In this document: piece by piece, positions 1 to 51,513 of the stretch
How positions within the stretch are numbered: position 1 is the first letter of the stretch
Layout: each line of letters starts with the position of its first letter
IMG/VR virus record: IMGVR_UViG_3300047548_000290
Span: 1 to 51,513 of that record
Length of the DNA stretch: 51,513 bases
Reading direction: 5' to 3' (one strand)
Source of the DNA: a virus
Notes under the pieces: model-generated
Seen by the model: the letters and a program-made list of their open reading frames with translations, nothing else
Database searches by the model: none
Told to the model about the DNA's origin: nothing
Translations under genes and position numbers: made by a program

Positions 1-249
1 AGTGGCTAGAACCTCATATGCTCTAGGGCTTTCACTTTGTTTAGCAAGATCAGTGATGCCTTCAATAGCAGCATTACCTTTATGAATTAACTCACGAAAA
101 GTTTTGCGCGATAGTTCATAGTCTGCACGTTGATCTTCTGAACCAAGTTTTTCTTTTGGTTCTTCGATGATAGCAGGCGGTAAAATTTCAGGTTCAGAAG
201 GTTTGTGTTCTACACCTAAGGCATCAGATAGAGTTTCAAAAGTTTTCAT
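1..249 (-). CDS. 16: Terminase small subunit, gp16-like (3' part cut by window edge)
   Basis: The 83 visible N-terminal residues begin MKTFETLSDALG and run off the left edge, so only the start of the protein is here. The segment near residues 70-83 (KQSESPRAYEVLAT) matches the conserved SPR-x-x-EV-x-A-T motif of T4 gp16. In T4 this protein recognises DNA and regulates the large terminase gp17 during head filling. The start ATG overlaps the TAA of gp15 (TAATG), so translation is probably coupled. Its position immediately after genes 13-14-15 is the T4 order, and gene 17 would be expected just beyond the window. Family assignment rests on this short motif plus synteny. Confidence 0.8.
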   Translation of the reverse strand, partial: MKTFETLSDALGVEHKPSEPEILPPAIIEEPKEKLGSEDQRADYELSRKTFRELIHKGNAAIEGITDLAKQSESPRAYEVLAT

Positions 250-1262
250 TATTGTGTATCGGGCCATTCTGTAACAGTTGTATCATAACCATATGCACTA
301 TTGGGTAGCGCATTGTTTGGATTAGGAACAACATTGATATTAACAAGTTTAAGAGGTGATCCATCAAAGCTAGCCAACTTATAAACTGCATTAGAATCAA
401 CAGCTTTGATAAAGTTATTAGCTAAGAATTGACCTTGTGTTGCACCAAGAACGAGTTTATTGGTAGTTGGACTCCAAGATGTAACAATACCGTAAGCGGT
501 AGCTGTCTTATAGTTATCGCCTTGATAAACTATATCGTTCTCTTTAAATGTTCCATTATTACCATCAGATGTGTTTATCTTGACGATATATCCAGTCTGA
601 ATTGTTGGATCATTAAGAATATTTGAATTACTGCTGCGAATGATGCTTGCAGGAAGAACAGGACCGTAATAGTAAGCCTTGACTGTAAAAGTCAAACGCC
701 ACGTTACGAAACGAACAGCATCAAAGTTACCTTCGTGTTCAATATCATAGCTAACACTATTCAGAATAATAGGAATATCTTTGAGAAAACCCATCTCAGG
801 CACCATAACGCTTGTCACGGTGTAATCTGGATTGAAGTATGGTAAAATCTGTTCTACGATATGTGTGCCATCATCGATGTTTCTAGTATAGATATTCAAT
901 TCAAATGATAAGTCATATGGCACACCAACATATTGAGAATTGGATTGTGTTGCAGTTGATACAGTAGAATTTCTCATCAAAGAGTTTTGCTTACGAGAAG
1001 GATCATACGATAATCCTGTAACCTCGAAAGACATTCTAGGAAGAACAACCTGAATTTCACGACTCAAATCTGGATCTGATCTGAGGCGAGCAATATACTT
1101 TTCTTTTGGTGCGTAAATAATAGGAATCTTAATACGTTCAATTTCTGTTGGCGGTGAAACATCTCTGTTCAAACGCTTAATAGTGATATTGTTAAACATA
1201 TTACCAAACATGATAACATATTTGCGAGTCAACTGAAAGTAGAAATATCTATTACTAAGCAT
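249..1262 (-). CDS. 15: Tail sheath stabilizer and completion protein gp15
   Basis: 337 residues. The N-terminal 200 residues match T4 gp15: FGNMFNNITIKR near residue 19, then the pattern IVEQILPYFNPDY (about 136-148) and W-R-L-T-F-T-V near 188. T4 gp15 forms the hexameric ring that caps the finished tail and joins it to the neck. T4 gp15 is about 272 residues, and the extra length here is a C-terminal module at about 225-300 (core VYQG...ATAYG...W.P..N.L.L). A similar module occurs in the neighbouring gp14 and in gp8. The start could be the first Met or the internal Met at residue 18 (MFGNMFNN), which aligns better with T4. The gene abuts gp14 upstream and overlaps gp16 downstream. Confidence 0.9.
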   Translation of the reverse strand: MLSNRYFYFQLTRKYVIMFGNMFNNITIKRLNRDVSPPTEIERIKIPIIYAPKEKYIARLRSDPDLSREIQVVLPRMSFEVTGLSYDPSRKQNSLMRNSTVSTATQSNSQYVGVPYDLSFELNIYTRNIDDGTHIVEQILPYFNPDYTVTSVMVPEMGFLKDIPIILNSVSYDIEHEGNFDAVRFVTWRLTFTVKAYYYGPVLPASIIRSSNSNILNDPTIQTGYIVKINTSDGNNGTFKENDIVYQGDNYKTATAYGIVTSWSPTTNKLVLGATQGQFLANNFIKAVDSNAVYKLASFDGSPLKLVNINVVPNPNNALPNSAYGYDTTVTEWPDTQ

Positions 1263-2137
1263 TATGGTTGTCCAAACGGATTAGATTCACTGAAATCAAT
1301 GAAAGTGTTAGCTTCGTTTTGAAGTTGTCTGTTATCATACAGGTCATAATCAAGGTAATCACCTATAGTATCAACAGTTGCAATGTTAAATCTTGCATTA
1401 GATTGTGTACCAATTAACTGACCATTAGCTGAGAAATCGCCTTTGATATTCATCAGCAACAGAACATTGGTCTGTGGTGTCCACTCTTTTACTTCTGCTG
1501 TAGCCGTAGCAAATTCAAGATTGGCACCTTGATAGACTATTTCATTTGCACGGAAGTTGACACCATTACCATTACTCATATCAAGTTTGATTGTATAAGC
1601 CAAAGTATGTTCTACATGGTCAACTTCTTCAATGCCTGTGTCGATGTTTTCATTGCTATAGCGGAAGAGTTCACAACGCAATTCGTAGATGTAAGGCGTT
1701 CTTTTGCCTAGTGAGAAGAACATCAATTCTTCTTCAACGAACTTGATTTCGAAAATCTTTTGTAGGACAGGAACAAAGATAAGATCACCTTCGCGTGGGC
1801 GACTGGCGATAGAAGAAGGAACATATTTTTCAAATGATCGTCTAGAGAGAACAAAGTTAGATGTATCTCGGATTTCTAGACCAAACTTAGAGAAGAAGTC
1901 ACCGTCGCCTTCGTAACCTTCTACGTTAGCAAGATACATCTCAATGGTGTATGCACGATTAAACTTAGATGTAACATTCTCACCTAAGATCGTATCGTCG
2001 TTTGACCATGCTTCTCTAGGAAGATAGAAACAATCATGACCCATTATGCGGATAGATTCTACAATCACATCTTCCATTAAGCGCATCTCATTAGTCTGAT
2101 TTGCCGCATAATTATTGAAATAGTGGGACACAGGCAT
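1262..2137 (-). CDS. 14: Neck protein gp14
   Basis: 291 residues. The N-terminus (residues 1-60, with HYFNNY, MEDVIVESIRIMG and the acidic region before ILGE) is characteristic of T4 gp14, which with gp13 forms the neck complex that seals the filled head and accepts the tail. A VYQG-containing module lies at residues about 180-256 and resembles the extra module in gp15. It appears to be an addition compared with the T4 protein. The gene follows a homing endonuclease gene that has been inserted between gp13 and gp14, and its stop touches the start of gp15. The family assignment is firm by motif and synteny; the role of the added module is unknown. Confidence 0.9.
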   Translation of the reverse strand: MPVSHYFNNYAANQTNEMRLMEDVIVESIRIMGHDCFYLPREAWSNDDTILGENVTSKFNRAYTIEMYLANVEGYEGDGDFFSKFGLEIRDTSNFVLSRRSFEKYVPSSIASRPREGDLIFVPVLQKIFEIKFVEEELMFFSLGKRTPYIYELRCELFRYSNENIDTGIEEVDHVEHTLAYTIKLDMSNGNGVNFRANEIVYQGANLEFATATAEVKEWTPQTNVLLLMNIKGDFSANGQLIGTQSNARFNIATVDTIGDYLDYDLYDNRQLQNEANTFIDFSESNPFGQP

Positions 2138-2138
2138 A

Positions 2139-2723
2139 TTAAATTAAACCTTTTCTTTTAGCCCAATATAATTTTTTGGCTTCAGACATTTTCTTTTTGA
2201 CTTCATCGGTTTTAATATAAGTATTAATACCTTTTCTTTTTTCTGACATTGCTTTTCGCGCTTTTTCAGTGTGTTTTTTACCAAACATTGGATTATTTTT
2301 ACCTGAAACGTCATGATGGTTTTCAGATATTTTTTTTCTTGTCTCTTCTGAAAGTCCTAATTTATTTCTTTCGATAAGAAAAGGTGATTTTTTACCTTTA
2401 TGTGCTTTTCCTATAGCATCTTTTGACTTTTGTGTATGTCCTTTAAGATAAAATTTTCCATCACTATTATGTTGATTATAAAATTGCTCATCTAACTTCA
2501 CATTAATACTTTTAAGTATAGCAGATTCTAAATTTCTTATATCTGTAAAAGATCCTTGAGCAATAATTTGTCTAGTAAAATCTTCTGGCCTTTTCTTATA
2601 TTCTTCTAACATCAATTTTGATGAACAAATATAACCATCATTTGTAGAACCTTTATGTGATCCTACATATAACTTATTTGTTTTATGGTCCGTCCAACAA
2701 TAGACAAAGGCTTCGTTTTTCAT
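2139..2723 (-). CDS. GIY-YIG homing endonuclease with NUMOD3 repeats (between genes 13 and 14)
   Basis: 194 residues from the ATG at 2723 (MKNEAFVYCW). An in-frame ATG upstream would start inside gp13 and is not needed. The N-terminal catalytic part shows a GIY-YIG variant (FVYCW ... KLYVGSH), followed by DGYICSSKLM and YKKRPEDF, both shared with the second endonuclease in this window. The C-terminal half carries repeated K-x-x-I/A-KAHKGKK, SEETRKKISE and NPMFGKKHTEKARKAMSE motifs, typical NUMOD3 DNA-binding segments of phage HNH/GIY-YIG homing enzymes. It starts 10 nt after the gp13 stop, with no good Shine-Dalgarno sequence, and ends 1 nt before gp14. This is a mobile gene between conserved neck genes; the target is probably a homologous site in related phages. 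Confidence 0.9.
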   Translation of the reverse strand: MKNEAFVYCWTDHKTNKLYVGSHKGSTNDGYICSSKLMLEEYKKRPEDFTRQIIAQGSFTDIRNLESAILKSINVKLDEQFYNQHNSDGKFYLKGHTQKSKDAIGKAHKGKKSPFLIERNKLGLSEETRKKISENHHDVSGKNNPMFGKKHTEKARKAMSEKRKGINTYIKTDEVKKKMSEAKKLYWAKRKGLI

Positions 2724-2733
2724 AATTGTGCGT

Positions 2734-3477
2734 TTACCCGATAAGGAAAATTGGAGGCTCCTCATAGGTATCTCTGATTAGATCCTCAACTTCTTTGATT
2801 TCAGCTACAGCTTCTTCATAGATTTGTTGACCGTTCATTTGAATACCACCAGGAAGCTGCATACCAGCAAACTTCTTCATGTTATTACCCCACTGACGTT
2901 TGATATAGGCAGTAGCTAGTCGCTTCAACATGCGATCATTATAAACGTCGGTGTAGGTGTTTGGATCAAGAATAATGAAACCTTCGATAACAATCCATTC
3001 ATCTGGCTGAATGTCATAATTCCAATCCCAGTCGATGTATAATTTATTGCTATGTCGATTGAAACGAATTGGTGTTTCACCAGAGAATAGCATATCAAGT
3101 GTGCGAATATGTTGCATCGTCAAGGTATAATTGACATATGAAGTGCTAGTGAAGTCATAAAGTTCATGCAAACGTAGCTGATAGCGAAGGTCAAACATAT
3201 TGACCGAAGCGTTTGTTGAACCTACAGGAAAGATACGATTGATACCGATGATGTTATCGGTAATAGGAATATATTTGTCAGCTATATTCTGTGCTGTGAC
3301 CTGATGCTTTAGATACCAGCGTTCAACACCATCGAAGTGAAAGTCTTGAAAATATTGCAATGCTTCATCAATTCGGTCTTCAACCTGGTCGTCATCTACG
3401 TTAATTTCGATGACAGGGAAACCTAGCTGTCTAAGACACCAATCTTTTAGTTGTTCTCTAGATGCTGGAACAGCCAT
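2734..3477 (-). CDS. 13: Neck / head completion protein gp13
   Basis: 247 residues. The N-terminus (SREQLKDWCLRQLGFPVIEINVDDDQVEDRIDEALQ, broken here across residues 6-41) is the conserved signature of T4 gp13, the dodecameric neck protein that binds the portal and, with gp14, closes the head. T4 gp13 is about 309 residues, so this one is shorter. The start ATG at 3477 has a good Shine-Dalgarno (AAGGA, spacing about 9) and a late-promoter-like GATAAATA about 40 nt upstream. It is followed by an inserted homing endonuclease gene and then gp14. Confidence is high from the N-terminal motif and the 13-14-15-16 order. Confidence 0.92.
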   Translation of the reverse strand: MAVPASREQLKDWCLRQLGFPVIEINVDDDQVEDRIDEALQYFQDFHFDGVERWYLKHQVTAQNIADKYIPITDNIIGINRIFPVGSTNASVNMFDLRYQLRLHELYDFTSTSYVNYTLTMQHIRTLDMLFSGETPIRFNRHSNKLYIDWDWNYDIQPDEWIVIEGFIILDPNTYTDVYNDRMLKRLATAYIKRQWGNNMKKFAGMQLPGGIQMNGQQIYEEAVAEIKEVEDLIRDTYEEPPIFLIG

Positions 3478-3508
3478 TTGTTATATCCTTGTAATATCTT
3501 TGAGTCTT

Positions 3509-3566
3509 TTAGGTATTTATCACATTATTATCGTCTAAAAATGCATAGAGTATTTTATTTTCTACA
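3509..3566 (-). pseudogene. Decayed N-terminal remnant of a 135-residue virion-protein gene
   Basis: Positions 3524-3548 are identical over 25 nt to 17164-17188, the first codons of the intact gene at 16789-17196. Weaker similarity extends on both sides. In frame the remnant reads ...YAFLDDNNVINT and then a stop, against YAFLDDNNNVIDV in the intact copy. The start codon has been lost (an ATGGGACAC-like stretch has become AAAATACTC). Both the intact gene and the relic lie just downstream of a polyglycine adhesin gene, so the relic looks like the remains of a duplicated adhesin-plus-companion unit. The gp13 late promoter now sits within it. Confidence 0.7.
3514..3521 (-). promoter_or_regulatory. 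Late promoter for gp13
   Basis: On the minus strand this reads GATAAATA followed by CC. It is one base off the T4 late consensus TATAAATA and lies about 37 nt upstream of the gp13 ATG. The same ATAAATACC string precedes the 112-residue gene at 16752. It lies inside the gene relic described at 3509-3566. Confidence 0.55.
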
Positions 3567-3573
3567 TTTCAAT

Positions 3574-4569
3574 TTAACTAAAAGTAACTGTGCCAGAACC
3601 AGCGGTAATTGTTGTAATTTTAAAAGATCCAGAAGTTGTGGTCGATCCTGTCAATCCTGCACTTAAAGTTATGTTTAACGTATTTAAAAATTTCAAGATA
3701 AGAACAGCTGAGCCACCATTTCCACCGTTTGAGTTACCAGCGCCGCCACCGCCACCGCCACCTCTATTTGCAGTTGCAGCTGCACCTACTGTACCCGATC
3801 CGCCATTGCCGCCACCGCCGCCTGCCGTTCCACCTGTAGTACCACCGCCGCCGCCGCCTCCAGCGCGAACTACAGCAGTTCCTGTAATGCTGTTTGATAT
3901 ACCAGCTCCACCATCACCACCTTTTGTAGTTGAGCCATTCATGGCAGGAATATCAGTTCCAAATGATTGTCCGTAGCCACCACCACCGCCACCAAAGCCA
4001 GTAACAGATGTGGTGCCGCCACCATTACCACCCCAGGCGATGTTATAACCTCTATTTCCACCAGTTCCCGCTGCCCAGTTTGAAAGTAGTGAACCTGCTC
4101 CGCCGCCGCCGCCTGAACCTGTACCAGCTCCATTACCATTTCTTATGGATGCTGTGGCATTTCCAGTACCGCCGCCCTGGCCTGTCCATTGATTAAAAAA
4201 GAATAAAGTGGAGCCACCATTACCACCTTTAACACCAGCAGTTCCACCGGCGCCGCCAGCTCCTATGGTAACACTATATCCAGAATTTAGTGTGATATTA
4301 AATGTAGAATTTTCATGGTAACCGCTACCACCACCGCCGCCTCTGTTATAGCCTCCACCGCCACCTGAAGTGACAAGAACATATTCACAAGTATATACTT
4401 GTTGCTTTCCATAACCGTCGCTCATTGAAATTGTAGTTCCGCTACCTGCTTTACCAAACAATGTTCTTACATCAGTATCATCCATTGTTACTGTTGCTGT
4501 AGCAGATTTACCAAGTTCCGTGTTCACTTGATTGAGTGATATTGGATTAGGTGATACAGGTAATACCAT
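3574..4569 (-). CDS. Polyglycine-rich tail-fibre adhesin (gp38-type), copy 1
   Basis: 331 residues. The N-terminus PNPISLNQVNTELGKS resembles the attachment segment of phage tail tip proteins. From about residue 68 to 287 the chain is dominated by GGGGG blocks separated by variable loops (GYNRGGGGG, GAGGAGGTAGVKGGNGGS, GFGGGGGGYGQ), the layout of polyglycine-II sandwich adhesins such as Salmonella phage S16 gp38. In those proteins the loops between Gly tracts bind the outer-membrane receptor. A small beta-rich tail ends ITAGSGTVTFS. It follows an S74 fibre gene and a 108-residue gene, the usual fibre-then-adhesin order. A paralogue lies at 17214-18221. Start chosen at the ATG just after the preceding gene's stop. 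The structural class is inference from composition and context. Confidence 0.75.
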   Translation of the reverse strand: MVLPVSPNPISLNQVNTELGKSATATVTMDDTDVRTLFGKAGSGTTISMSDGYGKQQVYTCEYVLVTSGGGGGYNRGGGGGSGYHENSTFNITLNSGYSVTIGAGGAGGTAGVKGGNGGSTLFFFNQWTGQGGGTGNATASIRNGNGAGTGSGGGGGAGSLLSNWAAGTGGNRGYNIAWGGNGGGTTSVTGFGGGGGGYGQSFGTDIPAMNGSTTKGGDGGAGISNSITGTAVVRAGGGGGGGTTGGTAGGGGGNGGSGTVGAAATANRGGGGGGGAGNSNGGNGGSAVLILKFLNTLNITLSAGLTGSTTTSGSFKITTITAGSGTVTFS

Positions 4570-4575
4570 TTACTT

Positions 4576-4902
4576 CTAATTCTTTATAGTTTGATCGAAT
4601 GGTTCAATAGAACTGAAGTTTTTCTTTTTTACTATTTCTTCTGCAAGAAGATTTTTAATGTAATCAATGTAATCGTTGCCCATCTTATCAGAAACCCATG
4701 TGATAAGTTGTTCTTTTGCTATATCTTCAAAACTTATAAAGTTATCTTCTACAGCAGCGTCTAGTATCGTAGTAAACGGAATAGAAATGGTCGTTTCATC
4801 TTTCGATGCTATCAGTTGCCAGTGAAGAGTCTTGATAGTTTTTTCAAGATCACTATTTTGATCAAACTCAGCACCGATAAAATTGTAAGTATATGTTATC
4901 AT
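4576..4902 (-). CDS. Small conserved fibre-locus protein, function unknown
   Basis: 108 residues, acidic, beginning MITYTYNFIGAEFDQNSDLEKTIKTLHWQL. The pattern of an N-terminal YTYNF, then a conserved LHWxLxA strand and IxFEDIAKEQLxxWV near residues 75-90 recalls a family of small proteins encoded beside phage tail fibre genes, whose function I cannot name. There is no signal peptide or membrane segment. Its ATG overlaps the stop of the upstream S74 fibre gene by 4 nt (ATGA), and the adhesin gene follows after 6 nt, so it is made together with both. It could be a fibre assembly factor or a minor fibre component. Confidence 0.7.
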   Translation of the reverse strand: MITYTYNFIGAEFDQNSDLEKTIKTLHWQLIASKDETTISIPFTTILDAAVEDNFISFEDIAKEQLITWVSDKMGNDYIDYIKNLLAEEIVKKKNFSSIEPFDQTIKN

Positions 4903-6647
4903 TTTTTACCTTTTTCCAGTCTTTCAACCTTATCAGATAGCTCTTTGATGGCTTCGATCAACAATGGAACGAGCTTATCATACTGTACCGTCTTATAGTT
5001 CTCACCAGACTTAGAGTATTCATTACCTTCATCATCTTTGGCAATATCAAATGGTGCGGCTTTGACAATTTGCGGAAGAACAGCTTCAACTTCTTGTGCA
5101 ATGACACCGACCTGTTCATCTTGACTATTATAACCATATTGATTAGCAATATAGTTATCTTTATAGATGATGCCTGAGAGTGAGTTAACTTTCTTGAGAG
5201 CATTTGGAATAGTGCCTTGAATTTCTTTCAGTCGCTTATCTGAATAATAAGCGGTAATGTTGTTCGTTGCACGAATTTCACCCGCGGTGCCTGAAGCCGC
5301 TGTACCGACACCAAAAGAACCAACTTTCATTAAACCTAATGCAGCACCTGCTGACCAACCACCAACAGCAAAGTTGTTATCAGTATCTATACCGAAGTAT
5401 GAAGCATAAACACCTGGTCTATGGAACGTCATGAAGGATGCGTTTGCTCCTCCACCACCATATATTTCAATAGCACCTAAGCTGCCTGTCGCATTTAGAA
5501 GAGTTCCTGAAGATAAAGCACCATAAGCAGTTACCCTACCTGTAAAACTACCTGTAGTCGCAGAAACAGTTCCACCACTTTGGTTTGTTGCTGTAGTTGC
5601 AGTAGAAGCTGAACCTGCTGAACCTGTTACGTTGATACTCCAGGTTCCAGAGGCATTTGTTTGAACAGCAGATGTGAAGTGTGCAATACTTGCTTTTCTG
5701 TAGAAGTTATCACTACCATTTGTAACAATTACTTGGCTGACTGTTGGATTTTCTGAATTGCTTGTGCTACTATTGATATAACCAAAATATGTGTAACCGT
5801 TAGTATCCGAACGACCTATTGTTGAAGCATTAGCAAAAGTTGTGCCAGCAGCAGGAACAGCACCATAAGTTCCCCAGTTAGTCGCTGTGGTAGCGGTCGT
5901 CGCACTACCTGCTGAACCTGTTACGTTGATACTCCAGGTACCAGAAGCACCACCACCTGTTAAAGTTGGTGCATAAGAATTATAATTGGCATCATTTAGA
6001 TAGGTACGCCACGGACTAAAAGTAGGCGTAGTTGTTTGGATACCTCTAGTAAAGAGGTAGCCTGTGCTGTAATCGATTACGAGCTGCCCAGCAGTGTCAC
6101 CTCTCTCCTGCATATTGAGCATAGTACCATAGTTGCCACCAGGTATATTTGTTCCAACGTCAAAACCTACGACCTGTGAACCCGTATAGTAGGTTGAAGA
6201 ATTTAGGTTTATGTTTCCAGGATTACCCGTTCTTTTTACGGCATATGTATTATAATTTCCAATATGTAAAGTGGTGCCTCCATTTACCAAAACCGAAGAA
6301 GCATTGACCGTGCCGACAACATCTAATTTATAACCTGCTGTGGCTCTGCCGATACCAACATTCCCACCATATGGTGCTAGGGCAATCGTACCATTAGCGT
6401 TCACATCTATAGAAGGAATACCCGATACGTCATTAACCGAGAAGATACTACCAGTCAGGTCGTTTGTGATGGAGAATAATTGACCTGCCGAACCTTCAAA
6501 AGATAGTGTTCCGTTTGACTCTGGGTAAACTTTAAGCGTAATAGTGGTATTAACAGAAGTGTTGCCACCCTGAAAGGCTATCTGAGGGTCATTTGTAGAT
6601 GAACCTCTGTTCGGTGTTATGATAATGTCTTTATATGAGACTGCCAT
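4899..6647 (-). CDS. Tail fibre with C-terminal S74 self-cleaving chaperone, copy 1
   Basis: 582 residues. Residues 1-140 are a beta-rich start (MAVSYKDIIITPNRGSS). A collagen-free beta fibre rich in GSAGSATTATTATN and SGTWSINVTGSAGS repeats follows. The C-terminus is a Peptidase S74 intramolecular chaperone domain from the motif SDKRLK (Ser469) to the end, including QVGVIAQEVEAVLPQIV and YDKLVPLLIEAIKELSDKVERLEK. In this family the domain trimerises the fibre and cuts itself off at that serine. A perfect late promoter TATAAATA lies 25 nt before the ATG. The S74 part and the preceding GVGTAASGTAGEIRATN are shared with the fibre at 18221-20158. The protein probably carries the adhesin encoded two genes downstream, like gp37 with gp38. 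Confidence 0.88.
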   Translation of the reverse strand: MAVSYKDIIITPNRGSSTNDPQIAFQGGNTSVNTTITLKVYPESNGTLSFEGSAGQLFSITNDLTGSIFSVNDVSGIPSIDVNANGTIALAPYGGNVGIGRATAGYKLDVVGTVNASSVLVNGGTTLHIGNYNTYAVKRTGNPGNINLNSSTYYTGSQVVGFDVGTNIPGGNYGTMLNMQERGDTAGQLVIDYSTGYLFTRGIQTTTPTFSPWRTYLNDANYNSYAPTLTGGGASGTWSINVTGSAGSATTATTATNWGTYGAVPAAGTTFANASTIGRSDTNGYTYFGYINSSTSNSENPTVSQVIVTNGSDNFYRKASIAHFTSAVQTNASGTWSINVTGSAGSASTATTATNQSGGTVSATTGSFTGRVTAYGALSSGTLLNATGSLGAIEIYGGGGANASFMTFHRPGVYASYFGIDTDNNFAVGGWSAGAALGLMKVGSFGVGTAASGTAGEIRATNNITAYYSDKRLKEIQGTIPNALKKVNSLSGIIYKDNYIANQYGYNSQDEQVGVIAQEVEAVLPQIVKAAPFDIAKDDEGNEYSKSGENYKTVQYDKLVPLLIEAIKELSDKVERLEKGKK

Positions 6648-6671
6648 TATTTTTCTCTTTAGTATTCTTTA

Positions 6672-6679
6672 TATTTATA
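6672..6679 (-). promoter_or_regulatory. Late promoter for the S74 fibre gene
   Basis: A perfect TATAAATA on the minus strand, about 25 nt before the ATG at 6647. The TAA stop codon of the upstream 227-residue LamG gene lies inside the promoter box. Confidence 0.75.
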
Positions 6680-7358
6680 GCCCGAATCTACCGCGCATTG
6701 CATTGAAATTTTGTCGTATTTCTGCCGCTGTTAAAGCGCGATTATAAAGTTGAACATTTGATAATGCAAAATTGCTATAAGTAGTATTTAACCTTGCAAT
6801 ATATACTGACCCAACGTCTGCTGTATAAGCAGGTGTTCCAGTATTTACACCAGTATCATCCACACCGTTAATATATAACTTTATACTTGAAGATCCATAA
6901 TTGCATGTACCTGCAAGATTAACCCACGTTCCAGTTCCAACGGCGCTAAACCCATTTGTATATGCTCCTGGTGCCGTTCCAAATTGTATTATTCCTGAAG
7001 TTGGAGCTGTTTGTATCCAATATTGATAACCAGTTCCAGCAGCATCTCTTATTGTTAAAATTCTGTTAAAAAGGCTATATGATGTTATTTTTACCCATGC
7101 TTGCATAGTAATGCCAGCAGATAAAGTATTATCTAAATCTATGTTGATGTCGATATATTGGCTAGATGCTGCAACAAAAGTAAACGACCCTCCAGCATCA
7201 GAAGAACTAAATGTTGGTGTATTATAAATTGTTCCTGTAGAATTTCTTGCTAATTCAGTGCAAGATGTTCCACTACCTGGATATGATTTTGTATTACCTG
7301 CATCTAAACATAAAATCAAACCATTTGTCAACATCTCAGGACCAGCATATACACTCAT
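6675..7358 (-). CDS. LamG/concanavalin-like virion protein, copy A
   Basis: 227 residues. It opens with TNGLILCLDAGNTKSYPGSGTSC and ends with VQLYNRALTAAEIRQNFNAMRGRFGL, the start and end motifs shared by all three proteins encoded from 6675 to 9726. Between them is a beta-sandwich pattern of the LamG (laminin G-like, concanavalin A) superfamily: GITMQAWVKI near 80, GTWVNLAGTCNYGSSSIKLYINGVDDTG near 148-172, and YNRALTAAEI at the end. LamG folds bind carbohydrate, so a role in virion attachment to surface sugars is plausible but inferred. The last 58 nt of coding DNA shown at 6691-6748 are identical to copy C. The start overlaps copy B by 4 nt. Confidence 0.8.
   Translation of the reverse strand: MSVYAGPEMLTNGLILCLDAGNTKSYPGSGTSCTELARNSTGTIYNTPTFSSSDAGGSFTFVAASSQYIDINIDLDNTLSAGITMQAWVKITSYSLFNRILTIRDAAGTGYQYWIQTAPTSGIIQFGTAPGAYTNGFSAVGTGTWVNLAGTCNYGSSSIKLYINGVDDTGVNTGTPAYTADVGSVYIARLNTTYSNFALSNVQLYNRALTAAEIRQNFNAMRGRFGL
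6691..6748 (-). repeat. 58-nt identical segment shared with 8009-8066
   Basis: This stretch encodes most of the C-terminal NRALTAAEIRQNFNAMRG motif and is base-for-base identical to 8009-8066, even at third codon positions. The middle paralogue (about 7366-7430) codes almost the same peptide with many silent differences. That pattern points to recent gene conversion or duplication between copies A and C. Confidence 0.85.
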
Positions 7359-7993
7359 AGTCCAAACCTTCCTCTGAGTGCATTATAGTTTTGAGCAATT
7401 TCTTCTGCGGTTAATGCGCGGTTATAAACCTGTATAGTTGAAGAATATCCTTTCCAAGTTTGCGCGGCTGCTCTATTAAACCAAGTAGTTGTTGCCGCTG
7501 CTGTCGAATAGGTTGATCCTGTTCCAACTAAAATACCATTAACATAATATGATGCCGATGAAGTGCCTGAAGGTTTTGATAGTGTTACATAAACCCATTG
7601 ATTTCTATAAACATCAGTTGTGGTATATAATCCTGCATCAAATTCTATTTTACCACTTGTTTCCCACCATATCATTGGTCTGCTACCGACGGTATCAATA
7701 AAATTTCTATAAGTTGCAGTTGTTTCTGTTGAATATAACCAACCACAATAAGTTACTGCTTGCCCACTAGTTGTTGCAAATGCTGATGTTATATATTGAT
7801 TAGTTCCATTTAATAAAAATCTTCCACCATTTGTTGTTTCAAATGTTGGGCTATTTTGCAATATTCCATTATTTTCACTACCTATTATATTTGTCCACGT
7901 AGTTCCGCTACCTGGATACGACTTTAGATTAGCCGCGTCTAAGCACAAAACTAATCCGTTAGTAACTATTCGAGGTGAATGTGCTAATCCCAT
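7355..7993 (-). CDS. LamG/concanavalin-like virion protein, copy B
   Basis: 212 residues, same architecture as its neighbours: VTNGLVLCLDAANLKSYPGSG at the N-terminus, a LamG-type core (QAVTYCGWLYS, RNQWVYVTLSKPSGTSSASYYVNG near 135-160) and a VQVYNRALTAEEIAQNYNALRGRFGL-like end. The end motif is more diverged in DNA sequence than copies A and C are from each other. Probable virion protein with a carbohydrate-binding fold; ligand unknown. The ATG at 7993 directly overlaps the end of the 577-residue gene, and its own end overlaps copy A by 4 nt, so the three genes form one translational chain behind the 1232-residue fibre. Confidence 0.8.
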   Translation of the reverse strand: MGLAHSPRIVTNGLVLCLDAANLKSYPGSGTTWTNIIGSENNGILQNSPTFETTNGGRFLLNGTNQYITSAFATTSGQAVTYCGWLYSTETTATYRNFIDTVGSRPMIWWETSGKIEFDAGLYTTTDVYRNQWVYVTLSKPSGTSSASYYVNGILVGTGSTYSTAAATTTWFNRAAAQTWKGYSSTIQVYNRALTAEEIAQNYNALRGRFGL

Positions 7994-9726
7994 TATATAC
8001 CAAACCTTCCGCGCATTGCATTGAAATTTTGTCGTATTTCTGCCGCTGTTAAAGCGCGATTATAAACATCTAGTCTTGCAAAATCACCATCAAGATTTTG
8101 GTTTGCATCGAAATCAGCACCGGCTGAATCTGCTTCTTGACCAATGATTAAATAACCACCAGCAGTTGGCGCTGTACCTGCCAAATAAGTTCTGGTAGAA
8201 ACTTGAATACCATTCATATAGTAAATACTAACTCCTGTAGCAGTATCTCTGGTCCAAACAAAGTTGCACCATTGATTAGTCATATCATTTACTGTTATTG
8301 GTGCAGGTGAATTAATATCATAAGGTGAAACTGTCGTAGAATTTGATAAAAACAATAGTAAATGATTATCACCATTTACGCTATATGTAAAAGGTGTTTG
8401 TGATTGTGCACCAGTAAATCTGGACCTAAACCAGCAAGACCAAGTTATTTGACTTGTAGGAACCTGATATACAGATTCTACAAGATAATTTGTTATTTGA
8501 TTATCTGGAAAAGACCAATAACCCGCTGAATTATAAATTAGTGATCCGTGTACCGCCAACTGATTGTTTGATATTGAATCGATCCAATATTGATTTTTAT
8601 TTCTATCAGTAACTCTAGTGTTCATCCACCCTAATACAGAAAATTCATCGTCAGCACTATCATTGATACAAAGATAGAAAGGTGCAGTACCTTCCCATTT
8701 CCAAAGAGTAGCACCTGAAGCCATATTAGTCGCAGCACCAGAGAGCACGTTGCCTTCTACACCAGGACCATTTGTACCATCACGAAAAACGCGAGAAGGA
8801 TTTGTCAAATTACCAGTAACAGTATGTGTATCCCATACGACCCATGCGCTACCATTCCAATAAGAAACTGTGACTGTTGCAGTATAAGGAAAAACAATAG
8901 CATAATCAGATAAAACATTACCCCACGAATAACGATCAGAAAGAAATTCTAATCCTAAACCTTGAGCACAATCTCCTCCAGAACCATCAGCAATAGTAAT
9001 TGCCATTACTGAATTTGTAGGATCAGAGATACAATAGTTATTTCTAGTAGTTGCTGTTGTTCCAATTACAGTATAATCATAAGCCAAATAGCGTTGATAG
9101 ACATATTTTGAAGCAGGAGATAATATGGTTTTATCTGCACCGCTTTGTGTAGTAGTGACTAATATAGGTTGATCTGATGAAATGAAAAAATAAACATTGA
9201 CATTAGCAGATGTAAAGGTTGTTGTGTTACCTGCTGCTACAGTAGTCGTGGTTGTTGGTGCAGCAGTTATGCCTCCACTGGCAGGATTGTCAAAAAACTT
9301 AACGGTGGCACTAGCAAAAGGCGAATAGACATAAAATGTTGCATTAGCATTTCTGGCAGCGGTATGTAAAAATTGTGTGCCAACCATAGTCAATGGAGCA
9401 ATAGAATGTTGAGCATCTTCTACAACTAGATTGATAGGACCACCTACTCCATAGTATGTTCTACCTGCTGTTACTGTAAATGTACCTCTTGTTGGTCCAG
9501 ATGATGATGCGACCATTGTGGTGAGAGTGCCGTTGGTATCTCTTTCAATAATAGAAACACCTGAACTAACTATTGAATATGTTGCAGTTCCAGTAACAAA
9601 ACAATACCAATCCGCATAACCATGTTCTTGTATAGGGGTAGTTGTAGGAAAACATTTTGGGTTAGCGGCGTCTAAAGATAACACCAATCCATTGGTTACA
9701 ACTCTTGAATTATAACCGACACCCAT
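7993..9726 (-). CDS. Large LamG-type virion protein with an additional N-terminal region, copy C
   Basis: 577 residues. It shares the start SRVVTNGLVLSLDAANPK and the end VYNRALTAAEIRQNFNAMRGRFGI with copies A and B. It carries about 350 extra residues between residue 22 and about 380 that I do not recognise: beta-rich and Thr/Ser-rich, with KTILSPASKYVYQRYLAYDY near 205 and GVEGNVLSGAATNMASGATLWKWEG near 320. The LamG core is at about 400-560 (TSQITWSCWFRSRFTG, NQWCNFVWTRDTATGVSIYYMNG). Three Trp/Tyr-rich strands suggest a second sugar-binding or capsule-binding unit. Probable virion surface protein with an uncertain ligand. It begins 1 nt overlapping the end of the 1232-residue fibre. Confidence 0.75.
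   Translation of the reverse strand: MGVGYNSRVVTNGLVLSLDAANPKCFPTTTPIQEHGYADWYCFVTGTATYSIVSSGVSIIERDTNGTLTTMVASSSGPTRGTFTVTAGRTYYGVGGPINLVVEDAQHSIAPLTMVGTQFLHTAARNANATFYVYSPFASATVKFFDNPASGGITAAPTTTTTVAAGNTTTFTSANVNVYFFISSDQPILVTTTQSGADKTILSPASKYVYQRYLAYDYTVIGTTATTRNNYCISDPTNSVMAITIADGSGGDCAQGLGLEFLSDRYSWGNVLSDYAIVFPYTATVTVSYWNGSAWVVWDTHTVTGNLTNPSRVFRDGTNGPGVEGNVLSGAATNMASGATLWKWEGTAPFYLCINDSADDEFSVLGWMNTRVTDRNKNQYWIDSISNNQLAVHGSLIYNSAGYWSFPDNQITNYLVESVYQVPTSQITWSCWFRSRFTGAQSQTPFTYSVNGDNHLLLFLSNSTTVSPYDINSPAPITVNDMTNQWCNFVWTRDTATGVSIYYMNGIQVSTRTYLAGTAPTAGGYLIIGQEADSAGADFDANQNLDGDFARLDVYNRALTAAEIRQNFNAMRGRFGI
8009..8066 (-). repeat. 58-nt identical segment shared with 6691-6748
   Basis: Second copy of the identical coding segment at the end of the 577-residue gene. 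See the entry at 6691-6748. Confidence 0.85.
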
Positions 9727-12700
9727 TAGTCAACCTCCACTTCTAGTTTTTCAACATCGATGCGTTCAGCATAGACGATGTAGAAACATTCGAAGTTTTT
9801 GTTCCTAATGTTACCGCTCTTGATATAAACTTTATTATCTTCTATCTTGTCAACGTAGAGTTTATGATGTTTACCAATTGGTGTTAGTTGAACAGTTATG
9901 GAATTTGGATCAACCAGTTTTGTCCAATATTCAGGCAACTCAATGGTGTTTTGATTGACAAGTTTACCACGAACGTAGACACCATTTTCTGGACCTTCAA
10001 GAGATCCGTAACGGAGTTTTTTGCCAGGTTTTGTTGGATGGTTGATAACGAATGACTTTGTAGTAGCCGCAAATGAACCGTTGACTTCTAGTTTGTATGT
10101 GGTTGAAGTTGTACCGATAGAAACATTACCTGAGGCATCAATACGCATTTTCTCTGTAGCATTTGTGTAGAACAGCATTGGAAGCGCCGTCATACCATTC
10201 AAGTAGACTGCACTTGCTCCACTGAATACTTGAAATGCGTTTGTTCCGTTTGTCTGTAATTGTAGAACACCGCCAGAGGTACCATTTATGGTAAGCGTAT
10301 TATATCCAGAATTATTGACTGGATTAGTTGTTCCAATACCAAAATCACCATTAGTGGTAAGTCGAGCGCGTTCGATTTGGTTTGTGTAAAATGTCATAGG
10401 TAGCGCAGTACCACCGTTTGCCACTTGTGCTTGTATGCGCGCATCTGTGGCACTTGCAAGTAATCCAACACCTGCTATAGCAGAAGATGGATCACTATTA
10501 TTCCAACAATATAATTGTGAAGTTTGACTTGTTCCATTTGGTAATACACCTACAGCCGTTTGTGTATTTGTGCCGCTTGATTGAAAAAATACTCGGTTTG
10601 CAAATGTGGCATTACTAAAGTCGCCAGTGATGCGCGGCGCGGTGCCACCAAAAGTAAATGTTCCTGTGGCATCCGCTGCAATGCGAAATTTTTCCGTGCC
10701 GCTCGTGTAGAACGTCATTGGGAGGTAAGTGCCAGTGCCTGTAATATTAGAATAAAGAACTACTTGATTGTTATCTAATGCTACTCGTGTTTGAAACGTA
10801 GATGTATTGCCAGGATCAGAGCTTGACGCATAAGCTATAAAGCCTGCCGCTGAAGATGTTCCGTTTGGTAATACATGCACATATGATGCGCCATTTGTAG
10901 TGCTTGTTTGAAACATCAAGCGATTAGCAACCGTCGCATTGCTAAAGTCACCAATGATGCGACGACCTGTACCTGTAATTGTAGTATTACCAGCAATTTC
11001 AAGAGCAGGTTGTGTTCCTGTCTGTGTAATTCTGAGTGCTGAGTTGGTATTGTCGGCAACAGAGATAACGACATTTGATGTGTAAGTTGTTGAGTTGGCT
11101 TTAACAAATGCTGCAATAGCAATTGTATTTGCACCAGAAACAGCAGCAGAAGTAAATGCGTTAGCACCAGCACCAACGGCAGTATTGGCACCTGCAATTG
11201 TAGCTGAAGTAAAAGCATTAGCACCGATGCCTGTATTATAAGCAAGAAGATTAGCTGCATTGGCTTGGTCATATGCTGATCTAATCCATAGAATAGTATT
11301 CTGACCACCAAGAGTTAAGTTGCTAGTAATCATATCAGCGTTCAGAACGGCCAACGTCATGTTGTTTGACATCGCACCAATATGATTGTTTATAGGTTCT
11401 TTATCATAACCATTAAATAGATAATACATCTTATTCTCATGTTCACGATAAAGACCTGTGTGAACATTTGAACCTGTTGCATTAACATAATTAGCAATAA
11501 AACCAATGTCTACAACGTCAGATGTATAATTGTTACCAGCAAGATAAATGAGAGGATCATCAATTTGAAGTCTAGTAGCATCAAGAAAAATTGTATTTCC
11601 TGATAATGTAAAATTGCCAACAATATTCAAATTACCTGTGATAGTTTGATTAGCCGCATCAAGCCTAACAAACGTTGCATTAGAATAGTTGTTAGCACCT
11701 GTTCCTACTGCTGTATTAGCACCAGCAATTGTAGCGGAAGTAAAGGCATTAGCACCAGCACCAACAGCAGTATTTGCGCCAGCTATTGTGGTTGATGTAA
11801 AATCATTAGAACTTGATCCAACTACATCGGCATATAAGTTTGCGCTAGTACCTACTGTGTCGGCATAAGAATTGGCACCTGCCCCAACGGCAGTATTAGC
11901 ACCAGCGATTGTTGCAGAGGTAAAAGCATTAGCTGATGTTCCTACTGTGTCGGCATAAGAATTGGCGCCAGCACCAACCTCTGTGTTGGCACCAGCTATG
12001 GTTGCAGAGGTGAAAGCATTAGCACTTGTACCGACTATAGCCGAATAAGCATTAGCACCTGTGCCAACAGCGGTATTAGCACCTGCAATGGTTGCACTAG
12101 TAAAAGCATTAGCCGATGTGCCTACAATATCAGCATAGGCATTTGCTCCAGTTCCTACGGCCGCATTGGCTCCTGCAATAGTAGCCGAAGCAAAGGTATT
12201 AGCTGAAATTCCTACTGTATCTGCATATGTATTTGCTGCTACACCTACAGAAGAAGCATAAGCATTAGCACCAACACCTGTATTATAGGCTAAAAGATTG
12301 GCCGAATTTGCTTTGTCGAAAACTTCTGATACATATGCAGTAGATTGCTTTGTGCCATCAGGAAAAGTTAAATCGCCAGCCGAATCAAGATTCCAAGTTT
12401 TTGTGTTAGCAACAAACTGAACGCGCTCAGATGAGAAAAGATAAGCACCATACTTGTTCATCTGGAATGATGAATAGTTTGGTGAACTTCCCCAATTTAT
12501 GTTAATGCTTCCCCAATAGTTTGGTGCACCCGCACTAGGACCTGTAAAATAAAAATCGCTTCCTGTAGGAATTTGAATACCATTAGGAACAGTCAGTGAC
12601 CCATCAGAGTTTAATACAAGATTATAACCAGAATTGCTAAGTTGGTGCAGACTTGATGTATTTCCAAGATATATTGTCTGACCATTAAGTGTAAATGGTG

Positions 12701-13424
12701 TATTTGCTTTATCAAAAGCTGCAATAGCAATAGTATTTGCTGCTAAGCCAACCGCATTTGCATAATCAGTATTTGCACCAGACTGAGAAATGATTTGTGA
12801 AAAAGTTGAAAACAACCTGACTTCAATATTACTTTGATTGACAGGCTGAGATGTGAAAGTTAATGTTGTACCAGAAATAGTATAGTGAAGTTCTGGAATT
12901 TGAACAAGACCATCAACAGAAACGACAGTGTTATTTTGTTGAGCTACGCTGTTGGCTAGTGTAAATGTGGTTTGAGAACCATTAGCAACAAAAATCTGAG
13001 ATATAGCTGGAGGAATACCAAGCGTGTTGTTAGCCAAAATAAAAGCAGCATTAGCCTGATCATAAGCAGCGGAACCAATTGCACCAGCAGCGTTAGCCTG
13101 ATCAAAGGCTGGGATAAGATTAGCTGTAGCAGATATTGTTATTGTATCCGTGAGACTATCTGCTGTAATACCAATGTTATCTCCAGGAAGAAGTGTTAGA
13201 ACATCGCCGCTTGTACCGGCAACTACTAGAACACCATTAGCATTAACTGTTCCGAAGTTATTGCCACCTCCACCACCGCCAGAAATCTCTTGAATTGTTC
13301 CATTGACAGCCTTGTAGAAGATTTTACCGTCAGCATAGTTGATAGCCAACTCGCCGTTAGCAAGGTCTAGAGGTATCGCAGATGGAGTTCCAGATTTTTT
13401 TAGCGCAATTACAGTGTTAGCCAT
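9726..13424 (-). CDS. Repeat-rich long tail fibre-like protein with conserved C-terminal domain
   Basis: 1232 residues. The N-terminus MANTVIALKKSGTPSAIPLDLANGELAIN is typical of phage fibre proteins that attach to the tail. Residues about 385-590 are repeats built on AFTSATIAGANTAVGAGANAYADTVGTSAN. Next comes a domain (TLSGNTIFLDATRLQIDDPLIYLAGNN ... LTLGGQNTI) that is also present in the 525-residue fibre at 14600-16177. Several fibre-type ERARLTTNGDFGIGTT strands then lead to a C-terminal domain of about 110 residues (GKKLRYGSLEGPENGVYVRGKL ... IVYAERIDVEKLEVEVD) known from many marine and T4-like fibres. It is not an S74 domain. Distal receptor binding or attachment for the LamG proteins is inferred. 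It follows the coiled-coil gene with a 1-nt overlap. Confidence 0.8.
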   Translation of the reverse strand: MANTVIALKKSGTPSAIPLDLANGELAINYADGKIFYKAVNGTIQEISGGGGGGNNFGTVNANGVLVVAGTSGDVLTLLPGDNIGITADSLTDTITISATANLIPAFDQANAAGAIGSAAYDQANAAFILANNTLGIPPAISQIFVANGSQTTFTLANSVAQQNNTVVSVDGLVQIPELHYTISGTTLTFTSQPVNQSNIEVRLFSTFSQIISQSGANTDYANAVGLAANTIAIAAFDKANTPFTLNGQTIYLGNTSSLHQLSNSGYNLVLNSDGSLTVPNGIQIPTGSDFYFTGPSAGAPNYWGSININWGSSPNYSSFQMNKYGAYLFSSERVQFVANTKTWNLDSAGDLTFPDGTKQSTAYVSEVFDKANSANLLAYNTGVGANAYASSVGVAANTYADTVGISANTFASATIAGANAAVGTGANAYADIVGTSANAFTSATIAGANTAVGTGANAYSAIVGTSANAFTSATIAGANTEVGAGANSYADTVGTSANAFTSATIAGANTAVGAGANSYADTVGTSANLYADVVGSSSNDFTSTTIAGANTAVGAGANAFTSATIAGANTAVGTGANNYSNATFVRLDAANQTITGNLNIVGNFTLSGNTIFLDATRLQIDDPLIYLAGNNYTSDVVDIGFIANYVNATGSNVHTGLYREHENKMYYLFNGYDKEPINNHIGAMSNNMTLAVLNADMITSNLTLGGQNTILWIRSAYDQANAANLLAYNTGIGANAFTSATIAGANTAVGAGANAFTSAAVSGANTIAIAAFVKANSTTYTSNVVISVADNTNSALRITQTGTQPALEIAGNTTITGTGRRIIGDFSNATVANRLMFQTSTTNGASYVHVLPNGTSSAAGFIAYASSSDPGNTSTFQTRVALDNNQVVLYSNITGTGTYLPMTFYTSGTEKFRIAADATGTFTFGGTAPRITGDFSNATFANRVFFQSSGTNTQTAVGVLPNGTSQTSQLYCWNNSDPSSAIAGVGLLASATDARIQAQVANGGTALPMTFYTNQIERARLTTNGDFGIGTTNPVNNSGYNTLTINGTSGGVLQLQTNGTNAFQVFSGASAVYLNGMTALPMLFYTNATEKMRIDASGNVSIGTTSTTYKLEVNGSFAATTKSFVINHPTKPGKKLRYGSLEGPENGVYVRGKLVNQNTIELPEYWTKLVDPNSITVQLTPIGKHHKLYVDKIEDNKVYIKSGNIRNKNFECFYIVYAERIDVEKLEVEVD
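11680..12270 (-). repeat. Degenerate coding repeats (GANAFTSATIAGANTAVGAGANAYAD)
   Basis: Seven or so imperfect units of about 90-96 nt inside the 1232-residue gene. Each encodes variants of SATIAGANTAVGAGANAYADxVGTSANAF. The same phrase recurs in the fibre at 18221-20158, so the two genes share long similar DNA tracts that could recombine. Confidence 0.8.
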
Positions 13425-13915
13425 TAGAAGTCATCTGTTTGTGGTTTCTCTATGATTGAAGAGATTTCCTGTTCTAGAGGTAAAGAGCTTTCAACAGGTT
13501 CTTTATCAATACTCTTCTTTGCTTTGGTATTTATGGCTTTCTTGGCAGGTGGGTTTTTTAGTTGTTCTAATTCAGACTCCAATCTTGCGATTGTTTCATC
13601 TCTAGTCAGAATATCTTTTTTCATTTGATTTATCTGATTGAGAGCGGTTTCAAGATGGCTTACTTTATTGGCGACAGCATTATGAGCATCTTCCCATTTA
13701 CGAGCTTGATCGCGCACTTTAACGATTTCTTGATTATCTGCTTTGTTGGTTTCAAGATCGGCGGTGAGTTTGCTGATGATTTCGTCTTTTTCTGTTACGG
13801 AATCACCAGCAAGTTTAAGTTGAGTTTTCAATTGCAGAATTAGATTGAGGTTCTCATGTAATTGATTGACAGCAAAATCAATGTATGTATTAACAAATTT
13901 ATTAGCATCACTCAT
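13424..13915 (-). CDS. Coiled-coil protein between two fibre genes
   Basis: 163 residues, highly charged and heptad-like. Residues 15-125 (LHENLNLILQLKTQLKLAGDSVTEKDEIISKLTADLE ... SHLETALNQINQMKKDILTRDETIARLESELEQLK, broken here) predict a long coiled coil. A Lys/Ala-rich then acidic tail follows, ending EKPQTDDF. No catalytic motif. Small coiled-coil genes beside phage fibre genes often encode hinges, connectors or assembly factors, but I cannot assign this one. The ATG overlaps the stop of the upstream homing endonuclease (ATGA), so the inserted endonuclease may have taken over its translational coupling. Its end overlaps the start of the 1232-residue fibre. Confidence 0.75.
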   Translation of the reverse strand: MSDANKFVNTYIDFAVNQLHENLNLILQLKTQLKLAGDSVTEKDEIISKLTADLETNKADNQEIVKVRDQARKWEDAHNAVANKVSHLETALNQINQMKKDILTRDETIARLESELEQLKNPPAKKAINTKAKKSIDKEPVESSLPLEQEISSIIEKPQTDDF

Positions 13916-14556
13916 AATATAACTCCATTCACTTTTTTCTTATAAGGTCCACGTTTCTTACCTAAAACGGCTAACCTAAGTTTTTGTCTAGTTTCTTTAG
14001 AAACCACTTTACCTTTTTGTGCATCACCAATTTTTCGTTTAGATTCTTCGGTGTATTGTCTACTTTTACCGGCCGCGGCAATCTTTTGTTTTGCTTCTTC
14101 GGTATGTTTGAAACCTTTAACTTTTTCTGATAACAATGCGCGATGTTCCGGTGTCATTGTCTTAGAAACGGACTTAGAAAGTTTCTTTCTGGTTTCTTCT
14201 GATATAACTCTACCTTTATTAGCCTTAGAAATCTTTGCTCTTGTTTCTTCTGAGTGTTTATAACCTCTGGTAGAAGGTGTGCTAGACTTTAAAGTTTTAT
14301 TATAATACTTAGTGCAACATTCCGATGGTTTTATCATATTCAACCATCTTTGCTCCTCTAAAATCAAATCATCACTATTTGAATAAACTTTTTTTATAAT
14401 TTTGCGTTTGAAATCTTCAGGTCTTCTTCTATAAGATTCTCTCATAGAATTAGAAGAACAAATATAACCGTCGTTTTCTGTTCCCCAATGTCTTCCAAGA
14501 TAAAATTTTCTATGTTTCTTATCATACCATAAGTATATAAAACCATATTTTTCCAT
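13912..14556 (-). CDS. GIY-YIG homing endonuclease with NUMOD3 repeats (fibre locus)
   Basis: 214 residues from the ATG at 14556 (MEKYGFIYLWYDKKHRKFYLG). This start is chosen because a strong GGGAGG lies 6 nt upstream. The catalytic part has a GIY-YIG variant (FIYLW ... FYLGRH), then NDGYICSSNSM and YRRRPEDFKRKII, closely matching the endonuclease at 2139-2723. The C-terminus has five NUMOD3-type helices (KHSEETRAKISKANKGR, SEETRKKLSKSVSK, KHTEEAKQKIAAAGKS, TEESKRKIGDAQKGK, SKETRQKLRLAVLGK). The Shine-Dalgarno and start codon lie in a perfect hairpin (14554-14578), which suggests translational control as for T4 I-TevI. It overlaps the coiled-coil gene by 4 nt. Confidence 0.92.
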   Translation of the reverse strand: MEKYGFIYLWYDKKHRKFYLGRHWGTENDGYICSSNSMRESYRRRPEDFKRKIIKKVYSNSDDLILEEQRWLNMIKPSECCTKYYNKTLKSSTPSTRGYKHSEETRAKISKANKGRVISEETRKKLSKSVSKTMTPEHRALLSEKVKGFKHTEEAKQKIAAAGKSRQYTEESKRKIGDAQKGKVVSKETRQKLRLAVLGKKRGPYKKKVNGVIL

Positions 14557-14578
14557 TATAACCTCCCAAGTTATAATG
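14554..14578 (-). promoter_or_regulatory. mRNA hairpin holding the SD and start codon of the homing endonuclease
   Basis: On the minus strand the sequence is CATTATAAC, a 7-nt loop TTGGGAG, then GTTATAATG. This is a perfect 9-bp inverted repeat. The Shine-Dalgarno GGGAGG begins in the loop and the ATG at 14556-14554 forms the end of the 3' arm, so folding would hide the start. A TATATAC string directly upstream (about 14585-14579) could be a promoter that starts transcripts inside the 5' arm and so avoids the hairpin, as known for T4 I-TevI. The promoter part is speculative. Confidence 0.75.
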
Positions 14579-14599
14579 GTATATAGTAAAAGCGTGTGT

Positions 14600-16177
14600 C
14601 TAAAAACTTCCACCATCAAGCATTGCGAATAATGGTACACCTGTTGCTGATGCTTGGAGAACCTGACCCTCTGTTCCTGCTGATGTCACACTGATTGGTG
14701 ATAGTGTGTTGCCGTATAGAACACCGTTTAGTGTAAAATTCGTTTTACCTGTACCACCATGGTTAACATCAATTGTTGAGGCATTCCATGTACCAGCTGT
14801 TATTGTACCAACACCTGTAATGCCAGAATATGAACCAGAAATTCTAGATGAAGGAACTGTACCTGTTGAAAGATAAGAAGCATTGGCTGCATTTGTATCT
14901 GCGGTATTTGCAGCACCAAAGGCTGCAACTGCGATTGATGTGCCGGTGTTAGCCTGATCGTAACCAGCTGATGCAACAGCCTGCGCGGTATTTGCTGCTG
15001 TGAAACCTGCATTTGCTGCATTAAATACTATACCACCAAGCAATGTGGCGGTGTTAGCTTGATCATATGCGGCATTAGCTGCACCAAAAGCGGCAATACC
15101 TCTTGTCGTCGATGTATTAGCTTCACCATAAGAAGCATTAGCAGCATCAAATCCAGCGCCTGCTGCTGTTGTGCCTACATTAGCTTGATCGTATGCTGAA
15201 TTAATCCATACAATCGTGTTCTGACCACCAAGTGTCAGATTACTTGTTTTAAGGTCAGCATTAAGAACAGCTAGTGTAAATCCATTAGCTGTTGGATCGA
15301 TATGATTGTTTTCAGGTTCTTCGTTATAACCTTGGAAGACATAGTATTCTTTTGTACCAGCATCGCGGAAAATACCAGTATGAAGGTTAGCAGAACCGTC
15401 ATTATAATTGGCAATAAAACCAATATCTACAATATCTGAAACGTAGTTATTACCGGCTAGGTAAAGTAAAGGATCGGTAATTCTAAGTGTTTCGACGTTA
15501 GCAAATACTGTATTGCCAGAAAGGTTTAATGTACCAATGATTGAAACATCACCGGTAACAGTACCACCTGATGTTGATAGTCTTGTATTTGAATCGTTAA
15601 ACGCTGCTACTGCGATTGATGTACCAGTATTAGCTTGGTCATAAGCTGCAACACCTCTAGCAGAAGCGGTATTAGCTTCAGTATAAGCAGCGTTTGTAGC
15701 ATCGTAGTTAGAAGTGATTGCAAGGCTATTATTATAAGCAAATACGTTAGCAGAGTTAGCTTTATCGAAAGCTGCATTACCCGTTACATTTCCTGCAATT
15801 GCTATGTCAGAAACAAGGTTTGCAAAGTCAAATGATGCTACAGCGGTTGTTGTTCCTATATTGGCTTGACCGTATGCTGCAACAACAGCAGCATAATTGC
15901 TATTAGCAAGACCAAAACCTGCATTGGCTGTATCAAACGCTGCACTACCAACAGGATCACCAGTATTTGCTTTTTCAAAGGCCGCATTGGCAATATCAAA
16001 AATTGTATTTTGCTGATCAACGTAGAATTGACCGCCAATGGCAATGACACCAGTTCCTGATGAATCACCCAAAAACAGTTTATTTGAGACATATGAATAA
16101 GCAGGTTCGGCTGCACCTAGAGAGGGTGGCACGGCCGTGCTTATCGATCTCTTTATTTGAATGACTGTATTGGACAT
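14600..16177 (-). CDS. Repeat-rich tail fibre-like protein
   Basis: 525 residues. The N-terminus MSNTVIQIKRSISTAVPPSLGAAEPAYS resembles the 1232-residue fibre. Long stretches are built on AAYDQANTGTSIAVAAFGAANTA (about 80-195 and 335-425). Between them sits a domain (LNLSGNTVFANVETLRITDPLLYLAGNN ... NLTLGGQNTIVWINSAYDQAN) homologous to the 1232-residue fibre. The C-terminus has the fibre motif GITGVGTITAGTWNASTIDVNHGGTGKTNFTLNGVLYG and ends LDGGSF, like the LNGGTF end of the 78-residue protein encoded just upstream. No chaperone domain is seen. A structural fibre or spacer role is inferred. It starts directly after the 78-residue gene; a homing endonuclease gene follows. Confidence 0.8.
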   Translation of the reverse strand: MSNTVIQIKRSISTAVPPSLGAAEPAYSYVSNKLFLGDSSGTGVIAIGGQFYVDQQNTIFDIANAAFEKANTGDPVGSAAFDTANAGFGLANSNYAAVVAAYGQANIGTTTAVASFDFANLVSDIAIAGNVTGNAAFDKANSANVFAYNNSLAITSNYDATNAAYTEANTASARGVAAYDQANTGTSIAVAAFNDSNTRLSTSGGTVTGDVSIIGTLNLSGNTVFANVETLRITDPLLYLAGNNYVSDIVDIGFIANYNDGSANLHTGIFRDAGTKEYYVFQGYNEEPENNHIDPTANGFTLAVLNADLKTSNLTLGGQNTIVWINSAYDQANVGTTAAGAGFDAANASYGEANTSTTRGIAAFGAANAAYDQANTATLLGGIVFNAANAGFTAANTAQAVASAGYDQANTGTSIAVAAFGAANTADTNAANASYLSTGTVPSSRISGSYSGITGVGTITAGTWNASTIDVNHGGTGKTNFTLNGVLYGNTLSPISVTSAGTEGQVLQASATGVPLFAMLDGGSF

Positions 16178-16414
16178 TTAGAAGGTTCCCCCATTTAATA
16201 TTGGTAGCTCTTTTACGACATATTTTCCTGTTGCTGCATCATAAACGAGGGTCTCATTATTGTCAGGATCACTTGCATCAACGTCTCTTAAACTTGATAA
16301 AAACTCAGAAGCCTGAGATGGAATTATACCTACAGTTCTGACGGTCTCTTGTTTTTTACTATTTATAGAAACTCGGTTCTTAGGTACCGAGTTTACTGTT
16401 ACTCTGATAGACAT
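16178..16414 (-). CDS. Small virion-type protein, function unknown
   Basis: 78 residues: MSIRVTVNSVPKNRVSINSK at the start, then DVDASDPDNNETLVYDAATGKYVVKELPILNGGTF. The LVYDAATGKYVVK strand and the terminal NGGTF occur at the ends of phage fibre proteins, including the 525-residue neighbour. No other domain is visible. It lies between the 112-residue gene (1-nt overlap) and the 525-residue fibre (directly adjacent), so it is part of the same late unit. A TATAAATA box lies inside its coding sequence. Confidence 0.75.
   Translation of the reverse strand: MSIRVTVNSVPKNRVSINSKKQETVRTVGIIPSQASEFLSSLRDVDASDPDNNETLVYDAATGKYVVKELPILNGGTF
16360..16367 (-). promoter_or_regulatory. Possible intragenic late promoter
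   Basis: A perfect TATAAATA(G) on the minus strand inside the 78-residue gene, about 183 nt before the 525-residue fibre ATG at 16177. It matches the late consensus but also encodes the in-frame residues SINS, so it may be fortuitous. Confidence 0.35.
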
Positions 16415-16752
16415 TAGCGAGTGACCTCTGGTGTGATTGTGATGATACCTTCTAATATACGAGATACTGTTCCGTATGTATCAACTACTTCAACATCATA
16501 TAGATAACGACCAGCCTTCAATAATGAAGTATTAGCGGCTGTCATAGACATGGTAATCTCACCATTTGGTGCATCTGTAATAGTGCATGTGATAGTTGCA
16601 CTAGCATTTTGCGAATAATAAGAACGGCGCATTTGACTGCGAACCACATAACCAGCAACATTGATATAAGCATTTGTAACATCATCTGTCAAATTGATGA
16701 CATTATTAAATGTTGTACCTTGATCTAGGTAAAGTTCTGCATATGCTGCCAT
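16414..16752 (-). CDS. Small virion protein with one beta domain
   Basis: 112 residues: AELYLDQGTTFNNVINLTDD near the start, then GYVVRSQMRRSYYS and LKAGRYLYDVEVVDTYGTVSRILEGIITITPEVTR. The pattern (Q-G-x-x-F, then Q-M-R-R/K-S-Y-x-S, then L-K-x-G-R-Y-x-Y-D, G-x-V-x-R-x-x-E-G) is a small beta domain common in phage tail and adsorption modules. Exact function is unknown. A late promoter CATAAATA lies 18-25 nt before the ATG. It begins a chain of tightly packed genes (112, 78 and 525 residues). Confidence 0.75.
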   Translation of the reverse strand: MAAYAELYLDQGTTFNNVINLTDDVTNAYINVAGYVVRSQMRRSYYSQNASATITCTITDAPNGEITMSMTAANTSLLKAGRYLYDVEVVDTYGTVSRILEGIITITPEVTR

Positions 16753-16769
16753 TGAAATCTCTTTTTAGG

Positions 16770-16777
16770 TATTTATG
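16770..16777 (-). promoter_or_regulatory. Late promoter for the 112/78/525-residue gene unit
   Basis: CATAAATA followed by CCT on the minus strand, one base off the T4 late consensus and about 20 nt before the ATG at 16752. A second AATAAATA lies just upstream at 16786-16793. Confidence 0.6.
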
Positions 16778-16788
16778 TTGTTTTATAT

Positions 16789-17196
16789 TTATTTCCAACT
16801 CAAAGTATCTTCATCCCAATCATAATATTCACCATCATCTGGATATGGCACAGGTGGTTCCCAAAGACACGTTTGTTCGTTTAGAGTCCAACTATCATAT
16901 GCTTTTGGTGGAATAAATGCGTCACGATTTGGATCATAAGTATATCCTATACCAGCATAATTCTTTCTAAGTGCCTTTGATTGATCAGAAGATGGTAAAC
17001 CCGTATTAACATCATAGTGTATTCCACCTTTTGTATTATATGATGTTCTTTTTACACATTTTACATCAGTTCTTTCCATTTCTTGTGCGGTTTTACAATA
17101 AAAATCTTCCCAGTCGATACCATCTTCTCCTTCATCTTTACCTGTAATAACATCTATCACGTTATTATTATCGTCTAAAAATGCATAGTGTCCCAT
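16789..17196 (-). CDS. Conserved adhesin-companion virion protein
   Basis: 135 residues: MGHYAFLDDNNNVIDVITGKDEGEDGIDWEDFYCK, then TSYNTKGGIHYDVNTG, ALRKNYAGIGYTYDPNRDAFIPPKAYDSWTLNEQTCLWEPPVPYPDD. The YAFLD opening, the SYNTxGGxHYD motif and the NYAGIGYTYDxxxDAFIPPKxYxSWxLNExTCLWExPVPYP block match a protein widely encoded in tail regions of marine and T4-like phages, with no known biochemical role. It lies just downstream of polyglycine adhesin copy 2. A decayed start of the same gene lies at the matching position after adhesin copy 1 (3509-3566), so the two genes travel together. Confidence 0.8.
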   Translation of the reverse strand: MGHYAFLDDNNNVIDVITGKDEGEDGIDWEDFYCKTAQEMERTDVKCVKRTSYNTKGGIHYDVNTGLPSSDQSKALRKNYAGIGYTYDPNRDAFIPPKAYDSWTLNEQTCLWEPPVPYPDDGEYYDWDEDTLSWK

Positions 17197-17213
17197 ATTT
17201 GCTCCATTTTATG

Positions 17214-18221
17214 TTACAATGTCCAAGTAATAGAACCAGAACCAGCTGAAATTTGTGTGAGTTTATGCGTTGGAGGCGATCCAATAAAGTTCGTGCCAGA
17301 TGTTAGTCCAGCTCCTACAGTTAGAGTCAATGCAATTGGATAATAAAGATAAACAATTCCAGAACCTCCATTACCGCCGTTAGCATTAGCTCCACCGCCA
17401 CCGCCGCCACCGCCGTTATTAGAGCTACCCGCGCTGCCAGCGCCAGTAGTGCCGCCATTTCCACCGCCGCCGGTGCCGCCCGTGCTGCCTGTACCACCAC
17501 CACCGCCGCCACCGCCGCCGGCCGTTGATGACAATCCTCCAATCGTATAGCCTAGACCAGCACCACCGTTTCCACCTTTTGTTGTTGTTCCATTTTGACC
17601 ATTTCCAGCTGTATAGCCTGCTGCGCCACCTCCTCCGCCACCAAAACCAGTAACAGATGTTGTGCCGCCACCATTACCACCAGTAGAAAAGAGCATAGAT
17701 CCTCCAATATTTCCACCAGTTCCCGCAGCCCAGTTCGATGCCAATGCCCCTGCGCCACCACCACCACCGCCGCCTTGACCGGAGTCTCTAGAATTACCAT
17801 TTCTTAGAGAAGCTGTAGCATTTCCTGTACCGCCGCCGCCGCCAGTTGTCAAATTAGCTAAAAAAACACTTTGACCCCCATCACTACCTTTAACTCCAGA
17901 AGTACCACCGGCACCTCCTGCGCCTATTTGACACCCATAAGCGGTGTCGAGTGATATATCAAAAGTACCGGTATAAAAAAATCCACCGCCGCCTCCTCCT
18001 CCTCTGTTATAACCTCCGCCGCCGCCAGAAGGAATAACAATAAATTGGCAAACATATCTTGTTTTTCCATAACCATCAGCTGCAAGTCGTATTGCACCGG
18101 AAGATTTATTATAGAGGTTTCTCGTTGTAGCTTCTGCAAGTCCTCTTTGAGTTGTCCTACTTAATCCTAACTCTACGTTAACATCTCCAAGTGACAAAGG
18201 ACCAGAACTTGGTAATGGCAT
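17214..18221 (-). CDS. Polyglycine-rich tail-fibre adhesin (gp38-type), copy 2
   Basis: 335 residues. The N-terminus PLPSSGPLSLGDVNVELGLS is the S-L-x-D-V-N-x-E-L-G attachment motif also seen in copy 1. Residues about 65-290 hold polyglycine tracts (GGGGGYNRGGGGGGGF, GAGGAGGTSGVKGSDGG, GFGGGGGGAAGYTAG, AGGGGGGGGGTGS) with variable loops between them. The C-terminus ITLTVGAGL ... QISAGSGSITWTL parallels copy 1. It follows the second S74 fibre directly (1-nt overlap), the gp37-gp38 order. Loop sequences differ from copy 1 (for example SRDSGQ and MLFSTG against NGAGTG and NIAWGG), consistent with a different receptor. Structural class is inferred from composition and context. Confidence 0.78.
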   Translation of the reverse strand: MPLPSSGPLSLGDVNVELGLSRTTQRGLAEATTRNLYNKSSGAIRLAADGYGKTRYVCQFIVIPSGGGGGYNRGGGGGGGFFYTGTFDISLDTAYGCQIGAGGAGGTSGVKGSDGGQSVFLANLTTGGGGGTGNATASLRNGNSRDSGQGGGGGGGAGALASNWAAGTGGNIGGSMLFSTGGNGGGTTSVTGFGGGGGGAAGYTAGNGQNGTTTKGGNGGAGLGYTIGGLSSTAGGGGGGGGGTGSTGGTGGGGNGGTTGAGSAGSSNNGGGGGGGGANANGGNGGSGIVYLYYPIALTLTVGAGLTSGTNFIGSPPTHKLTQISAGSGSITWTL

Positions 18222-20158
18222 TATTTGCTCTCCAACTTCTCAATTCTTTCAAGAGCATCTTTGAGGGCTTCAATCAACAACGGCACAAGAAGTTCATACT
18301 TAACTGTCAAGTAATCTTCACCAGACTTACTCGTGCCGTCTTCAGCAATGTCAAATGGTGCATTTCTAACTGCTTCTGGAAGCACATTTTTGATTTCTTG
18401 TGCTAAGACACCTACTTGACGCTCTTCTTTTGTAAAACCAAAAGATTTGGCAAGTTCATTATTTTTATAAAGAATACCACTAATTGATTTTAGTTTATCG
18501 GAAGCATTACTAATTTTTTCAATATCAGTTTTGAGACGAGTATCTGAATAATATGCTGTAACTTCATTAGTTGCTCTAATTTCACCAGCGGTACCTGATG
18601 CGGCTGTGCCAACACCAATTGAATTGAATTGTGAGTTTTGACTTGTGCTAGTAAATGTTCCGGCGCTACCTGTAACATTGATATTCCAAGTTCCGGATGC
18701 ATTACCACCTGTTAGCGTTGGTGAATATGAATTATAGTTACCTGCATGTAGTGCTGTGCTACCGTTAATAGCAAGTTGACCACCAGGAAGTTCATAGTTT
18801 GTGCCATTGTAAAATAGGTATCTGGCACCAGAGTTACCAAGAAATACTGCGCCTGTTGTAGGAGCAGAATTTCTATAAATGGTCAAATCATCAGTGAGTG
18901 TTCCACCACCTGTTGATAAGAACGCAGGTGCTACACCAGAAGCAGATGTTATTCTACCTTTGGCATCAACTGTAATTGCAGGAATTGATGTTGCTGTTCC
19001 ATAAGTGCCGGCAGACACGCCGCTATTCGTCAGATCAAAGGTGGCCGTATCATTTGTAGGATTACCTGAGATAGATACGCTAGATGATCCAGTAAGTGTT
19101 AGCGTATCGTTGTTAGAACCGGCTAAAAGATTAGAACCGCCTGCGTTTACAGTTGTGAATGATAGCTGTGCGGCTGCGTTTGCTTTATTGAAAGCTGCTG
19201 ATCCTATTGAACTAATGGAAGCATTAGCTCTTGACCAAACAAGGTTGGCATAAGCGTTAGCACCAGCACCAATAGCAGTATTAGCACCAGCAATTGTTGC
19301 GGAGGTAAAAGCATTAGCTCTTGACCAAACAAGGTTGGCATAAGCATTGGCACCTGCTCCAACGGCAGTATTGGCACCAGCGATGGTAGCTGAAGCAAAA
19401 GCATTAGCACTTTGAACGACCGCATTGGTATAAGCATTAGCACTTTGAACGACCGCATTGGTATAAGCATTAGCACTTTGAACGACCAAATCGGTATAGG
19501 CATTAGCACTTTGAACGACTAAATTGGCATATGCATTAGCACCAATTCCTGTTTCATAAGCTAGAAGATTGGCAGAATTGGCTTTGTTGAAACCTAAGTT
19601 AGCCGTATTATAAGCTAGACCAAAGTCTGTATTGGACAATACGTTTTCAGCAATAATAGCAGCCGTTGCATTAACAGTGTTAGAGAAAGAAGAATTGGAT
19701 GATAAAACATATGCAATAATATTTGCAGAATTTGAAACAAATGTATTAGCTGTATCATAAGCATTATTAGCAATTACTCTTGTATCAATAGAAAATATTT
19801 CTACTGCATTTGATACATTTATAGCAACATTTGATTGCTCATATGCAATATTAGAAAGCTCTATTGCTGCATTTGACGTATCATAAGATGCATTGGCAGA
19901 ATCATAAAAATTCGTAAGCTGAATTGTAAGGATTGTATTTGTTATTGTATTAGCATTATTATAGATTGTTGTATAAACACCAGAGTTGCCGCTAATAACA
20001 TTAGCGGCAATGTTGACTGCGGTAACAACTGCTAGATTGGTAGCATTATATGACGATCTTGCAAGAAGATTGGTTTCATCATAAACATTGATAAGTTGAT
20101 TTGTTTTAGTGCGCCACTGATCGAATGTATCTGTGAGTGCTACGTTTGCAATAGTCAT
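18221..20158 (-). CDS. Tail fibre with C-terminal S74 self-cleaving chaperone, copy 2
   Basis: 645 residues. Residues 1-230 are helical, Ala/Asn-rich repeats (YDTANTFVSNSANIIAYVLSS). Then come four near-identical 11-residue units (SANAYTNAVVQ) and two SATIAGANTAVGAGANAYANLVWSRANA units shared with the 1232-residue fibre. The middle has the fibre segment TNSGVSAGTYGTATSIPAITVDAKGRITSASG. The C-terminus is an S74 chaperone from Ser538 (SDTRLK) to the end (QVGVLAQEIKNVLPEAV, YELLVPLLIEALKDALERIEKLESK), expected to cut itself off after folding. It shares GVGTAASGTAGEIRATN and the S74 domain with the fibre at 4899-6647. The adhesin gene follows with a 1-nt overlap. Confidence 0.88.
   Translation of the reverse strand: MTIANVALTDTFDQWRTKTNQLINVYDETNLLARSSYNATNLAVVTAVNIAANVISGNSGVYTTIYNNANTITNTILTIQLTNFYDSANASYDTSNAAIELSNIAYEQSNVAINVSNAVEIFSIDTRVIANNAYDTANTFVSNSANIIAYVLSSNSSFSNTVNATAAIIAENVLSNTDFGLAYNTANLGFNKANSANLLAYETGIGANAYANLVVQSANAYTDLVVQSANAYTNAVVQSANAYTNAVVQSANAFASATIAGANTAVGAGANAYANLVWSRANAFTSATIAGANTAIGAGANAYANLVWSRANASISSIGSAAFNKANAAAQLSFTTVNAGGSNLLAGSNNDTLTLTGSSSVSISGNPTNDTATFDLTNSGVSAGTYGTATSIPAITVDAKGRITSASGVAPAFLSTGGGTLTDDLTIYRNSAPTTGAVFLGNSGARYLFYNGTNYELPGGQLAINGSTALHAGNYNSYSPTLTGGNASGTWNINVTGSAGTFTSTSQNSQFNSIGVGTAASGTAGEIRATNEVTAYYSDTRLKTDIEKISNASDKLKSISGILYKNNELAKSFGFTKEERQVGVLAQEIKNVLPEAVRNAPFDIAEDGTSKSGEDYLTVKYELLVPLLIEALKDALERIEKLESK
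19401..19532 (-). repeat. Four tandem 33-nt coding repeats
   Basis: Units start at 19401, 19434, 19467 and 19500 and each encode a variant of YTNAVVQSANA. The first two are identical and the last two differ by a few bases. A fifth partial unit begins at 19533. Such repeats can change copy number and alter fibre length. Confidence 0.9.
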
Positions 20159-20159
20159 T

Positions 20160-20360
20160 TTATTTTACCAATCCTTTAAGTAGTTCTTTGATCTCAGCCA
20201 TATCATTCTTCAAACTTTTTAGATCATTTTCAAAAGTTGCAATTTTTTTAGACTGTGATTTAAGTTTCTTATATGCAACAAGACCATCATCATCTTTATT
20301 TATAAGAACTCCTTCGCACTCTTTATAGATACCAGGAACTTCAGTTTTTGTGAGAGCCAT
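20160..20360 (-). CDS. Small coiled-coil virion-locus protein
   Basis: 66 residues: MALTKTEVPGIYKECEGVLINKDDDGLVAYKKLKSQSKKIATFENDLKSLKNDMAEIKELLKGLVK. The C-terminal half is a short heptad coiled coil. No catalytic residues. It lies 15 nt after the 2195-residue gene's end and 1 nt before the S74 fibre. Similar small proteins occur beside fibres in related phages, probably as minor connectors, but the function is unknown. Confidence 0.65.
   Translation of the reverse strand: MALTKTEVPGIYKECEGVLINKDDDGLVAYKKLKSQSKKIATFENDLKSLKNDMAEIKELLKGLVK
20297..20304 (-). promoter_or_regulatory. Possible intragenic late promoter
   Basis: A perfect TATAAATA on the minus strand inside the 66-residue gene, about 140 nt before the S74 fibre copy 2. 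It also encodes in-frame residues (LINK), so it may be fortuitous. Confidence 0.35.
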
Positions 20361-20375
20361 TAGTCAAATCTCCTC

Positions 20376-23300
20376 TTACATTTGAATTGCAATGGCTCTC
20401 AAATCAGCCACTCTAGGAATAACAGCAGAATTTGTTGCAGTTAAGACAATCTTGATTGCAAAATACTTGTATCCTGTGAATGTTATTCCATTTTCATCAT
20501 ATTGATATTGGCCATCTGGTCCTGTCATATTTGAATTTGGTATTTTATAAACATATTCTCTAAAGTTAAATCTGTTTGATAGAGATGAATAGACAGAATC
20601 GCCACTCCCTTCTTTCTCAAGAAGTGTCCAGTTTTTCTGGTTAAAGGTTTCTCCATCAGAACCGTTCAAGAACTTAGCATATACAATCACATCAGTATTT
20701 GGTGGTCTGTAAGCACTTAGATAAACTCTCAAGTCTTCAGCATCTTGACCATCAGCCAGAATGATAGTTTGAGAAATATACTTATTTACCGCTTTACCGC
20801 CAGAAGGATTAGTCTCATCTGTTGTATCATCATTAATGATGTTATCAATATAAATTGAATGTGATGTATCAAGATCAAACACAGGTGAAACATATTGAGA
20901 ACCTGTCTGCATCGAAACACGAATTTGATTTGACTTAGAACCACTAAGATTTACAATTTCATTTGATCTACATAGTAGAACTTTTTCTTCCTCAAAATAG
21001 GTCGTTTCTGATGGGAAAATTGATTCAAATTGTCCTAAACTTGTTACAGCTGCATTAGATACTGTTCTCATTTCATAGTTTAAATCAGTCTTAATAAAAT
21101 CAAGAACCTTTGGTTCAAATGAGATAGAAGAATATCTGAAATCACCAACATAATCAACTTCACCTCTGTAAGTGTATCCAGAGTTTCCAAGGCTTCTAAT
21201 GACTGTGTTCTGAACAAATCCACCACTTGAATTTACAAACTCTGAATAGATATTCGCAGAAGTTTCACTATAATAACTTAACTTGGCTATACTATTTGTA
21301 ACAGATGCAACGGTTGCAGAAATACCTTTATATGAACCGTTGTTAGCATAAACATCAATTTTTTCACCAATCTGATAACCTGTATTAGACAAGGTGTATG
21401 AGCCGCCGCTAATTGAAACAACTTGACCATTAGCATTAGATGTTGAAGTATTTCCAAAGAATCTATCTGATATAGAAATGCTATTTGTTCCGTTTGCGCC
21501 AGATAGTAGTAATATATCACCAGTTGAGAAGTAATCACCAACTCTATTGCTTAGTGAAGAACTTACATTTTTCAAAATTAGCTTTTCAACACCCTTGTTA
21601 CCAAGAGTGATTGTACCCGTTGAAGTATTGAAGTTTGCTCTATAAACTGTAATTGGTGTATCAACATCTTCAACAATATCCCATTTTCTATTGTTTGTTG
21701 TTGAATAGAATTTACCTTTTCTTTGACGATCATTATATGCTTTACCTGTATTACGATCCTTTTCACCCATTCTGGCAATCCAGATTGCGGTGTCTGGGTC
21801 AATCTTTGCGCCTGGAGGGCTGTCAGAGTGAATGATAAATGCATAGTCGGTGTTATTGAAAAGGAATACAGGTGAATCAAATCTTACCTGCATTGGGTTT
21901 GTCAAGCCGTCTGGAGAAACTTGAATTTCTGGATTTCTATATCTCTTCTCAGAACCAGGAATTTGTGTATTCGTGATAATACCTGAGCTATCAATTTCAC
22001 GAATTTCAAACCACATGCCGCGTGTCTGAGATTTTCTCTGAACATAAACATCAAAGCCTGTGCAGAACATACCTTCTTCATCGTTAGGAACTTTAACAAA
22101 GACTGTATAAGCAACACAGCAGTTATGAACAATATAACCTTCAACAACGTAAGTTGCATTGCCATCAAGGGTAAGGTCATAAACTTCATAGTCTGAAGCA
22201 AAGTCAACAATCTCCGCACCAAGGTCTTTGTAATCGACAAAGTTTTCAACAACCTTACCATCGACAATTTCAATGACTTTCATTTTGTCATCGTTGTCAA
22301 TACCGCGTGTCTTGTTTTCACCTTCAAGGAAACCAGCGTTAACAGCATCTTGAGCAATCAGCGTTTCTGGTGTCCAAGTTTTCCAACCTTTTTCTGTGAG
22401 GAAAAGATGGTCATCTGTCGAATAGAAACCTGTATCTCTGAACTTGACCATCTTTCTTCTTTGAACTGTGGTCTTTTTCAGCTTTGTAACTGTGTTGATG
22501 AAACCATCAGCACCGATTACTCTTTCACCAGGTTGAATATCTGCAATGCGCTTATATGTAAAGTCTGCCATGAGAACTTTAGCATTAGGATCAAAGCAGC
22601 AGTGACCGTGATAAGCTGGAGGCGTCCATGTGTTTGGTAGATATGTTTCTGTGAACGATCTATTTTCTTCATATGTTCCAGTTGTCGGTGTTACTTTGGT
22701 GCTCTTTGTAGAATATACAGTTTTTTGTAGAACTTGTTTTGTTCCGTCTGCAAAGAAGTCACCAGCAGCCATTGTCGAAGCATCGGCTTCATTTGATAGC
22801 TGATCAGGATCAATTTGTTCACCATCAATGATAGTTAACTTTCTTTCACCTGTTCTAAATTTACCTTTTTCAATTCTATAAGCAAAATAGATGTTACCAT
22901 CATTTTCAACAATCAAATTACTACCTTCGGCTGCGATACCTGTTGCAGGAAGATTGCTTGTTAAATTTGTATATTGTGCTTCTGTTAAAGGTGTGCAAAA
23001 CTGACTTACATTGATACCATCAAAGAAGGCATTCATCTTACTATATGGTTTCAAATTATAACCGCGAACATAAAGCGTCTGAGGTCTAATGTAAGGAATA
23101 ACTTCACTAGAAATCAGTTTATTAGAACCAACTGCCGTATCTGTGCTTGATGATGTGAAGTAGTTTGTACCACGTCTAGAATCAACAATTACTGCCTGAA
23201 TTGTGGCTGAACTACCAAATTGCTGTGTTGTCCATTGACTTGCAGCCTGTGCAGCCTCGGCTTGTGTGCGATATACACCAACCAATCTCTTATTGGCGCC

Positions 23301-26300
23301 TTCACCTCTGTAGAGATTATATCCTGTGATGTTTCTCTGCCAACCTTCCCAAACCGTATAACTTGCACCTTTTGTAATTGCAGCAGCAGTGTCATCACCA
23401 GGATTACTCGTGTCAATATCAAGTAGTGCACCGTCAGAAGTAATACTGACGACCTCATCAGGTGCATAAGAAGTGTCTACCCAAACATCTTGTTTTGGGA
23501 AAATATCAAGTGTGCCTCTGAAAAGATAGTTACCTCTTTCAATATTTCTACTATCCGTAACATCTGTTTGTTTTAAATATTCTGCTTCAGTATATGAAAG
23601 AAGTGCAACACCATTTTTAGTTACGACACCTGATGATGAAATTGTATCATATCCAATAGATTCTGTGGAGAATAATGGTCTGATAGTAAGTTCAATTGGA
23701 TCATTCGCAATTCTATAATCTCTATCGACTCCGGCAGCTGACAAGGCAGTATCACGGAAAGTATCGATAAAGATACCGTTTTTAAAGCGATCTAAGCCAG
23801 TTTCAGCGTCTATGATCTTAAGATTTAGAGCATCTTTTTCAAGTAGTGTTAGAGATGTATAATATTCAAGGTTTTTAATTCTTTCATCAAGAATACCAAT
23901 ATCACGCATGGTATAGCGACGATTTGAAACTTTTCTTGCCGAACAAGCCAAATCTTTTCTTTTCAAAATGTTACCATATGCAGGCGATAGAGAAGGATAA
24001 GGAGCAACATCAACGATAGCCAACATCATCTGTGTTTCCAGAGAATCTGGAACAACAGGATTCATGTCGGGCACACCCTTGATAACATTAAACTGTCCTG
24101 TCTTATTTGCAACAACAACATCTTTACGACCAAGGTAGTATGAGTAGTCGTAAATAACTTCGGTTGAAGGTACTACAAATTTTAGACCAGTTGCAGCAAA
24201 TGTATATGTTGTCGATGTGTTAGAAGGATTAGTTGTAGCCGCTCCAATAGATGTTGCATCGGCAGCAGTAATTGTTTTAACTGGTCTAAAATCGATATGA
24301 TTTCTTAGATCATATGATGCACGACTTGTTGAAGATGTATAAATTGGAACATTTTCTGTTCTGATAGTTGAGTTAGAACTTAAAGCATCATTATCTTGAA
24401 TTGGATATGAATCAATTGTATAAAAACCTGCTTTACCTGAAGTAGTAGGTTCAAAATAGTCCAATTCTACTAGCAAGAAGTCAGATGCGCTCAGTGTAAT
24501 TGATCCTGACTTGAATATTCTAGCCAGATCATACATTGTATCTCTCTGGCCGTTATCTAATGTAAAGTAATTAGTTACATTAGTTCCATCAGAAAGAGAA
24601 GTTGGTGCTGAACCTGTTTTTCTAATGATGTTTCTAATCTGATAAACGTCTGAGAAACCAAGATTGAAAGGACCAGTTGTACCAGCGGTCGCACAACTAA
24701 TCTTAACGTATCTATTTGGTTTCAAAGTCTTTAACTTTTCAGCTGAAGATGTTGAAGCAACCTTATATGTAATTGTAATATCTCTGTCTGAACCAAGATT
24801 TTCTTTAAAATCTATAGTTAGTGTGGTTGGTGTTGCTTGCACCGTTCTCTGAGCACCAGCATCAACACCTTTACCATTCAGATTGATAATATCACCTGTT
24901 TTGTAGGCTTTAAAGATCACATTATTGGTAACAGATGCAGGAACAGTATTAGATACTGTCAATGTGGTATTGTTTGCAATAGATGTAATATAATAGGTGT
25001 TTGCAAGACCAGCAATCTCCAGTTTATCACCAACATTTAAACTTGTAAATGTTGTTCCAATACCATTCAATCTATTACCTGATGCTGAAACTGTGGCTGA
25101 AGAAAATAGAGGACCAATGTTAAAGGTCTCGTTAATAGTAACCAAGAGGTCTTGTGAAATATCTGCCGCAGATAGTGTAGATGTTCCGTATGGTAAAATA
25201 TCATTTGTTGGTAGTGCTGGAGCAAAAACCAAAGTGCCACTAGATGGAACAAAAAGTGTAGATGAGATACCATCTGTTTTAGAGTAGTAATATACTGTTT
25301 GAGGATTACCGTTAACATCTCTTATAGTTTTTGCATAATCTGTTCCCACATAATACAGAAGAGGAGCTTGAGTTAATCCACCAAAAGATGTATTTGTTGA
25401 GGCGTTATTAGCACCAACAACGTCAGCACCAATATCAGAATGTGGTGAATTATCGTAGTAAAGACTTCTAATATTGCCAACAGCATTGGCACCTGTCATT
25501 GTAACATCTGAAAGATAAATGTCATAAACAGCATCATAACCAGGTGTGCCGCTTACATATTGAATAGAATGAACTATAGCAGAACCAATTTTGCTACCAG
25601 TTTGAGCACCAGTAGACCATTTTTGAGAAACAGTATTTCCGCCAGCAGTGATTCTTTTTTGAACTTGATCATAGAAATCAACTCTTGAACCTTTGTCAAG
25701 TTGCCATGAGCCGACCATTTCACTGACTCTTAGGTATTGTCCCATAGAGGCAGAAATAATTGAAGATTCGACATTTCTAAAGTCTGTTGGTTTTTCAACT
25801 TCAATAGTTATACGATCTCTTACATCAACGGCATAACCTTGCACATATGCATAACCAGGGTCAACAGAAACAACCAAGAGTTGATTATTTCCATTTGCAT
25901 AAAGACCGCGGTTGTCTACCGGAGTTGTAATTTTATCATGTTCACTAACTTGAACATTCAAACCTCTAACAACATAGTCTCCAGACTCATCATATGTTCT
26001 ATCGGCAAATCTCTTACCAAGTTCATTATAGTCAGCTTTTTCATTTGTTAGTTGAATTACGCCGTCTCTGATCGTAAAGAGAGTTACGAAATCTGGCGCA
26101 CCGGCAGGATCATCAAACGGAAGAACTGACAAAGTGCTTAGAAGTTTAAGTCTATCTGCGCCAGGAGCAGAATAGTTAGATGATTCCAATGCTGGGTCTA
26201 ACAATGAGGAATCTTGAGCAGCATTGATAATTTCTTCTGAAACGTAGAAGCCAACCTTACAAGAAGGATTTGGATTATAGCGGTCAAGAACGATTGATTG

Positions 26301-26963
26301 AGTTGGAAAATAGATAAAGTGTTCTTTGGCAAAATAAACACCTTCTTCAATTTGAAACCAAGATGCATATCCTGTGTTAGCTACAGGATCATTGTCTTTA
26401 ACAATACAAGTTCCTACATTTGCCGAAGAAAGTGTTTCACCTGCAATGAAAACTCTTTGTGCGCTGTTTGACGATGAAGCACTCAAATATGTAACATAGA
26501 GTGTGGCAGAGTTGGCTGCTGTACCGTCTGGAACGGCCACATCAACAACGTATGCAGCAATATTACTTGTAAGACCTGTTACGGTCTCACCAACAAAAGA
26601 TTTAACATCGATGACATTGTTTGAAGTGTCAACATCTTTTAACTTAACATAATCCATAGGGTTGGCTTTTTCTTCACCCCTATTGACCTTGAGTGTGAAA
26701 CCGCCTGGTAAAACAATGCTACCTTCTTTAAAAACGTGTCGTCCAAATCGATAGATTTGATTTTGCAACATCGATTGAATTTGTGTCAATTCTCTAGCCT
26801 GAACAGCAAATCCTGGTTTAAAAAGGATTCTATAAAACTGTTTATTAGGATCATAATCGTCATAATATGGTATGACGTTAAAATCGGTCGTCAACGAAGT
26901 ATTGGTCAGATTCGTTGTGTTACCGGAAGCAAATTGACTAGATGAAATGACTGGATCGACCAT
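20376..26963 (-). CDS. Large DUF4815-type virion protein with an inserted mini-intein
   Basis: 2195 residues, or 2036 without the intein. The N-terminus has the DUF4815 signature (YDDYDPNKQFYRILFKPGFAVQARELTQIQSML, split here, with FGRHVFKEGSIVLPGG). After the intein the C-terminal part resumes with CCVAYTVFVKVPNDEEGMFCTGFDVYVQRKSQTRGMWFEIREI and PSGTxxFRADPVxLFNNTDYAFII-type strands. That domain is shared with large structural proteins of T4-like cyanophages and of phages of other marine and soil bacteria. The middle is a long series of beta domains. It is probably a baseplate-proximal or fibre-attachment protein, because it lies between gp8 and the fibre genes. The intein (1456-1614) is annotated separately. 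The start ATG has an AAGG about 12 nt upstream. Confidence 0.8.
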   Translation of the reverse strand: MVDPVISSSQFASGNTTNLTNTSLTTDFNVIPYYDDYDPNKQFYRILFKPGFAVQARELTQIQSMLQNQIYRFGRHVFKEGSIVLPGGFTLKVNRGEEKANPMDYVKLKDVDTSNNVIDVKSFVGETVTGLTSNIAAYVVDVAVPDGTAANSATLYVTYLSASSSNSAQRVFIAGETLSSANVGTCIVKDNDPVANTGYASWFQIEEGVYFAKEHFIYFPTQSIVLDRYNPNPSCKVGFYVSEEIINAAQDSSLLDPALESSNYSAPGADRLKLLSTLSVLPFDDPAGAPDFVTLFTIRDGVIQLTNEKADYNELGKRFADRTYDESGDYVVRGLNVQVSEHDKITTPVDNRGLYANGNNQLLVVSVDPGYAYVQGYAVDVRDRITIEVEKPTDFRNVESSIISASMGQYLRVSEMVGSWQLDKGSRVDFYDQVQKRITAGGNTVSQKWSTGAQTGSKIGSAIVHSIQYVSGTPGYDAVYDIYLSDVTMTGANAVGNIRSLYYDNSPHSDIGADVVGANNASTNTSFGGLTQAPLLYYVGTDYAKTIRDVNGNPQTVYYYSKTDGISSTLFVPSSGTLVFAPALPTNDILPYGTSTLSAADISQDLLVTINETFNIGPLFSSATVSASGNRLNGIGTTFTSLNVGDKLEIAGLANTYYITSIANNTTLTVSNTVPASVTNNVIFKAYKTGDIINLNGKGVDAGAQRTVQATPTTLTIDFKENLGSDRDITITYKVASTSSAEKLKTLKPNRYVKISCATAGTTGPFNLGFSDVYQIRNIIRKTGSAPTSLSDGTNVTNYFTLDNGQRDTMYDLARIFKSGSITLSASDFLLVELDYFEPTTSGKAGFYTIDSYPIQDNDALSSNSTIRTENVPIYTSSTSRASYDLRNHIDFRPVKTITAADATSIGAATTNPSNTSTTYTFAATGLKFVVPSTEVIYDYSYYLGRKDVVVANKTGQFNVIKGVPDMNPVVPDSLETQMMLAIVDVAPYPSLSPAYGNILKRKDLACSARKVSNRRYTMRDIGILDERIKNLEYYTSLTLLEKDALNLKIIDAETGLDRFKNGIFIDTFRDTALSAAGVDRDYRIANDPIELTIRPLFSTESIGYDTISSSGVVTKNGVALLSYTEAEYLKQTDVTDSRNIERGNYLFRGTLDIFPKQDVWVDTSYAPDEVVSITSDGALLDIDTSNPGDDTAAAITKGASYTVWEGWQRNITGYNLYRGEGANKRLVGVYRTQAEAAQAASQWTTQQFGSSATIQAVIVDSRRGTNYFTSSSTDTAVGSNKLISSEVIPYIRPQTLYVRGYNLKPYSKMNAFFDGINVSQFCTPLTEAQYTNLTSNLPATGIAAEGSNLIVENDGNIYFAYRIEKGKFRTGERKLTIIDGEQIDPDQLSNEADASTMAAGDFFADGTKQVLQKTVYSTKSTKVTPTTGTYEENRSFTETYLPNTWTPPAYHGHCCFDPNAKVLMADFTYKRIADIQPGERVIGADGFINTVTKLKKTTVQRRKMVKFRDTGFYSTDDHLFLTEKGWKTWTPETLIAQDAVNAGFLEGENKTRGIDNDDKMKVIEIVDGKVVENFVDYKDLGAEIVDFASDYEVYDLTLDGNATYVVEGYIVHNCCVAYTVFVKVPNDEEGMFCTGFDVYVQRKSQTRGMWFEIREIDSSGIITNTQIPGSEKRYRNPEIQVSPDGLTNPMQVRFDSPVFLFNNTDYAFIIHSDSPPGAKIDPDTAIWIARMGEKDRNTGKAYNDRQRKGKFYSTTNNRKWDIVEDVDTPITVYRANFNTSTGTITLGNKGVEKLILKNVSSSLSNRVGDYFSTGDILLLSGANGTNSISISDRFFGNTSTSNANGQVVSISGGSYTLSNTGYQIGEKIDVYANNGSYKGISATVASVTNSIAKLSYYSETSANIYSEFVNSSGGFVQNTVIRSLGNSGYTYRGEVDYVGDFRYSSISFEPKVLDFIKTDLNYEMRTVSNAAVTSLGQFESIFPSETTYFEEEKVLLCRSNEIVNLSGSKSNQIRVSMQTGSQYVSPVFDLDTSHSIYIDNIINDDTTDETNPSGGKAVNKYISQTIILADGQDAEDLRVYLSAYRPPNTDVIVYAKFLNGSDGETFNQKNWTLLEKEGSGDSVYSSLSNRFNFREYVYKIPNSNMTGPDGQYQYDENGITFTGYKYFAIKIVLTATNSAVIPRVADLRAIAIQM
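22122..22598 (-). other. Mini-intein (Hint domain, no homing endonuclease)
   Basis: 159 residues, 1456-1614 of the 2195-residue protein. It begins CFDPNAKVLMADFTYKRI with Cys1. It has block B TDDHLFLT with the catalytic Thr-x-x-His near residues 61-64 of the intein, and ends with block F (YEVYDLTL) and block G (YIVHN). The next residue is Cys+1 (CCVAYT). All key residues for Cys-type splicing are present: Cys1, TxxH, terminal His-Asn and Cys+1. At about 160 residues there is no room for a LAGLIDADG or HNH endonuclease, so it is a splicing-only mini-intein. It lies between HGHC and CCVAYT, at the boundary with the C-terminal structural domain. Confidence 0.92.
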
Positions 26964-26979
26964 TTTTTATTTTTTCCTT

Positions 26980-28305
26980 TTAGAATTTCACTACTATCTT
27001 AAAATCTTCTGTTTGATCGTCGGCTCTTTTAATAGGCGAAACATTATCAATATATAGTAGATTTCCAGAGTAGTCTAATAGTTCTTTGTTTCTTGTGATA
27101 GCTTCAACGAATCTGATTGCCGCACTGTTTATGCCGGTCAAAACACTCGATTGTATATCACCAACCACATTTGTTAGTTTAATAACATTATTACCTTTAT
27201 CCCAAGAAGATACCACTCCGGTGAAGCTAGGTGATTGTATTGATAGTCCTTGATAAACTACTTCATCTTGAATGTAGTCAACTGATCCTGGGCTTAAAAT
27301 TAATTGTAGTGTCTGAGAGTAACTGATACCGTTTGCAATATCACCTGAAACTTCTTTTGGATCTTGCAGGATAGAAACCTGTCTAAACTCGTTGTCAGTA
27401 GAAAAATTTCCACCTTCTGTATTAACTAGTCGAGGATTAAGTAAAATATATGAACCACCAAGTTCTCTCACTGGATCGCTACCATGTCCACCTGGAGGGC
27501 TTATCATAGCTCTGAAGTTTCCGCCAACACCATCACCTGTAACAGATACGTTTGCAAATGTATATGAACTGCCAGGATTTGTTAATAAAATCTGATCAAT
27601 TGAATTTGATGCATCTATAGTAGCCACGGCAACCGCATCTCTACCATCACCTGTAATCGTTACAGTTATGTTTGCAGCATTAGAATAACCTGAACCACCG
27701 TCTAAAACTTTGATAGCTTCAATACCACCATCAACAGCATTTTCTTGAACTTTCCATTGCAGCGAATTATTATCAACGGTTAGTGTTCGAACGGGTATAT
27801 AATCTTCCGTAGTAAATCTCAGTCTCTCACTCTCAGAGACGGTATACATATATTTCCAAACATAATTGTCCGCTTCTTGAATTGATGAGTTTATAACTGT
27901 CTGCGTTGGCATAATGGTTGAAGGTGCACCATTGTTGTTATTCAGACACTTGTAGACATTCCAATCAGAAGTGACTACAAAAAACTTAACATTTGCATCA
28001 AAAAGTATAAGCGAACAGGTGCAATGATCATACATATCATAAACTGTATTTGCAGTCCAATCATGTCTAGGTATAACGTGTCTAATATCGTTACCTGTGA
28101 TCAGTTTAGCACCAATCATATTCTTCCATACATCATTGAAAACAGTAACGGAAGAATTGGCTTGAATAGGCGCAGCATCATTTGGCCAAGGCGTTGGCTT
28201 ACCAAATGTCAAGTAAATATTTGTTGGGCCTGTTTGTGAAACAGATGTTAAAAACTGTTCAGCATTATATACTCGCAAGTTTTCAGAGAATACAGAAAAA
28301 GCCAT
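26980..28305 (-). CDS. 8: Baseplate wedge protein gp8
   Basis: 441 residues. It matches gp8 of T4-like phages: NIYLTFGKPTPWPND near residue 29, HVIPRHDWTANTVYDMYDH near 88, YVWKYMYTV near 150 and RFTTEDYIPVRT near 163. T4 gp8 (334 residues) is a dimeric wedge protein. The extra length comes from glycine-rich beta repeats around 195-270 (SGYSNAANITVTITGDGRDA) and a VYQG module around 345-410 of the type seen in gp14 and gp15. A late promoter TATAAATA lies 27 nt before the ATG and overlaps the stop of the gp7-like gene. Order 6-7-8 as in T4. Confidence is high. Confidence 0.9.
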   Translation of the reverse strand: MAFSVFSENLRVYNAEQFLTSVSQTGPTNIYLTFGKPTPWPNDAAPIQANSSVTVFNDVWKNMIGAKLITGNDIRHVIPRHDWTANTVYDMYDHCTCSLILFDANVKFFVVTSDWNVYKCLNNNNGAPSTIMPTQTVINSSIQEADNYVWKYMYTVSESERLRFTTEDYIPVRTLTVDNNSLQWKVQENAVDGGIEAIKVLDGGSGYSNAANITVTITGDGRDAVAVATIDASNSIDQILLTNPGSSYTFANVSVTGDGVGGNFRAMISPPGGHGSDPVRELGGSYILLNPRLVNTEGGNFSTDNEFRQVSILQDPKEVSGDIANGISYSQTLQLILSPGSVDYIQDEVVYQGLSIQSPSFTGVVSSWDKGNNVIKLTNVVGDIQSSVLTGINSAAIRFVEAITRNKELLDYSGNLLYIDNVSPIKRADDQTEDFKIVVKF

Positions 28306-28332
28306 TTTTAGTTCCTAATATACGATACTATC

Positions 28333-28340
28333 TATTTATA
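28333..28340 (-). promoter_or_regulatory. Late promoter for gp8
   Basis: A perfect TATAAATA(G) on the minus strand, about 27 nt before the gp8 ATG at 28305. It includes the TAA stop codon of the upstream gp7-like gene. Confidence 0.75.
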
Positions 28341-30666
28341 CTCTTGTAAAGTAAGTTATACCGTTTGAATTAGCTGGATAGAAAATTCTATAGTATGTGT
28401 TACCTACGACATTTCTTGGTAAGTTTCTTCCAGAAATAGTCAAATGTGTATCATTTGCTACTGCACCGACATAGAAATTGTTAGCGAAGCCATTTATCTT
28501 AATAATGTCACCTACTTCTAAACTGCTGAAGTTGGTGCCAGTGCCGATCAATATGCTTGTGTTTCCATTACCGTTATTTGCAGTAACCGTACCTACCATA
28601 GGTGTATTTGCAACATATACGACAAACGTATTGGAATTGATAGAAGTCGATTTATATATTCCGTTAGTCAAGTTTATCGTCGTATTAGAAAATTCTAGAT
28701 ATACGTTAGAGTTGCCGCTGGCAACTCTGTCAAAGGTTGTAGAAACTGTGATCAACTTACCATTAGCATTAGATGTTGCAACATAAGTTCCTTTATAGGT
28801 ACCATTTGCATATACACCTGATGTTTCGCTTATACGGGCATTTAGTGTCTGACCATCATCATAGAATAGATATTCACCAAACATTTTCATACCGCTTGGA
28901 TGTATCAATCCTTTTAGAGCCTGTCTGTATTCATTTATCGATCTTTTCAATTTGACGACATAAGAGAAATCTTGATAATAATCTCTGTCTTCTAAGAAGT
29001 TGTATCCAGATAAGTGACCATCATCATTCAAGTATCTTCCTGGATATGTGAATATACCTTCAATAATTGTTGCGCTTGCCTGTGCTGTACCATCACCTTT
29101 GCTTTGTAGATTGAGTGTAGGAGTTTCTCTATAGTTTAGCCCGCGAGAAATTATCGATAATTGCGTTATTGCACCAGCAAAAGATGTGTTTGCTCTAAGA
29201 GTTTCACCATCACCAAGAACAGTTGTTACGACGATATTTGCACCATTTCCGTTAGCTGAATTAACTGTTGCAAGTGGTAAGAAGTTTTGATCATAACCAG
29301 AACCACCTGTTATTTGACCAGGAACAGGTACAAACTTAACTTGTGTAATTCTACCATTAGCAGAAACATTGGTGACATTAGCTGCTGCACCTTCACCATA
29401 ACCGAAAGGTACGTTATTGAAAGTGATTGTATCACCAATTTGATAATTCAAACCACCATCAACAATCCTCATAGCGCCAAGTATACCTAATGCCCTAACT
29501 TGTGTATTTGCGATTGCTGTTACTATAGGTAGACTGGTATAATTGTTACCTGCATTGAGTACCTGTAGAGCAAGAATAGGTCCAGTATTTGCAAAAAGAA
29601 AATAACTTACAGCATTAGATACAGATGTATTTACATTCGAACTACTTAAGTTAGAATAAATTGCATTTCCAATAGGTGTATTGGCTTCAAGAGATATTGT
29701 AGAGGCTACAATGTTGTAACTATTTGGGTGAACGGAAGAATCTGATCTAACTAGAAAGACAGAACCGTTTGCATCTGAACCGCCGCCGCCAGAAAACAGC
29801 AAAGGATCATCTGTTCTAAATCCTGCACCACCTGCTTCAGCTAAGACAAATGCGATGTTACCATTAGCAACTGCTGAAACAACAATTACAGCTCCTGTGC
29901 CTGTATTGCTTTCTACAACAACTTGGTCACCAGGTAAATAACCTATTCCAGGATTTATAATTTCTACGGTATTGATAGAACCAGAAAACAGATTGGCTGT
30001 AACAAATCTTTCAGTACCATCATCATCGAAATATGTTGTATAAATTTGCTCGCCGTTGAAGAAATTTCTAGCAATACCAGAAATTTTCAATTCTCTAACT
30101 AAAGTTCCGCCTTCATAATAAGGATCAGCTCTTTCAACTAGGGCGTAAGCGTTTGAAGTGTTACCTGTAATTCTGCGACTGGTAAGTTTCTTTAGTGTTT
30201 CAATATCATCTTTTGGAACACCATCAACTTTAACATCAGTAATCTTGACAGATTTTTCAATGAACCATTTACCGTCTGAAGCTCGTAGAACGTCATTTTT
30301 AGGATAATAAAAGCTGGAAACTTCTTCTCCAAAAAGCATCCTAGTCAAAAAGTTAATTGACTTTTCTGTTCCTCTTGCACGATAAAATTCTTTGATATTT
30401 TTGAGTAGAAATGTCTTATCGACGTTTGTTTCTTCAGGTATAAATTTTAGAAGCGAATCATAGAATTTTTGTAGAAAAAGGTCTATAGAAGTATCAACAT
30501 CATAGTATTTTTGCATATTCTTTAGAATATCTAATTGTTGACCTTCTTGCTCTAGAAACTCATAATAAGCCTCTAGAAAACGAATGAAATTAGGGTGTTC
30601 ATTCCTTACAAAGAAAGGTACTTGCGAATTAATTAGATATGATATTTTGTTATTGCTGTCAGTCAT
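28336..30666 (-). CDS. 7: Baseplate wedge protein gp7-like
   Basis: 776 residues, shorter than T4 gp7 (1032). The N-terminal part (FVRNEHPNFIRFLEAYYEFLEQEGQQLDILKNMQKYYDVDTS ... FYRARGTEKSINFLTRMLFGEEV, broken here across residues 18-110) aligns in pattern with the C-terminal core of T4 gp7 (FCEAYIQYLS ... YSTKGIEASYKFLFKVLYNEEV). So the wedge core is kept and the T4 N-terminal arm is missing. The rest is a series of glycine-rich beta repeats (NPGIGYLPGDQVVVE, LAEAGGAGFRTDDPLLF), also seen in gp6 and gp8. It overlaps gp6 by 4 nt. The assignment is by pattern and gene order, not by full alignment. Confidence 0.78.
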   Translation of the reverse strand: MTDSNNKISYLINSQVPFFVRNEHPNFIRFLEAYYEFLEQEGQQLDILKNMQKYYDVDTSIDLFLQKFYDSLLKFIPEETNVDKTFLLKNIKEFYRARGTEKSINFLTRMLFGEEVSSFYYPKNDVLRASDGKWFIEKSVKITDVKVDGVPKDDIETLKKLTSRRITGNTSNAYALVERADPYYEGGTLVRELKISGIARNFFNGEQIYTTYFDDDGTERFVTANLFSGSINTVEIINPGIGYLPGDQVVVESNTGTGAVIVVSAVANGNIAFVLAEAGGAGFRTDDPLLFSGGGGSDANGSVFLVRSDSSVHPNSYNIVASTISLEANTPIGNAIYSNLSSSNVNTSVSNAVSYFLFANTGPILALQVLNAGNNYTSLPIVTAIANTQVRALGILGAMRIVDGGLNYQIGDTITFNNVPFGYGEGAAANVTNVSANGRITQVKFVPVPGQITGGSGYDQNFLPLATVNSANGNGANIVVTTVLGDGETLRANTSFAGAITQLSIISRGLNYRETPTLNLQSKGDGTAQASATIIEGIFTYPGRYLNDDGHLSGYNFLEDRDYYQDFSYVVKLKRSINEYRQALKGLIHPSGMKMFGEYLFYDDGQTLNARISETSGVYANGTYKGTYVATSNANGKLITVSTTFDRVASGNSNVYLEFSNTTINLTNGIYKSTSINSNTFVVYVANTPMVGTVTANNGNGNTSILIGTGTNFSSLEVGDIIKINGFANNFYVGAVANDTHLTISGRNLPRNVVGNTYYRIFYPANSNGITYFTRV

Positions 30667-32741
30667 GATTCTGCCACAATATCAAACTGAACGCTCAGAG
30701 GATCATTTTGATCGATTGTAATAATACGATTTCGTAAAGGTTCTATTATTTCTGAATCAATTGGTAAATTGAATGTTAGTGTGTTTTCACCGTAAAAATC
30801 GTTCGTCAATGTACCTGTGTTTCTAACAGGATCAATTATAAAGGTGCCTGTTTCATAATCGATTGATCCAGCGTTATCATCAACAATAACTTTTTCACCG
30901 TTTATTTTGGTGTAATAAGTTCTAAGAGTTCCTATCTTAGTCTGCAATTTGGTTACTAGACTTGCTTCTGTTCCACCACCGCCACCAGAAATAGCAACTG
31001 TGGCTCTAGTATAGTTTTGACCAGGATTTGTAACTCTCACCGATGTAATTCGACCAGCTCCTACTGTGGCTATAGCCTGTGCACCAGAGCCATCACCAAT
31101 AATAGTTATTGTAGGAGCAGATGCATAGTTGACTCCTGGATTTACTATTTGTATAGAATCAATGCCTGTAAAGGCTGAAGGTACTTCTTCAAAGAAGACA
31201 GGTCTGATGAAGTTACTAATATCATAGACGTTTAGTTCAGGATATGAATACAATTTATTGTTATAGTCACCTTTTTTAATAGGGAAGTTGGTTGTTATTA
31301 CATATCTTTGTGCAACATTAGAATTGATAGTAAGGCGTTTTTGTAGATAAACCTTTATATCTGAACCTGTAATAGATTTTTCTGAACTTTCAATATATTG
31401 CTGAAGTTTAGATTTGCGAAAAACCGACTCAAAAGAATTTAGTTCATTTTCTTCATAGTCTGCAATTGCAGCACGAACATAGTCTGTCAGTTGTGTTGCA
31501 GATAGGCTGGTTAGATAAGGATTGTATGTTACTTTACCTCTGATGATCAAGAAAGTATAATCTGGATCTATAATCTCAGGTGTTACAGTCAACACATTTC
31601 GTGTTCTGATTAGATCATTTTTGATAGCTTCTTTTTCTAAGTTCGTTAGAAAAAACTTATTTTTCGTTTTGAGAGAAAGATAAACTTTACCATAAACTGG
31701 AGGAACATTATCTTCACCACCCCAAACAGAGACGGAATCAATATTTGAATAATCTTTCAATAGAATTGTTGAATAATCTTGTGATGTAATAGCACGATTT
31801 TGAGTTATATAGTTATAAGGTGCTCTAAATCTAACCTGCTCAACAGTTTCTTTGTTTGAACCACCATAAGAAGACTGTGCTGCTGTGATACTAATATTAT
31901 CTCTATATTTCTGTATAGGTTCAACTACAACAAAACGAGAGATGTTATTGCTAAGAGTTCCTACAGTATTGAGTAATGTGCATGTGATGATGTTACCATT
32001 CTTAGGTTTTCTACCGATATAATCATCACCGAAAGAAAAAGTATAAGTTAGATCAGCATTTTCATATAAGAAATATACTGGAGAATCGCTCTTAACATCT
32101 GTAACATCTTCTACTGGTTTATATTCTGTTGTATATGTGTTAGATGTAGATTCCTGAACAGTAATTACTATTGTGCTCACATCAACATTTGAAGAAGGAA
32201 TAACAAAACTTCTTTTTATGTTCGATGGATCCATAATATATTGATAAGATGCAACCTCACCTTGCTTAATTGTTACATTTGCAAATGAAAATGTATTGTT
32301 AACTTTTGAGGTTGTGTAAGAATTTGTTGTTACGAAACCGTAATTTTCACCATTAATATCTTCACCCAAGAACTTTGTGTATTTGTCCAGTGTCAAAACA
32401 TTGAGAGAATTATCTTCAGAATTTGATGGTGTGACAAGAATATTGAGTTGCGTCGTTGCACCTTCTGCACTCTTTGGTGTATAACCAATAAGTTTTGCAT
32501 GAGAGAGAACAGAAGCACGGAGTTGTGCGGTATCAAGGAACATTTCATTGGCTACCATGTTGAGGTAGTAACCAGAATAGTGGGTGTTATACGCTAGAAT
32601 ATCCAGCAGAATAGACATACCTGAACCTTCAAAGTCGAAGTCTTGAAACTCCGACTGGCTACGAAGGTAGTCTTTCAGATTGTTTTTGATAGAGTTAAAA
32701 TCTAACTCAGTAACTCTCAGTGCTGTGTTTGAGCTTGCCAT
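30663..32741 (-). CDS. 6: Baseplate wedge protein gp6
   Basis: 692 residues. The N-terminus (ELDFNSIKNNLKDYLRSQSEFQDFDFEGSGMSILLDILAYNTHYSGYYLNMVANEMFLDTAQLR, broken here across residues 13-77) is the signature of gp6, the dimeric core of the baseplate wedge. Later motifs include QVRFRAPYNYITQNRAITSQDY near 300. The C-terminal half has GVNYASAPTITIIGDGSGAQA beta repeats. It starts 1 nt after gp25 and overlaps gp7 by 4 nt. T4 gp6 is 660 residues. Firm assignment. Confidence 0.92.
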   Translation of the reverse strand: MASSNTALRVTELDFNSIKNNLKDYLRSQSEFQDFDFEGSGMSILLDILAYNTHYSGYYLNMVANEMFLDTAQLRASVLSHAKLIGYTPKSAEGATTQLNILVTPSNSEDNSLNVLTLDKYTKFLGEDINGENYGFVTTNSYTTSKVNNTFSFANVTIKQGEVASYQYIMDPSNIKRSFVIPSSNVDVSTIVITVQESTSNTYTTEYKPVEDVTDVKSDSPVYFLYENADLTYTFSFGDDYIGRKPKNGNIITCTLLNTVGTLSNNISRFVVVEPIQKYRDNISITAAQSSYGGSNKETVEQVRFRAPYNYITQNRAITSQDYSTILLKDYSNIDSVSVWGGEDNVPPVYGKVYLSLKTKNKFFLTNLEKEAIKNDLIRTRNVLTVTPEIIDPDYTFLIIRGKVTYNPYLTSLSATQLTDYVRAAIADYEENELNSFESVFRKSKLQQYIESSEKSITGSDIKVYLQKRLTINSNVAQRYVITTNFPIKKGDYNNKLYSYPELNVYDISNFIRPVFFEEVPSAFTGIDSIQIVNPGVNYASAPTITIIGDGSGAQAIATVGAGRITSVRVTNPGQNYTRATVAISGGGGGTEASLVTKLQTKIGTLRTYYTKINGEKVIVDDNAGSIDYETGTFIIDPVRNTGTLTNDFYGENTLTFNLPIDSEIIEPLRNRIITIDQNDPLSVQFDIVAES

Positions 32742-32742
32742 A

Positions 32743-33141
32743 TCAGCGGATTCTCTCTAAGAATAGTGTTATAATTGCTGGTTCGCCACGATTCAATATC
32801 TCATATTCTATAATAACATTGAAACCATTATTTTCATCATCTAATTCAACAGATAATTGCATAATTCTAATTCGAGGTTCATAGTTTTCAATAACCTCTA
32901 AAATAGAATCTTTGATGAGGTTAGCAGTAATTGGTGTAGCCAACTCAAATAAAAGTTTTTGAACATTTGACCCAATATACGGTCTAAATGGTCGATCATA
33001 AAAATTGGTCAGAATAAGATTTCTGACTGAGCGTTTGATCGCGTCATCGCCAAATTTTACTAACACATCACCTGTTGTAGGATGTGGTATAAAATCGAGG
33101 TCAAGGTCTGAATAGTCGAATTTTCTTGCTATGAGTGCCAT
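32743..33141 (-). CDS. 25: Baseplate wedge protein gp25
   Basis: 132 residues, the size of T4 gp25. It has the GPW/gp25 pattern: GDDAIKRSVRNLILTNFYDRPFRPYIGSNVQKLLFE near residues 31-66, then IENYEPRIRI and GFNVIIEYEILN. Gp25 joins the wedge core and initiates the sheath. It precedes gp6 as in T4. A CATAAATA late promoter lies just upstream of the ATG (33147-33154). Confidence 0.93.
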   Translation of the reverse strand: MALIARKFDYSDLDLDFIPHPTTGDVLVKFGDDAIKRSVRNLILTNFYDRPFRPYIGSNVQKLLFELATPITANLIKDSILEVIENYEPRIRIMQLSVELDDENNGFNVIIEYEILNRGEPAIITLFLERIR

Positions 33142-33146
33142 ATGTT

Positions 33147-33154
33147 TATTTATG
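33147..33154 (-). promoter_or_regulatory. Late promoter-like box before gp25
   Basis: CATAAATA on the minus strand, one base off consensus, ending about 6 nt before the gp25 ATG. That spacing would give a very short leader, so it may instead be a coincidental AT-rich string. Confidence 0.35.
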
Positions 33155-33163
33155 TTATCCTAT

Positions 33164-34201
33164 TTAAGCTGATAATATATCAGCACCTTGTTTAATCAAA
33201 TCTAACGCACCCTGTGGATCAGGAATAGCAGGCGGAGCAGGAATGTGTAAAAACATCAACGCTGCATCAAATGCAGGAGGTGCAGGAATATAAGCAAGGT
33301 TTTGACTAATTGGTGTACCATAGAGCGTCAGAGGACCAACAGCGCAAATTGATGAAGCACCTATGCCTGACATGGTGAGTGCACCGCCGGCTAATACTGT
33401 GACAGCGCCTTTTGCTTCAACACCAACAACACCGGTTGCTTTGATACCAACTGCTGCACCAGATTTAAGACCTAATGTGGATCTTGAAACAAGACCCATT
33501 TGATTACCTGCTGCAATAGCCATGCTACCTGTTGCAGCAGCAAGGGTCATGGCCGTTTCGGCTAGAATAGATTGAGCGCCTTGAGCCTGCTGTGTAATCT
33601 GACCTTCGATCTTCTCGGTTCTATTTTTACCTTGAATATCGATATTACCGCGAGCAATCGTATTGACGTTTTTACCGCTAAGATTTAAATCGCCTTGAGC
33701 ATTGAAACTGATATTACCATTTACGTTTACGTCATAGTCACCATCAACGCGCAATGAAGCATCACCTTGCACAGTAATATCATGTGCGCCTGTGACCAAC
33801 ATACGGTTCTCACCGAAAATAATATTATATTGTCCGTTATGTGCGGTGATATTCAGTGTGCCTGATGGTCCAATCTGTATCATGGTGCCACCACGGTGCT
33901 GAATTGTAACGTGTTCAGCGCCTAGAGAATCATCCATCATAATCACATGACCTGATCTGGTCTTATGTGAATAATAATTAGGATATCTACCTGCTCCTGG
34001 TAGAGAACGAGCATCTTCTGGACCGTCCCATGAATCGGGTGTGCGGCGCTTGTCATTCTCTACCGTATCTGCTGAATCATCAGATGGTTGTGAGCCGGGT
34101 CCATCATAATTAACTTCGCGCCCATCGATAGTATATGAACCCGCTTGAGCCTGCGGACCAAAAGCTGTTTGAATTTTGGCAATATCTGCTTCTGTAGCCA
34201 T
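33164..34201 (-). CDS. Central spike beta-helix protein (gp5 C-terminal part)
   Basis: 345 residues. Residues 70-105 (LPGAGRYPNYYSHKTRSGHVIMMDDSLG, broken) parallel the part of T4 gp5 that links to its needle. From about 105 to 260 runs a beta-helix of short repeats (TVQGDASLRVDGDYDVNVNGNISFNAQGDLNLSGKN) like the T4 gp5 needle. The C-terminus is Pro-rich and ends GADILSA. No lysozyme domain. The gp5 OB-fold part is a separate gene immediately upstream (34215-35462). So this is the needle half of a split gp5, acting in membrane puncture. Role inferred by comparison with gp5. Confidence 0.75.
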   Translation of the reverse strand: MATEADIAKIQTAFGPQAQAGSYTIDGREVNYDGPGSQPSDDSADTVENDKRRTPDSWDGPEDARSLPGAGRYPNYYSHKTRSGHVIMMDDSLGAEHVTIQHRGGTMIQIGPSGTLNITAHNGQYNIIFGENRMLVTGAHDITVQGDASLRVDGDYDVNVNGNISFNAQGDLNLSGKNVNTIARGNIDIQGKNRTEKIEGQITQQAQGAQSILAETAMTLAAATGSMAIAAGNQMGLVSRSTLGLKSGAAVGIKATGVVGVEAKGAVTVLAGGALTMSGIGASSICAVGPLTLYGTPISQNLAYIPAPPAFDAALMFLHIPAPPAIPDPQGALDLIKQGADILSA

Positions 34202-34214
34202 AATTTAATTTCCT

Positions 34215-35462
34215 TTAAGGCACCATTTGATCAGGTAATATAAACGCAAAAGGATTTCCACCCATCACTGTGGTTAGATTAACAGCATTGAAGCGTAGAG
34301 CCTGCGGACCAACATTAAGTCTCGTTAATTGTAATATAGCAAAAGCTAATGATACCGGCGATAATCGATTTAACATTCTAAAAATTTGTTCAGCGGAGTC
34401 ACCAAATAGATTTTGACCAGGATAAACACTATTGAACAATCTGATTGCTTTCATAGCTGTATTAATAGCTTGTCTTGTTTCTGGTGGTAGAAAGCGCATA
34501 ATTGAACCAGAAGCCGATACTGATAATTGGCTTGGACCAAAAGATAACGCAGAACTAATAATTCCGTTAGCTAGTTGGTCAAGACCAAATAATGATTGAT
34601 CCGTCTGTAGTCTTCCAAGGGCTTTAGCCACATCACTGACATTTTTTGCTTGACTTAGAAGATTAGATGCATTATTCAAATATGTTTGCTGATGCACGCG
34701 ACCACCAACATTAAAACTGCCGCCGCCCATCGTTTCAACACCTTGAATAAGATTGCCGATACTACCAATGGCTAGACCAACATTTCTTGGCACTTTTTTA
34801 TTGACATTATTCAGCAGACCTGTGCTTTGCAATAGATTGAACATATTACCTAGTGTCATGAAAATGCCAGGAATAGCACCAAGAATGTCACCGTTTAGTA
34901 GATTATCATAGGCTTGTTTTGCTGTTGCGATGCCCGATACTCTTGGTAAAGGTGCACCAGAAAGATTATACATTGCACCATGCGTAGGTAGACCTCTATA
35001 AACATTGTGATTATGATAACCTTTTTCACGGACTTTACGAACTTTTACACCATTTTCGACCGTCTCATAGATTGATGGTGGTGTGCGAACATTGATATTT
35101 GTATTGAGAAATTGTTTGACGAACTGCATCAAGTCTATATTACCAGCAAGGCGTTCATCAGACATATTAGTATCATTAGCAATACCAATAATCTGGCAAT
35201 AATTTGAACCTGTATCTTTCAATGCAACGACAAGCGTTCCTGGATCAAGCCCACCTGGAAATTCTTGCTGTGAAGATTTAGTTGGAGACATGATACGCGG
35301 GCTGAAATTCAAGTGTTCAACTTGAACATCTTTTCCGTGAATACCTGGAAAATAAACGCGAAGACCACCAGACTCATCTGGCGCTGGGTCACCATCATGC
35401 CCACCAACCACGATACCATAGACCATACTAGATGCAGCAGAACTTTTAGGCAAATTTGACAT
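34215..35462 (-). CDS. Central spike/hub protein, gp5 N-terminal (OB-fold) part without lysozyme
   Basis: 415 residues. The N-terminus (SMVYGIVVGGHDGDPAPDESGGLRVYFPGIHGKD, broken here, then FPGGLDPGTLVVALKDTGSNYCQIIGIAN) matches the gp5 OB domain that docks on gp27. The rest of the protein (from about 140) is Asn/Leu-rich and helical with no recognisable lysozyme motif. The T4 gp5 lysozyme that digests peptidoglycan is absent here. The needle is encoded by the next gene. Together they replace T4 gp5. It lies 3 nt after gp27. Function of the C-terminal region is unknown. Confidence 0.78.
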   Translation of the reverse strand: MSNLPKSSAASSMVYGIVVGGHDGDPAPDESGGLRVYFPGIHGKDVQVEHLNFSPRIMSPTKSSQQEFPGGLDPGTLVVALKDTGSNYCQIIGIANDTNMSDERLAGNIDLMQFVKQFLNTNINVRTPPSIYETVENGVKVRKVREKGYHNHNVYRGLPTHGAMYNLSGAPLPRVSGIATAKQAYDNLLNGDILGAIPGIFMTLGNMFNLLQSTGLLNNVNKKVPRNVGLAIGSIGNLIQGVETMGGGSFNVGGRVHQQTYLNNASNLLSQAKNVSDVAKALGRLQTDQSLFGLDQLANGIISSALSFGPSQLSVSASGSIMRFLPPETRQAINTAMKAIRLFNSVYPGQNLFGDSAEQIFRMLNRLSPVSLAFAILQLTRLNVGPQALRFNAVNLTTVMGGNPFAFILPDQMVP

Positions 35463-35465
35463 TCT

Positions 35466-36686
35466 TTATACTTCTCCTCGACCAACTGTTGTTGACACGC
35501 AGTCCATTGTAGTGACTGAAAAACCGCCGTTAACAATATGATGAAACATATTCAAAATTAAATAATCACCTGAACCATAGAGTTTTACCTCATTAGGTAA
35601 TAACTCTTTATTATATAGACTGACTCTAACGACCTTACCAACATTTAGAGAAGGATTGAAAGGCACGGTCATCTTTAGAGCCACTTTATTCTTTTCTAAT
35701 AATCCCATGCGAGCCTGTCTTTTTAGCAAGTATTCTTTTGCATAGTCTGGGCAGGCGTCCATATTCGTTGCAGATAGTTGATTTGAAATAGCATACCTGA
35801 ATACACCTTCACCAACACCGCATCCTATTGCACCACCACCCATGAGTGAGAATGATTTGAGCATTGGATCAAATAATGCCACAGAAGACATTGATCGACC
35901 TGAGGTGCTGATACCATTCATAACATCTGATAATAAATCGAAATCACAAGGAAATGAATAAGTCATGATAGAATTTGGATTTGGATAGGCTGCATCGGTA
36001 TCATTATAAGAAAATTCAGCTACAGGTCTTTGTTCTGTCAATGTCGATAGAGAACGGAAATGGTGTGTGCCACCATTCTCATAAGTCATATAATGTAAAA
36101 ACGATGGATCATAACCATTGGCTAGAGCATAGTTAGCCTGCTGATTGACTACCTGAAATGGATGAATATTTTCTGCAATATAATCGCGTGACGGTTCTGA
36201 ATATTCAACATCTAGACTATTGACTCCAGCACAAGAACGAAGAACATACTCTACAATATCAGAAGGGCTGGTACATTTCCATGATTTAGAGACAAGTGTT
36301 TCAGCATCATTGAGTAATGATTGATCACAGGCCCTGAGTGTTAGCGATTCGTTTTGGTTATTGATCAAATATCTATTGTCCATTCGATAGACAACTTGAT
36401 TAATGTCTAGAGTCGATCTATAACCAAATTTCCTTAGTGCTTTCTTTTCCAAAGCAATTTCAACACCGGCACCTTTTAGTCTATCAAAATTTTTATTATT
36501 TGGTGCATGAATATAACTGTGCGCTTTCACCGAAGTCTGTAATCCAGGCGTCAAAAGGCTTTCACCAAGTATAACTTCAACTACGGTAAAATCAATAAGT
36601 TCAGCCGTTCCGTTTGTAAAAGATACGGAAATGTTGACTTGATTATCTAAATAGTCACCAGTAGTATATTGTGTTTCACCAGCCAT
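35466..36686 (-). CDS. 27: Baseplate hub protein gp27-like
   Basis: 406 residues; T4 gp27 is 391. Visible hub-family patterns include SDIVEYVLRSCAGVNSLDVEYSEPSRDYIAENIHPFQVVNQQANYALANGYDPSFLHYMTYENGG (broken here, about residues 142-207), then SLSTLTEQRPVAEFSY and LKRQARMGLLEKNKVALKMTVPFNPSLNVGKVVRV. The hub trimer forms the base on which gp5 sits and the tube ends. It lies between gp53 and the gp5-like OB protein, consistent with a hub role. Assignment by pattern and context. Confidence 0.82.
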   Translation of the reverse strand: MAGETQYTTGDYLDNQVNISVSFTNGTAELIDFTVVEVILGESLLTPGLQTSVKAHSYIHAPNNKNFDRLKGAGVEIALEKKALRKFGYRSTLDINQVVYRMDNRYLINNQNESLTLRACDQSLLNDAETLVSKSWKCTSPSDIVEYVLRSCAGVNSLDVEYSEPSRDYIAENIHPFQVVNQQANYALANGYDPSFLHYMTYENGGTHHFRSLSTLTEQRPVAEFSYNDTDAAYPNPNSIMTYSFPCDFDLLSDVMNGISTSGRSMSSVALFDPMLKSFSLMGGGAIGCGVGEGVFRYAISNQLSATNMDACPDYAKEYLLKRQARMGLLEKNKVALKMTVPFNPSLNVGKVVRVSLYNKELLPNEVKLYGSGDYLILNMFHHIVNGGFSVTTMDCVSTTVGRGEV

Positions 36687-36687
36687 C

Positions 36688-37584
36688 TTATACTAAAGCC
36701 CTTGAATAACCTGAAGTTGTTTTAGTAAGGTTATAAAACTCTTTCTTAATCTGACCATAGTATTCTTTTTTGATAATTTTGATAAGTCTTTTATTTTCAT
36801 TCATTTCTAACTCATGGTCATAATAACTGACAGCATTTCTGGCAATAGATTCGACAACTCTTTTATTATTTAACGTGTAAGTAGAATAATAAGGTTGTCG
36901 TGGTAGATTGGTGTATGAAATAATATTACCTTGTGTATTATCAACAATTCTAAAGATAGGTTCGTCTAGTAAAATATCATCATATACATAAGTGTCATTT
37001 AGTATCACACCATCGGGTGATGAGATTTCGATAATATTATTTGAAATAGATGATATTACACCTGAAAAGGTTATTGTATCATTTTCATCTTTTTGCAAAA
37101 TGTTTTGACCAACGAAAGCAGTTCTATCTTCGTTAATATCGTCAATCGTGCATGTTATTAGATCAATAGTGCTATAATCGACAACTTGTCTTTCTATATA
37201 AACTTTTTCAGAATTTTCTACTTGTCTAGCAATAATTTTTTCATAATGATGTATCTGCATCTTAGAGTTTGCAATAGAACCATACTTACCAACCACATAC
37301 CTTTCAAATGCATCACTATTCATTGGCCAATCAAATTGAGGATCATATCTGTCATTAGCATATAATATCATCCAATATGACTCAGAATCACCATAGACAC
37401 GATCTGCTAGAATTTCAGGAGTTTCATCTTCTTTTATGGCATATTCATAATATGCTGAAGTATTATCTAGAACACTTTTTATGAAAGAAAAGCGAAAAGT
37501 AAGATCGGTGACATTCTCAAAGTTAGAATATGAGTTCTTATTAATATCATAAGGTACTTTAGGAAATTTATCTAGAAAGTTCAT
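36688..37584 (-). CDS. 53: Baseplate wedge protein gp53
   Basis: 298 residues; T4 gp53 is 196. The motif EDETPEILADRVYGDSESYWMILYANDRYDPQFDWPMNSDAFERYV (broken here, residues about 51-96) matches the gp53 LysM-like core: ADxxYGDPxLYWVLLxxNDxYDPxxxW. It continues with conserved IHHYE and a C-terminal ENKRLIKIIKKEY. The extra middle region (about 120-220) may hold another small beta module (VGQNILQKDENDTITFSGVISSIS). It is packed 1 nt before gp27 and 2 nt after gp48. Gp53 completes the baseplate wedge. Confidence 0.85.
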   Translation of the reverse strand: MNFLDKFPKVPYDINKNSYSNFENVTDLTFRFSFIKSVLDNTSAYYEYAIKEDETPEILADRVYGDSESYWMILYANDRYDPQFDWPMNSDAFERYVVGKYGSIANSKMQIHHYEKIIARQVENSEKVYIERQVVDYSTIDLITCTIDDINEDRTAFVGQNILQKDENDTITFSGVISSISNNIIEISSPDGVILNDTYVYDDILLDEPIFRIVDNTQGNIISYTNLPRQPYYSTYTLNNKRVVESIARNAVSYYDHELEMNENKRLIKIIKKEYYGQIKKEFYNLTKTTSGYSRALV

Positions 37585-37586
37585 TC

Positions 37587-38717
37587 TTAGAATCCTTGAA
37601 CAACACGGCGCTTGTGAACAATTTCGAGTTCTCTGAAGGCCAATGAAAGTCTAGCAGCGACAGGTTCACCATTAGTAAATGTAGACCAAACTCCTGTTGG
37701 AGCATAGTCAACCTCACAACGCTCTAGAATGCAAGTATTGATGCGAGGTATATTCAGGTTTTCACTAGACCCATTATAGAATGTAATATCAAAATCTGCT
37801 GGAGGTATAAATGTAGGAACACCGAAATTTGTATTGCCGAGAGTGAAGGCTTGAATTTCAGGTGCAGCATGAAATCTAAGAGTCTTGATGATTTCTTTCA
37901 TCGTCAATGATTCTTTTTCGCTACGAGGTGCCATGAGAAATTCGAAGTTAAATTGGCGCTGTGTGGTATTAGAGAATAGAACCTCAATGCGAGGGTTGAT
38001 TGGATAACCAGCTAGAGCAAAGGCTGTGCCAATAATAGTTCCATCGACATTGACGAGTCTACCACCAGCAGCATTTCCTTGTCTAGCTGCTTGAATTGAT
38101 CTTAGAGTAGCAGCCGCCGTAGCAGCTCCTACAAGTTTACCAACCTCACCGACAGCCAGTTTTCCTGCTTGACCCATGATAGAGGTCAAAGAAACATCTT
38201 CATAGACGTTCAATTGATTATAAATCATTGGTGATGGCATGTATAGGGCTATCGATTCAACAATGCGGCGAGTACCTCTCACAGGAGCAAGCAATTCTGA
38301 TTGACCGCCTATCGTTGATGTTATTGCTGGTAACCCAAAAATATCTAGAGTTTCTGGGTTATTATTACTTATATTACTAATAGGTGAAGGATCATTTCTA
38401 CCAAATCTTAGATTATCAACCTTTGAATATTCACCTCTTAGAACGGTTGATGTAAAATTACCGCCTTCACCTTGCGCACGATAATATGCACCTCTTACTT
38501 GATCGCTTGCATTGACAGGTACGTTGATATTGATGACCAAATAATGACTATTTTGGCTAGACCCTAAATCTTCTGGAAAAGCACGATGATGAAAATTATA
38601 TTTGGTTTGATTGAGACCTGGGTTATTTGTGTCGATAGGTGGTCTTGTACCTAAAGCACTAGCGAGCCCTTGCTGTAATTGATTTAGTGTTTGTTGCCAA
38701 GCCGTTATTTCGGTCAT
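37587..38717 (-). CDS. 48: Baseplate tail-tube cap protein gp48
   Basis: 376 residues, similar to T4 gp48 (364). Motifs include YNFHHRAFPEDLGSSQNSHYLVININVPVN near residue 40, GTRRIVESIALYMPSPMIYNQLNVYED near 150, NPRIEVLFSNTTQRQFNFEFLMAPRSEKE near 240, and a tube-fold end RCEVDYAPTGVWSTFTNGEPVAARLSLAFRELEIV. Gp48 caps the baseplate hub and starts the tail tube. It has a perfect late promoter 28 nt upstream and is the first gene of the minus-strand wedge/hub unit. Confidence 0.85.
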   Translation of the reverse strand: MTEITAWQQTLNQLQQGLASALGTRPPIDTNNPGLNQTKYNFHHRAFPEDLGSSQNSHYLVININVPVNASDQVRGAYYRAQGEGGNFTSTVLRGEYSKVDNLRFGRNDPSPISNISNNNPETLDIFGLPAITSTIGGQSELLAPVRGTRRIVESIALYMPSPMIYNQLNVYEDVSLTSIMGQAGKLAVGEVGKLVGAATAAATLRSIQAARQGNAAGGRLVNVDGTIIGTAFALAGYPINPRIEVLFSNTTQRQFNFEFLMAPRSEKESLTMKEIIKTLRFHAAPEIQAFTLGNTNFGVPTFIPPADFDITFYNGSSENLNIPRINTCILERCEVDYAPTGVWSTFTNGEPVAARLSLAFRELEIVHKRRVVQGF

Positions 38718-38744
38718 TTAGATTATCCCGTGGTGTTGCATACA

Positions 38745-38752
38745 TATTTATA
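38745..38752 (-). promoter_or_regulatory. Late promoter for gp48 and the wedge unit
   Basis: A perfect TATAAATA on the minus strand, about 28 nt before the gp48 ATG at 38717. It lies in the 34-nt gap between the divergent genes gp48 and gp4, and its last base is the first base of the gp4 start codon on the other strand. Confidence 0.78.
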
Positions 38753-39189
38753 TGGCATACAAAGGACGTTTCTCACCTAAGAATCCAAAAAAGTATCGTG
38801 GCGACCCGACGAACATCATATTCCGTTCATTATGGGAACTTCGCGTCATGAAGTATTTGGATGAAAACACTAACATTCTGGAGTGGGCTTCGGAAGAAAT
38901 AGCCATACCCTATATATCGCCGGTAGACAACCGGTATCATCGGTATTTCCCAGATTTTATTGTGAGAGCTAAAACATCAGATGGTGGCACTAAGACCATG
39001 ATGCTGGAGGTCAAACCAAAGAAAGAGACAACAGAACCAAAGGTTCAGACTAAGAAAACAAAGAGGTATCTTACTGAGGTCATGACATGGGGTGTAAACC
39101 AAGCAAAGTGGTCGGCTGCACGAGAATATTGTCTTGATAGGGGGTGGGAGTTCAAACTTATTACAGAAGATCAGTTAGGTATAAAGTGA
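38752..39189 (+). CDS. 4: Head completion nuclease-fold protein gp4
   Basis: 145 residues. The N-terminus AYKGRFSPKNPKKYRGDPTNIIFRSLWE and the block HRYFPDFIVRAKT ... MMLEVKPKKETTEPK match T4 gp4 (also called 50/65). This is a PD-(D/E)XK nuclease fold with Asp68, Glu86 and Lys88 in place. In T4 gp4 is needed to complete heads before tail attachment. The start is certain from the conserved N-terminus, yet no Shine-Dalgarno is visible in the preceding 30 nt and the gap to the divergent gp48 is only 34 nt. It may be leaderless or made from an unrecognised promoter. Confidence 0.9.
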   Translation: MAYKGRFSPKNPKKYRGDPTNIIFRSLWELRVMKYLDENTNILEWASEEIAIPYISPVDNRYHRYFPDFIVRAKTSDGGTKTMMLEVKPKKETTEPKVQTKKTKRYLTEVMTWGVNQAKWSAAREYCLDRGWEFKLITEDQLGIK

Positions 39190-39258
39190 ATCATTATGCA
39201 CCAGGACATACCCTTTATATCATAGTGGCAAGCCTTTGGCAAGTAAATAAATAAGGTT

Positions 39259-39762
39259 ATGGCTACTATTAATAAAACAAAAGAAGCGTCTGACTGGTTT
39301 ATCGGCAAAGCACGATCCGCAGCTGGCTATCGCAAAAACATTATGAATAATACCGAGCGCGGTCGAGATAGCACCGTGATCGGTAAGATGTATTTCTTCT
39401 TATATGACCCAAAGTATAAAGATACGCTACCGATGTATGACCGCTTTCCGCTGGTCTTTCCTATCGAACGCTATAATGACGGATTTCTTGGTATCAACTT
39501 ACACTATCTAGCCCCAGGTGAGCGTGGTTGGTTGATCAATAAACTCACAGAGTTCCGTAATAATACCAAGATGGACTCAACCACTCGTCTCAAGCTAACA
39601 TATGATCTATTGCAGACGACCAAGCGACTTGCTTCGGTGACAAGACCTTGCGTCAAGAGATATTTGTTCGGGCATGTCAGAAGCAAGTTTATTGAGGTTG
39701 TACCAGATGAATGGCAAAATGCGGTTAATCTACCAGTAGCACTCTGGGAATCTAACAGATAA
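39259..39762 (+). CDS. T4-like conserved protein of unknown function
   Basis: 167 residues: SDWFIGKARSAAGYRKNIMNNTERGRDSTVIGKMYFFLYDPKYKDTLPMYDRFPLVFPIERYNDGFLGINLHYLAPGERGWLINKL (broken here), then a helical C-terminus with KRYLFGHVRSKFIEVVPDEWQNAVNLPVALWESNR. The run KMYFFLYDPKYKDTLPMYDRFPLVFP and FLGINLHYLAP recurs in T4-like phage proteins that I cannot name with confidence. No catalytic motif. It lies between gp4 and the tube-initiator-like gene on the plus strand, so a virion or assembly role is likely. An AATAAATA string precedes the ATG but is too close to be a clear promoter. Confidence 0.7.
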   Translation: MATINKTKEASDWFIGKARSAAGYRKNIMNNTERGRDSTVIGKMYFFLYDPKYKDTLPMYDRFPLVFPIERYNDGFLGINLHYLAPGERGWLINKLTEFRNNTKMDSTTRLKLTYDLLQTTKRLASVTRPCVKRYLFGHVRSKFIEVVPDEWQNAVNLPVALWESNR

Positions 39763-39771
39763 AGGTAACAA

Positions 39772-40395
39772 ATGGCTGTCGTAAATATACCTAACGTACC
39801 GCAATCTATATCAATGCTTGATTTTAAGGCTTTATCTGACCAATTTGGTGGTCTAGCAAAGTCTTGTCGTTTTGCGGTTCGAATTGCTCCTCAAGGTAGT
39901 CTTATTCAACAAATCTCTGGTGGGTTTCAGAACGATTTGATGTACCTATGTGAGGCTGCTGAATATCCAGGTCGTGGATTTCTCAATGTAGACCTTAGAT
40001 ATTATGGACCAAACTTTAAACTACCGTATCAATCTCAATATGAAGATATTACTTTGACATTCTTGTGTCGTAATGACTCTATCGAAAGATTATTTTTCGA
40101 CAACTGGCAGACAATTATCAATCCACCAGATACGTTCAACTTTAGTTATAGAAATGATTATAGGGCTCAGATTGATATATTTCACATGGATGATGCAGGT
40201 GATGCACAATATCACTTTAGTTTATTGGACGCTTTCCCTGTCCTTGTCAACCCACAGGCTCTAACGTGGGCTGACGATCAGTTTCTAAGATTAGGTGTGA
40301 CATTCACCTATACTTCATGGACAAGACCAGGTATTGATCCTCCAGCAAAAAATCAAACATCAGCCACAGTATTTCTTAATCAAGTATCAAGCTAA
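39772..40395 (+). CDS. Tail-tube-fold protein, gp54/gp19-like tube initiator
   Basis: 207 residues. It begins MAVVNIPNVPQSISMLDFKALSDQFGGLAKSCRFAVRI and continues with MYLCEAAEYPGRGFLNVDLRYYGPNFKLPYQSQYEDITLTFLCRND and the end LRLGVTFTYTSWTR. The alternation of a core FxVxI strand, CxAAxxPGR, YEDITLTF and a final VTFTYTSW is the tail-tube (gp19) fold. T4 gp54 (320) and gp48 also have it. Because gp48 is already present and the tail tube gene would normally sit elsewhere, gp54-like is my preferred reading. A tube or adaptor role is not excluded. It lies 9 nt after the previous gene, with a GGTAAC leader. Confidence 0.65.
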   Translation: MAVVNIPNVPQSISMLDFKALSDQFGGLAKSCRFAVRIAPQGSLIQQISGGFQNDLMYLCEAAEYPGRGFLNVDLRYYGPNFKLPYQSQYEDITLTFLCRNDSIERLFFDNWQTIINPPDTFNFSYRNDYRAQIDIFHMDDAGDAQYHFSLLDAFPVLVNPQALTWADDQFLRLGVTFTYTSWTRPGIDPPAKNQTSATVFLNQVSS

Positions 40396-40423
40396 TTATG
40401 AACTATAATGAAAGGACTAAATT

Positions 40424-41158
40424 ATGAGTTTACCTGTAGTAGATGTTCCCATCTATGAATTGAAACTACCATCTAACGGAAAAGAAATTCGAGTCAGACC
40501 TTTTCTCGTTAAAGAAGAAAAACTCTTATTGATGGCCGCAGAGTCGGATGATGTTGAAGAAATTATCAAGACGACAAAACAAGTCATCAATAACTGTCTG
40601 ATTGACAAAAATGTAGATGTTGACAAGTTACCATTCTTCGATATTGATTATCTCTTTATTGCGCTCAGAGCCAAATCAATTGCTGAGACTATCGATATGC
40701 GCTTTACTTGCAACGCTGTCAATGATGAAGGTGATCCGTGTCGATATGTATTTGATACAGAAATTGATATATCTAAAGCAAAAATTATCAAATCTGAAGT
40801 ACCAAATACGTTTACATTTGATAATGATTCAAAAAATACAACTGTCAAACTAAAATATCCTGCATACTCAATTATGAAGACGCTCAACGAAAATGACAAT
40901 GCTTTTGAGAATAAAGTCAAGGTTATTGCAGCTTGTATTGACCAGATTGTGCAAAAAGATAAGGTCTATTCGAGTAGAGATTATACACCAAAAGAATTGC
41001 AGGTTTTTGTCGAAGGCCTGACGCAAGAAAACTATAAGAAACTAGAGTTATTTGTAGATAATTTTCCGTATTTTGCAGTTGATGTTGAAAAGAAATGCCC
41101 CAAGTGTGGCTATCTACACGACATTAGATATACGGATTTTGCAAGTTTTTTTTACTAA
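40424..41158 (+). CDS. 26: Baseplate hub/tail assembly protein gp26-like
   Basis: 244 residues. The start SLPVVDVPIYELKLPSNGKEIRVRPFLVKEEKLLLMAAES matches the T4 baseplate (gp26) family. Near residue 105 is TCNAVNDEGDPCRYVFD and near 222 is CPKCGYLHD, two Cys pairs that may bind zinc. It ends SFFY* at a run of eight T. Switching to the -1 frame there gives SFFLLM and continues into the following 67-residue ORF. This parallels the frameshifted tail-assembly chaperone pairs of lambda-type phages, with T4 order 26-51. Predicted role is assembly, not a final virion part. Confidence 0.8.
   Translation: MSLPVVDVPIYELKLPSNGKEIRVRPFLVKEEKLLLMAAESDDVEEIIKTTKQVINNCLIDKNVDVDKLPFFDIDYLFIALRAKSIAETIDMRFTCNAVNDEGDPCRYVFDTEIDISKAKIIKSEVPNTFTFDNDSKNTTVKLKYPAYSIMKTLNENDNAFENKVKVIAACIDQIVQKDKVYSSRDYTPKELQVFVEGLTQENYKKLELFVDNFPYFAVDVEKKCPKCGYLHDIRYTDFASFFY
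41146..41152 (+). promoter_or_regulatory. Programmed -1 frameshift slippery site (T TTT TTT)
   Basis: In the gp26 frame the end reads AGT TTT TTT TAC TAA. Slipping back one base at T TTT TTT changes the next codons to TTA CTA ATG, which runs straight into the 67-residue ORF at 41158 with no stop. That ORF has no Shine-Dalgarno of its own. The expected fusion is about 312 residues. No strong downstream hairpin was identified by eye. Confidence 0.6.
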
Positions 41159-41361
41159 TGCTTGGTCATGACAAGCTACAGAATTACTATAAGACAAATT
41201 TCGCTCTCATGCAGCACCACAAATACAGTTTGACAGAAATTGAAAATATGCTACCATGGGAAAGATTTATCTATATTAATTTACTACAGGGTTATCTGAA
41301 AGAAGAAGAACAGAAAGCCCGTGACCAAGCAGCAACACTCAAGGCTAAAAAAAGGTTATAA
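41158..41361 (+). CDS. gp51-like hub assembly segment, likely made by -1 frameshift from gp26
   Basis: 67 residues from the ATG at 41158: MLGHDKLQNYYKTNFALMQHHKYSLTEIENMLPWERFIYINLLQGYLKEEEQKARDQAATLKAKKRL. The central TEIENMLPWERFIYINLLQGYLKEEE is a typical C-terminal segment of phage tail assembly chaperone T proteins. It overlaps gp26 by one base (TAATG). It is more likely translated as the C-terminal part of a gp26 frameshift product than alone. T4 gene 51 occupies the same place after gene 26. Its protein is larger there, so the name is by position and not by alignment. Confidence 0.65.
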   Translation: MLGHDKLQNYYKTNFALMQHHKYSLTEIENMLPWERFIYINLLQGYLKEEEQKARDQAATLKAKKRL

Positions 41362-41364
41362 TCG

Positions 41365-43734
41365 GTGGCTATTGATAAGAACCAACAGAATCAGACTAAG
41401 CAAGCTAAGAAGTTTCAAAACTTATCGGTAGACTATTCACAGCTAGTCGGTAAGTTTTCGATGAGTGATAGGCTATCTATGTTGCAGAGTTCGGATGGCA
41501 GACAACTGCTTTCTAATCTGAGCCCTTATCAATTGGCTGATATGTTTCCTGATTATTATAAAAGACAATATCCAGATGTTGGTAAATTACTTAAATCTAT
41601 TGCTGATCCTGGTTTCAAAGGTAGAGAATATACGCGAGAGCAAGCCAATCTAGAGATGCAAAGAGGTGTGAGTGGACGCGCAGCACAACCAGAAGTTAAA
41701 CCAGGATGGGTTCGTAAATGGGAAGAACAGACTGGCCAGAAAATATCTGATCCTGGTGCAAAGGCTCAACTGTCTGATGCCAAAAGAGAACTGCTCAGAG
41801 AAATGCAGGCTAATGGTATCAAAGCTGATGATCCAAGAGTTAAATTCTTAGGCGACCTTTCTGATGATGATCTAAAGAAAGCTGGTATCTCAAAACAAAC
41901 CGACTCACAAGGTAATACAGTATATCGTCGTAATGAAATTTCAGATGAACAAGCCAAAGCTAGAGCAGAGTCTATCGATCCTAAAATTGAATCAATTAGA
42001 AAAACTATCTTAGGTAAAGAATCATCTGGTAATTATGGCATTACTAGCTTTGCAGAAGGTAAAGGTTCGACCGCATCTGGTGGTTATCAGTTTGCAGATA
42101 AAACTTGGCAAGAACAGGCTAGAAAAGCAGGTTTTGATCCTTCATTATATCCAAGAGCGATGATGGCACCAGCTGACGTTCAAGATGCTGTTGCTAGGTC
42201 ATATATCAAAGATATTCTTCGCCGAAATAATGGTGACATTTCTGCTGTGCCAAGAGAATGGTATGCAGGACCAAAAGGTTATCTAAACGAAAACGAATTA
42301 AAGGTCAATAGAGGATTGACCGTCGAACAATATACATCAGATTGGATGCGTAGATATGAATCCAATGCAAAAGCCTCTGGTGTTCCTGGCTCACAAATTG
42401 CATTTAGTCTTGAAGAAGCCAAGAAACAAATGCGTGGTGAAGAAGAAAGTTTCTTAGCTGGTAAAACAGAAATAGGACAACTGCCTCAAGGTTTGAGCCA
42501 AGGTGTTACATCTTTTTATAACAAATTAACAGATCGACAAAAGCAAGACTTCTATAGAATGTTAACCGCAGCTGGTGGCGGATCAAATCCAGAACAAATA
42601 CAGTCTGCTGTTGGTAAAGTTAATGACTTATATAAACAAGATCCTAGAGCCGTTCAGCAAGGTATTTTTTCAGGAAATGGAAGATTATTATTCTCAGACC
42701 AATCGGTAGCCGAGAGAGCAGCACAACTTAGCCCCGATATGCAAGGCGCTTTGAATAAATTTCAAGAATTTGCTCCTGAAGGCACAACGATCACTAGCAC
42801 CTATAGATCACCAGAACATGAAATTGAAAGAAGAAAGCCTGGTGGTCCTGGTGCACACTCTCGCGGTTCTGCTGTAGATGTTAGAACTGGAGGTAAATCA
42901 AGAGAAGAATTACAACAAACTATTCAGGCTCTTAAACGTGCAGGCTTCACTAAAATTCTACTAGAAGGTGATCACATTCACGCAGAAGTAAATCCTGGTC
43001 AGAGTTTTCATATTTCAAATCTTGGTCAAGGTAATCCAAATATCGATCTTAGATCAGCTCATGATGCCGCTTCTCTTGTGGCTTACAATGAAGAATTGCC
43101 TGGTCAGCAACTTGATAGAGAAAGACCTAAGCCACCTGCTCAGGCTAAAACAGAACCTACTCTTGCTCCTAGCGAAGTCACCGCAACACAAGAGCAGCAG
43201 CCTAATAAACCAGAAAGAATTTCAAGTTATACACCTGCTGAACAATTACTTGTCGATAGAACTGTTAGTGTTTTTGCCGAAGGTGGATCTAAGAGCATTA
43301 ATAGTGATCAAATCAAAGCTATGCCTATTAAAAGCATAAAAGGTGATAATTCGGTTGTGGTTGATAAGAGTAACAATCCTCTTTTCACAATGAACACAAA
43401 AGAGGAACAGGCTGTTTACAATCCAAAGACAAGACAGGTTGATGTTCAACCTCTTAGCAAAACAAATCCTGATGCACTTGGTGAGAAACAGACTACAGAA
43501 ACTATGTCTGATACAGAAAATACACCACTTAAAGAAAATCAGCAGCAACCTACTATTCAACCTACAATGCCAGAGTCTAGTAGTGTTAGATCGTCAGATA
43601 CTTCTTTGACAATCACAGATGATATATTCAAAGACCCTAGCTTTAGACGAGCCATCGGTAAAACGAGATTTGTTGATACAGGTGATGCAGCACTAGGCGG
43701 CCACTTCGGTATGGCTAACGCCGACCTTGGATAA
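41365..43734 (+). CDS. Baseplate hub protein with transglycosylase-like and M15-type peptidase domains
   Basis: 789 residues from a GTG start at 41365 (AAAGG about 9 nt upstream). The N-terminal 200 residues are helical. At about 205-335 is a lytic-transglycosylase-like domain (SIRKTILGKESSGNYGITSF with candidate catalytic Glu219, then GGYQFADKTWQEQA). At about 450-545 is a peptidase M15 (VanY/endolysin-type) pattern: TSTYRSPEHE, GAHSRGSAVDV with His498 and Asp505, and EGDHIHAEV with His537/His539. The C-terminus is Pro/Gln/Thr-rich (from about 570). It is positioned where T4 has hub and tape-measure genes. Two wall-cutting domains may replace the missing gp5 lysozyme. A terminator follows. 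Confidence 0.8.
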   Translation: MAIDKNQQNQTKQAKKFQNLSVDYSQLVGKFSMSDRLSMLQSSDGRQLLSNLSPYQLADMFPDYYKRQYPDVGKLLKSIADPGFKGREYTREQANLEMQRGVSGRAAQPEVKPGWVRKWEEQTGQKISDPGAKAQLSDAKRELLREMQANGIKADDPRVKFLGDLSDDDLKKAGISKQTDSQGNTVYRRNEISDEQAKARAESIDPKIESIRKTILGKESSGNYGITSFAEGKGSTASGGYQFADKTWQEQARKAGFDPSLYPRAMMAPADVQDAVARSYIKDILRRNNGDISAVPREWYAGPKGYLNENELKVNRGLTVEQYTSDWMRRYESNAKASGVPGSQIAFSLEEAKKQMRGEEESFLAGKTEIGQLPQGLSQGVTSFYNKLTDRQKQDFYRMLTAAGGGSNPEQIQSAVGKVNDLYKQDPRAVQQGIFSGNGRLLFSDQSVAERAAQLSPDMQGALNKFQEFAPEGTTITSTYRSPEHEIERRKPGGPGAHSRGSAVDVRTGGKSREELQQTIQALKRAGFTKILLEGDHIHAEVNPGQSFHISNLGQGNPNIDLRSAHDAASLVAYNEELPGQQLDRERPKPPAQAKTEPTLAPSEVTATQEQQPNKPERISSYTPAEQLLVDRTVSVFAEGGSKSINSDQIKAMPIKSIKGDNSVVVDKSNNPLFTMNTKEEQAVYNPKTRQVDVQPLSKTNPDALGEKQTTETMSDTENTPLKENQQQPTIQPTMPESSSVRSSDTSLTITDDIFKDPSFRRAIGKTRFVDTGDAALGGHFGMANADLG

Positions 43735-43736
43735 CA

Positions 43737-43762
43737 AAAGAGGGGACCGAAGCCCCCTCTTT
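43737..43762. terminator. Bidirectional hairpin terminator between the hub hydrolase gene and gp32
   Basis: AAAGAGGGG, an 8-nt loop (ACCGAAGC), then CCCCTCTTT: a 9-bp stem ending in T on the plus strand and preceded by AAAG, so it can act on both converging transcripts. It lies just after the 789-residue gene's stop and just before the gp32 stop on the opposite strand. Confidence 0.85.
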
Positions 43763-43772
43763 CATTCGCACC

Positions 43773-44690
43773 TCACATGGCCAACTTTTTGAAAGCGGCC
43801 AATTCTTCATCATCTTCTTCATCAGTATCAAATGGTGCGGTTTCTTCTGCGGCTGTCTTCGGCTTATTGAAGACAGGCTTCTCAGAAGCCATTGGCTTAG
43901 GCTCAGAACGTGGTGCGGAGAAATCACCGCTTACACCAAGAACCTCATCCAACTTCTTCTTGAGTTCTTCATAAGACTTGAAGTTCTTCGGATCAACAAA
44001 CTCCTTGAGTGAGTATTGCTTCTTCCAAATCTTTTCGAGTTCTTCGTCATCGTCATTCAGAGCAGCCGAACCTTCAAAGATTGACTGATCATAATTTGGA
44101 TAACCATCGACAGTGCGAATACGGAGCTTGAAGTTAGCACCCTTCCAGAAATCAAATGGATTTACTGGCTTGTCGCCTTCAAATTCAGGATTCATAAGCA
44201 TGGTGATCTTGTCGAAAATCTTCTTACCATACTTAAACAGAAAGACTTTGCCTTCATTATCAGGATTCTTGGGATCAGAAATCACAAGAATGTTTGAGAT
44301 GTAATGAAGACGGCGCTTTTGATCACGAGCCTGCTTACGCTGCCATGATGCATCGTCGCTGGATTCATTCCAAAGTTTGCTGTTGTATTCTGAGACCGGA
44401 TCTTTTTGATTGAGAGTGGTCAGCGAGTTTTCGATATACCACTTGCCGGTCGGACCCTTGAAGCCATGATCAAAGATACGCACCCAAGGCAGAGCATCGT
44501 CGCCATCAACCGCTGGCGGCGGAAGAAAACGGATGATTGCAGCGCCGTTGCCGGACTTATCACGCTCTAGTTTCCAGAAACGATCATCACCCTTCTTTTC
44601 AGAAGTGGCTGGTGCATTGACCTTTTCAATTTCTTTGGCTAGACGTTCGAGGGTGTTTGAGGACTTCTTGAGGGATGAAAAACTTGACAT
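43773..44690 (-). CDS. 32: Single-stranded DNA-binding protein gp32
   Basis: 305 residues from the ATG at 44690 (MSSFSSLKKSSN), with a good SD (AAAGGAG). Motifs include DRFWKLERDKSGNGAAIIRFLPPP near residue 36, FDHGFKGPTGKWYIENSLTTLNQKDPVSEYNSKLW near 67-100, HYISNILVISDPKNPDNEGKVFLFKYGKKIFDKI near 125-158, and the FKSYEELKKKLDEVLG helix before an acidic tail. Compared with T4 gp32, the zinc-binding Cys residues are absent (T4 has ETCSSTHGDYDSCPVC). A strong host-type promoter lies upstream. The zinc-free form is probably shared with other T4-like phages of non-enteric bacteria. Binds ssDNA in replication. Confidence 0.93.
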   Translation of the reverse strand: MSSFSSLKKSSNTLERLAKEIEKVNAPATSEKKGDDRFWKLERDKSGNGAAIIRFLPPPAVDGDDALPWVRIFDHGFKGPTGKWYIENSLTTLNQKDPVSEYNSKLWNESSDDASWQRKQARDQKRRLHYISNILVISDPKNPDNEGKVFLFKYGKKIFDKITMLMNPEFEGDKPVNPFDFWKGANFKLRIRTVDGYPNYDQSIFEGSAALNDDDEELEKIWKKQYSLKEFVDPKNFKSYEELKKKLDEVLGVSGDFSAPRSEPKPMASEKPVFNKPKTAAEETAPFDTDEEDDEELAAFKKLAM

Positions 44691-44736
44691 TGTATGCTCC
44701 TTTGTATAAGCGTTGTGTAAGCGAAGTATATTTTGT

Positions 44737-44765
44737 ATAGTAACACACCAATCTCGGTATGTCAA
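44737..44765 (-). promoter_or_regulatory. Host sigma70-type promoter for gp32
   Basis: On the minus strand, TTGACA (44765-44760), a 17-nt spacer and TACTAT (44742-44737). Spacing and boxes are near consensus. Expected start about 40 nt upstream of the gp32 ATG. Confidence 0.75.
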
Positions 44766-44789
44766 TAGTATATAGATGATTTTTTATTA

Positions 44790-45137
44790 TCACCTACGAT
44801 AACCATCATGGTTATAAGTTGGGTCTGTGCCGCCATTAGCACCTTTTGCATCAACTACACCAACAGAGCCAACCGCACCGACTCCACCAGTAGCACCAAC
44901 ACAGTTCATGGCATGAGAAGTCACGCGATGAAATGATGGGCAACCATCATTGTAGCAGACATAACCAAATGCTTTTCCGTTAAAGTCTATTCCACATTTA
45001 GAACAGACATTGTTGATAGGCGATGTATTAACCTTCACTGGCTGTCTACCGTCTCTCAAACCTTTTTCATAGCCAGCATCAAAGCCGTCTTTGAAACCTT
45101 CTTTATACATATTCTTCATTGCATCTTCATTCACCAT
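44790..45137 (-). CDS. Zinc-binding small protein with a glycine-rich tail
   Basis: 115 residues: MVNEDAMKNMYKEGFKDGFDAGYEKGLRDGRQPVKVNTSPINN is repetitive and charged, with GFxDGFxxGYxxGLRDG tandem helices. It is followed by CSKCGIDFNGKAFGYVCYNDGCP (four Cys, likely one zinc) and a low-complexity GATGGVGAVGSVGVVDAKGANGG tail. It is found between gp59 and gp32 and is tightly overlapped with gp59. Function unknown. The FxDGFxxGYxxG repeats also occur at the starts of other phage zinc-ribbon proteins. Confidence 0.65.
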   Translation of the reverse strand: MVNEDAMKNMYKEGFKDGFDAGYEKGLRDGRQPVKVNTSPINNVCSKCGIDFNGKAFGYVCYNDGCPSFHRVTSHAMNCVGATGGVGAVGSVGVVDAKGANGGTDPTYNHDGYRR

Positions 45138-45735
45138 CAGAATACTCCTTGATCTTTTCTTTCAATATCTGCAATACCTTTTTCTTATCATACTCTAAGA
45201 AAGGATAGAGTTTGACAACTACATTGCGATACTTAGTCCAGATATAATCATCATCTAGCTTCTCATCAAAGACCTTAGAGAAACCGATGAAGCGGTCCAG
45301 AATGGCAAATGTTTCAGGCGAGATTGTGCCATTCATCAGACAGTTCAGAACAGGTGGTATCTGACCGTCTTTTATCTTGAAAGCACACTCCGGCGAATAC
45401 TCGCCAAATAATTTATCTAGTTCATTTGCAAATACATAAGAAAAGGCTTGCTTACGCTTTGCATAGGCTAGATAAATGTCATGTGCATCATCTTCTAAAA
45501 AATCACCAACCCAACTCTTGCCTGCCATCAGATTAGCAATGAGAAAGTCTTTCATCTGATTTGCATCGACCTTGCGCGACAACTTCTGAAATTGAAAGCG
45601 GTCACGCCGAGCCATGAAACTATCAGGCGATGCATTGGTCTTACCATGATACTTGAAGTAATCATAGCTAGGTTGCGTGAAGTGGTTCTTCAACGCCAAG
45701 AAAAGACTGTATGTGTCAAATGATGACATTCTCAT
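45127..45735 (-). CDS. 59: DNA helicase loader gp59-like
   Basis: 202 residues from the ATG overlapping the previous stop (ATGA). The pattern MARRDRFQFQKLSRKVDANQMKDFLIANLMAGKSWVGDFLEDDAHDIYLAYAKRKQ (broken here across about residues 42-97) matches T4 gp59 (KRRDKYFFQKLSEKYKLKELALIFISNLVANQDAWIGDISDADALVFYREYIGRLKQ). The C-terminal half has the FETFAIL-like GTISPETFAILDRFIGF and WTKYRNVVVKLYPFL. Gp59 loads the helicase onto gp32-covered DNA. It lies next to gp32 as in T4. Confidence 0.88.
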   Translation of the reverse strand: MRMSSFDTYSLFLALKNHFTQPSYDYFKYHGKTNASPDSFMARRDRFQFQKLSRKVDANQMKDFLIANLMAGKSWVGDFLEDDAHDIYLAYAKRKQAFSYVFANELDKLFGEYSPECAFKIKDGQIPPVLNCLMNGTISPETFAILDRFIGFSKVFDEKLDDDYIWTKYRNVVVKLYPFLEYDKKKVLQILKEKIKEYSDGE

Positions 45736-46448
45736 GATCCAAGTGCAGCAGCCGCCATTTTCTTTAGAAGTTCATCAGGTGTTTTGAGAGGTCCAAAGGC
45801 CGAGAATGTATCTGAAACTGGCATAATCGGTGAATTGAGAAAATCTCCAGCCTCTTTATCAAAGTCTTTATCTTTTGTCCAACCTCTTTTCAAAAACTTC
45901 TCGACGCGCCATTCAGCAATATCACCTTTACCATTTCGCACCAACTTCTTATTCTTCAATGCATCATAGGCTTGGCGAGTGATATACAGTTTAGCTTCAC
46001 CAATATTGTATGATATTGTGGCATGAGCCAAATCGAAATGATCGACTAGTTCTCGGCGCGTCTTATATTTTGTAAAGATATATTGATAATCAAACATGGT
46101 GTCCGCTTCTTGCTCAGTAAACACACTTGTAATCATATCATTATATCGGGTATAATGTTCATGACTTTTGATAGAATTAGGTCTATTGGCTATGGCATTA
46201 CCGATATAAGCCTGACCAGCGAAACTGGTATTGTGATCGTCTAGATAGAATACATCAATATCATTCAGTTCTTCATTATGAAACCAAGAAACAAAACAAC
46301 CACCAGCAATGACAATCTTGCCCATGTCGATTTGATTATTCAAACCTTTTAGGCTGCCTAATTTCTCAACAAGACGAAACGCATGTTTAGTTGCATTGCG
46401 CTTGAGAGACTTGATTAATAATTCTTCACTAGAATTGAAATGTGTCAT
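45732..46448 (-). CDS. Pol-beta-like nucleotidyltransferase-fold protein
   Basis: 238 residues. The segment KIVIAGGCFVSWFHNEELNDIDVFYLDDHN (broken here, about residues 44-73) fits the nucleotidyltransferase fold: GG-x-x-x-S/R ... N-D-I-D-V-F/Y with the metal-binding DxD. The following region has a DFDYQYIFTKYKTRRELVDHFDLAHATISYNIGEAKLYITRQAYDAL stretch, typical of phage proteins of this family. Substrate unknown. It lies between gp33 and gp59, overlapping both by 4 nt. Confidence 0.65.
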   Translation of the reverse strand: MTHFNSSEELLIKSLKRNATKHAFRLVEKLGSLKGLNNQIDMGKIVIAGGCFVSWFHNEELNDIDVFYLDDHNTSFAGQAYIGNAIANRPNSIKSHEHYTRYNDMITSVFTEQEADTMFDYQYIFTKYKTRRELVDHFDLAHATISYNIGEAKLYITRQAYDALKNKKLVRNGKGDIAEWRVEKFLKRGWTKDKDFDKEAGDFLNSPIMPVSDTFSAFGPLKTPDELLKKMAAAALGS

Positions 46449-46672
46449 ATTGGTAACTTCGATGTGTTTGACTTTGGCAAGAAATGCAGTTCTTCGGCTT
46501 CTAGTTTGATCTTAGACTTCAATGCACCAGAGACTAACTTAGCAGCAGTCTCAACCTCAAAGCCAGTCTGCTCACAATATAGAACGACCGCTTCCATATA
46601 TGTAATATCTTTTTCCCATACTAAGTTTTCGATTAGCATGGAAAAGTTAGTGATTTCTTCTTTGGTTGCCAT
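46445..46672 (-). CDS. 33: Late-transcription coactivator gp33
   Basis: 75 residues. ATKEEITNFSMLIENLVWEKDITYMEAVVLYCEQTGFEVETAAKLVSGALKSKIKLEAEELHFLPKSNTSKLPI (broken here): the MEAVVLYCEQTGFEVEVAA pattern and the terminal ALKSKI-x-x-EA-x-x-L-x-x-x-x-x-x-S-K-L-P-I match gp33 of T4-like phages. It bridges RNA polymerase and the sliding clamp for late promoters. The TATAAATA boxes in this window are its expected targets with the sigma-like gp55. It is coupled to the upstream and downstream genes by overlaps. Confidence 0.85.
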   Translation of the reverse strand: MATKEEITNFSMLIENLVWEKDITYMEAVVLYCEQTGFEVETAAKLVSGALKSKIKLEAEELHFLPKSNTSKLPI

Positions 46673-46938
46673 TATTGACTCAGCGTTTTCTCAAGGTCTA
46701 CGAAAATAAGGAACAAAAACTTGCCGGCAAAGATAGCCATCAAGAGATTTGCTGATCCGTAGAGCATCAATGTAAATACTATTATAACATCAAAGACAAC
46801 GGAAAGCAAGACCGATCTTACTCTGTCTTCAAAATCTTCATGGAATTTTATTGCTGACCATAACGTAAGATAAGCCGTAGTCATCCCAAGGATGACTACG
46901 ACCATCAAAGCAATCATAGATGCTATGATATATGACAT
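46672..46938 (-). CDS. Small membrane protein
   Basis: 88 residues with hydrophobic segments: IIASMIALMVVVILGMTTAYLTLW (about 4-27), VLLSVVFDVIIVFTLMLYGSANLLMAIFAGKFLFLIFV (about 43-80). This predicts two or three membrane helices with a charged loop FHEDFEDRVR between them. No functional motif. It overlaps gp33 by one base. The membrane location suggests a role in host takeover or lysis control, but nothing in the sequence shows which. Confidence 0.65.
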   Translation of the reverse strand: MSYIIASMIALMVVVILGMTTAYLTLWSAIKFHEDFEDRVRSVLLSVVFDVIIVFTLMLYGSANLLMAIFAGKFLFLIFVDLEKTLSQ

Positions 46939-46946
46939 GATGTTTC

Positions 46947-47198
46947 TTATCCGTTAGAAACGAAGTCGTTCAGTTTTCTTGCTTCTGCAATTACTTCCTC
47001 GGTAGATACCGTAGGCATATCAGGAAAGGTTGGAAGTTTGAAAAATTCGCCAGATGCGGCTTTCATACTCCATTCTTCGCGCTTCATATTCCAATCGTTC
47101 TCCAATTGCTGGCGAACGGCAAAGTTCTTATCGTTACAAATACCTTGAGCAAGATGCAAAAGGCTGGCGCGAAGTTCATAAGGGGTTTTGTTTGACAT
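46947..47198 (-). CDS. Conserved small phage protein, function unknown
   Basis: 83 residues: NKTPYELRASLLHLAQGICNDKNFAVRQQLENDWNMKREEW ... FPDMPTVSTEEVIAEARKLNDFVSNG. The TPYELRxxLLxLA start and the P-x-V-S-T-E-E-V-I-A-x-A-x-x-L-N-x-F-V-S end match a small family common in T4-like phages, without known function. A good SD (AGGAG) lies before the ATG. It lies directly downstream of the tmRNA gene and could be on the same primary transcript. Confidence 0.75.
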   Translation of the reverse strand: MSNKTPYELRASLLHLAQGICNDKNFAVRQQLENDWNMKREEWSMKAASGEFFKLPTFPDMPTVSTEEVIAEARKLNDFVSNG

Positions 47199-47216
47199 GG
47201 TATTCTCCTGTGTTTG

Positions 47217-47545
47217 TGTGTCAAAGTGGGCCCGTTCTGTTTCGAGGTGGAACCCATACCCAAGAGGTTACGCGGCTAAGCGAGCCTCAACAACGAAGTT
47301 ATCGTTGGCATTTATGGTTTTTGCTTTTGGTCTCGGTACAGTCTTTACTACGCCTGTCGATCCTATTTCGCCCCCAGCAAAGACACTCCACAGCAGCGTT
47401 TCGAACCGCTACCTGACCCGCGGAAGGTGTTCCGGAAAGACTCCGCATTTATGTATTAAGTGGCGAAGTGTCTATGGTGGAGGCGGCGGGTACTGCCCCC
47501 GCGTCCAGTTCGTCTATTGCACTTAACGTCAACGACCTCAGCATG
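47217..47545 (-). ncRNA. ssrA: Circularly permuted (two-piece) tmRNA
   Basis: Transcript order on the minus strand: acceptor piece (about 47545 to 47475), intervening segment (47474-47376), coding piece (47375 to about 47217). The acceptor piece ends CGCCTCCACCA. The coding piece starts GGGGGCG, and the two form a 7-bp acceptor stem with one G-U. The T stem GCGGG/CCCGC is present, with an unusual loop GGCAGTA. The coding piece opens GGATCGACAGG-like and carries the tag reading frame at 47309-47268: ANDNFVVEARLAA then TAA. Alphaproteobacteria have this permuted form and ANDN-type tags. The intervening segment has complementary ends (AGACACT with AGTGTCT). Ends of both pieces are approximate. 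The RNA rescues stalled ribosomes. Confidence 0.9.
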
Positions 47546-47549
47546 GTAT

Positions 47550-47578
47550 ATATTATATCAAATCTCTCTGGAAGTCAA
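47550..47578 (-). promoter_or_regulatory. Sigma70-type promoter of the tmRNA gene
   Basis: On the minus strand TTGACT (47578-47573), a 17-nt spacer and TAATAT (47555-47550). A TATAAT frame overlaps with 15-nt spacing. The boxes overlap the 3' end of the preceding small membrane protein gene. Expected start near 47545, the beginning of the acceptor piece. Confidence 0.65.
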
Positions 47579-47755
47579 GCGTTTATTTTTTTCATAAGGT
47601 ACAATCTTATCACCTTTGAGAGCGATAATTTTCTGATCAAGAAGGCTGCCGAGTGTTGCTTCGATACCTAACTTTACACCTTGCTTATGATTCCACCAAG
47701 CACAGAAACCAAAGAGTAGAGCAAGCCCAATGGCTCCATAAAGGTCAATATACAT
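47558..47755 (-). CDS. Small single-pass membrane protein
   Basis: 65 residues from the ATG at 47755 (MYIDLYGAIGLALLFGFCAWW), chosen for the AAGGAA upstream. A longer start inside the exonuclease gene is possible. One membrane segment (about 7-24), then a charged tail KQGVKLGIEATLGSLLDQKIIALKGDKIVPYEKNKRL. No known domain. It overlaps the exonuclease gene by 11 nt, and its 3' end overlaps the tmRNA promoter. Confidence 0.65.
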   Translation of the reverse strand: MYIDLYGAIGLALLFGFCAWWNHKQGVKLGIEATLGSLLDQKIIALKGDKIVPYEKNKRLTSREI

Positions 47756-48431
47756 TTGAATGTTCCTTTTTATAGTTCTCGATTTTTTCGATGAGGGAAT
47801 CAACGTAGTCGATACGGTTCTTCACAAAGATTTGCGGCTTCTCCATGCCATCAACAGATATGATGATTACAATTTGATTGACACTTCGACCTGTCATCTC
47901 CTCATACATGAGAGAATATGCTGTGCCTTGCTCAAAGTAATTCTGGATCCATTCTTCTTTCTTCTCTTTCGTAGAAGTCTTGAAATCGATGATTGAGGGC
48001 ACTCCGGCATATTCTGCGATAACGTCAGTTCTGCCTGCGACACCTAATACCTCTGAGTAAAGCGGGCTTTCAATATAATGTATATTGTCGATCAAGTCAA
48101 TAGTTGATTGAATGTCCTTGAAGGCTTGTTTCATATCAGGCATAACATCTTCAAAGATCAGTTTTGCTTCCTCATTGCACAAATACTTTTCGAGCATATT
48201 GTGAAACTTGGTACCACGAATAGAGGCGCGAGTGGAGATTTTATTGGCTTCTTCCTGACCAACACGCTTACGCCACTCAAAGATCATTTGTTTCTTTGAA
48301 TGACCAAGAACGGTTGTAACTGAGGGAAGTTTTTTGCCTGTTGGAGTAATGTAGAACCTCTGACCATCAATTTCTTCGGTGGGCAGAGGTTCTAACTTAG
48401 GCCTGTTGCTAAGGTATCGAAATGTTTTCAT
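47745..48431 (-). CDS. PD-(D/E)XK exonuclease, MGME1/Cas4-like
   Basis: 228 residues. Motifs of the RecB-like exonuclease family: RGTKFHNMLEKYL with His77, GVAGRTDVIAEYAGVPSIIDFKTSTK with Asp136, Asp149 and Lys151, and a following QGTAYSLMYEEMTGR helix (Gln-x-x-x-Tyr). The opening PSVTTVLGHSKKQMIFEWRKRVGQEEA is typical of the mitochondrial MGME1-type group. Such proteins in T4-like phages are predicted to cut single-stranded DNA in replication or recombination. It starts with a 4-nt overlap with the preceding 61-residue gene. Confidence 0.85.
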   Translation of the reverse strand: MKTFRYLSNRPKLEPLPTEEIDGQRFYITPTGKKLPSVTTVLGHSKKQMIFEWRKRVGQEEANKISTRASIRGTKFHNMLEKYLCNEEAKLIFEDVMPDMKQAFKDIQSTIDLIDNIHYIESPLYSEVLGVAGRTDVIAEYAGVPSIIDFKTSTKEKKEEWIQNYFEQGTAYSLMYEEMTGRSVNQIVIIISVDGMEKPQIFVKNRIDYVDSLIEKIENYKKEHSNVY

Positions 48432-48613
48432 GGGAGTTTTGAGTTAGACTTTTCAGCCTGTAATTCACCTTTCTCAGCCATCACTTTCTTAAACTCTTTT
48501 TCTTTTGAGAGGGACCAAGCCCACTTGCTAGCCATATTGGTGCCAGGATTTGGTCCTACTTGTTCAAAATACTTTTTGAGTTTCGCATAGTATTCTTCAT
48601 CACCAATTTTCAT
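48428..48613 (-). CDS. Small conserved protein, function unknown
   Basis: 61 residues from the ATG at 48613 (MKIGDEEYYAKLKKYFEQVGPNPGTNMASKWAWSLSKEKEFKKVMAEKGELQAEKSNSKLP), which has a GGAG 5 nt upstream. A GTG two codons earlier is a weaker option. Charged and helical, no domain recognised. It lies between the DUF3293-like gene and the exonuclease, overlapping the latter by 4 nt. Confidence 0.6.
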   Translation of the reverse strand: MKIGDEEYYAKLKKYFEQVGPNPGTNMASKWAWSLSKEKEFKKVMAEKGELQAEKSNSKLP

Positions 48614-48615
48614 AA

Positions 48616-49296
48616 TCACTCCTTGAAGGTGAATTTAGGTCTTTGTCCTTCTGGCTTGCTCTTTTTGTATTGAGTTTCACCGTATGGATTGTCCTTATTG
48701 TAAGCAGTCTTACCGTAAGTTACCTTCTCACCTTTTTTCTCTGTGCCTGTGTAGACCGCAGTTCCAGTTCCTTTAGGTGAACGATGAATGAAGGCATCTT
48801 GATCGTGGTGCTGTGAGAGTTCTTTTGCATGTTTCAAGAGTTCCGCAGAGTGTTCTTTGCTTGGGCTCTTGGCATAGACATGCAATGAGTTTTCTTTACC
48901 GACACCGCCGCCTTCATCCCACTTTCCTTCAGTCTTACGAAAGCCGTAGCCTCGCTCACGCCATTGCTTTTTGAGCGTATTCATTCTAGCACGGTTCTCT
49001 TTAGGTGTCAAGTTATGTCTTTCAGCAGACATGATAATTGAATGTTTACCTTCTTCATCCTGCTTTGTCATGCGTGAAAGTGGATTGCCTTCTTCGATGG
49101 TATCTTCCTCAAGGCTGCCGCCTCCACCACCGCCACCACCATCACCACCGCCGTTACCACCATCGCCGCCGCTTCCACCTTTGGAGCTTGCGCGAGTAGG
49201 AACAAGGTGCTTTGCATCGACCTTCTTACGGCCGATGATCATTGGATCTTCTTTTTCTTCTCTAATTTGTTTGAGGAGTTCTGATAGTGTTTTCAT
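48616..49296 (-). CDS. Protein with a Gly-rich linker and a DUF3293-like region
   Basis: 226 residues. The start MKTLSELLKQIREEKEDPMIIGRKKVDAKHLVPTRASSK is followed by a Gly/Asp linker at about 40-62 (GGSGGDGGNGGGDGGGGGGGG). The region SAERHNLTPKENRARMNTLKKQWRERGYGFRKTEGKWDEGGGVGKENSLHVYA (about 90-143) fits a DUF3293-type pattern (S-A-x-R ... ENxxRxxxLxxxLxxxGYxxxxxxGxW). The end is basic and disordered. The start overlaps the end of the cytidylyltransferase-like gene by 35 nt. Function unknown. Confidence 0.6.
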   Translation of the reverse strand: MKTLSELLKQIREEKEDPMIIGRKKVDAKHLVPTRASSKGGSGGDGGNGGGDGGGGGGGGSLEEDTIEEGNPLSRMTKQDEEGKHSIIMSAERHNLTPKENRARMNTLKKQWRERGYGFRKTEGKWDEGGGVGKENSLHVYAKSPSKEHSAELLKHAKELSQHHDQDAFIHRSPKGTGTAVYTGTEKKGEKVTYGKTAYNKDNPYGETQYKKSKPEGQRPKFTFKE

Positions 49297-49723
49297 TTTC
49301 CCATTCTTTCAGTATCCAACTGGAGCTGTTTAATTTGTTTTCACCACCGACGCCGAATACAAATTCAACGCCATCAATTCCGCAATTCATTTCTGGGATA
49401 TTTAGCGCGGTGCGGTCCCCACCATTAGCAAAGATGATCTTATTGTTTGGATAATATCGATTGACAAAACGTATGCAATCTATTGCTGTTCCGTCATCAT
49501 CATCGAAACCATATACATCATCTACATCACGCAGTTCGCGTAAGATGGTCGCTCTCTCAGTCCAGTCCATGAATGGTTTACCTTTCTTACGAGTCAACCA
49601 TGCATCGCTGTTTAGACCCACAATGAGCATATCGCCTAGAGACTTTGCAGCCTTGATATAAGCGATATGCCCAGAGTGTATCGGATCAAATCCACCTGTT
49701 ACAATAACAATCTTTTTTGTCAT
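49262..49723 (-). CDS. Cytidylyltransferase-like nucleotidyltransferase
   Basis: 153 residues. The HxGH superfamily signature GGFDPIHSGH (residues 10-19) is followed by LIVGLNSDAWLTRKKGKPFMDWTERATILREL. This matches the heptose-phosphate adenylyltransferase / glycerol-3-phosphate cytidylyltransferase group. The substrate-binding loop near the end is NKLNSSSWILKEW (SSS motif). Such enzymes would activate a sugar or polyol phosphate with a nucleotide. In phages the product is unknown and could serve host-surface or nucleotide-sugar metabolism. It overlaps phoH by 4 nt. Confidence 0.75.
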   Translation of the reverse strand: MTKKIVIVTGGFDPIHSGHIAYIKAAKSLGDMLIVGLNSDAWLTRKKGKPFMDWTERATILRELRDVDDVYGFDDDDGTAIDCIRFVNRYYPNNKIIFANGGDRTALNIPEMNCGIDGVEFVFGVGGENKLNSSSWILKEWENENTIRTPQTN

Positions 49724-50433
49724 ATACCCATTTCAGTCTTTGTAATGATATAATCTTTGACAACACCAGAGCGAACAATATCTTCTTTCTGAAATTCGAT
49801 ATGTTTGAAACTACTGATGCGATTTGTAATACGCATGAATTGTGTAATACCTTCACGCTCATGTGGCTTATTTAGATCAGTCTGGCGATAGTCGCCGCAG
49901 AAGATGATGCGTGAGTTATTACCCATGCGGGTCATGACTGTATCGAGTTCCGATAGCAGCATGTTATTTGTTTCGTCAACAATAACGATTGCATTGTTGA
50001 ATGTAAGACCTCTGAGGAATGATGTGGTTGTAAACTCAATCATCTTTTTCATCTTGAGTATTTCATAACCATCACCACGACCGAACAGGTCATCGCAGAT
50101 TTCTTTATAAGGTTCTTCGTATACCTTAATTTTATCTTTTATGGAGCCTGGTAAAAAGCCCATGTCTCTTGAAGGAACTACAGAGCGGATGAGTATAATT
50201 CTTTCATACTCGGATTTACCAGATAGAATGTCATTGAGTGCTAGGTAGAGGGCGCAGAATGTTTTGCCTGTGCCAGCATAACCATGTAGCATAAGATTGA
50301 AGCCTTGTCGATATGCATTGAATGTTGTTTCCTGGTTTGATGTGAGAGGTTTAATTGATCGCAGTTCAAAATGACTATTTGTGTGTTGTGCAGGCTGTCT
50401 GTTGTTGTTGTTCTTCTTTGGCTTCTTAGACAT
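49720..50433 (-). CDS. phoH: PhoH-like P-loop ATPase
   Basis: 237 residues from the ATG at 50433 (MSKKPKKNNNN), chosen for its AAAGGAG SD. An earlier in-frame ATG overlaps a hairpin. Walker A is GYAGTGKT (residues 51-58). Walker B is NAIVIVDETNN near 150. The SRIIFCGDYRQTDLN motif and IIRSVVPSRDMGFLPGS are PhoH hallmarks. PhoH family proteins in phages are thought to act in phosphate response or nucleic-acid handling; the cellular job is not proven. It heads the cluster phoH - nucleotidyltransferase - 226-residue gene - exonuclease. Confidence 0.88.
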   Translation of the reverse strand: MSKKPKKNNNNRQPAQHTNSHFELRSIKPLTSNQETTFNAYRQGFNLMLHGYAGTGKTFCALYLALNDILSGKSEYERIILIRSVVPSRDMGFLPGSIKDKIKVYEEPYKEICDDLFGRGDGYEILKMKKMIEFTTTSFLRGLTFNNAIVIVDETNNMLLSELDTVMTRMGNNSRIIFCGDYRQTDLNKPHEREGITQFMRITNRISSFKHIEFQKEDIVRSGVVKDYIITKTEMGI

Positions 50434-50450
50434 ATTTGCTCCTTTATAAG

Positions 50451-50485
50451 CAGAAAGAGGCGCCCTTGCGGAACGCCTCTTTCTG
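50451..50485. terminator. Perfect 12-bp hairpin between homing endonuclease and phoH
   Basis: CAGAAAGAGGCG at 50451-50462 pairs with CGCCTCTTTCTG at 50474-50485 around an 11-nt loop. It lies between the endonuclease stop (50521) and the phoH Shine-Dalgarno. On the minus strand no T run follows, so it may be a weak terminator, an RNA-processing or mRNA-stabilising element for phoH rather than a classical terminator. Confidence 0.6.
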
Positions 50486-50520
50486 TATTTCAAATTACGT
50501 TGATTGATCTTACTCAAATT

Positions 50521-51090
50521 TTAAACTTTCTCAATTCTATATTTTTTATGTTGCTTTCTTAATCCGTTTGCAACTCTCCACATAGAATGATAGTCTAGAT
50601 TATTTTTTAAACAAAAATCTTTTAGACAAAAAACATTATGTTTTAAACCTTGATTATCTATGATTATATAACTTTTAGCACCATTCAGACGACATTTTTC
50701 AGAATGTTCATCACTTTTCTTTTTATCTTTTAAAGATTGTGATAAACTTTTTCGCCACTTTTCATCTTTAATTTTACCTTTATGGCTAAGGCTCATTTTT
50801 CTTTTTGTTTGAGTTGAATGTTTACCACTAAAACCTTCACCACCATCAGTCATATTTCTTAATATACCAGTTTCATTATCTATTCTTCCATACCATCGAA
50901 TATAAAACCTTTCTAAAGCACATGCGCCTATATTACTGAGATTTTGTTCCATTATGATAATGCGAGACTTGTCAGCAGGTATTGGCCAAGAATGATTTTT
51001 ATCCCATGCTCTTTTTTTACGACCTTTTCCAATATAATAAGGAGTGCCGTCTTTTCTCAAATAGGCATATATGTAATATTCAAACTTCAC
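50521..51090 (-). CDS. GIY-YIG homing endonuclease (phoH-adjacent)
   Basis: 189 residues from the GTG at 51090 (VKFEYYIYAYLRKDGTPYYIGKG). The GIY-YIG core is complete: YYIYAYLRKDGTPYYIGKG, then KRAWDKNH, LERFYIRWYGR with conserved Glu, and ILRNMTDGGEGFSGKHSTQTKRKMS. A NUMOD3-type helix is followed by a C-terminal part (SYIIIDNQGLKHNVFCLKDFCLKNNLDYHSMWRVANGLRKQHKKYRIEKV) that may read DNA. The GTG start overlaps the end of the 88-residue gene by 11 nt, so the endonuclease seems inserted at that gene's end. It is of a different subfamily from the other two endonucleases here. Confidence 0.88.
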   Translation of the reverse strand: MKFEYYIYAYLRKDGTPYYIGKGRKKRAWDKNHSWPIPADKSRIIIMEQNLSNIGACALERFYIRWYGRIDNETGILRNMTDGGEGFSGKHSTQTKRKMSLSHKGKIKDEKWRKSLSQSLKDKKKSDEHSEKCRLNGAKSYIIIDNQGLKHNVFCLKDFCLKNNLDYHSMWRVANGLRKQHKKYRIEKV

Positions 51091-51346
51091 GCGGTATCGT
51101 CCAACGCTTTTCAAGCGCCGGAGTATGTGCTCCTGGCGCAGTCTCTTTAACCTTACCAACAACATATTTTGTAAAATCGGAAGGCGGTTTGGTAATACCA
51201 ATACCAACAGGATCAACAATATTCATGCGAAATACTTGATTTAAGTGAGGATTATCTTTTAGATATTGATCTAGTTCATTATAAGACATGGTAAGATCGT
51301 ATTCTTCCCCTGTATTAGTATTTTCAAAAGTATAAACTGGACACAT
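51080..51346 (-). CDS. Small conserved phage protein (FmdB-like start, no zinc ribbon)
   Basis: 88 residues: MCPVYTFENTNTGEEYDLTMSYNELDQYLKDNPHLNQVFRMNIVDPVGIGITKPPSDFTKYVVGKVKETAPGAHTPALEKRWTIPREV (broken here). The start PxYxFENxxTGEE and LxDNPHLxQVFxxNIxDPV are conserved in T4-like phages. It resembles regulators of the FmdB type but the zinc Cys pairs are missing. A perfect late promoter lies 18 nt upstream. Its end overlaps a homing endonuclease gene, which may have altered its C-terminus. Confidence 0.7.
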   Translation of the reverse strand: MCPVYTFENTNTGEEYDLTMSYNELDQYLKDNPHLNQVFRMNIVDPVGIGITKPPSDFTKYVVGKVKETAPGAHTPALEKRWTIPREV

Positions 51347-51363
51347 GATTAAACCTCTAACTC

Positions 51364-51371
51364 TATTTATA
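51364..51371 (-). promoter_or_regulatory. Late promoter for the 88-residue gene
   Basis: A perfect TATAAATA(G) on the minus strand, about 18 nt before the ATG at 51346. Confidence 0.75.
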
Positions 51372-51384
51372 ATATCTTAACTAT

Positions 51385-51510
51385 TTAGGCAGCAAAGAGC
51401 CATTTAGGTGGTTCGCGCTTAGTCCACTTATGTAGATGCGTCTTGCCTTGCCGATAGTAGTTTCGATAGTTCTCCAGACTATCATTCGAGATAATGTATT
51501 GTTCAGCCAT
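51385..51510 (-). CDS. Small conserved phage protein (possibly complete, at window edge)
   Basis: 41 residues from the ATG at 51510: MAEQYIISNDSLENYRNYYRQGKTHLHKWTKREPPKWLFAA (broken here). YRxYYxxGKxHLHxWxxREPPxWL is a short motif seen at the end of small T4-like phage proteins of unknown role. The frame is open to the window edge (GCG before the ATG), so a longer protein starting outside is possible. Confidence 0.6.
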   Translation of the reverse strand: MAEQYIISNDSLENYRNYYRQGKTHLHKWTKREPPKWLFAA

Positions 51511-51513
51511 CGC

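Follow-up and report, generated by a model that had tools for sequence, protein, structure and literature searches.

The described systems closest to the element reported here are other class 1 mini-inteins, among them the Npu and Ssp DnaB inteins, the Mtu RecA mini-intein and gp41-1. They have the same fold (Z 15-16), Cys1, the TxxH motif and a C-terminal HN followed by Cys, and no endonuclease domain, whereas the new element is only about 20% identical to them and the block F His is absent from it. The hosts of class 1 inteins of the DnaB/RecA type are replication or recombination enzymes; in contrast, the host considered here is a tail/baseplate structural protein. Mini-inteins that occur naturally in T4-like phages, such as gp41-1, have proved useful in biotechnology. 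The inteins of mycobacteriophages are likewise phage inteins, some of them in morphogenesis genes (TerL, portal), and all phage intein hosts were described in that survey as nucleic-acid binding (Kelley 2016, PMC5050341). Unlike them, the present intein has a DUF4815 tail protein as its host, and endonucleases are absent from all members of its family. Fungal PRP8 mini-inteins are also allelic and have lost the endonuclease; they are expected to have lost homing, and the Cryptococcus copies follow the host phylogeny (PMC1508164), whereas the family described below is discordant with its own exteins. More generally, mini-inteins have been stated to be mainly vertical or to move with the host gene (PMC4071816). 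BIL domains share the Hint fold, as does a Hint domain found near the same site of a homologous phage protein (contigs L035 and L036). The latter ends in AHN/K and has no +1 nucleophile, whereas the present intein has Cys+1.

The host gene and its genomic context

The analyzed window is the whole 51,513-nucleotide stretch of IMG/VR record IMGVR_UViG_3300047548_000290, and all positions given without a contig label refer to it. The phage is a T4-like myovirus. The host gene (20376-26963, minus strand) codes for a 2195-aa precursor of a DUF4815/phrog_358 'VrlC'-like virion protein. It is surrounded by a T4-like tail set (gp15, gp14, gp8, gp7, gp6, gp25, gp5, gp53, gp48 and others), and its neighbor at 26980-28305 (minus strand) is a gp8-like baseplate wedge subunit (phrog_438). 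Homologs in isolate phages usually adjoin the gp8 baseplate gene as well and are annotated as VrlC-like or as phage structural proteins. The earlier note placed the intein in a large virion protein. Homology to structural/VrlC proteins beside gp8 agrees with this, and the putative role of the host protein as a virion component is well supported. The closest isolate proteins, those of Ochrobactrum phage OC and similar phages, are about 27-34% identical, and near-identical DNA was not found in isolate phages. Elsewhere in the window, the 48616-49296 region matches the S-adenosylmethionine lyase family (Pfam 2.5e-8) and possibly codes for an anti-restriction protein.

A class 1 mini-intein in the VrlC-like protein

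Precursor residues 1456-1614 constitute an insert that maps exactly to 22122-22598 (minus strand). It separates the 1455-aa N-extein (22599-26963, minus strand), ending in NTWTPPAYHGHC, from the C-extein (20376-22121, minus strand; 581 aa plus the stop codon), which starts with CCVAYTVFVKVP. The insert reads CFDPNAKVLM...STDDHLFL...VYDLTLDG...YIVHN/C; it ends in VYDLTLDGNATYVVEGYIVHN, followed by CCVAYT of the C-extein. Judged by sequence, Pfam matches, relatives and the AlphaFold model, this 159-aa element is a class 1 mini-intein reduced to the splicing domain, and we infer that it splices. It has the nucleophile at position 1 (Cys1 codon, 22596-22598), the block B TxxH motif (T61-D-D-H64, 22407-22418), the C-terminal HN of block G (His158-Asn159, 22122-22127) and Cys+1 as the first residue of the C-extein (22119-22121), all on the minus strand. 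Asp141 of block F (22176-22178, minus strand) is invariant within the family, while the block F His is replaced by A148. The splicing residues are all conserved among relatives that are about 50% identical.

The isolated domain matched Pfam Hom_end_hint (9.8e-8, narrowly passing the cut-off), Hint (2.3e-4), Vint and Intein_splicing. Among the domain models searched, LAGLIDADG_3, HNH, HNH_3 and GIY-YIG had no match inside the intein. No endonuclease domain thus separates the splicing blocks, and the element lacks the endonuclease of its own that a homing intein carries. We also considered an endonuclease hidden in another frame and rejected it; the window has a 134-aa stop-free stretch in an alternative frame, but it is not conserved, and none of the alternative frames stays open throughout the relatives. 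The earlier note had described a splicing-only intein of 159 residues with Cys1, TDDH, HN and Cys+1 and without an endonuclease; that description holds, and its coordinates are exact.

The AlphaFold model of the intein, derived from ten family members, has a pLDDT of 93.9 and displays the HINT fold. Solved inteins and BILs match it at Z 15-18, the best matches being BUBL1 BIL2 (Z 17.7), the Mtu RecA mini-intein (Z 16.0), NpuDnaB (Z 16.0) and gp41-1 (Z 15.6). When the intein was modeled together with its flanks, its pLDDT was mostly 80-90, whereas the flanks were modeled poorly (mean 56.5). Therefore, the insertion site is called a linker mainly on the basis of sequence.

The N-side junction of the window intein, HGHC/C, is ambiguous, as either Cys is a possible Cys1. 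The junctions of relatives are PPPYS/CFNP in L108, L109 and L119 and PPAYS/CFNP in L111. Since all four have Ser before CF, Cys1 must be the Cys of CF. Accordingly, the predicted ligated junction given as HGHCCVAYT has to be corrected to HGHC-CCVAYT, with three Cys residues. Cys(-1) is common; an essential or redox role was considered for it, and an essential one was rejected, because the same four copies have Ser.

Excision would start with an N-S acyl shift at Cys1, to be followed by transesterification to Cys+1, cyclization of Asn159 and an S-N shift. The resulting host protein would be 2036 aa long, with HGHC-CCVAYT as the rejoined extein sequence, lying in a linker that precedes the conserved DPxAQxF domain. 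The segment CCVAYTV (22101-22121, minus strand) aligns with the DP(I/L/V)(A/S)Q(S/T)F motif, which in intein-free homologs follows a plain linker at this site.

In each of the seven members tested, the GC3 of the intein is higher than that of any equally long segment of the respective host gene. Genome-wide, the value of the window intein is not unusual, being reached by 8% of the 477-bp segments of the window.

Intein-bearing and intein-free homologs

Beyond the window, 16 IMG/VR contigs have an intein at the equivalent site of the same protein, and none of these inteins includes an endonuclease. One of the contigs has an identical gene and represents the phage of the window itself, one ends inside the intein and two share an identical protein; comparisons within the intein family rest wholly on such metagenomic contigs. 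All complete copies are 156-167 aa long and retain the splicing residues, and wherever a relative includes the C-terminal junction, Cys+1 is present. A scan of bacterial genome contigs yielded no relative, and a bacterial source was rejected on this ground. A search of the open-access literature gave no earlier description of an intein in the VrlC-like family. Both the mini-intein and its occurrence in this host protein are new.

Dozens of homologs have no intein. Pelagibacter phage HTVC008M, Methylophilales phage Melnitz-3, Sinorhizobium phiM12, Ochrobactrum phage OC and Shigella phage AG3 have a variable linker followed by DP(I/L/V)(A/S)Q(S/T)F. Among further homologs read at the site, only L016 and L017 have an intein, and L035 and L036 have a Hint domain. 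The most informative pair is the intein-bearing L016 (3300009183_000490) and the intein-free L140 (3300023184_000611), with nucleotide identities of 94.3% for the N-extein and 95.4% for the C-extein. The C-side junction of this pair is sharp, at DKGDPIAQSF, while on the N side about 17 linker codons differ (47% aa). The alignment with intein-free homologs proposed in the earlier note reveals empty sites with continuous flanks, including that of L140, against 16 contigs that carry the intein. Intein-free alleles, including the ~95% identical L140, show that the intein itself is dispensable for the VrlC-like protein, and they bear on the protein alone; where the intein is present, its splicing may be required for infectivity, as the earlier note proposed. 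The difference between L016 and L140 could be due to loss in L140 rather than gain in L016.

Hint domains of another kind were also observed. In L035 and L036, residues 1409-1562 of the VrlC-like ORF form a different, BIL-like Hint domain (CFIAGTEILM...VAHN/K) without a +1 nucleophile. Fibre-like or other small phage ORFs in L164 (3912-4805 and 6288-7031) and L148 (ORF at 10675) have C-terminal or nearly C-terminal Hint domains that do not end in HN/C. Hint domains that do not splice seem to be a recurrent feature around the tail genes of these phages.

Movement of the intein apart from its host gene

Overall, we are fairly confident that the element is a class 1 mini-intein that splices from a T4-type tail/baseplate precursor and that its family has been transferred among VrlC alleles apart from the host gene. 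This explanation draws on the observed fold, residues, empty sites and discordant divergence and phylogeny, with splicing as its predicted part.

Evidence for recent movement comes from partial records of three metagenomes, L108 (3300025449_000031), L109 (3300032285_001032) and L119 (3300006071_000011). Their inteins are 97.3, 93.1 and 93.3% identical pairwise at the nucleotide level, compared to about 76-81% for the exteins, and at both edges of the intein the shift in identity takes place within ~20 bp. Of the codons for the same amino acid, 140/151 are identical between the L108 and L109 inteins, compared to 1131/1618 for their exteins (P = 4.5e-11); the corresponding values for the other two pairs are 121/148 against 1015/1591 (P = 5.4e-6) and 124/147 against 935/1530 (P = 5.6e-9). 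Nowhere in the exteins of these pairs does a segment as long as the intein attain the value of the intein. In 102 control pairs, the mean difference is only 0.02 (sd 0.07). This excess of identical synonymous codons, absent on average in the controls, argues against protein-level selection as the cause.

It might be argued that the exteins moved rather than the inteins, i.e. that VrlC alleles were swapped among phages and recombined around a resident intein. We consider this unlikely, if slightly less so than the other alternatives. In its favor, the gene has clearly been exchanged: L108 and L109 are ~100% identical outside VrlC over most of their length, with lower identity mainly in the genes that follow it, whereas their VrlC exteins are 81% identical, a difference of 19%. 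However, a retained resident intein would be ~100% identical like the backbone, and the L108 and L109 inteins differ by 2.7%. Moreover, crossovers would be needed near both intein edges in three lineages. The identities of this pair instead indicate that the common origin of the intein copies postdates that of the extein alleles and predates the split of the backbones. Collapsed assembly was rejected as well, as it would yield identity, whereas the differences are spread along the intein.

A separate observation on the same two records concerns the VrlC tail gene as a whole: L108 (4576-11205) and L109 differ by a recent whole-allele swap, the genes being only 81% identical.

Movement is also apparent at a deeper level. 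The window and L016 are 31% identical in their exteins and ~53% identical in their inteins. The exteins of L016 and L017 are nested among intein-free proteins and group with L053 and L045. Forcing all intein-bearing exteins into one clade costs 613 log-likelihood units (AU test, P = 2e-62), as computed with a 'quick' LG+G4 tree and a constrained group defined by intein presence. Intein history is thus discordant with host-gene history, and the mini-intein family has spread independently of its host gene.

These data bear directly on purely vertical inheritance, in which a full intein would have been inserted once in an ancestor, lost its endonuclease and since been inherited with the gene. The textbook view predicts such inheritance (Soucy 2014, PMC4071816), and part of the data conforms to it. 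The intein is present in all main-clade members found, and in most main-clade pairs intein identity (~50-60%) is similar to that of the exteins. Every close relative of the window recovered in extein-anchored searches carries the intein, and from the window, inteins and exteins have diverged about equally. Vertical inheritance therefore fits the window's own copy, which looks stably resident. As an account of the whole family, however, it is improbable and strongly disfavored: intein-bearing exteins do not form a clade, and L140 is a near-identical allele without the intein. Against strong selection on the intein, invoked to explain its low divergence among L108, L109 and L119, synonymous codons are conserved there too, unlike in the 102 control pairs.

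A non-splicing, BIL-like Hint domain, which would either split the giant protein into two pieces or stay part of it, is similarly improbable: although the closest fold match is a BIL and the Hint domain of L035 and L036 lies near the same place, the window intein has splicing-type junctions and a +1 nucleophile, every complete relative keeps C1, T..H, D, HN and C+1, and L016 after predicted splicing (2065 aa) is nearly as long as the intein-free L140 (2063 aa).

Possible sources of mobility

The mini-intein encodes no endonuclease, so its transfer must use recombination supplied by something else. Either a free-standing phage homing endonuclease would cut empty alleles, or ordinary T4-type phage recombination would suffice. 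Three homing endonucleases were suggested in the window, which is reasonable in view of three ORFs with NUMOD3, all on the minus strand: a free-standing candidate at 2139-2765 with NUMOD3 and a weak SegE-type GIY-YIG domain, another free-standing candidate at 13912-14640 with NUMOD3 repeats and a possible third at 50521-51219, which is below the Pfam cut-off. The three are Seg-like, and two of them lie among tail genes. A helper endonuclease acting in trans on the mini-intein is only a possibility. Trans homing is known for a cyanophage psbA intron. NUMOD3 is present in only 3/16 intein-bearing records, and its presence was rejected as the cause of mobility for this reason. NUMOD3, GIY-YIG, HNH, HNH_3 and LAGLIDADG_3 had no match in the partial records of L108, L109 and L119 or in the 140-kb G004 record.

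In the deep transfer, a fuller intein may have moved first and lost its endonuclease afterwards. The recent transfer among L108, L109 and L119 would not easily be explained in this way, as the three copies are of equal length and show no scar. The suggestion that the intein is no longer mobile by itself therefore has to be revised: no copy contains an endonuclease, but the intein has moved separately from its host gene.

Implications for mini-inteins

The host, a giant tail/baseplate protein as opposed to a nucleic-acid enzyme, is unusual for an intein. Mini-inteins are usually viewed as dead ends, inherited vertically or carried with the host gene (PMC4071816, PMC1508164). Here, two independent comparisons assign different ages to intein and exteins, and there is a twin allele that lacks the intein, so that mobility in the absence of a built-in endonuclease can be tested directly. 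We see about an even chance that this endonuclease-free mini-intein is still an active mobile element, spreading among divergent alleles of one virion gene with the help of a trans-acting endonuclease or by phage recombination alone. If true, this would contradict the view that mini-inteins travel only with the host gene.

Follow-up and report, generated by a model that had tools for sequence, protein, structure and literature searches.

A conserved structured RNA element between the two halves of a permuted tmRNA gene in a T4-like phage

Introduction

Permuted tmRNA genes carry an intervening sequence between the CCA end of the acceptor piece and the coding piece, which is missing from the mature RNA (PMC11915505). 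Reports of cargo in this spacer have been single cases, one spacer holding a tRNA-Ala gene and another a repetitive element (PMC11915505). Here we ask what lies between the two halves of such a gene in a linear 51,513-bp IMG/VR virus record (the whole of this stretch is 'the window' below), and whether the gene looks like a working one. Phage permuted tmRNAs are already known; what is new here is the element in the spacer.

Results and discussion

The tmRNA gene and its anatomy

The initial annotation proposed a circularly permuted tmRNA of the alphaproteobacterial type at this locus, and the Rfam covariance models bear this out over their full length: minus-strand positions 47225-47582 match RF01849 (alpha_tmRNA; 127.1 bits, E 2.2e-34, model positions 1-355), and RF04321 (tmRNA_permuted) gives a full-length match on the same strand (113.8 bits, E 1.5e-21). 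Both scores exceed the gathering thresholds (50 bits for RF01849, 47 bits for RF04321) and are far beyond chance, and all modelled segments are covered. An ARAGORN scan of the window missed the gene and reported nothing. The features of the gene are as follows.

47550..47578, minus strand: sigma-70-like promoter match TTGACT-17-TAATAT directly upstream of the acceptor piece (weak; three such matches in the region vs 1.4 in shuffles)
47475..47537, minus strand: tmRNA acceptor piece, from the RF04321 and RF01849 alignments and the sequence; the 5' end at 47537 is approximate, being the Rfam model start
47376..47474, minus strand: intervening segment of 99 nt, almost entirely a conserved RNA element (element covariance model R1, 47380-47474, 98.1 bits, E 1.5e-22)
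47225..47375, minus strand: tmRNA coding piece, starting GGGGGCG at 47375, from the RF01849 match, which also supplies the approximate 3' end at 47225
47268..47309, minus strand: tag reading frame ANDNFVVEARLAA-stop, read from the sequence

The gene thus runs in the order acceptor piece, intervening segment, coding piece. The acceptor piece forms the 3' half of the tRNA-like domain, with a T arm of GCGGG-GGCAGTA-CCCGC, the acceptor strand CGCCTCC and an encoded ACCA whose final A, that of the CCA, is at 47475. The acceptor stem has 7 bp including one G-U pair, G3-U70, a pair that is an established identity element for alanyl-tRNA synthetase. The tag codons (GCC AAC GAT AAC TTC GTT GTT GAG GCT CGC TTA GCC GCG TAA, 47309-47268) follow the same ANDN...LAA pattern as those of relatives, and resume codon, frame, stop and degradation-type C terminus are all present. 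In a search of genome contigs no genome had the exact tag; tags ending EARLAA were mostly from Rhizobiales among the matches listed, and phage tags vary widely. Both pieces, the 7-bp stem and the tag lie exactly where the initial annotation had placed them; its anatomy was correct, but the structured 99-nt insert between the pieces had escaped it.

Genomic setting and published relatives

The tmRNA gene sits in a same-strand series that runs, in order, PhoH, a cytidylyltransferase-like protein, a putative S-adenosylmethionine lyase, a PD-(D/E)XK exonuclease, a small membrane-type ORF and the tmRNA, followed by two small ORFs, a nucleotidyltransferase-like protein, a gp59-type helicase loader and gp32. 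Elsewhere in the window there are head and tail genes of T4-like type, and the earlier placement of the locus in a T4-like replication region is supported.

47745..48431, minus strand: PD-(D/E)XK exonuclease gene, upstream of the tmRNA (phrog_298, E 3e-68; PF12705)
46947..47198, minus strand: ORF of 83 aa downstream of the tmRNA, without a match in family searches
45127..45735, minus strand: gp59-like DNA helicase loader (phrog_269, E 1e-56)
43773..44765, minus strand: gp32-like single-strand DNA-binding protein (phrog_224, E 1.5e-110)

The 83-aa ORF was considered as the late-transcription coactivator gp33, which is the gene directly downstream of the tmRNA in phages Melnitz and Mosig, but this found no support: BLASTP against gp33 of Melnitz, Mosig and P-HM1 aligned only 11 residues (E 0.04). 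Two further minus-strand genes in this part of the window deserve mention in their own right. The putative S-adenosylmethionine lyase (48616-49296; PF23780, E 2.5e-8, passing the cut-off) is possibly an anti-restriction protein, and an ORF adjoining phoH (50521-51219) is homing-endonuclease-like by weak matches to PHROG 314 and NUMOD3.

The initial annotation held a tmRNA at such a locus to be unusual and perhaps undescribed, a view that the literature does not support. Pelagibacter phage Mosig and the OM43 (Methylophilales) phage Melnitz, published in 2022, have a tmRNA at the matching position, and the Melnitz paper put the number of suggested two-piece tmRNAs in phage genomes at 53, of which 50 came from marine or aquatic samples (PMC9004378). 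The tmRNA is annotated in both records, and both share with the window the gene order exonuclease, small ORF, tmRNA, gp59, gp32. All three genes are alpha-type permuted tmRNAs between the PD-(D/E)XK nuclease plus small ORF and gp59/gp32, with CCACCA, a GGGGGYG-type start and a helix-closed intervening segment. They differ in what that segment holds: the CCACUUAAUACAUA element of the window is absent from Mosig and Melnitz, the Mosig segment is only ~45 nt against 99 nt in the window, and the Melnitz segment of ~142 nt contains an open frame starting after a ribosome-binding site. Melnitz also has a glutamine riboswitch downstream, whereas the window has none.

Several other isolated phages carry permuted tmRNA genes without a tmRNA annotation, among them Mesorhizobium phage Cp1R7A-A1 (L344), Erythrobacter phage vB_EliS-L02 (L123) and Rhodobacter phage RcRudolph (L345), where the region is annotated as a hypothetical protein. 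The unannotated gene of Sinorhizobium phage Phosso (L122/L281) has a 410-nt intervening segment, and the last part of its coding piece includes a 60-nt stretch with 93% identity to the window tmRNA.

Conservation of the tmRNA among related phages

Among 46 IMG/VR records picked for holding a relative of the window's exonuclease, 38 contain a permuted tmRNA over threshold; of the eight that do not, two end within 360 nt of the exonuclease and the other six are without a tmRNA in the available sequence. Where members could be parsed, the acceptor CCA is on the exonuclease strand, typically ~300 nt past the exonuclease gene. The acceptor stems vary on both strands (CGCCTCC/GGGGGCG, CCACTCC/GGGGTGG, CGGGTCC/GGGCCCG, CCAGTCC/GGGCTGG, CTGGTCC/GGGCCAG, CGTCTCC/GGGGACG and others), G3-U70 is kept in all 137 parsed viral tmRNAs, and the tags vary yet begin ANDN, with an LAA ending in 108 of 124 parsed viral tags. 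The acceptor stem is therefore conserved in related phages through compensating changes, as are the tag frame and the position of the gene, and the window tmRNA looks functional and belongs to a kind of phage gene already known. It thus withstands the refutation tests that the initial annotation had set, a covariance-model hit and conservation of tag frame and stem. SmpB was not found in the T4-like relatives searched, so that host SmpB must serve. Two large viral contigs of 369 and 385 kb (L223, record G057, 261280-262043; and L271, record G064) do encode both a permuted tmRNA and SmpB, the two genes being ~143 nt apart in G057.

A structured RNA element in the intervening segment

The 99-nt intervening segment is not expected to form part of the mature RNA, and it departs from what RF01849 and RF04321 describe: the window matches all their modelled segments, but this segment holds a conserved element. 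Phage intervening segments have a median length of ~87 nt, as against 34 nt in the sampled Rhizobiales, where the hairpins are also shorter. A closing helix of ~10 bp is near-universal in those of phages and is present in 22 of 22 in the window's clade, compared with ~7% of shuffles. The element comprises a closing helix, a core of CCACUUAAUACAUAnAUGCGGA…UUCCGCGGGUYA, a palindromic loop and a third hairpin, placed as follows in the window.

47464..47473, minus strand: helix P1, 5' strand AGACACTTCG (P1 covariation)
47442..47463, minus strand: conserved core A CCACTTAATACATAAATGCGGA, of which the last 5 nt are the P2 5' strand (pattern searches and comparison of copies)
47430..47437, minus strand: 8-nt palindrome TTCCGGAA in the P2 apical loop (palindrome statistics)
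47414..47425, minus strand: conserved core B TTCCGCGGGTCA, in which TCCGC (47424-47420) is the P2 3' strand (comparison of copies, RNAalifold)
47393..47412, minus strand: hairpin P3, GTAGCG-GTTCGAAA-CGCTGC
47381..47390, minus strand: helix P1, 3' strand TGGAGTGTCT (P1 covariation)

Across 22 distinct copies both-sided changes occur at 9 of the 10 P1 pairs, and pairing holds in 97.6% of cells in P1 and P2. The covariation score of 0.553 compares with 0.195 (sd 0.021) in shuffled alignments, none of 500 shuffles reaches it, and it collapses when the pairing is slid by one column. RNAalifold independently extends P2 by two further covarying pairs (GC/CG and UA/AU/CG). Compensatory changes in the helices thus go beyond those of shuffles, which marks the insert as a conserved structured RNA. 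P3 is a variable hairpin, and its pairing is weaker evidence because its pairs were picked for each sequence. Some 35 core bases are near-invariant while the helices vary freely, and P1 reaches 16-22 bp in several tRNA-flanked copies. In 23 of 26 distinct copies the P2 apical loop includes a palindrome 6 nt or more in length, where 4.8 are expected and the maximum in 500 shuffles is 11; these palindromes differ among copies (CCGG-, TCGA-, CTAG-, CATG- or TGCA-centred), a pattern of sequence change that suggests loop-loop dimerisation.

Familiar identities for the insert were considered and rejected. As a tRNA, with GGTTCGAAAC as its loop, it gives no ARAGORN or Rfam tRNA match in the window, the canonical T arm (5 bp, 7-nt loop) is absent from the window copy, its loop differs from copy to copy, and only 2 of 100 viral intervening segments have T-arm-like hairpins (0.35 expected). 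As a coding frame, the L164 copy is readable as 23 aa; the L468 copy is without an ATG and its pairs have changed compensatorily, so the insert is not coding. As a known riboswitch or ribozyme it has no Rfam match. The two segments with T-arm-like hairpins (L118 and L343) are unrelated to the element, and their hairpins have TTCGAA loops beside the closing helix.

Distribution and placement of the element

The pattern CCACTTAATACATANATNCGGA occurs in 43 IMG/VR contigs, and all 43 have TTCCG[CT]GGGTNA 15-20 nt further on, which the pattern did not demand. Two relaxed patterns that freed other parts of the core returned the same contigs plus one (L510); the core is therefore indeed nearly invariant, with the limit that some anchor was required in every pattern. 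The total, window included, is 45 phage contigs. In 11 of these the element lies inside the intervening segment of a permuted tmRNA, of alpha as well as beta type (the beta-type L500 matches RF01850 at 158.8 bits); in 18 a same-strand tRNA or tmRNA is at most 200 nt away, as in L481, where the element takes up the gap from tRNA-Asp to tRNA-Cys, and in L499, where it stands ~2 nt before tRNA-Arg; the remaining 16 have no tRNA or tmRNA within 200 nt, and there the element is mostly between protein genes. Every nearest tRNA or tmRNA neighbour found within 3 kb shares the strand of the element. Within the 11 tmRNAs placement is strict, as the core starts 11 or 13 nt past the CCA and is followed by 87-90 nt to the start of the coding piece.

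The intervening segments of most permuted phage tmRNAs are different and unrelated to this one; in the first two spacer sets searched, the window spacer was homologous only to those of L164/L165 and L152. The exact core was found in none of 289 alphaproteobacterial genomes, nor in the four first tried, and BLAST of two copies against isolated and cultured phages gave a few short chance matches and no real one; a match in a Pelagibacter podovirus was discarded, the core being absent. Rfam has no family at E<=5 in the window stretch besides the tmRNA models, and none covering the element at E<=1 in 12 contigs that carry it, where the gathering scan returned only tRNA and tmRNA families. In the open-access literature searched (for core strings and for tmRNA intervening segments) the element is not described.

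Two known kinds of phage RNA come closest. Theta ribozymes, which are HDV-like, lie beside phage tRNAs and have been proposed to act on the tRNA 3' trailers of gut phages, are likewise small structured RNAs at tRNA ends (PMC10879173); they differ from the element in both sequence and architecture, and the element matches no Rfam ribozyme. GOLLD RNA (RF02032) is also a phage RNA associated with tRNA/tmRNA clusters, but it is a large RNA, beside phage tRNAs and the tmRNA of phage DSS3_MAL1, with a model of 416 positions against ~95 nt, and the element has no RF02032 match. In DSS3_MAL1 (L343, 2793-3256) GOLLD lies directly upstream of the permuted tmRNA, among tRNAs.

Protein genes in other phage tmRNA spacers

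The same slot holds small protein genes in other phages. Among 46 distinct spacers of at least 110 nt, 16 show a ribosome-binding site with an ORF that is at least 30 codons long and extends to the spacer end, compared with 0.08 in shuffles. Spacers with small ORFs include L032, L043, L048, L070, L112, L019, L017, L018, L044, L030 and L238; the ORFs start after a ribosome-binding site near the spacer start and mostly stop within or near its end, and many encode a membrane segment. One 44-aa membrane-type family has a dN/dS of about 0.13-0.26. The open frame in the Melnitz spacer (L341, 3535-3676) is unannotated. In L163 the 493-nt intervening segment contains an HNH endonuclease-like ORF (144 aa; PF01844, E 8e-5), which suggests homing into the tmRNA intervening segment.

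A model for the gene and its insert

We favour, with a probability of roughly 0.6, a working phage two-piece tmRNA that would be used with host SmpB, the insert being most likely a maturation or stability element of phage stable RNAs. Sequence comparison shows a precursor in which the acceptor piece comes first, then the intervening segment and then the coding piece; the two pieces pair through the conserved acceptor stem with its alanine-type G3-U70, and the tag ends in LAA. Because P1 closes the element and adjoins the acceptor stem, this helix would hold the halves of the precursor together. RNase P would then cut at the 5' end of the coding piece and other nucleases would trim the acceptor piece to the CCA, freeing the insert; the two-piece RNA may be charged with alanine and used with host SmpB on ribosomes stalled during infection, its tagged products presumably being marked for host proteolysis. 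A part for the insert in maturation or stability is likely because the same element occurs between and beside tRNAs and tmRNAs elsewhere.

The distribution also limits this proposal. Since 16 of the 45 contigs have no stable RNA gene close by, maturation may not be the general role of the element, and since most permuted phage tmRNAs have unrelated intervening segments, it is not required for tmRNA processing. For these two reasons the main rival is that the insert is a passenger or regulator, that is, a mobile or exchangeable RNA cassette, or a riboswitch- or terminator-like regulator, for which tRNA/tmRNA gaps are safe landing sites and which has no role for the tmRNA. The non-homologous segments of related tmRNAs imply that contents are exchanged, other phages have ORFs including the HNH endonuclease in the same slot, and several of the copies away from tRNA/tmRNA genes have P1 followed by a T run. 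Against such a passenger stand the matched distances that separate the termini of the element from the CCA and from the start of the coding piece throughout the 11 tmRNAs, its location on the strand of the stable RNAs and a core almost without drift, and we consider this reading distinctly the less probable, at perhaps one chance in four. The near-invariant core exceeds the needs of a spacer or a simple nuclease site and so points to a further specific function; self-cleavage, protein binding and dimerisation are candidates. Of these, a self-cleaving ribozyme that separates the tmRNA pieces, and tRNAs elsewhere, would be analogous to the proposal for theta ribozymes (PMC10879173), and the compact multi-helix architecture, invariant core and strict placement at stable-RNA ends are in its favour. 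We nevertheless think it improbable, as no Rfam ribozyme family is found at E<=1 to 5, no known ribozyme core is recognised, and host enzymes suffice for other permuted tmRNAs.

Other readings concern the tmRNA rather than its insert. It might be a decoy, or a tool that tags host proteins for amino-acid recycling with no productive ribosome rescue, as was put forward as an alternative for Melnitz (PMC9004378); a tmRNA of phage DS6A without a coding sequence inhibits the endogenous tmRNA in E. coli, according to the account cited in PMC11915505. The window gene has no decoy-specific feature. Its tag frame is complete and has the canonical LAA end, the identity element for charging is intact, and many phages keep both; this speaks against a simple decoy, a reading we regard as unlikely, if slightly less so than the ribozyme. 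That the gene is a captured, decaying fragment of a host ssrA, or an attachment-site remnant, we judge barely credible. tmRNA genes are common integration sites; this one is complete and has compensatory changes, no integrase was found among the window proteins examined, and its conservation at the same position in dozens of related phage records refutes a host remnant.

Implications

A phage tmRNA alone is no longer news. Some 35 near-invariant bases with freely varying helices, found at tRNA ends and within tmRNAs across unrelated environmental phages but in no Rfam family, suggest an undescribed activity, for instance cleavage, binding of a protein or ligand, or dimerisation. We tentatively put forward, at somewhat less than even odds, that the insert represents a new class of phage RNA of ~95 nt, built on a two-strand core that does not vary and a P2 loop that is self-complementary and may dimerise, which would control or catalyse maturation during infection at tRNA ends and between tmRNA halves; more broadly, the phage tmRNA intervening segment may be a cargo site, holding either a small protein gene or a structured RNA of this kind. 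Selection on the segment is suggested independently by the small proteins that other phages encode there. If this is true, a part of the two-piece tmRNA that was thought to be discarded would be under strong selection in phages.
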